From NCBI GenBank assembly GCA_017991615.1, contig JAGOQF010000006.1, forward strand, positions 1 through 39,545: 39,545 nt of DNA, read 5' to 3'. This document shows, piece by piece, positions 1 to 39,545 of the stretch. Position 1 is the stretch's first letter; each line of letters starts with the position of its first letter. The translations under genes and the position numbers were made by a program. The notes under the pieces are model-generated. The model was given only the letters and a program-made list of their open reading frames with translations. It made no database searches and was not told the DNA's origin. The stretch is from Candidatus Shapirobacteria bacterium (GTDB taxonomy: Bacteria > Patescibacteriota > Microgenomatia > UBA12405).

Positions 1-314
1 CCTCTTTCTTTGGCAATTCGTTGTTGTAATTTAAAATAACTTTCTGGAAAATTATCTTTATCAACCAAAACCTGAGGATAAACCATAGCTTTGAAAATAT
101 TGAGTTTGCGTTCAGCTCGTTTTGGATCAGAGTCTTTTAAAGCTTCTTCTAGTCTTAAAAAATGAGCTTCAACTCGATCATCAGCTTTATCAGGTTTTAA
201 GTTCAATTCAGGATTGGTTGGTTGATGGTGATATTGTTTAACTGAATTATCGATATATTTTTGGATTTCAGGATTAGTTTTGGCAATAAATTCAGCTCCA
301 CTGATTTCTGGCAT
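1..314 (-). CDS. Unknown protein, N-terminal part only (cut by window edge)
   Basis: An open frame runs from an ATG at 314 leftwards off the window edge with no stop, giving about 104 residues. It starts MPEISGAEFIAK and is hydrophilic, charged and probably mostly helical, with no signal peptide or membrane segment. It does not match a family I recognise. Codon use is like the neighbours. The next feature upstream is the tRNA-Leu, also on the minus strand, so it could be transcribed after the tRNA, although a hairpin with a T-tract lies between them. Function cannot be assigned. Confidence 0.6.
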   Translation of the reverse strand, partial: MPEISGAEFIAKTNPEIQKYIDNSVKQYHHQPTNPELNLKPDKADDRVEAHFLRLEEALKDSDPKRAERKLNIFKAMVYPQVLVDKDNFPESYFKLQQRIAKER

Positions 315-506
315 ATGTTTAGTTTAAGGTAGAAGGAATAATAATGGAAGAGAAGTAAATTTTTACACTCATGTTAGAGTTTATTTTAGTACAAATAAAA
401 AGTAATAATAGATAGGGGGCTAACCGGAGCCTTAGTTTTTTAGTATAAAGGATGATATGTAAGTAAAGCGTTTTTTGTTTATTGTAATTATTTAACTCGT
501 TTATAG

Positions 507-520
507 TTAAAACGTTTTAA
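507..520. promoter_or_regulatory. Perfect 14-bp palindrome, possible operator
   Basis: TTAAAACGTTTTAA reads the same on both strands. A central CG flanked by A/T arms resembles the operator style of LacI-family regulators. No such regulator is seen in the window, and a palindrome of this length could be chance in AT-rich DNA. Confidence 0.25.
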
Positions 521-525
521 TTTTG

Positions 526-558
526 GAAAAATATCATTATTGGTATTACTGAAATGAT
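526..558 (-). terminator. Probable intrinsic terminator after tRNA-Leu
   Basis: On the minus strand ATCATT and AATGAT (533-538 and 553-558 on the + strand) can form a 6-bp stem with a 14-nt loop. It is followed by ATATTTTT, about 30 nt after the tRNA 3' end. The stem is AT-rich and the loop long, so it is weak. Confidence 0.4.
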
Positions 559-586
559 CTTGTGTTGGATTTTTACTCTGAAATAG

Positions 587-670
587 TGCCGAGGGAGGGA
601 ATCGAACCCCCATGGTATTGCTACCACACGATTTTGAGTCGTGCGCGTCTGCCAGTTCCGCCACATCGGC
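587..670 (-). tRNA. tRNA-Leu (anticodon CAA)
   Basis: Read on the minus strand, the 84-nt sequence folds as a class II tRNA. The acceptor arm starts GCCGATG and ends CCTCGGC-A, with one T-C mismatch. The anticodon stem CACGA/TCGTG carries the loop CTCAAAA, giving anticodon CAA, which reads the leucine codon UUG. A long variable arm and a TTCGATT T-loop follow. UUG is abundant in the genes of this window. The 3' CCA is not encoded and would be added after transcription. Confidence 0.95.
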
Positions 671-683
671 TAAAAGTAGCTTT

Positions 684-689
684 ATTATA
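684..689 (-). promoter_or_regulatory. -10 box for tRNA-Leu
   Basis: A perfect TATAAT on the minus strand ends 14 nt upstream of the mature tRNA 5' end, the expected place for a tRNA promoter. No good -35 hexamer is visible at 16-18 nt spacing. Confidence 0.5.
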
Positions 690-712
690 ACTTAAAAATG
701 GTAAAATAAGTT

Positions 713-1363
713 ATGAGCTTAGGAATAATGAGATTAATTGGGATGGTGGTATTTTTGTATCTGTTATGGCGGTATTTAAGGGATAATTATGATGATCAAA
801 AAATTATAGCTTATTCTTGGGGGGCGTTGTTATCATTTTTGGTGGTAGGAAGAGTGGTTTATGGTTTGATTAATTGGGGAATATGGAATGATAGTTGGTG
901 GGATTGGGTGGCGGTATGGAATAAGCCGGGGATGAGCTATATTGGCGGATTTTTGGGTTTGGTATTGATGACTTGGGGTTACTGTCAACAGCAACAATGG
1001 AAATTTATAAATTTTGCTGAAGATGTTTCTCGGCCATTTTTGATATATACCTGGTTTTTGATGACAGATGAGTGGTTGAGATCAAAATTTGATTGGAAGT
1101 TATTGATTTATTTGTCGATGTTGGTGCTGATTTTTTTAGTAAATAGGTGGCTATCGAACAGATATCGATCGTTTACCTGGTATAAAAGTGGTAAAAAGGG
1201 GTTTGTATTGTTATCAACTAGTTTTTTGTTTTTTTTGGGGTTAAGTTTGGTATTAATTTTGTTTAAAGAAAGGATAATTAACGTGATTTTAGCTTTAGTT
1301 ATTAGTTTGATTTCTTTGGTGGGATTGTATATTCTAGGAAGTACAAAATATGAAAGAAAATAA
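713..1363 (+). CDS. Lgt-like membrane protein lacking catalytic motifs
   Basis: 216-residue protein with about six hydrophobic segments. Residues 73-79 (GMSYIGG) and the preceding YSWGALLSF...GRVVYG region resemble prolipoprotein diacylglyceryl transferase (Lgt), which attaches the lipid to prolipoprotein cysteine. lspA, the next enzyme of that pathway, lies two genes downstream. However, the family's essential His of GMSFHGG is Ile77 here, and the signature around the catalytic Arg (GRxGNFxNGE) cannot be found; the aligned part reads FAEDVSRPFLIYTWF. The protein may be a divergent or inactive relative. It overlaps the next gene by 14 bp. A second in-frame ATG at 728 (MRLIGM) is an alternative start. 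Family call moderate, activity doubtful. Confidence 0.6.
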   Translation: MSLGIMRLIGMVVFLYLLWRYLRDNYDDQKIIAYSWGALLSFLVVGRVVYGLINWGIWNDSWWDWVAVWNKPGMSYIGGFLGLVLMTWGYCQQQQWKFINFAEDVSRPFLIYTWFLMTDEWLRSKFDWKLLIYLSMLVLIFLVNRWLSNRYRSFTWYKSGKKGFVLLSTSFLFFLGLSLVLILFKERIINVILALVISLISLVGLYILGSTKYERK

Positions 1364-1733
1364 AACCAAAAATAAAACTCATTTTCCAGCTAGGTTTATG
1401 GAACCAATAAGGAAGTTTTTGGAAATGGAGTTAATGAAGTTAAAGAAGACACAGAAGGAAATTAAAGGGGCAGATCCGTTTAAGGATGAAACCAGGACTT
1501 TAGAAAATTCGTCTGAGGATGATTTGGATGAACAAATTGGTCATTTTGACAGTGAAGTCAAGGCTAAATTTTTGTCAAAAAGGATGGTGCAGATGAGGAA
1601 GGCACTAACGAGAATAAAGTTGGGTAAATATGGTTTGTGTGAGACTTGTGGAAAAATGATTGACACTGAAAGGTTAGCAATTCATCCGGAAGCTACTACC
1701 TGTGTTGAATGTCAAAAGAAACGAGAGGCTTGA
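1350..1733 (+). CDS. DksA/TraR-type C4 zinc finger protein
   Basis: 127 residues. The N-terminal two thirds is charged and helical (a coiled-coil-like stretch around 17-95). It is followed by a zinc finger with Cys97, Cys100, Cys118 and Cys121 in the CETCG...TCVEC pattern of the DksA/TraR family. Family members bind the secondary channel of RNA polymerase and tune transcription; others are uncharacterised small finger proteins. The acidic DxxDxA coiled-coil tip of true DksA is not evident, so a DksA-type ppGpp role is not supported. It overlaps both neighbours (14 bp and 32 bp), so its translation is probably coupled to theirs. Confidence 0.85.
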   Translation: MKENKTKNKTHFPARFMEPIRKFLEMELMKLKKTQKEIKGADPFKDETRTLENSSEDDLDEQIGHFDSEVKAKFLSKRMVQMRKALTRIKLGKYGLCETCGKMIDTERLAIHPEATTCVECQKKREA

Positions 1734-2100
1734 GTGGGGATGGTTGATTTGGCTGATCGGTTTTGGTGGAATCCATGAAGTATTGGCGGGGATTTTGGGA
1801 GTGGTAATAAATAGAGGTATTAGTTTTGGTTGGCGGGTGCCGATGACGGTGGGGATGGTGATAATAGTATTAGTGGGTTTGTGGTGGTGGGGGCGAAAGA
1901 ATATTTACTTGAGAAAAGGAATTGACTTAATTCTGGCAGGGGGAAGTGTTAATTTGATTGATAGATTGAGATTTGGGTACGTGAGAGATTATTGGAGATG
2001 GAAGTGGTTTGATAATAATGTGGCTGATTTGGTTATAGGAATGGGAGTGATTTGGATATTAATTAAAATTTATGTTGGGAAAAATAAAAGTAATTTATAA
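1702..2100 (+). CDS. lspA: Lipoprotein signal peptidase (signal peptidase II)
   Basis: 132 residues with four hydrophobic segments, slightly shorter than the usual 150-170. It is an aspartyl protease of the inner membrane that cleaves the signal peptide of lipoproteins ahead of the lipidated cysteine. Both catalytic aspartates are visible: Asp87 in GGSVNLIDR and Asp109 in FDNNVAD. The family's N-x-G-x-x-F/FG motif appears as NRGISFG. The start used is GTG 1702, which gives a 32-bp overlap with the zinc finger gene; TTG 1705 is an alternative and no later ATG keeps the first membrane segment. It overlaps the pseudouridine synthase gene by 29 bp. Confidence 0.88.
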   Translation: MLNVKRNERLEWGWLIWLIGFGGIHEVLAGILGVVINRGISFGWRVPMTVGMVIIVLVGLWWWGRKNIYLRKGIDLILAGGSVNLIDRLRFGYVRDYWRWKWFDNNVADLVIGMGVIWILIKIYVGKNKSNL

Positions 2101-2740
2101 AGGTAAAAATTATCTGGTGGTAGACAAACCATCGGGGATGATAACTACCAAGGAGAAAAAAGGTGAGTTGGGGACATTAGAGGATTGGGTAGCAGAAAAT
2201 TTTCCTAATAATTTGCCAAGAAATGGAATTATGCACCGATTAGATAAAGGGACTTCGGGTTTGGTACTGATAGCTAGAAATGAAAAGATGTGGTTGTTTT
2301 TGAAAAAACAGTTTAAAGATAGATTGGTAGTCAAAAAATATTATTGTTTGGTGGGTGGGGAAACTTCAGCTGATGGGAGTATTAATTGGCCGATTGCTAG
2401 GTCGAGACATAGTTTTGGTAAATTTGAAGTCAGAGTGGAAGGGAAAGAAGCATTGACAGAATTTAAATTAATCAAAAGATATTGTCGAGGACAGAAAAAA
2501 TATAGTTTTTTGGAAATTAATTTAAAAACCGGTAGGACTCATCAGATTAGGGTTCATTTGAGTTATTTAAGATGGCCATTGGTGGGTGATAGGGTTTATG
2601 GGGGAGAGACAGAAATTTTGAAACGACCGTTTTTACATGCTTTTTGGTTGGAATTTAACAATAGAGAAAAGCAGGTTAAATATATATCTGAATTGGCAGA
2701 TGATTTAAAGGAACATTTAAAGCAGTATGAAGAGGGGTAA
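2072..2740 (+). CDS. RluA-family pseudouridine synthase
   Basis: 222 residues. The enzyme converts specific uridines in rRNA or tRNA to pseudouridine. The catalytic motif is HRLDKGTSGLVL at 55-66, with the nucleophile Asp58. The start of the domain shows the usual VDKPSGM at 17-23, and the late LKTGRTHQIRVHL is also typical. There is no N-terminal S4 domain; the protein begins directly with the catalytic domain, as in RluA-like and short RluD-like forms. Target site cannot be told from sequence. The start is ATG 2072, 29 bp inside lspA, and the end overlaps the next gene by 14 bp. Confidence 0.93.
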   Translation: MLGKIKVIYKGKNYLVVDKPSGMITTKEKKGELGTLEDWVAENFPNNLPRNGIMHRLDKGTSGLVLIARNEKMWLFLKKQFKDRLVVKKYYCLVGGETSADGSINWPIARSRHSFGKFEVRVEGKEALTEFKLIKRYCRGQKKYSFLEINLKTGRTHQIRVHLSYLRWPLVGDRVYGGETEILKRPFLHAFWLEFNNREKQVKYISELADDLKEHLKQYEEG

Positions 2741-3530
2741 TAAAAAGATTTATTTGGGGGTGGCAATATTGGTGGGATTGGGGTTGGTGGTGATGTTGGC
2801 TTGGAGTCGGACTAGAGAAGAAAAAGGGAGGGATTTGAGGTTGGGGGTGATTGCTGATGATGGAATAGGAGTGGTGACGATTTCAAAAGATAGACAGATG
2901 ATTAGTCAAATGAAAATAAAAGGAGATACTCAGGCGTGGATCCCGGGAGGTTTGGGTTGGTATCGAGCAGAAGCAGTTAAAAAGATATTGTTGCAAGAAA
3001 AGAAAACAGGGTGGGGGAGAAATATTTTTATTTATGGTTTAGGATTTTATCCAGATAAAGTAGTTTGGGTAGATAAAATTGAGGACTGGAAAAGCCGTTA
3101 TTGGTGGCAAATGTTAAGAAACAATAATTTGTTAAATAAAAATGAGGATTTAGTGGGAAATATTGATGAAAATGAGATTTATTTGGATCAGGTAATGTTG
3201 AGGGATTTTGCAGAAACTAAGGTGGTGGAAGCTGAGGTTAAGTTGTCGGTGATTAACACTAGTTTAGCCAATGGTTTAGCGGGATTTATAACAAAAAGAT
3301 TGGAGAGATTGGGTTTTTCGGTGGTGTCAGTGTCGACAGAAGAAGGGGGAGAAAATGAGTGCAAAATATTGTATGGGGAGAAAGTGGCGGGAAGTTATCC
3401 ATTGAAAGTATTGACAGAAATATTTGATTGCCAGGTATCAAAAGGGGACTCTCTTAACGAAAATGAAATTGAAATTTACTTGACGGATAGTTTTTCAACA
3501 ATGATAGACTATCCTAGTTATAAACAATAA
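2727..3530 (+). CDS. Membrane-anchored LytR_C-domain protein
   Basis: 267 residues. An N-terminal membrane segment (about 8-26) is followed by an extracytoplasmic part. Residues about 170-255 (LSVINTSLANGLAGFITKRL...) fit the LytR_C domain: a V-x-N-x-(4)-GLA start, an amphipathic helix, GFSVV, and a final strand EIEIYL. In other bacteria this domain sits at the C-terminus of LytR-CpsA-Psr envelope proteins or stands alone. Residues 30-165 do not show a recognisable LCP catalytic domain. An envelope role is inferred. The + strand here is extremely G-rich (for example 27 G against 4 C in 2761-2820). It overlaps the gene before by 14 bp and ends 5 bp before yebC. Confidence 0.7.
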   Translation: MKRGNKKIYLGVAILVGLGLVVMLAWSRTREEKGRDLRLGVIADDGIGVVTISKDRQMISQMKIKGDTQAWIPGGLGWYRAEAVKKILLQEKKTGWGRNIFIYGLGFYPDKVVWVDKIEDWKSRYWWQMLRNNNLLNKNEDLVGNIDENEIYLDQVMLRDFAETKVVEAEVKLSVINTSLANGLAGFITKRLERLGFSVVSVSTEEGGENECKILYGEKVAGSYPLKVLTEIFDCQVSKGDSLNENEIEIYLTDSFSTMIDYPSYKQ

Positions 3531-3535
3531 GTCTT

Positions 3536-4240
3536 ATGTCAGGACATTCTAAATGGGCCAATATTAAAAACAGAAAAGGAGCTCAAGATAAGAAGCGAGG
3601 TGAAACTTTTATTAAGGTATCAAAAAATATTTTGACGGCAATTCGGTTGGGTGGTGGCAGTAGTGATCCGGAGGTAAATTTACAACTGAAAGTGGCGATT
3701 GAAAAGGCAAAAGAGGTTAATATGCCCAAAGAAAATATTCAAAGATTGTTGGATAGGTTTGAGGAAAGAAAGGGAAACTTAATGACAGTGATTTTGGAAG
3801 GTTATGGTCCGTTTGGAGTGCCGATGATTGTTGAAACGGAAACTGATAATAAAAATAGAATTTTGAGTGAAATTAAGTTAATTTTTAGAAATTTTGGTGG
3901 AGCGTTGGGAGAGACAAATTCGGTGATGTATCAGTTTGAAAGAGTGGGGGAGGTAGATTTTGAAAATTTAGATGAGGAAAAAGAATTAAATTTGATTGAT
4001 ATGGGGGTAATTGATTTTTATGGTAATACGGCTATAGTGGAGGCAAATGATTTAAATGATTTTGTAAATAAGGTCAAAGATATTGGTTTGGAACCAAAAA
4101 GGTATGAATTGGTTTATCGGTCGAAGAACCCGATTAGATTGGCAAGTGAAGAAGAGGTAGATAAAATTTTAGATTTAGTTGATGAATTGGAAGCAAATGA
4201 TGATGTGGTTGGGGTTTGGAGCGGGTTTGAGTATAATTGA
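3536..4240 (+). CDS. yebC: YebC/PmpR family protein (TACO1-like)
   Basis: 234 residues, close to the family's usual 240-250. The start MSGHSKWANIKNRKGAQDKKR is diagnostic and is followed by FIKVSKNILTAIRLGGG and the domain containing ILEGYGPFGVPMIVE. YebC proteins are described either as DNA-binding regulators or, more recently, as ribosome-associated factors that relieve stalling, like mitochondrial TACO1. In most bacteria it neighbours ruvC; here it sits in an envelope and RNA-modification operon. The start ATG 3536 is fixed by the conserved N-terminus; no Shine-Dalgarno sequence is visible. Confidence 0.96.
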   Translation: MSGHSKWANIKNRKGAQDKKRGETFIKVSKNILTAIRLGGGSSDPEVNLQLKVAIEKAKEVNMPKENIQRLLDRFEERKGNLMTVILEGYGPFGVPMIVETETDNKNRILSEIKLIFRNFGGALGETNSVMYQFERVGEVDFENLDEEKELNLIDMGVIDFYGNTAIVEANDLNDFVNKVKDIGLEPKRYELVYRSKNPIRLASEEEVDKILDLVDELEANDDVVGVWSGFEYN

Positions 4241-4242
4241 TT

Positions 4243-5028
4243 ATGTCTAAAAGATTAAAGTATTTAATATCTTCGTTGGTAGCGGCAGTGGGTTTTTATT
4301 TGTTTGTAAATTTACCATATTCATCTCATTACTATGGTTTGTTGGTGGGAGTAGTGTTGGTGGCTTTTTGTTTTTGGTTTGGATTGGGAATTATTTTTAA
4401 CCAGAGTTTATATATTAGATTAATGTCGATTATTTTACCGGTAGGATTTTTTGTGGGATTTGGATTGTTTGCGACGTTACTGCCGCAAACTTTTTGGACG
4501 GTATTTTTTTCTAGTCTTTTTTTTGGAATTGTTTGTTATGTAATTTTTTTAGTGGAGAATTTATTTATTGTTTCTATTGGTTATCGGGTGCCGCCTTTGT
4601 ATCGGGCAGGTTATACGGTGGGTTTAGTGATATTGTTGTTGACAGCTTTTTTTCTATTTGACAGTTTATTTTCGTTTAAACTGACATATTGGTTAAATTT
4701 TTTGATTATTTTTATAATTTCGGTGATAATTTTTATGTATGTTTTTTATAGCGTGACGGTTGAGTTGCCAGATGATGGTAAAGAGAAAAACTTTTGGATG
4801 TATGTATTGGTGCCGGGACTGATAATGGCGGAATTGGGGATGGTATTGTCATTTTGGCCGGTGGGAATATTTAAAGGTTCAATTTATTTGACGGCGGCAG
4901 TCTATATTTTGGCAGGATTGATCCAGTTAGATTTAAGAGATAGGTTATTTAAGAGAAATTGGGTAATTTTTTCTTGGATTACAGCGGCGATTGTCTTGGG
5001 GATGATTTTGACAACCAGTTGGCGTTAG
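4243..5028 (+). CDS. Multi-pass membrane protein of unknown function
   Basis: About 261 residues with roughly eight hydrophobic segments and short loops; the longest soluble loop is around VTVELPDDGKEKNF. No catalytic or transport motif is visible. The frame is open from a TTG at 4237, but ATG 4243 (MSKRLKYL) gives a normal positive-inside start and avoids overlap with yebC. It is the last gene of the + strand operon and its 3' end overlaps the convergent pta gene by 4 bp. I do not recognise the family with certainty. Confidence 0.75.
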   Translation: MSKRLKYLISSLVAAVGFYLFVNLPYSSHYYGLLVGVVLVAFCFWFGLGIIFNQSLYIRLMSIILPVGFFVGFGLFATLLPQTFWTVFFSSLFFGIVCYVIFLVENLFIVSIGYRVPPLYRAGYTVGLVILLLTAFFLFDSLFSFKLTYWLNFLIIFIISVIIFMYVFYSVTVELPDDGKEKNFWMYVLVPGLIMAELGMVLSFWPVGIFKGSIYLTAAVYILAGLIQLDLRDRLFKRNWVIFSWITAAIVLGMILTTSWR

Positions 5029-5969
5029 TGAGATTGAGCTTGAACGGCAGTGATAGCGATGGTGGTGACAATATCATCTGAGCTACAACCTCGGGAAAGA
5101 TCGTTGATGGGTTTGGCAATGCCTTGAGAAATAGGACCGTAAGCTTTGGTATTGGCCAGACGTTCGACTAGTTTATAACCAATATTACCGCTATTGAGGT
5201 CAGGAAAGATAAGAATGTTGGCTTGACCGCCAAGGCGACTGTTGGGATTTTTTTGAAGAGAAATCATAGGGGAGAGAGCGGCATCGGCTTGGATTTCGCC
5301 TTCAATAATTAGATCAGGAAATTGGGAGGTGATAATTTTGGTGGCTTGATGGACAGTATCAACGCTAGGGCCGGTACTGCTGCCATGGGTGGAGTAGGAG
5401 AGAAGAGCGACTTTGGGTTGATGGCCGATGAGTTTACAAAAACTGTCAATTGATTGTTTGGTGATTTCGGCTAAAGTTGATGAATCTGGACTAATATTTA
5501 TTCCACAGTCGGCAAAAATCATAATGCCTTGATGGCCAATGTTGGGGTCAGGAAATTCCATTATAAAAAAACTGGAAATAATATTTTGATCAGGAGCCGG
5601 TTTGATGATTTGAAGCGCAGGTTTGAAGGTGTTATGGGTGGTGCTGGTAGCGCCAGAAACAAGACCGTCAACTAGACCGGTTTTAACCATCATGGTGCCA
5701 AAATAAATTGGTTGATTGATAAGTTCTTGAGCTTGAGTTAGAGTTAAACCTTTGCTTTGACGGAGTTGAAAAAGATTTTGAGCTAGATTATTTTTAAGTT
5801 GAGAGTTATGGTGGATATATTCCTCGGTCAATAGAATGATTTCGGCGATATTTTGGTCGGTGGCAATTTTAGCAGCAGTTTGGATTCGAGGATCATGAGC
5901 ATCGGCAAGAACGATTTTTTGGAGATTTGATTTGGCTTGAGTATGAATTTTTTGGATAATCGGATTCAT
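5025..5969 (-). CDS. pta: Phosphate acetyltransferase
   Basis: 314 residues, the length of the short single-domain Pta (about 320). The enzyme interconverts acetyl-CoA plus phosphate and acetyl phosphate plus CoA, the step that with acetate kinase gives ATP in fermenting cells. Family stretches include KIVLADAHDPRIQTAA near the N-terminus, the MVKTGLVDGLVSGATST block, ALLSYSTHGSS and the C-terminal NDLSRGCSSDDIV. No acetate kinase gene is in the window. The 3' end overlaps the convergent membrane protein gene by 4 bp. It is alone on this strand between + strand genes. Confidence 0.95.
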   Translation of the reverse strand: MNPIIQKIHTQAKSNLQKIVLADAHDPRIQTAAKIATDQNIAEIILLTEEYIHHNSQLKNNLAQNLFQLRQSKGLTLTQAQELINQPIYFGTMMVKTGLVDGLVSGATSTTHNTFKPALQIIKPAPDQNIISSFFIMEFPDPNIGHQGIMIFADCGINISPDSSTLAEITKQSIDSFCKLIGHQPKVALLSYSTHGSSTGPSVDTVHQATKIITSQFPDLIIEGEIQADAALSPMISLQKNPNSRLGGQANILIFPDLNSGNIGYKLVERLANTKAYGPISQGIAKPINDLSRGCSSDDIVTTIAITAVQAQSH

Positions 5970-6008
5970 AAAGACAATTATATATTAAATATACGTCCTA
6001 AAGTAGGG

Positions 6009-6014
6009 TATAAT
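6009..6014 (+). promoter_or_regulatory. -10 box upstream of the ABC exporter
   Basis: A perfect TATAAT lies 13 bp before the ATG at 6028, so the mRNA would have a very short leader or none. No convincing -35 hexamer is seen 16-18 bp upstream. Confidence 0.4.
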
Positions 6015-6027
6015 CAAAAATACAAAA

Positions 6028-7791
6028 ATGAAAGATAAAACTAAAAAAACTCTTCAATATTATTGGGAGGCGATGAAAAACCATAAAACGTCGGGATTGG
6101 TTTTAACGGCGGCGGTAGTTTTGGGGTCAATATTAGATACAATTATACCGATTTTATCGAAAAACTTTTTTGATATTTTGTTTGATGGTGGAGTTAAAGA
6201 AGAGATAGTTAAAAGTTTGATAGGAGTGTTGGTATTGATGGGAGTGTTTAAGTTGGTACGTTGGTTGCTATGGCGAGTGGCTTCTTTTTCAATGAATTTT
6301 TTTGAGTCGAGAACAATGGTTGATTTAAGTCGACAAGGGTTTGATTATTTGCAAAAACATTCTTTCTCTTATTTTTCAAATAACTTTCCGGGATCAATAG
6401 TTAAAAAACATAAAAGTTTTATAAATACATTTGAATTTTTGACAGATCAATTGTTTTTTGAAATTGTTCCGGGAGTGGTGTCAGTGACAGTAATGATCTT
6501 TGTTTTGGGTCAGATAAACGTCTTTTTAGGTTGGGGGATGTTGGGGTGGATGGTGTTGTTTTTGTTAATAAATTGGTTGTTTGTGAAATACAAATTGAAA
6601 TATGATCTTCAGAGAAGCGAAGCGGAAACAGCCACCAGTGGCTTGTTGGCGGATACCGTCAGCAATAATTTTAATATTAAATTGTTTAACGGTTATATTT
6701 ATGAAAGTGAGGCATATGGGAATTTGTCAGAAGTGCTTCATAAAATACGTAAATTTACTTGGGATATGGGAGCGGTATTTTATGGGGCTCAATCGTTTTT
6801 GATGTTGGTTTTTGAGATTTTAATTTATTATTTAGCGGTAAGATGGTGGCAAAGAGATTTACTAACAGTGGGTGATTTTGTGTTGATTCAGTCATATTTA
6901 TTTTCAGCGGTGATGATGGTGTGGGATTTTGGACGAATAATGACGCGGGTTTATGAACGGTTGGCGGAAGCTGAGGAAATGACAGAAATTTTGAGTTTAC
7001 CCCATGGGGTGGTAGATAATCCAAAAGCTAAAAAATTAAAAATAAAGTCGGGCGGGATTAGATTTGAAGAGGTTGGTTTTAGATATGAAGAAGGGGAGAA
7101 AGTTGTCAAAGATTTTAATTTGGAAGTTAAGCCGGGGCAGATGGTAGCTTTAGTGGGATTATCAGGGTCAGGTAAGTCAACTTTGGCCAAATTGTTGTTG
7201 AGATTATATGATGTTGATGAGGGTAGAATTTTAGTGGATGGTCAAAATATTGCCAAGGTGAGTCAGGAAAGTTTGAGAAAAAATATAAGTTTAGTCCCTC
7301 AGGATCCGATATTATTTCATCGGAGCTTGATGGAAAATATTCGTTATGGTCGGTTTGAGGCTAGTGATAAGGAAGTAATTGGAGCGGCTAAATTGGCTTA
7401 TTGTGATGGATTTATTTCTAAATTAAAGGATGGTTATCAATCAATGGTGGGGGATCGAGGCATAAAATTATCCGGAGGGGAAAGACAGAGAGTTGCGATT
7501 GCTAGGGCAATTTTGAAAAACTCACCGATATTAGTATTGGATGAGGCCACTTCCAGTTTAGATTCAGAATCGGAAAAATATATTCAAAAGTCACTTAATA
7601 ATTTAATGAAAGGAAAAACAGTGATAGTGATTGCTCATCGACTATCAACAATTAAAAGAGCAGATCGAATTGTGGTGATATCGGACAAAAAAATTGTTGA
7701 AGATGGAAATCATAATCAGTTAATTAAAGCTAAAAGCGGGATTTATAAAAAATTGTGGAAGATTCAAGTGGGCGGATTTATAAAATATTGA
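6028..7791 (+). CDS. ABC exporter, fused membrane and ATPase domains
   Basis: 587 residues, the normal length of a homodimeric half-transporter. Residues about 20-310 form the six-helix exporter domain. The ATPase domain follows, with Walker A GLSGSGKST (377-385), Q-loop Gln425, signature LSGGE (481-485), Walker B ILVLDE (501-506) and H-loop His537. All key residues are intact, so it should hydrolyse ATP. The family exports lipids, peptides or drugs (MsbA, BmrA and peptide exporters); the substrate cannot be told. The gene stands alone, with a -10 box just upstream and a long non-coding region downstream. Confidence 0.95.
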   Translation: MKDKTKKTLQYYWEAMKNHKTSGLVLTAAVVLGSILDTIIPILSKNFFDILFDGGVKEEIVKSLIGVLVLMGVFKLVRWLLWRVASFSMNFFESRTMVDLSRQGFDYLQKHSFSYFSNNFPGSIVKKHKSFINTFEFLTDQLFFEIVPGVVSVTVMIFVLGQINVFLGWGMLGWMVLFLLINWLFVKYKLKYDLQRSEAETATSGLLADTVSNNFNIKLFNGYIYESEAYGNLSEVLHKIRKFTWDMGAVFYGAQSFLMLVFEILIYYLAVRWWQRDLLTVGDFVLIQSYLFSAVMMVWDFGRIMTRVYERLAEAEEMTEILSLPHGVVDNPKAKKLKIKSGGIRFEEVGFRYEEGEKVVKDFNLEVKPGQMVALVGLSGSGKSTLAKLLLRLYDVDEGRILVDGQNIAKVSQESLRKNISLVPQDPILFHRSLMENIRYGRFEASDKEVIGAAKLAYCDGFISKLKDGYQSMVGDRGIKLSGGERQRVAIARAILKNSPILVLDEATSSLDSESEKYIQKSLNNLMKGKTVIVIAHRLSTIKRADRIVVISDKKIVEDGNHNQLIKAKSGIYKKLWKIQVGGFIKY

Positions 7792-7990
7792 TTTTTTGCC
7801 TTGTTTTAGGTTTAATTTGCATATTTTATTTAGGATAGGGTAGAGGTGGGTAGTTTATTGGGGATGACTATCTAGGTGTGTATTTAAAGGATTTTATTAT
7901 ATTCAGGATGATGAGGGATTGTTTTTTAATAAATATAAAAATTTTTTGGGTCAAAAAAAATAAGGTCGGTTGGGTGAAGTAGGGAAGTGT

Positions 7991-8044
7991 CCTATAATAT
8001 ATAACCTATAATATTTTTCACGGTTTATCCTATAATTTTCACGA
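7991..8044. repeat. Three CCTATAAT direct repeats (iteron-like)
   Basis: CCTATAAT begins at 7991, 8005 and 8029. The second and third copies continue into ATTTTTCACG and TTTCACG, so the longer unit is about 16-19 bp. Spacing is 14 and 24 bp. The region is AT-rich and lies 31 bp before the DnaA-box match. Confidence 0.6.
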
Positions 8045-8053
8045 AGGCTTATT

Positions 8054-8110
8054 GATATAGTATGATATAGTCTCTGTGGATAAGTTTGATGGGATTGACT
8101 ATATCAAACT
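8054..8110. repeat. Inverted repeat enclosing a DnaA-box match
   Basis: GATATAGTC at 8064-8072 is the reverse complement of GACTATATC at 8097-8105. A second pair, AGTTTGAT (8083-8090) and ATCAAACT (8103-8110), is interleaved with it. GATATAG also occurs directly at 8054. The loop holds TGTGGATAA (8075-8083), the exact complement of the TTATCCACA DnaA box. A single such 9-mer is expected about 0.3 times by chance in a window this size. Confidence 0.5.
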
Positions 8111-8417
8111 GAACTTGTGGGGAAGGGTTGGAGAAGTGGAGAAGAAGGGATTTGGAAGGATATTTATTTAAATAATAGAGATTAGATGAGATTAAATTGA
8201 CTGTGAGGAGAGGTTTATTTTAACTCCTGTCCCCAATAGGTAGGTAAGTAAAAATAGTATGTCGCACAATGTATCTTTTACGACTCTGTTTAAAATCTTA
8301 GCTAGGGAAGGAGAGGTTTTGAAATTTATTAAAAAAGTTTATTTTTGATTTTAATTAACGACTATAAAATTGATAATAAAGACGAAATTAAATAAATTAG
8401 GGTTTTTGTCACCTACT

Positions 8418-8502
8418 ACCTTTTATTGGTTAAATTTTGGTTTAGGTTTAAAACTTGGGGCTTGACTCCCCCAACTTGGGTTTAAGTCCCCCGATAAAAG
8501 GT
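8418..8502. repeat. Stem enclosing two tandem 20-21-nt hairpin repeats
   Basis: ACCTTTTATTGG (8418-8429) pairs with CCGATAAAAGGT (8491-8502) over 12 positions with one G-T wobble. Inside are two tandem units, 8452-8472 and 8473-8492, both of the form AACTTGGG...TCCCCC. Each can form its own short hairpin (TTGGGG/CCCCAA and TTGGG/CCCGA). The C-runs stand out in DNA that is otherwise poor in C on this strand. It could be a structured RNA or a protein-binding DNA site. Confidence 0.5.
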
Positions 8503-8507
8503 GTGTT

Positions 8508-8536
8508 TTGATTTTATGCCTGTTTTTAGGTATAAA
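8508..8536 (+). promoter_or_regulatory. Candidate promoter of the Xer recombinase gene
   Basis: TTGATT (8508-8513) and TATAAA (8531-8536) are separated by exactly 17 bp; they match the consensus hexamers at four and five of six positions. Transcription from here would give a leader of about 105 nt before the ATG at 8648. Confidence 0.5.
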
Positions 8537-8588
8537 ATGCTTGTGACCTCACTAAAGCCTCTAAAAATGACGTTTTTTGTTTTTTGGT

Positions 8589-8608
8589 AATAACCTTCGT
8601 TATTTTTT
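8589..8608 (+). terminator. Possible attenuator hairpin before the Xer gene
   Basis: AATAAC (8589-8594) and GTTATT (8599-8604) form a 6-bp stem with a CTTC loop, followed by more T residues. It lies between the candidate promoter and the recombinase ATG. The stem is AT-rich, so it would be weak. Confidence 0.3.
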
Positions 8609-8647
8609 GGTAAGTAATGGTAAAAATTAAACATGGTAAGATGAATT

Positions 8648-9598
8648 ATGGATAAAGACCTACAGATATTAATAAGACAGTTTTTAGAGCATTTGGAAAT
8701 TGGTCGAAATTGTTCAAAATTGACAATTAGAAATTATGAACATTATTTGGGGGTGTTGGTTGAGTTTTTGATGGATTATAAAGGAATAGAAAAGCCAACA
8801 GTTGAAGATATAACCATGGATGTGGTTCATGATTTTAGATTGTTTTTATCAAGACGAAAAGGCACTAGAGGTGAAATGAGGTTGGTAACACAGGGGTATT
8901 ATGTGATCGCTTTAAGATCTTTTTTAAAGTGGTTGGTAAAAAATGATTTACCGGTATTGGAACCGGAAAAGCTGGATGTGCCCAAAATTAAGGATCATTC
9001 TTTGAAATTTTTGGATGAACAACAGATATACAGATTACTAAATCAGCCGCTTAATTCCAGTAAAAATGGTTTAAGAGATAGAGCAATTTTGGAATTATTG
9101 TTTTCTACTGGTTTGAGAGTGTCGGAAATGGTGGCTTTGGATAGGGAACAGGTAAACCTAAAGACTCGCGAATTTGGAGTCATTGGTAAAGGGGGGCGTT
9201 CTCGGGTGGTGTTTATTAGTCGACAGGCAGCGGAGTGGATTGATAAATATTTAAAATCAAGAACTGATGTTTATAAACCGTTGTTTATTAGAAATCTAAG
9301 ACCAAAAGAGATTGCTTTGGATGATGAGAAAGTTAGATTGACAGCCAGGTCAATTCAGAGGTTGGTAAAAAAATATGTTCGACAGGCTAATTTGCCGGTA
9401 GCGGCTACTCCACATACTCTGCGACATTCAATGGCAACTGACTTGCTACAGAGAGGGGCTGATTTGAGATCAGTTCAGGAATTGTTAGGTCACAAAAATA
9501 TTGCCACGACTCAGATTTATACTCATGTGACCGATGCTAGACTAAAAGAAGTTCATGAAAAATTTCATATCGGTAATGAGATTAAAAAAGAGGTTTAA
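8648..9598 (+). CDS. Xer-type tyrosine recombinase
   Basis: 316 residues, slightly longer than E. coli XerC/XerD. An N-terminal SAM-like core-binding domain (about 5-100) precedes the catalytic domain. All catalytic residues are visible: Arg157 in STGLRVSE, Lys181 in GKGGRSR, His256 and Arg259 in HTLRH, His282 in LLGHKN, and nucleophile Tyr291 in TQIYTHV. Xer enzymes resolve chromosome dimers at a dif site; relatives act in integrases. No phage or element genes are nearby and it seems to be the only such gene here, so a housekeeping single-recombinase system is likely. Palindromic sequences flank it on both sides. Confidence 0.93.
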   Translation: MDKDLQILIRQFLEHLEIGRNCSKLTIRNYEHYLGVLVEFLMDYKGIEKPTVEDITMDVVHDFRLFLSRRKGTRGEMRLVTQGYYVIALRSFLKWLVKNDLPVLEPEKLDVPKIKDHSLKFLDEQQIYRLLNQPLNSSKNGLRDRAILELLFSTGLRVSEMVALDREQVNLKTREFGVIGKGGRSRVVFISRQAAEWIDKYLKSRTDVYKPLFIRNLRPKEIALDDEKVRLTARSIQRLVKKYVRQANLPVAATPHTLRHSMATDLLQRGADLRSVQELLGHKNIATTQIYTHVTDARLKEVHEKFHIGNEIKKEV

Positions 9599-9836
9599 AA
9601 AACTAAAACCACTCCCCTACTTGGGATTTTGTTTTTGGTTATATTTTTGAGGTTAAATGACCTATAGTAAGGCAAATTTATAGGTAGTTTTAGTTTCGGG
9701 GATTTAATTTTTAAAAAATGAAGTTGGCAAGTTGTTTTTGCCCTAAAACAGGGTTTAACTAAAAAAATGCTTTTGATTAGCAATTACTCCCCTACTCTGC
9801 TAATAATTACTTATTGACGGTGTATTTCTTATAATA
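9599..9836. other. Non-coding region between Xer gene and gyrA
   Basis: This convergent junction holds the 26-bp palindrome at 9660-9685, a CCCT/AGGG mini-hairpin near 9740-9752, and an inverted repeat ATTAGCA (9776-9782) / TGCTAAT (9798-9804). ACTCCCCTA occurs twice (9611-9619, 9786-9794). No coding frame is credible. Confidence 0.6.
9660..9685. repeat. Imperfect 26-bp palindrome 62 bp after the Xer gene
   Basis: ACCTATA (9660-9666) and TATAGGT (9679-9685) are perfect inverted arms around a 12-bp centre. The size and arm-centre-arm design resemble bacterial and archaeal dif sites (two 11-bp arms and a 6-bp centre), but there is no close match to the known dif consensus. Confidence 0.4.
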
Positions 9837-14496
<4,660 letters not shown>

Positions 14497-14532
14497 TTAA
14501 ATTGGTTTAAAAATGTTTCTAAAACTGATTTA

Positions 14533-14561
14533 ATTTTAACAAGGATAAAATAGGTTTACAA
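14533..14561 (-). promoter_or_regulatory. Candidate promoter of gyrBA
   Basis: On the minus strand TTGTAA (14556-14561) and TAAAAT (14533-14538) are spaced by 17 bp, matching consensus at four and five positions. The leader to the gyrB ATG would be about 42 nt and contains AAGGGA, one of the few Shine-Dalgarno-like sequences in the window. Confidence 0.5.
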
Positions 14562-14606
14562 TAAGCAAATTATTCCTAAAGATAGGCAAAATATATTATA
14601 TAAAAA

Positions 14607-15149
14607 TTACGGATTTTTAGGTGAAATTTTTGAGATGATGTCGTAGCCGACAACGGCGGCGGCCACCAAAACATTGAGAGAAATATTGATGCCATACATA
14701 GGAATTTCGACGATACTATCAACCATTTTTAATACTTTAGGAGAGACGCCGTGAGATTCACTGCCAACAATTAGGGCAACAGGAGCTTTATATTTGGCTA
14801 GACGATAGTTAATGCTGGTTTGATTTTGTTCGCAAGCGACTAATTGGTAACCAGTTTTTTTAAGGTGTTTAAGACAATCTATAGTAGATTCAAATTGTTG
14901 CCAAGGAACCCATTTCCAGGTGCCGATGGAGGCGCGGTGAATTTTGATGTTTGGTGGAGTGACGACTGGGCCACAGAGATAGATTTTTTGGACGCCGAGA
15001 GCGTCGGCAAGGCGGAAGAAAGAACCAATGTTGTAAGTGTCTAAGACATTATCTAAGACTAAAACTAGAGGTTGACGTTTGATTTTGGTTTGCAGTTTTT
15101 GGGCGGTTGACTGACGACTGCGGCGAATTTGATGGGAATTTAGTTTCAT
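14607..15149 (-). CDS. SpoU (TrmH)-family RNA 2'-O-methyltransferase
   Basis: 180 residues. The three SPOUT family motifs are present: DNVLDTYNIGSFFRLADALG at 33-52, LIVGSESHGVS at 126-136, and IPMYGINISLNVLVAAAV at 149-166, which form the knotted SAM-binding site. The enzyme methylates a ribose 2'-OH in tRNA or rRNA; the short form without an N-terminal L30-like domain is nearer to TrmH/TrmL types, but the target cannot be fixed. It is transcribed alone between the intrinsic terminator at 15178-15201 and the gyrBA promoter. Confidence 0.92.
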   Translation of the reverse strand: MKLNSHQIRRSRQSTAQKLQTKIKRQPLVLVLDNVLDTYNIGSFFRLADALGVQKIYLCGPVVTPPNIKIHRASIGTWKWVPWQQFESTIDCLKHLKKTGYQLVACEQNQTSINYRLAKYKAPVALIVGSESHGVSPKVLKMVDSIVEIPMYGINISLNVLVAAAVVGYDIISKISPKNP

Positions 15150-15177
15150 ACGTTATATTTTAGTATTTTAACAAACA

Positions 15178-15201
15178 AAAACCCCGCTGGAGCGGGGTTT
15201 T
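15178..15201 (-). terminator. Strong intrinsic terminator after the thioredoxin-fold gene
   Basis: On the minus strand AAACCCCGCT and AGCGGGGTTT pair into a GC-rich stem with a very short loop, followed by TTTTTGTTTGTT. It begins 17 bp after the stop of the 15218-16246 gene and closes the long minus-strand gene run. Confidence 0.9.
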
Positions 15202-15217
15202 GGAATTAACAAAAAAG

Positions 15218-16246
15218 TTAGCAACCACCGTCGGTGGCACCTTGAACTTGGCCATCAGCAGGTTTGGGAGTTTCAAGAGTGGTTTTGCATTCTTTTGGAG
15301 GTCGGTTGAAAGAAGCGCAGATGGCTTCTTTGATAGCGTCGGGAGATCGATATTGATCTTGAGTAAAGACCTTCTTGCCAATTTTGAGAGTACCGGTATT
15401 ATCCTGAGTATAGGCTGATTCTGGGGGAAAAGCGACGCCATTGATAAGTAAGGTGGGAGATCCTTGAATATCGTTTTGAGTAGTTAGGGCGATTTCCTTT
15501 TCAATCAATTCTTTAGCCTGATTATTAAAACAATCGGTAATTTTAGTGGTGTCTAAACCGGCTTCTTTAGCTTGTTGTTCCCAACAAGTATCAGCATTTT
15601 TTTGGGAACAATTTTTATTGACATTATCAATGAATTTCCACCAATTAGTCTTATCTTCGTTTTGGTTGTAGGCGCAGATTTCTCTGACATCTTGATTAGC
15701 TTCGGTACGACCATGGAGAGAAGAGTAATAGTTTTCACCAATTTTTAAATATTGTTTTTCGTCGGCACATTCTTTAATCATATTATTGATTCGAGATTTA
15801 CAGTCGTCAATGTTTTTGAGTTGACCATTGCTATTTTGGACGTACATTTGACAGTTGGCCGGATCGGGGACGTTTTTCTTACAAAAATCATTGAGATTAC
15901 CTTCAATTTTACTAAAGATATATTGGGGCCGAATGTCGACTGATTTACCTAAAAGATCAAAAACTGGTTTGATAACATCTTCTATATCATTACCATAGGG
16001 ACAAAAACTCATAACATAAAATTGAAGTTCAGGTTTGTTTGATTTTTTGGCTTCAAAGGTACTTTTGGCTTGAGCGGCAATAGCTCCACTATTAGTTTTA
16101 AGCCAGGCAGCTCCGGCAAAAAATGAGGAAGCGGCCAATAAAAGGGAAAAGACAATGACTCCAGCCAAGGGGATAGTAACCGATTTAACGGCGACTGGTT
16201 CTGGTTTTGATTTTGGGGTGAGATTTTTTTTGATTTTTTTGGTCAT
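15218..16246 (-). CDS. Membrane-anchored, cysteine-rich thioredoxin-fold protein with a single-Cys CPYG site
   Basis: 342 residues. A charged N-terminus and one membrane segment (about 23-47) place the rest outside the membrane. The thioredoxin-like domain starts with LQFYVMSFCPYG, whose site Cys82-Pro-Tyr-Gly lacks the second cysteine of CxxC. The later GSPTLLINGV carries the cis-proline loop of this fold. About twelve cysteines are spread over the domain, more than in normal DsbA, and the protein ends in GGC. A role in disulfide or redox chemistry of exported proteins is inferred. The ferredoxin gene lies 26 bp upstream and the terminator just downstream. Confidence 0.75.
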   Translation of the reverse strand: MTKKIKKNLTPKSKPEPVAVKSVTIPLAGVIVFSLLLAASSFFAGAAWLKTNSGAIAAQAKSTFEAKKSNKPELQFYVMSFCPYGNDIEDVIKPVFDLLGKSVDIRPQYIFSKIEGNLNDFCKKNVPDPANCQMYVQNSNGQLKNIDDCKSRINNMIKECADEKQYLKIGENYYSSLHGRTEANQDVREICAYNQNEDKTNWWKFIDNVNKNCSQKNADTCWEQQAKEAGLDTTKITDCFNNQAKELIEKEIALTTQNDIQGSPTLLINGVAFPPESAYTQDNTGTLKIGKKVFTQDQYRSPDAIKEAICASFNRPPKECKTTLETPKPADGQVQGATDGGC

Positions 16247-16272
16247 GTGTTTAAGTTATATTAACTAATAAA

Positions 16273-16467
16273 TCATTCTTCGGAAGCAGAAATAGCTCCG
16301 ACAGGACAAGAACTGATGGCACTTTGGACAGATTCAGTAACTTTGCCTGGTTGATGTTTAACTTTGGCTTTGTAAATGGTGGTATCCATTTCAAAGACTT
16401 GAGGATCGATGAGGGGGCAGGTGTTACAGCCGATACATTTGTCTTGATCAATTAAGATTTTGGTCAT
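16273..16467 (-). CDS. Single-cluster [4Fe-4S] ferredoxin
   Basis: 64 residues. The four cluster ligands are Cys11, Cys14 and Cys17 (KCIGCNTCP) and Cys54 (SCPVGAI), the layout of small one-cluster ferredoxins with an intact C-terminal CP. The protein is acidic and has no signal peptide, so it is a cytoplasmic electron carrier. No ferredoxin-dependent oxidoreductase is in the window. It lies between the HEPN-like gene (46 bp upstream) and the thioredoxin-fold gene (26 bp downstream). Confidence 0.93.
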   Translation of the reverse strand: MTKILIDQDKCIGCNTCPLIDPQVFEMDTTIYKAKVKHQPGKVTESVQSAISSCPVGAISASEE

Positions 16468-16513
16468 ATGTTTTTAATTATATACGTAAAAGTAAAGGTG
16501 GCAAGGTTTTAAT

Positions 16514-17014
16514 TTAAAATGATTGTTTTTTGTTGTTATCCAAAAAATTTCCAGCTTGAATAATGGCTCGGAGAAGAAGATTGATTCTGTCTTCGGCTTC
16601 GTTTCTGGAGAGATTTTTGTAATTGTTGGGAAAATAGTGGAAGATTTCGTTGCGGCCAAATTTCCAGGCGTCCCAAAGGATTTCGGCCAACTCTTCTCCT
16701 TTATCGTCATAATCAGATAGTTTTTGGTAGACAGAAAAACGTTTGTATCTAAGTGAAGGATTAAGAGTTTTACCAACTCGAAAATGGTCGGATTCGTATT
16801 CTTGGTTAGAAATAATACCAATTTTTAAGAAAAAATCTTTAAGATAGCCTTCGTATGATTTGGCAATGGGAGAAACAAGAAAGGAAAAATCACTGATGTT
16901 ATCATTGACTTTGAGGCGACCAAGAATTATTTCAACGTCATTAACTAAATCGGACTGGTGACCAGTAAGATATTTTTTAGCCTCGGAAAAGAGTTCTGGA
17001 CGAGAAACCATCAT
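16514..17014 (-). CDS. HEPN-like protein resembling the RnlA/LsoA toxin domain
   Basis: 166 residues from ATG 17014, whose ATGA overlaps the stop of the preceding gene; the frame stays open upstream to 17128, but that part lies inside the other gene. Residues 47-62 (VSPIAKSYEGYLKDFF) and 108-136 look like the helical RNase domain of RnlA/LsoA. The HEPN R-x4-H motif is present as Arg121-Asn122...His126 (FGRNEIFHYF). RnlA cleaves mRNA during phage infection and is restrained by RnlB; no RnlB gene is adjacent. It could be a lone HEPN RNase or a pseudo-toxin. Family call by recognition of motif and context, moderate. Confidence 0.55.
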   Translation of the reverse strand: MMVSRPELFSEAKKYLTGHQSDLVNDVEIILGRLKVNDNISDFSFLVSPIAKSYEGYLKDFFLKIGIISNQEYESDHFRVGKTLNPSLRYKRFSVYQKLSDYDDKGEELAEILWDAWKFGRNEIFHYFPNNYKNLSRNEAEDRINLLLRAIIQAGNFLDNNKKQSF

Positions 17015-17571
17015 GTTTGTAATTTTATAAGTAAACCAATAAAAATAATAAAAAAGATGGTAAAGACGGTTAAATATTGACCTAAAAATTTGACGGGCAA
17101 TTGGGTTTGTTCGCGGGCAAAGAGCCATTTTTGGAGAATTTTGGGATCACGAAAGTAATCGGTGTATTCGTCAATGAGTAAATGGAGATTGAGAGAAATG
17201 GTAATGCCGTGGACGAAAAGGTTGTTAGTAGAAGTGAAGATAAAGAAGGAAAAAAGAACTAAAATAATCTGAAAAAAATAGTGATGAAAAATAAGGTTGT
17301 GGTGAGTATGGTGACTGATTTTGATAAGTTGAAAAATAGACTTGAAATCATATCGACTAATAGCAGTTCGGGCTAGACGGCTTTCTTCTAGATTGGGTTT
17401 GAGAAGATACCAAAAGATAAAATGGTCTAAATCAAGTAAAAACATGCCTAAAATGATACCTAAAAAAAGAAGTAACAGTTGAAAATTATCAATCTTAAAC
17501 ACCACTAAAAAAATGGCGATGAAGAGAAAAAGAATAATGGAGGCCAACAAGTGGCGGAATTTATATTTCAC
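17011..17571 (-). CDS. His-rich membrane protein, possibly YdjM/DUF457-like hydrolase
   Basis: 186 residues with about four hydrophobic segments. Polar residues typical of a membrane metal site are clustered: Asp47 and Asp49-His50 (LLDLDHF), His87-His88-x-His90-His91, His96-His97, His130 and Asp134 (LHLLIDEYTDY). This spacing recalls the YdjM/DUF457 family of membrane-bound, metal-dependent hydrolases, known for LPDLDH near the N-terminus. Reaction and substrate are unknown. It is coupled to the HEPN-like gene by a 4-bp ATGA overlap and starts 22 bp after the permease gene. Confidence 0.5.
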   Translation of the reverse strand: MKYKFRHLLASIILFLFIAIFLVVFKIDNFQLLLLFLGIILGMFLLDLDHFIFWYLLKPNLEESRLARTAISRYDFKSIFQLIKISHHTHHNLIFHHYFFQIILVLFSFFIFTSTNNLFVHGITISLNLHLLIDEYTDYFRDPKILQKWLFAREQTQLPVKFLGQYLTVFTIFFIIFIGLLIKLQT

Positions 17572-17593
17572 TAATAAATGATAGCAGAAAGTT

Positions 17594-18817
17594 TTATTCG
17601 TATCTTAGAGCTTCGATAGGAGAAAGCTGACTGGCTTTGCGAGCGGGAGTGACACCAAAGATAATACCGACTATAAAAGAAACTCCAAAGGCTAATAGAA
17701 TTGAACCAAGAGTGACTTGAGCCGGAAAAATTTGATTAATGGCCATAGTCCCCAAGATGCCTAGGATGATGCCAATGCTTCCACCTAGACCGGAAAGAAT
17801 AACCGCTTCGAAGAGAAATTGTAAAAGAATGGCCCGGGGGTAAGCGCCAATAGCTTTTCGGAGTCCAATTTCGCGAGTCCGTTCAGAGACAGTAACCAAC
17901 ATAATATTCATAATGCCGATACCGCCAACTACTAAAGAAATGGCGGCAATGCCGGTTAAAGCGACAGTTAAGGTGCTGATAATACTATTGATGGAAGTTA
18001 ACAGTTGGGCTGAGTCAAAGACGGAGAAAGAATCCTTGTTATAATCCTTTAGGAAAATTTTTTCAATAGTTTTTTTGGTACTGTCAACTTGATCTTTAGT
18101 GGAAGTTTTGACCATAATTTCTTGGATATTTTCGTCACCGGCTAGATCATTGGCCAAGCCGATGGGAACAAAGATAAATTCATCAATACTCGGTCCACCC
18201 ATGGAGGAACCGCGAGCATCTTCAATACCAACTACTTTTAAACTTTTACCTTTAATAATGAATTTCTTACCTAAAGCGGTAGTGTTGGGAAACAGGTCTT
18301 TGGCAATTTTTTGACCAAGAACGGCGACTAAGGCATTTTTTTCGTCTTCTTCTTTGGTAAACCAACGACCGTTGCCATCTGAGGGCAAAGCGTTGCCATG
18401 CGGTCCATAGAGGTAGGTACTGCCGACGATAGTGGTTGATTTTTTATAGTCTTTGGATTTGACTTCAGCCGAAAAACTTTTTTCGGGCAAAATAATGACA
18501 TTTTTAAGAGTCTTTTTGAGATTGGAAATATCTTTGGGTTTGAAGGAGATAGTTATCATAGAAGAAGAATTTTGATTGAATCCCCCACCCTCTTTGAAAA
18601 TTTGACCTGGAGTAACAAAAAGAGTGTTGCTACCCAGAGTTTCGAATTGGTCATTAATATATTTTTTGAGACCGGTACCAATGGAGGTTAATAAAATTAC
18701 CGATGTGACCCCGATAATGACACCAAGAGAGGTGAGAATGGTACGACTTTTGTTTTTTAAAACAGAGCGCAGACTACTGCGAAGTAGATCTTCAAAAGAA
18801 GGTTTAAATTTTCTCAT
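17594..18817 (-). CDS. MacB/FtsX-type ABC transporter permease
   Basis: 407 residues, with the layout of MacB-type mechanotransmitters: one membrane helix (about 25-47), a large extracytoplasmic domain (about 50-280), then three membrane helices at the C-terminus. GEKxR-like SERTREIGLRKAIGA and the end VTPARKASQLSPIEALRYE are hallmarks of the family. With the ATPase and adaptor encoded just upstream it forms a MacAB/YknXYZ-like complex that exports peptides, toxins or lipoproteins. No outer membrane TolC gene is seen, as expected for a cell without an outer membrane. It overlaps the ATPase gene by 14 bp. Confidence 0.92.
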   Translation of the reverse strand: MRKFKPSFEDLLRSSLRSVLKNKSRTILTSLGVIIGVTSVILLTSIGTGLKKYINDQFETLGSNTLFVTPGQIFKEGGGFNQNSSSMITISFKPKDISNLKKTLKNVIILPEKSFSAEVKSKDYKKSTTIVGSTYLYGPHGNALPSDGNGRWFTKEEDEKNALVAVLGQKIAKDLFPNTTALGKKFIIKGKSLKVVGIEDARGSSMGGPSIDEFIFVPIGLANDLAGDENIQEIMVKTSTKDQVDSTKKTIEKIFLKDYNKDSFSVFDSAQLLTSINSIISTLTVALTGIAAISLVVGGIGIMNIMLVTVSERTREIGLRKAIGAYPRAILLQFLFEAVILSGLGGSIGIILGILGTMAINQIFPAQVTLGSILLAFGVSFIVGIIFGVTPARKASQLSPIEALRYE

Positions 18818-19523
18818 AATCGATTTTGCCGTCTCTAATAATAATTGTTTTTTGAGCCTGGCGAGCTAGTTCCATATCATGAGTCACCAAAACAATAGTG
18901 CGTCCTTCGCGATGAAGTTGATGAAGAAGGGCGATGATTTCAGCGCCTGACTTGGAGTCCAGATTGCCGGTGGGTTCGTCGGCCAGAATAATTTTAGGAT
19001 TGTTAACTAAGGCTCGAGCGATAGCCACCCGTTGCTGTTGACCACCGGAGAGTTGAGCGGGAGTGTTTTTAATTTTATCTGCCAGGCCGACTTTTTTTAA
19101 CATTTGTAAAGAAAGAGCTTCGTGTTCATTTTTGGGAATGTCGGAATACAGTAGTGGTAAAGAGACGTTTTCCAAAGCGGAGGTTTTGGCTAAAAGGTTA
19201 AACTGTTGAAAAACAAAACCTAAAGTGACATTTCTGATTTCGGCTAGTTCTTTTTCTTCTAAATGAGAAATGTCGCGACCTTCCAGAAAAACCTGACCGG
19301 AAGTAGGATTGTCCAAAAGACCGATGATGTGCATTAGGGTGGATTTACCGGAACCACTAGGACCGGTGATAGAAATAAACTCACCTTGGTGAATAGAAAA
19401 AGAAACGCCATCAAGGGCATTAAAACTATCTCCTCCGGTAACGTAAGTTTTGATAATATTTTTTAACTCCAAAACGACTGGTTTAGATTTAGATTTTTTT
19501 GATGACAATTGAGTCATTGACAC
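18804..19523 (-). CDS. MacB/LolD-type ABC transporter ATPase
   Basis: 239 residues. Walker A is GPSGSGKST (54-62), the signature LSGGQQQR starts at 158, and Walker B IILADEP is at 178-184 with TGNLDS after it, the classic pattern of the LolD/MacB ATPase subfamily. It powers the permease encoded next. The ATG 19523 lies inside the adaptor gene (35-bp overlap); the alternative ATG 19517 differs by only two residues. The first 15 residues are Ser- and Lys-rich and precede the domain. Confidence 0.95.
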
Positions 19524-20559
19524 TTATACCAGAAAGGATTTGAACTTCGGTTTCGGTTTCAATTCCGGTATTTATATAAACTTTTTCTAAGATTTGGTCT
19601 TTTTTAACCCAAACATAAGTTTTGTCATCTTCATAATTGATAGCATCAAGCGGTAGGACTAGAGTATCGGTTTGTTGATCAAGAATAATGGTGGCATCAC
19701 CATCCATACCTAAGCGGTAACGCATGTCTTGATTGTCAACCGGTAATTTAAAATCGATTTTATAAACAGTGGAAGTTTGACCGGGAACGGGAGTAAAAGC
19801 AATGTTGGTGATTTCAGAGTCAAAGGTTTCTTCAGAATAAGCGTCAATTTTGAGGCTAGCAGATTGACCGATTTTGACTTGAGTAACATCATCTTCATCA
19901 ATTTCAGATTTGAAGTAAACTGAAGTAGGATCGATGATAGTGAAGACAGCGGAGGCAGGAGTAATGTTGACTCCAGGATTAGTTGGTTCTACAGTTGTAA
20001 CCACCCCATTAATCGGACTCCAGATGGTGGCATATTTAATAGCTAGGTCGTTTAGTTCGTAGTTAATGACAGAATTATCAAGGGAATATTGAGATCGATT
20101 GAGAATTCGTTTCATTTCGTCGGTTAGGGTGAGATTATCTTTTTCAGTTTTATATTTATCTTGGATATCATTAAATTGAGACAGTTGGGTTTTGTAGTTA
20201 TTGAGGGATATTTCAAGTTGTTTTCGGAGTTCTTGACGATCAAGGGAAGCTAGAGACTGCCATTTTTTAACTCTATCCCCGACTTTGACACCGATCCAAA
20301 CTAATCGACCAGAAGTTTGAAAACGGACTTCAGCTTTGTCTTTGGCATCGATTGAGCCGGATAAGGTAATTTGGTGGGAAATATCTTTTGTTTCAGGTTT
20401 GATAATGGTATCTTTTTTGGGGTTAAAAACTTTGGGGTTTTGGTACTTTTTGGCTTGAACTTGACGAAAAGTTATCAAGATTATTAAGAAGATAATCAGA
20501 ATAAAAGTAATTTTTTTCCGATTTTTTTTGAGGAATTTCATGCACAGCGATTGTATCAT
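19489..20559 (-). CDS. MacA/HlyD-type membrane fusion (adaptor) protein
   Basis: 356 residues. An N-terminal membrane segment (about 17-34) is followed by the barrel-sandwich domain (SGSIDAKDKAEVRFQTSGRL, then WSPINGVVTTVEPTNPGVNI), split by a helical hairpin at about 125-170, and by beta-barrel domains. In Gram-positive-type systems such proteins (YknX) work with a MacB-like ATPase and permease, which follow here. ATG 20559 overlaps the stop of the preceding gene (TAATG), suggesting coupled translation; ATG 20541 (MKFLKKN) is an alternative start. Confidence 0.9.
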   Translation of the reverse strand: MIQSLCMKFLKKNRKKITFILIIFLIILITFRQVQAKKYQNPKVFNPKKDTIIKPETKDISHQITLSGSIDAKDKAEVRFQTSGRLVWIGVKVGDRVKKWQSLASLDRQELRKQLEISLNNYKTQLSQFNDIQDKYKTEKDNLTLTDEMKRILNRSQYSLDNSVINYELNDLAIKYATIWSPINGVVTTVEPTNPGVNITPASAVFTIIDPTSVYFKSEIDEDDVTQVKIGQSASLKIDAYSEETFDSEITNIAFTPVPGQTSTVYKIDFKLPVDNQDMRYRLGMDGDATIILDQQTDTLVLPLDAINYEDDKTYVWVKKDQILEKVYINTGIETETEVQILSGISVNDSIVIKKI

Positions 20560-20858
20560 TAAGTTTTGAGTTTGTCAGTTTTAAGTTGGCGTAGTTTCCA
20601 CATAAACAGTTTATAGGGAGTTTTGATAGTGCCAGGACTTTGATCTTTGACAAAATAACGGGCTTGTTCAAGGATGTCGCGGCGGGTATTTTTGGCCAGA
20701 CGGATGTAAAGGGAGCGGTTTTTCCAGTCCCCTAACTCTTTGGCTAGTTCTAGTCCATAAGCCTGATATTCCATTTTGACATATTTTTGGCGTTGTTTAA
20801 GGGTATCTTTGAATTTTTCTAAATGCTTAGCAATTGCTGTGGGTTTGTCTGGTCTCAT
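20559..20858 (-). CDS. Small basic protein of unknown function
   Basis: 99 residues, rich in Lys, Arg, Gln and Leu, predicted mostly helical, with no membrane segment, signal peptide or cysteine. It begins MRPDKPTAIAKHLEKFKDTL. It overlaps the PAP2-type gene (4 bp) and the adaptor gene (1 bp), so it is probably a real, co-translated gene. I do not recognise the family. Confidence 0.7.
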   Translation of the reverse strand: MRPDKPTAIAKHLEKFKDTLKQRQKYVKMEYQAYGLELAKELGDWKNRSLYIRLAKNTRRDILEQARYFVKDQSPGTIKTPYKLFMWKLRQLKTDKLKT

Positions 20859-22387
20859 TGGGGAGATTGGAGATATAAAATATAAGCTTGACCGTCGGTA
20901 AGAAAGTTATTACCATTTTTTTTGGTGCCGTAGGTTAGACCAGTAAGATTAATTTTTTCAAATGATTTAACAAAACCATTGTCGGTCAGTTGAATTTTAA
21001 CGTTTTCTCTTTCATTATCGACTAAGAGTTCGGTTTGATGGAAGGGTAAAATAAGTTTAAACTTCTTTTTTATATTTTCATCAAAATGAGCGGTGCCTAC
21101 CCAGATGGGTTGATGGTCGGGAGTGGTGAAATTAGTTTTCCAAAAATGAATATGGTGACGTGAGCTAATAGAGTTGGGAGTTTCGGGTTTGCCATAACCA
21201 ATAAGATTTGGCTTAGTATCCCAAAAAACTGGTAGTCCGGGAGCATTGGGATAAGGATGGTTGAGAATAACTGAAGCGATAAGTTTTTGGTAAACTTTGA
21301 TACTAGGACGGTCCAAAAGATACCAACCGGAGGCAGTAAAGGCTTGATTTAGAATAATTTCGTTGCCAACAATGATAATATTTATGGGTTCGGCGGGGGT
21401 GGAATTGATGGATTCGCTAATTTTGGGCAGTTGTTGAAAAAGTTCTGATTTGATTTTGTCGGGAGTAATAATAGTAGTTGGGGGCGGTTGGTTGGGAGGT
21501 GATTTAGCTAGAGGATGGGTATAATAATAGGAAAAGATAAAAGCTATCCAAACAATGATCAGAAAAGTAGCGGTTGTTTTGGCGACGATGGGATGGAATT
21601 GAACAAGGTTTGGTTTTGATGAAGTAAATTTCTTTTTGATTTTTAAAGATGTTGCCATGATAACCAACCAAGCGCCACCGGCAGCCAAACTGGCCAAAAC
21701 ATCTGAAGGCCAGTGGGCTCCAAGATAAATACGAGAGATACTGACTAAAGCAATTAAAAATAGACCAACAAGAGAAGTAATTATTTTTAAAAATCGGCGT
21801 CTTTCGGATTGGATGACGAAATAGACCAAAAGACCATAAAAAGCTAAGGCAACAAAGGTATGGCCGCTGGGGAAACTGTGACTGGATTCGATTACTAAGG
21901 AGTCAGTTAGGGGTGGACGAGGTCGGCTAATAAGATGTTTGATAATCCAAACTAAAATTTCGCCGCCAAGGACGGAAATCAATAAGGTTTTAATGAGGTG
22001 ATACTTTTGAAAGATAAATAAAATGAGGGAAACGATTAGGGTGCCAATAATAATTATTTCTCCTTTAGCTAGATAGGTAATAAAAAGCATTTGTCGGTTG
22101 AGTTTGGGGTGGCGAAAAGCACTAAAGAGGTTTAAAACTCGAAGATCAAACTGAATAATGTTTTCGTGACCGATATAGTCTCTGAGGATGCCAAAAAAAA
22201 TGTATATAAAAAAAAGGGTGGTTAAAAAACCGAGGGTGAAATGAAGACCATATTTTTCGGTGGGGGTTAAACGTTTTTTGAGAAAACGGAAAAATTTAGG
22301 ATATTTTTGAACAATCTTGCTAATTTCAGGGTCGTTTTTAATGCCACGACCGATGGATTTAGTGACCGATTTTATGATTTTAACCAT
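20855..22387 (-). CDS. PAP2-family phosphatase fused to an LssY-type C-terminal domain
   Basis: 510 residues. Residues about 45-250 form a membrane PAP2 domain with all three motifs: K150...R157-P158, P173-SGH176, and S218-R219...H225...D229. Such enzymes remove phosphate from lipids such as undecaprenyl pyrophosphate or phosphatidic acid. After another hydrophobic segment (about 270-290), residues about 330-505 resemble the LssY C-terminal domain (VGNEIILNQAFTASGWYLLDRPS, then SSRHHIHFWK). The combination suggests an envelope lipid enzyme; the role of LssY_C is not established. It starts 16 bp after the tRNA-Ala 3' end. Confidence 0.88.
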   Translation of the reverse strand: MVKIIKSVTKSIGRGIKNDPEISKIVQKYPKFFRFLKKRLTPTEKYGLHFTLGFLTTLFFIYIFFGILRDYIGHENIIQFDLRVLNLFSAFRHPKLNRQMLFITYLAKGEIIIIGTLIVSLILFIFQKYHLIKTLLISVLGGEILVWIIKHLISRPRPPLTDSLVIESSHSFPSGHTFVALAFYGLLVYFVIQSERRRFLKIITSLVGLFLIALVSISRIYLGAHWPSDVLASLAAGGAWLVIMATSLKIKKKFTSSKPNLVQFHPIVAKTTATFLIIVWIAFIFSYYYTHPLAKSPPNQPPPTTIITPDKIKSELFQQLPKISESINSTPAEPINIIIVGNEIILNQAFTASGWYLLDRPSIKVYQKLIASVILNHPYPNAPGLPVFWDTKPNLIGYGKPETPNSISSRHHIHFWKTNFTTPDHQPIWVGTAHFDENIKKKFKLILPFHQTELLVDNERENVKIQLTDNGFVKSFEKINLTGLTYGTKKNGNNFLTDGQAYILYLQSPQ

Positions 22388-22402
22388 GATGTTTTTGGTG
22401 AG

Positions 22403-22474
22403 TGGACCTTGGCGGACTCGAACCGCCCTCTCGGCAATGCGAATGCCGTGCTCTACCAGATAAGCTAAAGGCCC
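22403..22474 (-). tRNA. tRNA-Ala (anticodon CGC)
   Basis: Read on the minus strand, 72 nt fold as a standard class I tRNA. Acceptor GGGCCTT/AAGGTCC carries the G3-U70 wobble pair that identifies alanine tRNAs. Anticodon stem CGGCA/TGCCG with loop TTCGCAT gives CGC, reading the alanine codon GCG. The T-arm is GGCGG-TTCGAGT-CCGCC. No 3' CCA is encoded. Its first ten bases overlap the end of pth. Confidence 0.95.
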
Positions 22475-23007
22475 TGGTTAATAAAATTATCAATTTGATT
22501 GATAATGGGTTGAATCAAGGACTTTATTATATCTGATTGTGGGGGTAAAAGAGGCTGAAGAACATAATCTTCGGTGGAAATGTTTAAATTTTCTGGTTTA
22601 CCAATACCGATACGAAGACGCCAGAAAGCTTGAGTCTGAAGATGATCAATAATAGATTTAATACCGTTATGTCCGGCCGAGCTTCGGTTAAATTGGAATC
22701 GCCACTCCCCTACCGGTAGGTCCAAATCGTCGTGGATGACCAAAATATTTTCCGGTTTTATTTTATAAAAATCAATTAATTTTTTGGCAGTTTGGCCGGA
22801 ATTGTTCATATAACCGGTGGAAATGGCAAAAATATTTTTTTGACTCCCCTGCCCTATTTGGCAGATTTCGGCTAAGAGAGATTTTTTGGTAACGAGTTTA
22901 AGTTGGTGTTGGGATTGAAGATATTGTCGGATAAATACTTGACCTAAGTTGTGGCGAGTGGTTTGGTATTTTTTGTCAGGATTGCCTAGACCAAAAATTA
23001 ACTTCAT
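22465..23007 (-). CDS. pth: Peptidyl-tRNA hydrolase
   Basis: 180 residues from ATG 23007 (MKLIFGLGNP), the universal Pth start; an upstream in-frame ATG at 23022 would add five unusual residues. The enzyme frees tRNA from dropped peptidyl-tRNAs. Catalytic His19 (TTRHNLG), Asn9 (GLGNP), the HDDLDLPVGE loop and GHNGIKSI are all present. Odd feature: the last codons and the TAG stop lie inside the tRNA-Ala gene, so the stop is formed by tRNA positions 8-10. Processing of the tRNA from a joint transcript would cut off the pth stop codon. Confidence 0.96.
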   Translation of the reverse strand: MKLIFGLGNPDKKYQTTRHNLGQVFIRQYLQSQHQLKLVTKKSLLAEICQIGQGSQKNIFAISTGYMNNSGQTAKKLIDFYKIKPENILVIHDDLDLPVGEWRFQFNRSSAGHNGIKSIIDHLQTQAFWRLRIGIGKPENLNISTEDYVLQPLLPPQSDIIKSLIQPIINQIDNFINQGL

Positions 23008-23039
23008 GAGATAGTTTAGCATTTGCTTGTTTGATAGTT

Positions 23040-23063
23040 AAATATATATTTTGATATATATTT
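23040..23063. repeat. AT-only hairpin between ligA and pth
   Basis: AAATATATAT and ATATATATTT form a perfect 10-bp inverted repeat around a TTTG loop. It lies 50 bp downstream of the ligA stop and 33 bp upstream of the pth start (both on the minus strand). It may act as a weak terminator or an easily melted promoter region; no U-tract follows. Confidence 0.4.
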
Positions 23064-23114
23064 ATAGCCTAAGAATAGGAAATATTAGGTTTTATATGTT
23101 TATTAGCAGTCAAA

Positions 23115-25058
23115 CTACTTGTCTGCTAATTTGTAGAAGTCGGATTCGGAAATAATTTTAGTGCCGAATTTTTTGGCAGAAGTAAATTTGTCGGAGTTGG
23201 AATTGGTTTCGTTGGTAATAAGGTAATCAGTGCGAGAAGTGACTGAAGTGGCGACTTTGCCGCCAAGAGAGGTAATTTTTTGTTCAAGTTGTCGACGAGG
23301 AACTGATAAGGCGCCAGTAATAGCAAAGCTGAGATTGTAAATTGTAGATTGTGAGTCATGGGTTGTGAATTTGAGATCTATTTGAGAGAGAATGGATTCT
23401 ATCCAAAGGCGGCGGCTATTTAAGCCGGCAATGATTTTTTGAGCTAAGGTTTTTTGAAAACCTTTGATGTGAATAAGTTGGTCGACAGTTAGGTTAAACA
23501 ATTTACCAGGGGTGTCGAAACCGGCGGAAATGAGTTGCCCAATACGGGCGGCGGAAAAATTAGGAATAGAGGCGGCATCGAAGACTTCTAGAAGGGTGAG
23601 ATTTTTTTTGAGTTTAATCTGATGGAGAATATTTTGGGCGGATTTGTCGCCTAGGTTTTCTAAGTCTTTGATATCGTCAAAGGTGAGTCGGTAGAAATCA
23701 CCGGGTAATTTAAGTTTGCCGGAGTCATAAAGTTTTTTAATGGTTTTGTCTGAAAGACCAAGAATTTGAAGTTTGTCGCAAAAGAGACGAAGTGATCCAA
23801 GAATTTGTGGAAGGCAATGATTGGAATTTGGGCAATGAAGAGATTTATCTTCTTTGATAAGCGGGGTGTGACAGGCGGGGCAGTTTTTGGGAATAGAGGT
23901 AGTTTTGGAATTGACTTTGGTAATAACTTTTTCGATGTGAGGAATAACATCGCCGCGGCGAGAAATTTCAATAATATCGCCGGTATTTAGTTTCTTTTTA
24001 AGAACCAAGCTGTAGTTTCCCAAGGAAGCGAAGTTGATAACAGCGCCGGAAACGGTGACGGGATCGATTTCGGCTACGGGAGTGACAGAACCAAGAGGGC
24101 CAACCTGCCAAGTGATATTTTTGATAATACTTTGGTTAGAATCGGCAGGAAATTTGTAGGCTACCTGATATTTGGGGCGGCCATTTTTTTGACCAAGACG
24201 ATTGGCAATATTAAGGTCGTTGATTTTGACGACCAGACCATCGATTTCGAAAGGATATTTGTCTCGATTTTGATGGAGAAAATCTTGGTAAATTTTTTCG
24301 ACGGCTTCAAAAGTGTGGCATAAATGAGATTCAACAGGAATAAAACCTAAGGTTTTTAATAGATCTATTTTTTCGGATTCGGTGGTGAAACTTCCGGAAA
24401 TATCGGTGGCATAGAGACTGCAAAGGTGAGAATAAAGGCCGTCGAGACGTTGAGAGATGCCGGAGGCGGCATTGCGGGGATTGGAATAAAAATTTTCTGA
24501 TTCTTTATTTTCTTTTGAAAGATGGTTTAGCTTGGCAAAATCTTTTTTAGTAACTAAAATTTCGCAACGGATGGAGCCGGAAAAATTTTGTGGCAGATGG
24601 GAAATAAAATTTTTCATATTAACTACATTTTGAGTAATAATGTCCCCGACTAATCCGTTGCCGCGGGTGATAGCATCAACCAGTTTGCCTTGTTGATATT
24701 CAATTTCTAAGGAAATACCGTCGCATTTAACTTGAACCAAGAAGGCCGTTTTTTCGGGAATTTTTTTGAGCTGAAAGTAATGGACTAAATCACGATAATT
24801 ACTGACTTTGTTTTGGGAACCGAGAGGTAAAAAATGGGTTTTTTTATCAAAACCAGTATTGAAATTGTCGGTGCCGACTTTAGAAAAGATTCGATGATAG
24901 GGGTTTTGACGACGGAGACTATCTTCGAGGACATCATAAGTATGGTCGTCCATAATCGGTTTGCCGCCGGTGTAGTAAGCCTTTTTAGCTTCAATCAGAA
25001 GTTCGCCTAAGTTTTGGGGAGAGATATTTTTTAATTCTGGAGAATTAAGAGTGATCAT
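23115..25058 (-). CDS. ligA: NAD-dependent DNA ligase
   Basis: 647 residues, near the usual 650-680. It seals nicks with NAD as AMP donor. The AMP-accepting Lys111 is in VQVKCDG. The OB domain, a four-Cys zinc finger (CPAC...HCPNSNHC), helix-hairpin-helix repeats (about 430-560) and a C-terminal BRCT domain (about 575-645) follow in the family order. Small departures: RGNG in place of RGDG after the active site, and one extra residue between the last two zinc cysteines. It starts MITLNSPEL and lies 29 bp downstream of the fic gene. Confidence 0.96.
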   Translation of the reverse strand: MITLNSPELKNISPQNLGELLIEAKKAYYTGGKPIMDDHTYDVLEDSLRRQNPYHRIFSKVGTDNFNTGFDKKTHFLPLGSQNKVSNYRDLVHYFQLKKIPEKTAFLVQVKCDGISLEIEYQQGKLVDAITRGNGLVGDIITQNVVNMKNFISHLPQNFSGSIRCEILVTKKDFAKLNHLSKENKESENFYSNPRNAASGISQRLDGLYSHLCSLYATDISGSFTTESEKIDLLKTLGFIPVESHLCHTFEAVEKIYQDFLHQNRDKYPFEIDGLVVKINDLNIANRLGQKNGRPKYQVAYKFPADSNQSIIKNITWQVGPLGSVTPVAEIDPVTVSGAVINFASLGNYSLVLKKKLNTGDIIEISRRGDVIPHIEKVITKVNSKTTSIPKNCPACHTPLIKEDKSLHCPNSNHCLPQILGSLRLFCDKLQILGLSDKTIKKLYDSGKLKLPGDFYRLTFDDIKDLENLGDKSAQNILHQIKLKKNLTLLEVFDAASIPNFSAARIGQLISAGFDTPGKLFNLTVDQLIHIKGFQKTLAQKIIAGLNSRRLWIESILSQIDLKFTTHDSQSTIYNLSFAITGALSVPRRQLEQKITSLGGKVATSVTSRTDYLITNETNSNSDKFTSAKKFGTKIISESDFYKLADK

Positions 25059-25087
25059 GAGTTTATTATAACTGGCTTGGAGATTCT

Positions 25088-26215
25088 TTAGACGTTGGTG
25101 AGGCAGTAGTAGGCGCCTTTGGTAGAACCACGTTTTTCGATGGCGCCGGAGTCAATTAGTTTTTTGAGGTCCCGCCAAATGGTATCGTCGGAGACCATGG
25201 GTAGAAGTTGTTGGGCATCGGGCATACGCAAACCGCCAAATTGTTGCATATATTCGACCAATTTAATTTGACGTTCACTTAGGTGGACTTGTTTGCCACC
25301 GAGTTTTTGTTTGAGCTTGATATCGCGGGAGAGAGATTGAACTTTATCTTTGACGCGAGAGAGTTCAATTGACAGGGCTTGAGTGTAATATTCAATCCAT
25401 TTGGTTAGATCACGTTTAAAGATATCGGAGGAAAGTAAATGGGTATTTTGGATAGTATTGTAATAATCTTCAGCATTACGGTCAAAATATTCTTCCATAG
25501 AGAAGAGTCGGCGGATATCATAGCCTTGTGTATAAAGAGGTAGCATAGCGAAGGCTCGAGAAACACGACCATTACCTTCTATAAAGGGATGAATGGCGAC
25601 TAAAATATATTGACTGATAGCAGATTTGATGGTGGCGTGGATTTCTTGAGAGGTAGGGTCGTTGAGCCAGTCGATAAAATCAGCCATAAGATATGGAACT
25701 TCAATGGCTGGTGGTGGACGATGGGCAATTTCACCGGTGTGAGTATTTTTAAGAACTACTTGTTGGTGACGGTATTTGCCGACTTCTGATTCGGGGATAA
25801 TTTTAGCGGTGGTTAACTGATGAATTCGTTTGATGATGGTTTCACTATAAAAAAAAGGACGGTTTTTGTCGTTAGTGTCAACATTTTTTTCTTCGGGCAG
25901 GGGCATATTGGCGTCATAAAGTGACCAGAGTTCTTCCAGGTAGGACATAACATTGCGATAATTGATGACTTCTTGAACGTCACGATCGGCAGCGGTAATT
26001 TGATGACCTTCGACTAGTCGGGCGACTTCTTGAAGAGTAAGATCATTACCTTCAATTCTGGTTCCATAGTGAACAGTTCGGACAATGGCTTCTTGCTGAA
26101 ATTGTTTCTCGTAGGCTGGGATCATGGGCGCTTCGTCGATAATAGCTTTAGCGGCTTCGATTTGGCCGATATTTTTTAGGATTTGATTATTGATTGAGAA
26201 GACAGGAGAAAACAT
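25088..26215 (-). CDS. Fic-domain protein with C-terminal winged helix
   Basis: 375 residues. The Fic motif is complete: HPFIEGNGR at 209-217, with catalytic His209 and the phosphate-binding GNGR. Such enzymes usually transfer AMP from ATP onto Ser, Thr or Tyr of a target. Near the N-terminus GTRIEGN (51-57) resembles the self-inhibiting helix motif, with Glu55 placed to block ATP binding, although the Ser/Thr four residues before it is Gly51. Residues about 310-375 look like a DNA-binding winged helix. This class is widespread in bacteria and often regulates itself. It is divergent from the phosphoribosyltransferase-like gene. Confidence 0.93.
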   Translation of the reverse strand: MFSPVFSINNQILKNIGQIEAAKAIIDEAPMIPAYEKQFQQEAIVRTVHYGTRIEGNDLTLQEVARLVEGHQITAADRDVQEVINYRNVMSYLEELWSLYDANMPLPEEKNVDTNDKNRPFFYSETIIKRIHQLTTAKIIPESEVGKYRHQQVVLKNTHTGEIAHRPPPAIEVPYLMADFIDWLNDPTSQEIHATIKSAISQYILVAIHPFIEGNGRVSRAFAMLPLYTQGYDIRRLFSMEEYFDRNAEDYYNTIQNTHLLSSDIFKRDLTKWIEYYTQALSIELSRVKDKVQSLSRDIKLKQKLGGKQVHLSERQIKLVEYMQQFGGLRMPDAQQLLPMVSDDTIWRDLKKLIDSGAIEKRGSTKGAYYCLTNV

Positions 26216-26309
26216 TGTAAGCTGATTATAGCATTTTTGGGGTAATAGTTAAGGGGAAAATGCGGAAATTGGATGGTTGATTTGACTTTAGGTAGTTTGA
26301 TTGTTAGTA

Positions 26310-27266
26310 ATGTTTATGGAAACATCATTATCTCCCGAAATAACAGTTAATAGAGGAGTGTTTAGAGCTGATGCTCGTAATTATAGTTTTTTAAGTCGAC
26401 ATTTAACGGCAGAGCCAGATAAATGGAGGGATATGACTGATGTGGCCTCTGAGTATATTAGTCGTACTAGGAAAATTATTGAAGTTTTAGACGGAACAGA
26501 GAGTAAAAGAGATATAGTGGATAGAGATGAAGAAGCAGTACCGTTAGGAGTTCCAGATGTGGTTATTTATTTAGATAAATCGGCTAGACCAGTGTCATGG
26601 TTGGTGGATAAATTTTGGTCAGAAATGGCGGACAAAAATGCGGTTAAGCCGGCGACTAAATTTTTAAATATAGATCGAAATGATGAGATTTGGGAGAATT
26701 TAGAGACGACGGGGGCAAAGGAACCAACTGATAAAATTTATAACTTTAACAGATTACCAAGAGAAAAAGTGTTGGCAGTAAGGGCAATTTTCCATAAAGG
26801 GGAATTGTCACCGAATAATTGGAGGAATGAAGTGATAAGAAAGAACAATGATTTAGATAAAAAAAATATTTTGATAATTGATGAGGTTCAATCTAGTGGT
26901 AGAACATTAAAAATTGCTCAAAATTTATTGAAACTGGCTTTTCCAACTTCAAATATTAGTGGAGTTTATTTTTGGGATTCGAGATTTAAGATGATCAGGA
27001 GTAATAATCGGAACTTATGGCAGATGACGAGTTTGCCGATATGGTATGACACTAAAATGGTCGAAGGCAGGGGGGTGGGAGATAAAAATGAGTCCTATTA
27101 CAAGGAAACTCCTCATAGTTTAAAGTTTAGATTGGGTTCGTTTGTATTGAGTGCACCTCATTTGAAAAAGGGGTATGAACGGCAAAAAGTAAGTTTTGAT
27201 AGTTTGGCAGTGGCTTTAAGGAAGGATATTGATCAATTGTATCGAGATTACACTAGAGCAAAATAA
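26310..27266 (+). CDS. Phosphoribosyltransferase-like protein
   Basis: 318 residues from ATG 26310; ATG 26316 is also possible, and the frame is open to a TTG at 26301. A PRPP-binding loop is visible at 187-200 as ILIIDEVQSSGRTL, matching the pattern of hydrophobics, two acidic residues and a G-[RT] turn of type I phosphoribosyltransferases, followed by a long helix (KIAQNLLKLAF). Upstream, DVVIYLDKSARPVSWLVDKFW looks like a conserved core strand and helix. About 80 residues at the N-terminus and 100 at the C-terminus are unassigned. The base acceptor is unknown, and a regulatory or signalling role is as likely as salvage. Confidence 0.6.
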   Translation: MFMETSLSPEITVNRGVFRADARNYSFLSRHLTAEPDKWRDMTDVASEYISRTRKIIEVLDGTESKRDIVDRDEEAVPLGVPDVVIYLDKSARPVSWLVDKFWSEMADKNAVKPATKFLNIDRNDEIWENLETTGAKEPTDKIYNFNRLPREKVLAVRAIFHKGELSPNNWRNEVIRKNNDLDKKNILIIDEVQSSGRTLKIAQNLLKLAFPTSNISGVYFWDSRFKMIRSNNRNLWQMTSLPIWYDTKMVEGRGVGDKNESYYKETPHSLKFRLGSFVLSAPHLKKGYERQKVSFDSLAVALRKDIDQLYRDYTRAK

Positions 27267-27273
27267 TTATTTT
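27260..27273. repeat. Palindrome covering both stop codons of a convergent pair
   Basis: AAAATAATTATTTT is a perfect 14-bp palindrome. The TAA of the + gene lies within it and the minus-strand stop (27272-27274) reaches its edge. It may be chance in AT-rich DNA. Confidence 0.3.
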
Positions 27274-27919
27274 AAGTTAAGAAAAAATAATCAAGGGCAG
27301 ATTTGGGGTCGACATTGTTGTCAATCATGTTGATAGAAGTGATTAGTTTTTGAATTAGGCGGGAATTGTCGGGAGAAGGATTTTTAACAAGAGCATGTTG
27401 ATAAAGTTTTAATTGTTGTTGCAGATAAGGCAGAACATTGTTTTTGTCTTTAGATAAAGAATCGCTTAGGGTTAAATCTTTTTTGATTTGGTGGCTGATG
27501 ATTAAGGGGGTGAGGTTGGAAACTGTTTGATTTAGATTTTTGAGTTTGATTGAATGGCAGCGAGAAATAATAGTGGGAAGGAGTTTAGAGGGTTTGGCGG
27601 TGGTAATAATTATAAAGTTGTTGAGACCAGGATCTTCGATGGTTTTGAGAAGAGCGTTTTGAGATTCAATATTAAAATTATCGGCCTGATAGATAATAAT
27701 AATTTTATTGGGATGATTGAAAGGTTTTTGGGCTAGAAAATTTTTAATTTGACGGGTGAGATCAATAGTCCAACCGGTGTCTTGATTGACAATAAAAATG
27801 TCGGGATTGTTGGGGTTAATAATATTTTTTAGTTGTTGACAGAAGTGATTGATATGGTTGTTTATTTGATTGGGGTCGGAGGAAATAAGTAAGGTAGAGG
27901 GAAAAACGATGGTTTTCAT
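27272..27919 (-). CDS. holB: DNA polymerase III delta-prime-like clamp-loader subunit
   Basis: 215 residues, shorter than E. coli HolB (334). The region IIIIYQADNFNIESQNALLKTIEDPGLNNFIIITT...LLPTIISRCHSIKL is the conserved core of delta-prime and DnaX proteins, with the SRC motif intact. There is no Walker A, as in delta-prime, which provides the SRC arginine finger to the clamp-loader ATPase. The third, collar-forming domain appears shortened. It ends 6 bp from the convergent phosphoribosyltransferase-like gene and diverges from pilB. Confidence 0.85.
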   Translation of the reverse strand: MKTIVFPSTLLISSDPNQINNHINHFCQQLKNIINPNNPDIFIVNQDTGWTIDLTRQIKNFLAQKPFNHPNKIIIIYQADNFNIESQNALLKTIEDPGLNNFIIITTAKPSKLLPTIISRCHSIKLKNLNQTVSNLTPLIISHQIKKDLTLSDSLSKDKNNVLPYLQQQLKLYQHALVKNPSPDNSRLIQKLITSINMIDNNVDPKSALDYFFLT

Positions 27920-27923
27920 TGAT

Positions 27924-27950
27924 TTGATTTTAAAAAAACTATATTATAAA
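27924..27950 (+). promoter_or_regulatory. Weak candidate promoter of the pilus locus
   Basis: TTGATT (27924-27929) precedes TATAAA (27945-27950), 11 bp before the pilB ATG. The 15-bp spacing is shorter than ideal. It implies a short or absent leader. Confidence 0.35.
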
Positions 27951-27960
27951 TGTAAGTATC

Positions 27961-29700
27961 ATGAATAATTCTGCCCTAAAAACATATAAGAGTCTAGTGG
28001 AGGTACTCCAAGACCAAGGTTTGATAACTAAGCAAAATTCTGAAGATATTGCTTTAAGAAGGGTAAAAACTGGTGAAACAGAAGAAGATGTTATTAGAGC
28101 GTTGAGGTTGGTGTCTGAGGAAGATTTGATTAAGGCTAAAGCAAAGTTTTTGAAAGTACCGTTTATCGATTTAGATAGTACGGCTTTTTCACCTGAAGCA
28201 TTGAGTTTGGTCCCAGAGAGTGTGGCTCAAAAGTATAAAATAGTAGCTTATCGGTTTGACGCCAAAACTAAGACGTTGTTTGTAACCATGGTTAATCCAT
28301 TGGATTTGGAAACGTTGGAATTTTTGGAGAAAAAGACAAGTTTGAAGATAAGTGCGGCCATGTCAACGGAAAAGCAGATTGATTCGTTTATTAAGGAAAA
28401 ATATATTCGGGAAAAAAGTATTACTTCGGAAGTTAATAAGGCCTTGGATGAAAGAAAAGCTGAGGAGACGGTAACCAGAAAGACCTCTGAAAGTGTGGCG
28501 GTGGAAGCGCCGGTAGCTAAAATTGTATCAACAATTTTGGAATATGCGATTAAATCGCGAGCCTCCGATGTTCATATTGAACCACAGGAGGATAATGTAA
28601 GAATCAGATATAGAATAGATGGAATTTTGCAAGAGAAGTATTTACTTCCCAGAAATGTGCATGATGCGGTGGTGTCAAGAATAAAGATTTTGTCGGACCT
28701 AAAAATTGATGAAAAAAGAGTGCCTCAGGATGGTCGTTTCTTTTTTTCAGCTGATGGCAATGATGTGGATTTGCGGGTGTCAACTTTACCAACGACTTAT
28801 GGTGAAAAAGTGGTGATGAGGTTGCTAAAAAAATCACAAAAAGTGCCAAGTTTGCCAGATTTAGGTTTGAGAGGGTTGGCGTTGAAGAATTTGATGAATT
28901 CAATTCAGCGGCCTCATGGAATAATTATTGTTTGTGGGCCAACTGGATCTGGAAAGACAACAACTTTGTATTCAATCTTGGATATTGTGGCGACATCAAA
29001 GGTAAATGTGGTGACAATTGAGGATCCGGTGGAGTATCAAATGAAGGGAGTAAATCAGGTTCAGGTTAATGTTCAGGCGGGGTTGACATTTGCTTCGGCA
29101 CTAAGATCTTTTTTGCGTCAAGATCCAAATATTATAATGGTGGGAGAAATCCGAGACTCAGAAACGGCTGATTTGGCGATTAATGCGGCGTTGACGGGTC
29201 ATTTAGTATTTTCAACTCTTCATACCAACGATGCTTCGGGAGTACCGCCAAGACTTTTGGATATGGGAGCAGAGCCATTTTTGCTAGTGTCATCGCTAAA
29301 TTGTGTAGTTGGTCAGCGGGTGTTGAGAAGGGTGTGTAAGGATTGTGTATCTCAATCAGAGATATCGCCAGATCAAGAAAAGGAGTTGAAAGAAACTTTG
29401 GGACCAATTTATAATTTAATTGAGGATAAATACAAAAAAGAAGGTAAAAAGATGATGTTACCCAAAATTGTTGGCTGTGAAAAATGTAATAATACCGGTT
29501 ATATGGGTAGAATTGCTATTTATGAAGTTATGCCGGTAAGTGAGAAATTGTCAAAGTTAATTATTGAAAAGGCGGCGGCGGCAGAGATTCAGAAGCAGGC
29601 GATGGATGAAGGGATGTTGACGATGAAACAAGATGGATATGTCAAGGTATTGGAAGGAATTACGACTATGGATGAAGTTGTTAGAGTGGCACAATATTAG
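27961..29700 (+). CDS. pilB: Type IV pilus assembly ATPase PilB
   Basis: 579 residues, full PilB/GspE length. An N-terminal GspE-N domain (about 25-150) is followed by the ATPase core: Walker A GPTGSGKT (326-333), the Asp box at IEDPVEYQ, Walker B IMVGEIRDSETA and the His box HTNDASG. A metal-binding CxxC pair (RRVCKDC...VGCEKC) near the C-terminus is typical of extension ATPases. It drives pilin polymerisation at the PilC platform. It is the first gene of the pilus locus; the next gene starts 28 bp later. Confidence 0.97.
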   Translation: MNNSALKTYKSLVEVLQDQGLITKQNSEDIALRRVKTGETEEDVIRALRLVSEEDLIKAKAKFLKVPFIDLDSTAFSPEALSLVPESVAQKYKIVAYRFDAKTKTLFVTMVNPLDLETLEFLEKKTSLKISAAMSTEKQIDSFIKEKYIREKSITSEVNKALDERKAEETVTRKTSESVAVEAPVAKIVSTILEYAIKSRASDVHIEPQEDNVRIRYRIDGILQEKYLLPRNVHDAVVSRIKILSDLKIDEKRVPQDGRFFFSADGNDVDLRVSTLPTTYGEKVVMRLLKKSQKVPSLPDLGLRGLALKNLMNSIQRPHGIIIVCGPTGSGKTTTLYSILDIVATSKVNVVTIEDPVEYQMKGVNQVQVNVQAGLTFASALRSFLRQDPNIIMVGEIRDSETADLAINAALTGHLVFSTLHTNDASGVPPRLLDMGAEPFLLVSSLNCVVGQRVLRRVCKDCVSQSEISPDQEKELKETLGPIYNLIEDKYKKEGKKMMLPKIVGCEKCNNTGYMGRIAIYEVMPVSEKLSKLIIEKAAAAEIQKQAMDEGMLTMKQDGYVKVLEGITTMDEVVRVAQY

Positions 29701-29728
29701 TTATAAATAATTAGTTATTAAAAAATAA

Positions 29729-30790
29729 ATGCATACAAAATTAAAGGAATTATTATCATTGGCAGTAGCCAACAGGGCATCTGATGTTCATTTGATGATG
29801 GGGGTGCCGCCGAAAATTAGAGTTAATGGTGAATTGCAACTGACGCCAAATTGGATAGAAGTAGATGATGGTTTAACTTTGGAAATGATTGAGTCGCTTT
29901 TGGATGCAAAACAAAAAGAGAAGTTGGAGAAAGATAAGGAAATTGATTTTTCTTTTGAAACTGATGAGGCTAGATTTAGAGCCAATGTTTATTGGCAAAA
30001 AGAAACAATTGCTGGGGCATTGAGGATTTTATCAAACACTATCCCCTCTTTTGAAGATTTGAATTTGCCAGAAATTTTAAGGGACTTTATTGGAATGAAA
30101 CAAGGATTTGTGTTGATAACAGGGCCGACCAGTCATGGAAAATCAACCACAGTAGCTTCGGTTTTGAATGAAATCAATAAAACCAGAAATGCTCATATTG
30201 TGACAATTGAGGATCCGGTGGAATATTTATTAAAACCAGAGAAGTCAATTATTTCTCAAAGGGAGTTGGGAGGAGATACTAATGATTTTCCATCGGCATT
30301 GAGATCATGTTTGCGTCAAGATCCAAACGTAGTCTTTATTGGAGAAATGAGAGATCTGGATTCAATTCAGTCGGCATTGACGATTGCAGAAACCGGTCAT
30401 TTGGTATTTTCGGTATTACACACTAATTCGGCGGCACAGACAATTGATCGGATTGTGGACGTGTTTCCAGGAAATGTCAAGGAACAGATCAGAATTCAGT
30501 TGGCGTCGGTATTGACGGCAATTATATCTCAAAGATTGTTACCATCGACTGATGGTGGTAGAGTGCCAGCGTTTGAAATTATGATTAGCAATTCGGCAGT
30601 TAAAAACATTATTCGAGAAGGAAAAACATTTATGTTGGACAATGTAATTCAAACTAGCGCTGATGTGGGGATGGTAGGATTGGACACTTATTTAGCGAAG
30701 CTGGTATTAAACGGGAAGGTTAAAGAAGAAGATGCAGTTAATTATGTTACTAATTTGGTGGAATTTCAGACTAAATTAAGAAAGAAATAA
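29729..30790 (+). CDS. pilT: Pilus retraction ATPase PilT
   Basis: 353 residues, PilT length. It begins with the RASDVHLMMGVPPKIRVNGEL stretch of PilT, without the GspE N-domain. Walker A reads GPTSHGKST (132-140): it still fits GxxxxGK[ST], but Ser-His replaces the usual Gly-Ser. The Asp box (TIEDPVEYLL), Walker B (VVFIGEMRDLDSIQSAL) and His box (HTNSAAQTIDRIVDVFP) are present. It would power pilus retraction, giving twitching or DNA uptake. It lies directly between pilB and pilC. Confidence 0.95.
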   Translation: MHTKLKELLSLAVANRASDVHLMMGVPPKIRVNGELQLTPNWIEVDDGLTLEMIESLLDAKQKEKLEKDKEIDFSFETDEARFRANVYWQKETIAGALRILSNTIPSFEDLNLPEILRDFIGMKQGFVLITGPTSHGKSTTVASVLNEINKTRNAHIVTIEDPVEYLLKPEKSIISQRELGGDTNDFPSALRSCLRQDPNVVFIGEMRDLDSIQSALTIAETGHLVFSVLHTNSAAQTIDRIVDVFPGNVKEQIRIQLASVLTAIISQRLLPSTDGGRVPAFEIMISNSAVKNIIREGKTFMLDNVIQTSADVGMVGLDTYLAKLVLNGKVKEEDAVNYVTNLVEFQTKLRKK

Positions 30791-30794
30791 ATTT

Positions 30795-32003
30795 ATGAAG
30801 TTTGTTTATAGAGCCAGAGATTGGAATGGAAAGATGATAAAGGGTGAGGGAGATTTTCATGACCAAAAAGAAGTAATCGAGTCAATAAGAAGCAGTGGTT
30901 TAGTACCAATATTTGTGGCGGAAGAAAGACCAAATCTTTTAACGGAGTTTTATAAAAATACGTTTTCGAAGGTTGGTTTAAAGCAGATTAGTGTATTTAC
31001 TCGGCAATTATCGACAATGATGAATTCAGGTTTGCCGTTGACCGATGCATTGGCGTTGTTAAAGAATCAGATGGATAGAGGTTCGTTGATGTATGAAATT
31101 TTGGATTATGCTCTAAAAACAGTTCAAAAAGGTAACAGTTTGGCGGAGGGTTTGAAAAAATATGAAAAGATTTTTGGTGAGGCCTATATTGCTTCAGTGG
31201 AGGCTGGAGAAGAGGCAGGGGTATTGGATGAGATTATGACTAAGTTGGCGGAGAATTTGGAAAAACAAAATGAATTTCAAGGTAAGGTAAAAGGGGCCAT
31301 GATTTATCCAATAATTGTGGTAGTAGGAATGATTGCGGTAGTAATTATTATGATGGTATTTGTGATTCCAAAATTGTTGACGATGTATGCTGATTTTGGA
31401 GCGGAGATGCCGACGTCGACAAGAATATTGATGCAGATATCGGTGTTTATGGGTAAATTTTGGTTTTTGATACCGGTGTTTATAATATCGATATGGGGAG
31501 TGTTTTGGATGGGGAAAAAAGACAGGAAATTTGGGTATAAAGTGGATACATTTAAATTAAAATTTCCGGTGATTGGTGATTTAACTAAGAAAAATATTTT
31601 AGCGACGACGATTCGGACTTTGTCGATGTTGTTGTCGGCCGGAATTCCTTTGGTGGAGGCATTAAAAATTGTGGCCAATATTGCCGGGAATATAGTTTAT
31701 ATGGAGGCGTTTTTGAAAATTGGGGAAAGGGTCCAGAAGGGATTTTCAATTGCCAATTCGTTTGAGGAGACCGGAGTATTTCCGCTGATTGTAAACCAAA
31801 TGGTGGCTACCGGTGAGGCAACCGGAAAATTGGATGAAGTGTTGTTGAAGGTGGCAGACTATTTTGCCAGTGAAGCGGAACAATCGGTTAAATCTTTGAC
31901 TTCAGCAATTGAGCCATTGATTATGATTGTGCTAGGTTTGGGAGTCGGATTTTTGGTGGTGGCGGTGGTAATGCCAATTTATAACTTGACTTCTCAATTT
32001 TAG
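30795..32003 (+). CDS. pilC: Type IV pilus inner-membrane platform protein PilC
   Basis: 402 residues, the typical length. It has two repeated T2SSF domains (about 60-185 and 265-390), each ending in a membrane segment, plus a central hairpin at about 165-240. The start MKFVYRARDWNGKMIKGEG and the phrases FTRQLSTMMNSGLPL and TLSMLLSAGIPLVEAL are family hallmarks. It is the platform turned by PilB and PilT. It starts 4 bp after pilT with no Shine-Dalgarno sequence. Confidence 0.97.
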   Translation: MKFVYRARDWNGKMIKGEGDFHDQKEVIESIRSSGLVPIFVAEERPNLLTEFYKNTFSKVGLKQISVFTRQLSTMMNSGLPLTDALALLKNQMDRGSLMYEILDYALKTVQKGNSLAEGLKKYEKIFGEAYIASVEAGEEAGVLDEIMTKLAENLEKQNEFQGKVKGAMIYPIIVVVGMIAVVIIMMVFVIPKLLTMYADFGAEMPTSTRILMQISVFMGKFWFLIPVFIISIWGVFWMGKKDRKFGYKVDTFKLKFPVIGDLTKKNILATTIRTLSMLLSAGIPLVEALKIVANIAGNIVYMEAFLKIGERVQKGFSIANSFEETGVFPLIVNQMVATGEATGKLDEVLLKVADYFASEAEQSVKSLTSAIEPLIMIVLGLGVGFLVVAVVMPIYNLTSQF

Positions 32004-32040
32004 TGATAAATAATGTATATAGTTATTAGTCAAATTTAAA

Positions 32041-32742
32041 ATGAAAGAAAAAATATCTTTGATAAAAACAAGAAGTAAGGGTTTTACTTTAGTGGAGTTG
32101 TTAATAGTGATTGCTTTGATTGCGATTTTGTCGGTGGCAGTGTTGGCAACGATTAATCCAATTGAACAAGCAAATAAAGCTAAAGATTCGACAATGCAAA
32201 ATGATGCCGCTGAGGTATTGAATGCTTATGAGCGTTACTATGCGGCTCAGGCATCTTATCCGTGGATTGATGTAGTATCAACATCAACTTTAACGGTAGA
32301 TTCGCCAGTTATGTTGAACAGTATAGTAGCTGGTTTTGGATTGTGTACGGTTGAGGCTGGGGTGGGGGCACCAACTGATGTGTGTTCTCCGAGAACGTCT
32401 CAAGGATTGTTAATTAGTACGACTGAGTTAAAGGATTCATTTTTGGAAAAAAATTATACAAAGAGTTCAGGTAATCCGAACAATCCGCCATTGTTTTCAG
32501 ATATGCTTTATTTAGTTAAAGATCCGGTGGCTCAAGGAAATTCGATTCATGTTTGTTTTATTCCCAAAGCTAAGGCAAACAGGACAGTTAATTCTAAGTT
32601 AAAAAATTTAGCAGTTGATGGCACTGGTTTTCCGACGCAATATGTAGATACGACAACGTCTGATTTTAGTGGTGGTTATCCGGATGCAGCAACTTGGAGT
32701 TTTCAAACTGCAGAAACTTCATTGTTTAAATGTGTACCTTAA
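32041..32742 (+). CDS. Type IV prepilin, probable major pilin
   Basis: 233 residues. Leader MKEKISLIKTRSKG is followed by FTLVELLIVIALIAILSVAV, with the peptidase site after Gly14 and the conserved Glu at mature position 5. The rest is a helical spine, then a globular head with two cysteine pairs (GLCTVEAGVGAPTDVC, and one late pair). It is the first pilin after pilC, the largest in the row, and is followed by an intrinsic terminator, which would favour its own expression over the genes behind it. The major role is inferred from that position. Confidence 0.9.
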   Translation: MKEKISLIKTRSKGFTLVELLIVIALIAILSVAVLATINPIEQANKAKDSTMQNDAAEVLNAYERYYAAQASYPWIDVVSTSTLTVDSPVMLNSIVAGFGLCTVEAGVGAPTDVCSPRTSQGLLISTTELKDSFLEKNYTKSSGNPNNPPLFSDMLYLVKDPVAQGNSIHVCFIPKAKANRTVNSKLKNLAVDGTGFPTQYVDTTTSDFSGGYPDAATWSFQTAETSLFKCVP

Positions 32743-32744
32743 AT

Positions 32745-32779
32745 TAGATTATAGATCGTAGATAGTAGATCATAGAGAG
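32745..32779 (+). repeat. Five phased 7-bp repeats (TAGATNN) after the pilin gene
   Basis: Starting 2 bp after the pilin stop, five consecutive heptamers begin with TAGA, at 32745, 32752, 32759, 32766 and 32773; four are TAGATNN and the last is TAGAGAG. They run straight into the terminator hairpin. A related TCAGATC array is found at the end of the window. Confidence 0.7.
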
Positions 32780-32786
32780 ATTGTGG

Positions 32787-32810
32787 AACCCGCCGATGAG
32801 GCGGGTTTTT
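32787..32810 (+). terminator. Intrinsic terminator between pilin and prepilin peptidase genes
   Basis: AACCCGCC (32787-32794), loop GATGA and GGCGGGTT (32800-32807) form an 8-bp stem followed by TTT. It lies 45 bp after the pilin stop, so it would end most pilin transcripts; the peptidase gene needs read-through or its own promoter. Confidence 0.85.
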
Positions 32811-32864
32811 GGTGGACATTTGTTTACCTCTTTTGGTAACAGGGGGAAGTTAGTACAATGGAGT

Positions 32865-33647
32865 ATGGAAAATTTAGCAAATATATTAGTGTTTGTTTTG
32901 GGTTTGTGTATGGGTAGTTTTGTAAATATGTTGGTTTACAGAACGGCGGTAAAATACAAATTAAAGGTTTATAAAGTTAGTAAAGTTAGAAAGAGTAGAT
33001 CGTTTTGTGATTTTTGTGGTCGACAGTTGGGGTGGTATGAAAATATTCCGGTATTATCATGGTTGGTTTTGAAAGGTAAAACCAAGTGTTGCCAAAAAAA
33101 GTTACCAGTCCTCTACCCTATCGTGGAAATTGGTTTGGGAATAATACTATTGATATTTAATTTAAAATATCCATGGTGGCAGATGGATGTGAAATGTTGG
33201 GCTTTGGGAGTATTAGTTTTAACACTAATAGTATTTTTGGCAGTTTTTGACTATAAGTATATGATTTTACCTGATTTTGCGGTGATTATGTTAATTATTT
33301 TGGCTTTGTTGAATTTGGTTTTTCATCAAGATAATCTGAGTAATTATTTGATATCTTCAATATCGGCGGCGGGATTATTGGCATTTTTGAACTTAATAAC
33401 CAAAGGGAAAGGAATGGGTTGGGGTGATGTAAAACTGGCGGTATTTATGGGATTGTGGTTGGGATATCCAAAAATTGTAACAGCAATGTACTTGGCGTTT
33501 GTAAGTGGAGCTGTGGTTAGCTTGGTATTGATTATTAAAAAATGGGCAACTAAGAAAAGTTTGATTGCTTTTGGACCATTTTTGCTGTTTGGGGTGGTAG
33601 TGGCTTGGTGGTGGGGTGATAATTTGTGGCAGTTGGTTTGGGGATAG
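32865..33647 (+). CDS. pilD: Prepilin peptidase (type IV leader peptidase)
   Basis: 260 residues from ATG 32865 (MENLANILVFVLG); the frame is open back to 32781, but that part lies over the terminator hairpin. It cleaves the prepilin leaders and may N-methylate the new N-terminus. Catalytic aspartates are Asp129 (VFDYKYMILPD) and Asp188 (GKGMGWGDVK). The N-terminal domain has GSFVNMLVYR and four cysteines, Cys48-x2-Cys51 and Cys75-Cys76; the second pair is adjacent instead of CxxC. About seven membrane segments. It serves the pilins on both sides. Confidence 0.95.
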   Translation: MENLANILVFVLGLCMGSFVNMLVYRTAVKYKLKVYKVSKVRKSRSFCDFCGRQLGWYENIPVLSWLVLKGKTKCCQKKLPVLYPIVEIGLGIILLIFNLKYPWWQMDVKCWALGVLVLTLIVFLAVFDYKYMILPDFAVIMLIILALLNLVFHQDNLSNYLISSISAAGLLAFLNLITKGKGMGWGDVKLAVFMGLWLGYPKIVTAMYLAFVSGAVVSLVLIIKKWATKKSLIAFGPFLLFGVVVAWWWGDNLWQLVWG

Positions 33648-33661
33648 TATAAAATAGATTA

Positions 33662-34339
33662 ATGAAGAAGAAGAAAGTTTGGCATCAGTCTGGGTTTACA
33701 TTAGTAGAACTTTTGATAGTAATGACGATTTTGGTGATATTTGCCGTAATTTTGATAGGGATCATAAAACCAAACACTTTAATTGGAAAAGCAAATGATT
33801 CAAGGCGGAAGAGTGATTTGAATAAAATTAGAACGGCATTTGAAGAGTTTTTTAATGATAAAGGCAGATATCCGACGGCAACCGAAATTAATAATTGGAA
33901 TCAGTTATCTAATTGCGATAAGGTTATCCCTGATTTAAAAAATTATTTGAGAAAATGGCCATGCGATCCGGACAAAAAGTTATATCAGATTGTAGTTGGT
34001 GATAATTGGTTTAAGGTGGTGACCAACTTGAATTATAAGCAAGACAAGGATATTCCGGTAAATTGGTACAATCCAGAGACTTATGCTGACAGTGGATTTG
34101 ATAAATCAAGCGTAAATTATGGAGTTTCAAGTTTAAATGTACTGTGGTATGGCAATGACTTGTCTGGTGTTTGTGACAGTAATTTTTGCTATATTGGGGC
34201 GGAGTGTAATATTGCTTCGAATGTGACCGGATGTAACACTAGTCGGGATGGGAAGGAATGTTATTTGAGGGATATAATATCAAATTCTTGCAACAGTCCC
34301 ATTTGTCTTGTCCCCTGTTGTGGAGCGGGATGCAACTAA
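33662..34339 (+). CDS. Type IV pilin-like protein with Cys-rich tail
   Basis: 225 residues. The leader MKKKKVWHQSG is followed by FTLVELLIVMTILVIFAVIL, with Glu at mature position 5. The spine leads into RKSDLNKIRTAFEEFFNDKGRYPT, a common pattern of small pilins. The last 60 residues hold about twelve cysteines (for example CYIGAECN and CLVPCCGAGCN), suggesting a tightly disulfide-bonded tip domain. It starts 15 bp after pilD and ends 2 bp before the next gene. Could be a minor pilin or tip adhesin. Confidence 0.85.
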   Translation: MKKKKVWHQSGFTLVELLIVMTILVIFAVILIGIIKPNTLIGKANDSRRKSDLNKIRTAFEEFFNDKGRYPTATEINNWNQLSNCDKVIPDLKNYLRKWPCDPDKKLYQIVVGDNWFKVVTNLNYKQDKDIPVNWYNPETYADSGFDKSSVNYGVSSLNVLWYGNDLSGVCDSNFCYIGAECNIASNVTGCNTSRDGKECYLRDIISNSCNSPICLVPCCGAGCN

Positions 34340-34341
34340 TT

Positions 34342-34776
34342 ATGAAACAAACAATTATTGGAGAAATATTGGTAGCAGTGGTGGTTTTGTTGGGGTTGGG
34401 GTTAATTACTTTTAATCAGTTTAGATTGGCGGAGGCCAAATCAAGAGATATCGGACGGAAAAATGATTTGCATGAAGTATCAAAAGTAATCAGACTTTAT
34501 TACAAAGATTATAAAAAATTGCCGGATGAGAGTTTGATAAATAGTTTATGGGGAAAAGAATGGGTGGATGACGGTTATGTTTATATGAAAAATGTTCCTG
34601 AAGAAAAATGGGGTCAAAATCAATTTTGTTATCGTATAGTGGAGGATGATAAAAGTTTTGCTTTGTTTGCGGATTTGGAAAATAAAAAAGATGTTGATTG
34701 TAAAAATGAGAGTTTTGAGTGCGGTGGGGAAAAATATTGTTATCGGGATGTGTTGGCGGCGGAAGTGATTAAATAA
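34342..34776 (+). CDS. Divergent pilin-like protein without the GFTLxE signature
   Basis: 144 residues from ATG 34342 (MKQTIIGEILVAVVV); the frame is open back to 34258 inside the previous gene. It has the hydrophobic helix and the following KSRDIGRKNDLHEVSKVIRLYYKDYKKLPDE section of the other pilins here. However, the peptidase site is abnormal: the only candidate, Gly7, is followed by Glu, and there is no Glu five residues after it. It may be a non-cleaved minor pilin or be degenerating. Five cysteines lie in the C-terminal third. Confidence 0.7.
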   Translation: MKQTIIGEILVAVVVLLGLGLITFNQFRLAEAKSRDIGRKNDLHEVSKVIRLYYKDYKKLPDESLINSLWGKEWVDDGYVYMKNVPEEKWGQNQFCYRIVEDDKSFALFADLENKKDVDCKNESFECGGEKYCYRDVLAAEVIK

Positions 34777-34823
34777 AATATTATTTGCAAGACGGCAAAT
34801 AAATGAGTATGATTATTTTAGTT

Positions 34824-35237
34824 ATGAAAAGTAAGAAGGGTTTTAGTTTGATTGAATTGTTGGTGGTAATCTCGATTATTGGAGTGTTGGCGGCAATTTT
34901 GATGATGAATTTGATGGGGGCCAGAGAGAGAGGTCGAGATGCACAAAGGATACAGGATTTGAATAGTTTAAAAAGCGCTTTGAGGCTTTATTATAACGAT
35001 AATAATCAGCTGTATCCGCCGGGAAATAATTGTACTACTTGTTTAAATTCGGTATTGTCGGATTATACCAGTGGAGTGTCGGGGGTGGGCTATACTTATA
35101 CAGCAGTCGATAGTAGGAATGGTTTTAGATTGACGGTGAAACTGGAGAGTGGGGCTGGTGATGACGATATTAATTCTCAGATTAAGTGTGGCATATCACC
35201 AGCGGTGGATAAGGTTTATGCAGTTTGCGCTTACTAA
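34824..35237 (+). CDS. Type IV pilin-like protein
   Basis: 137 residues from ATG 34824, giving the short basic leader MKSKKG; an in-frame ATG at 34803 would add MSMIILV, unlikely in a prepilin leader. The mature part starts FSLIELLVVISIIGVLAAIL with Glu at position 5. ARERGRDAQRIQDLNSLKSALRLYYND is the same spine-to-head link found in its neighbours. Two close cysteines (CTTC) and two near the C-terminus suggest disulfides in the head. Minor pilin or pseudopilin; exact role unknown. Confidence 0.88.
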   Translation: MKSKKGFSLIELLVVISIIGVLAAILMMNLMGARERGRDAQRIQDLNSLKSALRLYYNDNNQLYPPGNNCTTCLNSVLSDYTSGVSGVGYTYTAVDSRNGFRLTVKLESGAGDDDINSQIKCGISPAVDKVYAVCAY

Positions 35238-35239
35238 TT

Positions 35240-35707
35240 ATGTTTAGAATAAATAAAAAAAACGGATTTACACTAGTGGAGCTTTTGATAGTGATAGCAA
35301 TTATTGGGATTGTCACGATGATTGCTTCGAGCAGTTTTGCCAGCGCTCAAAAGAAATCTCGGGATGCTTCCAGAAAAGCGAGTTTAAAATCGTTATCTGA
35401 TGCTTTGAATATGTATTATGCTGATTTTGGTTTGTTTCCATCGTCGATCACTTTTGGTGGTCAGTTGGATGATGGCGGTGGTGGCAGCAGTAGTGTGATT
35501 TACATGAAAAAAATACCAACTGAAACCACTAAAGGAGTAAAACAATTTGAATATCAAGTGTCTTCAACTAGAAAATCATTTAGATTGTATGCCAATTTGG
35601 AAAATAGTGATGATAAGGATTGTTTAAGCTGTCCCAGTTATAGTGTTTCTGGTGGTTGCTGTTATATGATTACCAGTTCAAATGCGAGTATAAATTCTTT
35701 GCCATGA
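35240..35707 (+). CDS. Type IV pilin-like protein
   Basis: 155 residues from ATG 35240 (MFRINKKNG); an upstream in-frame start at 35225 would overlap the previous gene. Cleavage is expected before FTLVELLIVIAIIGIVTMIA, with Glu at mature position 5. The head region contains a Gly-rich loop (DDGGGGSSS) and a cluster CLSCPSYSVSGGCC near the end. It overlaps the next gene by 4 bp (ATGA), so the two are translated together. Confidence 0.88.
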   Translation: MFRINKKNGFTLVELLIVIAIIGIVTMIASSSFASAQKKSRDASRKASLKSLSDALNMYYADFGLFPSSITFGGQLDDGGGGSSSVIYMKKIPTETTKGVKQFEYQVSSTRKSFRLYANLENSDDKDCLSCPSYSVSGGCCYMITSSNASINSLP

Positions 35708-36141
35708 GGAAAAATAATTTTTATAAAATTAAAGGATTTACTTTGATAGAATTGTTGATAGCGATTTCTATAATTGCGATATTGTCGGTGGTGTTGTCGG
35801 TAAATTTTTCTAGGGCGCAAAAAAATGGTCGGGATCAACGGCGGATTACTGACTTAAAGGCGATTCAAAGTGCGGCAGAGCAATATTATTTACTTAAAGG
35901 TAATTATCCAGCGAACAAAAATCCTGCGTCGTGGAGGATAGATTCTAATACCACCACTTTACAGTCATTTCCAGTGGGGCCAAGGGGTGATAATTATACT
36001 TATACAGTTAACAGTAATGGTTTTTGTGCTTGTTCGGCAAATATGGAGTCGGGTAAATATGGCAATGCTGATGTGACCAGTTATGTACCGTGCGATTTTC
36101 AAGCAGTAGGGTTGAATTATTGTGTTGGCAATCAACAATAA
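35704..36141 (+). CDS. Type IV pilin-like protein
   Basis: 145 residues from ATG 35704, which overlaps the preceding stop as ATGA; the frame is open upstream to 35656. The leader MRKNNFYKIKG is basic and the mature protein begins FTLIELLIAISIIAILSVVLS. It then has RAQKNGRDQRRITDLKAIQSAAEQYY. The C-terminal half is Asn- and Tyr-rich with four cysteines. It belongs to the same paralogous set as its neighbours, as judged by the shared RDxxR-x-x-DL motif. Confidence 0.88.
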   Translation: MRKNNFYKIKGFTLIELLIAISIIAILSVVLSVNFSRAQKNGRDQRRITDLKAIQSAAEQYYLLKGNYPANKNPASWRIDSNTTTLQSFPVGPRGDNYTYTVNSNGFCACSANMESGKYGNADVTSYVPCDFQAVGLNYCVGNQQ

Positions 36142-36166
36142 TTTTTAGTTAAAAGTTAAATGTAAG

Positions 36167-36565
36167 GTGAAAAATAAATATAAAAATAAGTTAGGATTTA
36201 CTTTGTTTGAATTGTTGGTAAGTATTTCTATTATTGCGGTAATGACGGCAATTGCGGTGGTAAGTTTTGGAGGTATGAACAAAAAGAGTCGCGATGCCAG
36301 AAGGACGGCTGATTTGGAAAAAATCAGAGTGGCTTTGGAGACGGCCAAACAAATCGGAGTGACTTACCCGACGTCGATTGATTATTTGGTAACTAATAAA
36401 TTTTTGGATAAACAGCCTGTCGATCCAAAAACTAAAGTAATTTATCCTTATACTAGAGTAGACGGTTATAATTATTATATTTGCTCAACAATGGAAGATG
36501 TAGGATCAACCAATTATCCTAGCGGGGGGATGACGGGGTGTAACTATCGAGTGGTTAATCCTTAG
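36167..36565 (+). CDS. Type IV pilin-like protein
   Basis: 132 residues from a GTG start at 36167, giving leader MKNKYKNKLG. The mature part starts FTLFELLVSISIIAVMTAIAVV with Glu at position 5. KKSRDARRTADLEKIRVALE is the paralogous link. The head has two cysteines and ends with YRVVNP. It is one of the smaller members of the row. A minor pilin or pseudopilin. Confidence 0.86.
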   Translation: MKNKYKNKLGFTLFELLVSISIIAVMTAIAVVSFGGMNKKSRDARRTADLEKIRVALETAKQIGVTYPTSIDYLVTNKFLDKQPVDPKTKVIYPYTRVDGYNYYICSTMEDVGSTNYPSGGMTGCNYRVVNP

Positions 36566-36611
36566 AAATATTTGATTTGTAACCTTTCGGATAAACAGGT
36601 ATGATTAATTG

Positions 36612-37109
36612 ATGAGATATAAGAATGGTTTTACTTTGATTGAATTGATTGTGGCAGTGTCGGTGATGATGGTGTTGTTGGGGATTAGTTATGCTATCAG
36701 TGGGTTTACTAAATCAAGAAAGGTGATGTCGGCGAGAAATGAGATGGCAACTCATATAAAGTTGGCCAGAAATTTGGCAATAACAAATCAGTTGCCGGAC
36801 GAGACGACTAATTTGCAATATGTTAGGGTGACAATTTCGGGGATGACAATTTCGGTGGTGGGAGTGGCAAAAAATGGAAGTGTGTTTGCAACAGCGCCTT
36901 ATTTTTCGCGGACAATTGAAGCTAAAGGGGTAACGACAACTATTGATGGTGGTTTGATATCATCTTTTGGTTTTGATGGGATTTCTGGAAAATTGACTGA
37001 CAGTGATGGCAATTTGAGTGATACCGTTTTGACTGTTGATGTGACGGAGGGATCAGAAAAATATTCAATTGAAATTAACAGTTTAGGGGTAATTACAGGT
37101 GAAAACTAA
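36612..37109 (+). CDS. GspH/FimT-like pseudopilin
   Basis: 165 residues from ATG 36612; TTG 36609 is directly before it. The short leader MRYKNG is followed by FTLIELIVAVSVMMVLLGIS. Unlike the previous five it lacks the RDxxR-x-DL motif. Instead it has SARNEMATHIKLARNLAITNQ, typical of GspH/FimT minor pilins, followed by an all-beta head with no cysteine. In type II secretion and pili such proteins prime assembly together with the I-, J- and K-type members; the next two genes fit those roles. Confidence 0.82.
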   Translation: MRYKNGFTLIELIVAVSVMMVLLGISYAISGFTKSRKVMSARNEMATHIKLARNLAITNQLPDETTNLQYVRVTISGMTISVVGVAKNGSVFATAPYFSRTIEAKGVTTTIDGGLISSFGFDGISGKLTDSDGNLSDTVLTVDVTEGSEKYSIEINSLGVITGEN

Positions 37110-37497
37110 AGACAACGGTCAGAGTTTAATCGAGATGATATTTTCTATTGGAGTTTTGGTGACGGTGGTGGTGGGAGTGGTGTCGTTGATGGTAAAGACA
37201 ACAGCGGTAAAAACAACGACTAATGCTCGAAAAAAAGCCAGTGAAATGACAGGGGTGATTGTGGAGAAATTGTTGGAGAGTAAAACTAACAATCCGGAAC
37301 AGTTTTGGCAATTAAATGATATTTCTTCATCACAATTGCCCGGTTATGAAGGTTATAATTATACGGTTGATTTTGATGTTGTAACTGGGAATAATTGTAG
37401 TAGCACAATAATTGAATGTGCTGATGCCACAATTGAGGTGGTTTGGGGAAATAATGAAAAATTAACTGTAAAAAGATTCTTCTCAAGAAGAATGTAG
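37099..37497 (+). CDS. PilV/GspI-like pseudopilin
   Basis: 132 residues from a GTG at 37099, overlapping the previous gene by 11 bp. Leader MKTKDNG is followed by QSLIEMIFSIGVLVTVVVGVVSL: Gln instead of Phe at mature position 1, but Glu5 is kept. KASEMTGVIVEKLLESKTNNPEQF resembles the A-x-x-x-EKL helix of PilV/GspI. Two cysteines in the head. It is likely part of a minor pilin tip complex with its two neighbours. Confidence 0.8.
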   Translation: MKTKDNGQSLIEMIFSIGVLVTVVVGVVSLMVKTTAVKTTTNARKKASEMTGVIVEKLLESKTNNPEQFWQLNDISSSQLPGYEGYNYTVDFDVVTGNNCSSTIIECADATIEVVWGNNEKLTVKRFFSRRM

Positions 37498-37506
37498 ATA
37501 AAGTAA

Positions 37507-38031
37507 ATGAGTAAAAAAAACATTTTAGAAAAAGTGAACAAAAAGTCAGGTTTTACATTGATTGAGATTGTGGTGGTGGTTGGGTCTTTGGGAATTGTGG
37601 TGACGGCGATGGTGGGAGTGATTTTGGGAACTTTTAGAGCTCAAAACAGAGTCAAATCGACAAACAAAGTTATGGAAAACGGGGTATGGATAACCGATCA
37701 ATTGAGAAAAGCGGTTTTTAACAGTCAGAGAGGCAAAATTGTTTGTAGTGCCGATGGTTTGTCGATTGAATTGAAGGATAATATTGACGAGAGTTTGACA
37801 ACAATTAGTTGCGATAAAGCCGCCAACAAGATTGCTTCGACGTCGGCAACTAAGGAATATGTATTGAATAACAGTGAGGTTAATATTAACAATTGTGTTG
37901 GGTTTGTAACTTGTGAAAAAGATGGTTTTGGGACGGTGGGCAATGTTATATTTAATTTTGATTTGGGGGCGGTGACAGCAGGAGTTAGTTATAGCCAAAA
38001 TTTTAAAACTTCAGTAACATTAAGAAATTGA
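37507..38031 (+). CDS. PilW/GspJ-like pseudopilin
   Basis: 174 residues. The leader MSKKNILEKVNKKSG precedes FTLIEIVVVVGSLGIVVTAM with Glu at mature position 5. The spine continues VKSTNKVMENGVWITDQLRKAV, as in PilW/GspJ proteins, where a helix is followed by a beta-rich head. Four cysteines (IVCSADG, ISCDKAA, NCVGFVTC) may form disulfides. It starts 9 bp after the PilV-like gene and ends 3 bp before the last gene of the locus. Confidence 0.82.
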   Translation: MSKKNILEKVNKKSGFTLIEIVVVVGSLGIVVTAMVGVILGTFRAQNRVKSTNKVMENGVWITDQLRKAVFNSQRGKIVCSADGLSIELKDNIDESLTTISCDKAANKIASTSATKEYVLNNSEVNINNCVGFVTCEKDGFGTVGNVIFNFDLGAVTAGVSYSQNFKTSVTLRN

Positions 38032-38034
38032 TTT

Positions 38035-39195
38035 ATGAAAAAACTTAGTTTACCAGTAGTAATAACGATTTTTTGTGTAATTATATTTTTGGGTTTGATG
38101 GCGGCGGTTTTGACCAAAGAGAAAGGGTTAGTTTACTCGGGTAAAGTAGAAAAGGTAAAAAAAGAGGAAATCAAACGAACGGATTATACCCAGGTGGCGC
38201 GAAGAACGTTGGATTGGATTGATAAACAGAGAAACGAACAAGGTTGGTATATTTTGGAACGAGGTTGTGATCATGAAACCAAAACTTGCGACGTAGTTTG
38301 GGATAACAAAGAGGGTAACAAAGATGGTTTAATCGCCACTTGGGCAAGATTAAACTTTTTTGAACAACACGGCGATTCCAAAGACCTAGAAATTGTTAAA
38401 CGAGATATTGATTTATTTTATGACAAATACAAAGACGATAATCTCAAAGATTCACTATGGTTGTGCAAAACAAGCTATGAAATGGCACAAAGCAAACACT
38501 TAGATCAAGCGAGAAAGGAGAAGCTAAAGGAGTTGTGTGCGGGGGTGGAGTATCCCAGTGCCAAGGAAGTAGAGGAACATTGGCTTTTGGGGAGAACTAA
38601 AAAACTTAAGGATTCAATTAAGGTTAAAGTTTGGGAAGATTGGGATTTTTATGGGGTAACTTTGAGAGGATTTGATGCCAGTTTGGGATATCCGACCGAT
38701 TTGTTGTTTAGATATAAGTGGTTGGGAAATAAAAAAGATTTGACGGCGGCAAAAGAGATATTGGCGGTGACAAAAAAGATTTACAGTGATAAGGTTGAGG
38801 CCAGTCTTGATAAACAGTTGATTAGATATCCGGAAGATATTTGTTTGAATATGATGTCGGCAATAGATATGTATAATGAGGATAAAGACGAAACTGATTT
38901 GGATTTTGCCAAGAAAACTTATGAGCAGACGGTAGCTAATTTAGACAAGGCGGTTGATTTTCAAACACCGATATGCGGATTGGTGGATGGAAAGTTTTTG
39001 GAATTGACGGGAGACAAAAAGTATTTGAAAGAGCTGGAGAAAAATAATCGGGTGGTGGTTGGTTTGTATAGTGATGGGGAAAATACCAAAATAGTTTCTG
39101 ATGGTGGCTTTTTTAAGTCTGATGGTAAAAATAAATTTGTGGTTTATAAAAATGTGGTAGAGAATGGATTGATAGTGGAATTGTTGGGAAACTGA
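38035..39195 (+). CDS. Membrane-anchored helical protein of unknown function, end of pilus locus
   Basis: 386 residues. One N-terminal membrane segment (about 7-29) would anchor an outward-facing domain. The rest is mostly helical, with repeated Trp/Tyr-containing helices (ARRTLDWIDKQRNEQGWYI, DGLIATWARLNFFEQHGD, DLLFRYKWLGNKKDL), reminiscent of alpha/alpha toroid proteins such as glycoside hydrolases, but no catalytic motif is recognised. Six cysteines occur, two as CDHETKTC. It starts 3 bp after the PilW-like gene and must be co-expressed with the minor pilins. Possible pilus accessory or glycan-binding factor; this is inference. Confidence 0.65.
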   Translation: MKKLSLPVVITIFCVIIFLGLMAAVLTKEKGLVYSGKVEKVKKEEIKRTDYTQVARRTLDWIDKQRNEQGWYILERGCDHETKTCDVVWDNKEGNKDGLIATWARLNFFEQHGDSKDLEIVKRDIDLFYDKYKDDNLKDSLWLCKTSYEMAQSKHLDQARKEKLKELCAGVEYPSAKEVEEHWLLGRTKKLKDSIKVKVWEDWDFYGVTLRGFDASLGYPTDLLFRYKWLGNKKDLTAAKEILAVTKKIYSDKVEASLDKQLIRYPEDICLNMMSAIDMYNEDKDETDLDFAKKTYEQTVANLDKAVDFQTPICGLVDGKFLELTGDKKYLKELEKNNRVVVGLYSDGENTKIVSDGGFFKSDGKNKFVVYKNVVENGLIVELLGN

Positions 39196-39202
39196 CGTGA
39201 TA

Positions 39203-39246
39203 TCAGTTTCTCAGATCTCAGATCCGCCGGTAGGCGGACAGGTTTT
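39203..39246 (+). terminator. Heptamer repeats plus terminator-like hairpin after the last pilus gene
   Basis: TCAGTTTC and two TCAGATC units (39203-39224) lead into the hairpin TCCGCC (39223-39228), GGTA, GGCGGA (39233-39238), followed after CAGG by TTTT. The layout copies that at 32745-32810. The T-run is short and delayed, so termination may be partial. Confidence 0.55.
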
Positions 39247-39254
39247 AGGAAAAC

Positions 39255-39345
39255 ATTTTAGCTTGACAACATTTTTGTCGTCCTCGCACCTTCGCCAGAA
39301 GGCCTCAGCGGCTTGCGGGCGAAAAAATATTGTCGGCGCTAAAAT
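39255..39345. repeat. 91-nt clover-like inverted repeat
   Basis: ATTTTAGC at 39255-39262 is the exact complement of GCTAAAAT at 39338-39345. Further in, GACAA, ATTTTT and TCG/CGA blocks also pair, with small gaps. The GC-rich core adds two inner hairpins, CCTTC-GCCA-GAAGG (39289-39302) and GCC-TCAGC-GGC (39302-39312), which share one base and so may compete. The overall shape is an outer stem with two branches, like an intergenic palindromic repeat or a small structured RNA. Confidence 0.65.
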
Positions 39346-39484
39346 TAGATGTCAGATGTCAGACAATTAGATCTCAGTTTGTCAGATCTCAGATCTCAGA
39401 TAGTTAGATCTCAGTTTGTCAGATCTCAGATCTCAGATAGTTAGATCTCAGATGTCAGATGTCAGATAGTTAGATCTCAGTTTG
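39345..39484. repeat. Tandem array of TCAGATC-type heptamers with a 37-bp higher-order repeat
   Basis: The array is built from TCAGATC, TTAGATC and TCAGATG units, mostly 7 bp with occasional 8-bp units. Two exact 37-bp copies occupy 39367-39403 and 39404-39440; a shortened 29-bp copy is at 39441-39469 and a partial one at 39470-39484. Each 37-bp copy is 7+8+7+7+8. There are no unique spacers, so it is not a CRISPR array. Confidence 0.9.
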
Positions 39485-39509
39485 TAAACTTTGTAACTAG
39501 GACAGGAGG

Positions 39510-39538
39510 TTGACAGGGAGGGAGGAAGGGAATATAAT
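39510..39538 (+). promoter_or_regulatory. Perfect consensus sigma-70 promoter
   Basis: TTGACA (39510-39515) and TATAAT (39533-39538) are separated by exactly 17 bp. Both hexamers match consensus at all positions and the spacer is entirely purine. It points rightwards to a gene or RNA outside the window, which should be highly expressed. Confidence 0.88.
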
Positions 39539-39545
39539 GTGGTTA

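Follow-up and report, generated by a model that had tools for sequence, protein, structure and literature searches.

Heptamer arrays beside two pilus-cluster genes of a Candidatus Shapirobacteria genome probably belong to two separate dispersed repeats

Two sites in a Candidatus Shapirobacteria contig, at both of which 7-bp repeats run toward a CCGCC/GGCGG hairpin behind a pilus-cluster gene, are not copies of one gene-end switch, and the two-part module that an earlier note had seen in them fails at the first site. We analyzed the whole stretch of 39,545 nt (contig JAGOQF010000006.1; hereafter the window), which has ~37% G+C and is contig C5 of a 677-kb genome. We consider it probable (roughly 80%) that the first site is a dispersed heptamer repeat (family A, TAGATNN) beside an ordinary terminator, that the second is a separate mosaic repeat carrying another heptamer (family B, TCAGATC/G), and that the arrays are of the STRR type. 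Rates given for a sample refer to 356 kb of the genome, taken as stretches, and whole-genome counts come from pattern searches. The features are listed in Table 1.

Table 1. Features at the two sites, in window coordinates.
Feature	Position	Strand	Basis or remark
Type IV pilin-like gene	32041..32742	+	Pfam N_methyl 1.6e-08
A-family array TAGATTA TAGATCG TAGATAG TAGATCA TAGAGAG	32745..32779	+	sequence read directly
Probable intrinsic terminator hairpin AACCCGCC-GATGA-GGCGGGTT with T5	32787..32810	+	fold and relatives
Prepilin peptidase gene (PilD/A24)	32865..33647	+	Pfam A24_N_bact, Peptidase_A24
Two B-family heptamers TCAGATC TCAGATC	39211..39224	+	sequence read directly
B-family hairpin TCCGCC-GGTA-GGCGGA, then CAGG	39223..39242	+	no U-tract; 11 near copies genome-wide
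89-bp imperfect palindrome TTTTAGCTTGACAAC...GTCGGCGCTAAAA	39256..39344	.	dispersed repeat accompanying arrays; fold z -3.4
Long B-family array (TAGATGTCAGATGTCAG...)	39346..39480	+	37-bp higher-order repeat

The A array begins 2 nt past the TAA stop codon of the pilin gene, and another 7 nt separate it from the hairpin, whose arms AACCCGCC and GGCGGGTT occupy 32787-32794 and 32800-32807; the second arm runs into T5 at 32806-32810. The five heptamers described earlier do keep perfect 7-bp phase, and four have the exact TAGAT core; the fifth, TAGAGAG, is imperfect. An array of at least four in-phase copies of any 5-mer (periods 6 to 12) occurs once in the window and in none of 100 dinucleotide shuffles. 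The array has no predicted structure and folds no better than its own shuffles (z +0.5). The hairpin bears out its description as a terminator: it folds at -17.2 kcal/mol (z -4.3), which 0 of 200 shuffles equalled, and it combines a stable GC-rich stem with a U-tract, the T5 being read directly. A consensus terminator scan did not list this hairpin, probably because A-T pairs consume the T-run. Other terminator-like CCCGCC/GGCGGG hairpins stand without heptamers in the same genome (C7:31270 and C7:108245). Positions 32787-32810 are therefore a probable intrinsic terminator, of which the neighboring heptamers are probably no part. A -10-like hexamer (TACAAT and variants) ends 5-6 nt before the pilD ATG (window 32854-32867), as for a leaderless mRNA; it is present in this genome and in most relatives read (L078, L080, L082-L084).

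We read the spacer between the pilin gene and pilD in seven relatives (G001, G002, G003, G004, G007, G008 and G016), five further relatives being excluded from the count since their pilD locus was not located by motif search; genome sizes of the relatives are 0.5-1.5 Mb. A hairpin with a T-run follows the pilin stop codon in six of the seven, the exception being G008, and a heptamer array is present in this spacer in 0 of the 7. Because relatives keep the hairpin without the array, and because the array is linked to no hairpin elsewhere, the first site reads as an ordinary terminator with a lineage-specific repeat alongside it.

The sample as a whole bears out that missing link. It contains 11 A arrays (at least two exact TAGAT), the one at 32745 among them, and only at 32745 does a GC hairpin come within 25 bp 3' of the array (1 of 11, against 11.7% of random intergenic positions); several arrays are inside ORFs. 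Heptamer arrays can fall within coding sequence, before or after genes, or next to a tRNA gene, and they favor no one position. Two of the three intergenic A arrays with at least three units start 2 nt past a stop codon. The TAGATNN family is thus dispersed independently of hairpins and gene ends, and on the earlier note's own terms the module idea fails for this family.

Short tandem repeats of this kind are widespread in the genome. In-phase pentamer triples in the sample number 87 at period 7 (control 0) and 88 at period 9 (control 0-2), and at periods 6, 8 and 10-12 they stay at background level (0-4). Detection that presupposes no core finds, at period 7, 19 arrays between genes and 13 in coding sequence, or 625 versus 40 per Mb, and at period 9, 13 and 9 respectively; periods 5, 8, 10 and 11 yield 0-1 arrays, and the 17 at period 6 are nearly all coding. 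The reversed-pattern control for the array search also matches TAGAT arrays and is not independent of it. Recurring units are TAGATNN (A), TCAGATC/G (B), AAGATTY, TACTAAA/TACCAAA and the 9-mer AAGTTYRTM. In five A arrays chosen by family, we counted 22 substitutions, 19 of which hit positions 6-7 of TAGATCG, a bias with a null probability <5e-6 if the changes are independent, an assumption that shared ancestry of variants may break.

At the second site, the TCAGATC heptamers were indeed found to run into TCCGCC/GGCGGA (39203-39246), two units adjoining the stem-loop at 39223-39238, which overlaps the second of them. The supposed sharing of one element by the two sites did not survive comparison. 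The units are TAGATNN at one site and TCAGATS at the other; the hairpins have different stems and loops, and one ends in U5 where the other has no such tail; and the array stands 7 nt from the hairpin at the first site but overlaps it at the second. The sequence 3' of the 39223-39238 stem is CAGGTTTT and lacks the U-tract of an intrinsic terminator, and a terminator scan found no site there. A search for known RNA families gave none at either site, the only Rfam matches in the window being two tRNAs.

Across the genome, the B hairpin, CCGYYNGTRGGCGGAYRGG, is present in 9 exact and 2 near copies, and all 11 directly follow sequence of the NAGAT/NAAAT type: TCAGAT, TTAGAT, TCAAAT or an AAGATTT/AAGAAT run. 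The claimed association of heptamers with a CCGCC hairpin therefore holds for the TCAGATC family. A general hairpin finder misses some B hairpins, so that its figure of 7/20 is too low and the direct copy list is preferred. In none of the copies read does the stem run straight into a U-tract, and one copy lies in frame within the LeuRS gene (C9:3928), where it reads NKISNPPVGGQVSDEE. These copies lend no support to a role in tuning termination at the second site, and the LeuRS copy, like the arrays inside other ORFs, contradicts a confinement to transcript ends. The other suggestion made earlier, a mobile intergenic repeat, gains support for the second site, except that the LeuRS copy is coding and not intergenic.

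On their 3' side, the B hairpins are followed by TCTTCAGGAAAAC, by the 89-bp palindrome or by another palindrome (CCCCTCTGTCCCGCAGTGGCGGGACATCTCCCC) in varying order, which indicates that the clusters are mosaics. The 5' end of the 89-bp palindrome has eight copies in the sample, and in copies with an intact 3' end, TTAGAT or TCAGAT units come next. The palindrome at 39256-39344 and the long TCAGATS array at 39346-39480, a higher-order repeat with period 37, 3.3 copies and 91% matches, were absent from the earlier note. A REP/RAYT origin of the palindromes was considered and is ruled against by a search for the Y1 (REP-type) transposase (PF01797), which gave no match in this genome while its controls were positive. 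About 65 bp lie between the long array and the contig end (window 39346-39545), which suggests that the assembly probably breaks in repeat-rich DNA. Behind the array, at the contig end (window 39510-39538), is a perfect sigma-70-like promoter (TTGACA-17-TATAAT, 12/12).

Protein genes of this genome and of relatives carry in-frame arrays too, among them those for RuvC, LeuRS, a MiaB-like protein, a ValRS-like protein and other ORFs (RuvC is named by Pfam; the names LeuRS, ValRS-like, MiaB-like and glycosyltransferase-like come from reading the translations). Within ORFs, nearly all B arrays are oriented in the stop-free TCAGAT sense, and nearly all A arrays antisense. The B arrays appear as SDLRSQI or SDVRSQM repeats in LeuRS, the ValRS-like protein, RuvC, a glycosyltransferase-like ORF and others; antisense A arrays encode the peptide STIYDLQ. 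In RuvC of this genome, a B array and 9-mers follow GWAVL, and at the same codon, RuvC of G001 carries a TAGATCG array in the sense orientation (L100), whose third unit, the sole one where TAG would be in frame, has TCG instead. RuvC of the other genus members read has neither array, the region being N in the G006 sequence. At the loop that reads NKISNPPVGGQVSDEE in this genome, a TCAGATC array gives NKISDLRSQISDEE in LeuRS of G003, and at one of the LeuRS loops with TCAGATC in G003, G008 (L138) has ATTACGA heptamers (peptide NYELRIT). As orthologous loops hold different units in different species, the arrays come and go, tolerated rather than conserved.

Beyond this genome, the B hairpin with its 3' flank was not found in 373 other genomes of the class, YAGATSN arrays of at least four units occur in one of 239 other genomes of the phylum, and CAGATS arrays occur in 8 of 35 genomes of the family, this one included. 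The module pattern, searched in GTDB genome contigs, gave one match, in Variovorax. Viral contigs contain TCAGATG/TCAGATC arrays in 13 stretches (L119-L131), some of them near inverted copies of their own unit.

Identical units at unrelated loci, the restriction to periods 7 and 9, the tolerance of stop-free frames and the independence of the A array from the terminator are observed directly, and they are what the preferred reading would explain. The first site is a dispersed array of TAGAT plus two free bases, lodged in the gap that separates the pilin stop codon from an ordinary intrinsic terminator; the latter presumably acts alone, as its hairpin is kept without an array in relatives. The second site is one copy of a mosaic dispersed repeat that joins TCAGATC heptamers to a hairpin without a U-tract, its parts (9-mer array, TCAGATS array, 20-bp hairpin and 89-bp palindrome) being combined in varying ways. 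Arrays survive where they are tolerated, in intergenic DNA and in protein loops whose frame is free of stops. Their spread is most likely due to the copying of existing arrays through recombination, repair or uptake of repeat-bearing DNA, and their changes in length to slippage; no role in termination or mRNA stability is needed. Three points weigh against this account. Pure slippage and neutral decay would not confine 19 of 22 changes to the last two positions unless variants were copied together, which leaves some room for selection on the core; two of the three longer intergenic A arrays share the start 2 nt past a stop codon; and spread by copying is postulated for a genome in which no Y1 transposase was found.

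A single 3'-end element of phased heptamers and GC hairpin, tuning termination or mRNA stability at both sites, is highly unlikely. It would fit the placement of both sites after pilus-cluster genes, with an array and then a CCGCC/GGCGG hairpin at each, and hairpin-capable 7-bp STRRs of cyanobacteria have been suggested to affect transcript stability (PMC2670836); however, A arrays are unlinked to hairpins (1/11), relatives keep the terminator hairpin with the array missing, and the B hairpin lacks a U-tract, sits once within coding sequence and, when searched together with its 3' flank, gave no match in the 373 other genomes of the class. At 32745, this element is largely refuted. Chance low-complexity sequence in an AT-rich genome can be dismissed almost entirely: at ~37% G+C, intergenic hairpins are frequent (2-5 per kb), but arrays of at least four units appear in 0 of 100 shuffles and only periods 7 and 9 are enriched.

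A further alternative takes the arrays as phased sites for a DNA- or RNA-binding protein, with the pentamer core selected and the two spacer bases free. The 19 of 22 substitutions in positions 6-7, the TAGAT core common to five unlinked loci and the binding-protein role proposed for TAACTGA repeats (PMC4679880) speak for such sites; their scatter over coding, upstream, downstream and tRNA-flanking positions and their loss at orthologous sites speak against them. The C/T change at position 6 is moreover common to several loci and may be inherited, in which case the substitutions are not independent. On balance, we regard this explanation as unlikely. Similarly doubtful is a bolder version of copying, in which a templated process, in this family of small bacteria, writes 7- and 9-base arrays of fixed core and free spacer bases (TAGATNN, TCAGATS, AAGTTYRTM) both between genes and into the stop-free frames of essential proteins, repeatedly overwriting loops such as those in RuvC and LeuRS with repeat peptides; either the machinery itself or a binding protein would hold the core constant.

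The reading of the two sites as separate dispersed repeats removes a false two-copy regulatory module and places heptamer repeats of the STRR kind in a reduced genome, where they also enter essential genes in frame. Cyanobacterial repeats long ago raised the question of how such arrays reach unrelated loci while the core stays constant and the spacer varies, and closely related genomes with array-bearing and array-free orthologues make it testable.

Among known elements, the 32787 hairpin resembles intrinsic (rho-independent) terminators: a GC stem closes a short loop, a U-tract follows, and the whole lies behind a stop codon and is retained in relatives. Rickettsia palindromic elements are palindromic repeats found in frame inside protein genes; compared with them as described, the in-gene parts here are heptamer arrays and a 20-bp hairpin, and far shorter. 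Many bacterial genomes show an over-representation of heptamer repeats, which have been little studied (PMC4692102). The GGGNATC and GGGGA(T/C)T repeats of Xanthomonas and Nostoc are likewise over-represented intergenic heptamer arrays whose length varies between close relatives (PMC4692102); they are G-rich and quadruplex-capable, whereas the arrays here are A/T-rich, and the one at 32745 has no predicted structure. The TAACTGA repeats of marine Beggiatoaceae share with ours heptamer direct repetition, many intergenic sites and stop codons in one orientation, which limits in-gene copies to the other orientation or to gene ends; inside ORFs, TAACTGA lies mainly at gene ends or in its stop-free orientation (PMC4679880). 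TAACTGA arrays are mostly just upstream of start codons, whereas those here can flank a gene at either end or interrupt the sequence of conserved enzymes, and the A units vary at two positions. The closest fit is with the heptanucleotide STRR type, a class set by unit length and arrangement: the arrays here are tandem, degenerate 7-bp units at many dispersed, mostly intergenic loci (625 versus 40 per Mb). Cyanobacterial STRRs are usually 7-bp repeats, hairpin-capable and with no known function (PMC2670836), and like them the present repeats form short 7-bp tandem arrays of several unit families per genome, sometimes near hairpins (PMC2670836, PMC4692102). They differ probably in their units (TAGATNN and TCAGATS), and further in a coexisting 9-bp family, in the small genome of the host and in the joining of one family to a fixed 20-bp hairpin and an 89-bp palindrome.
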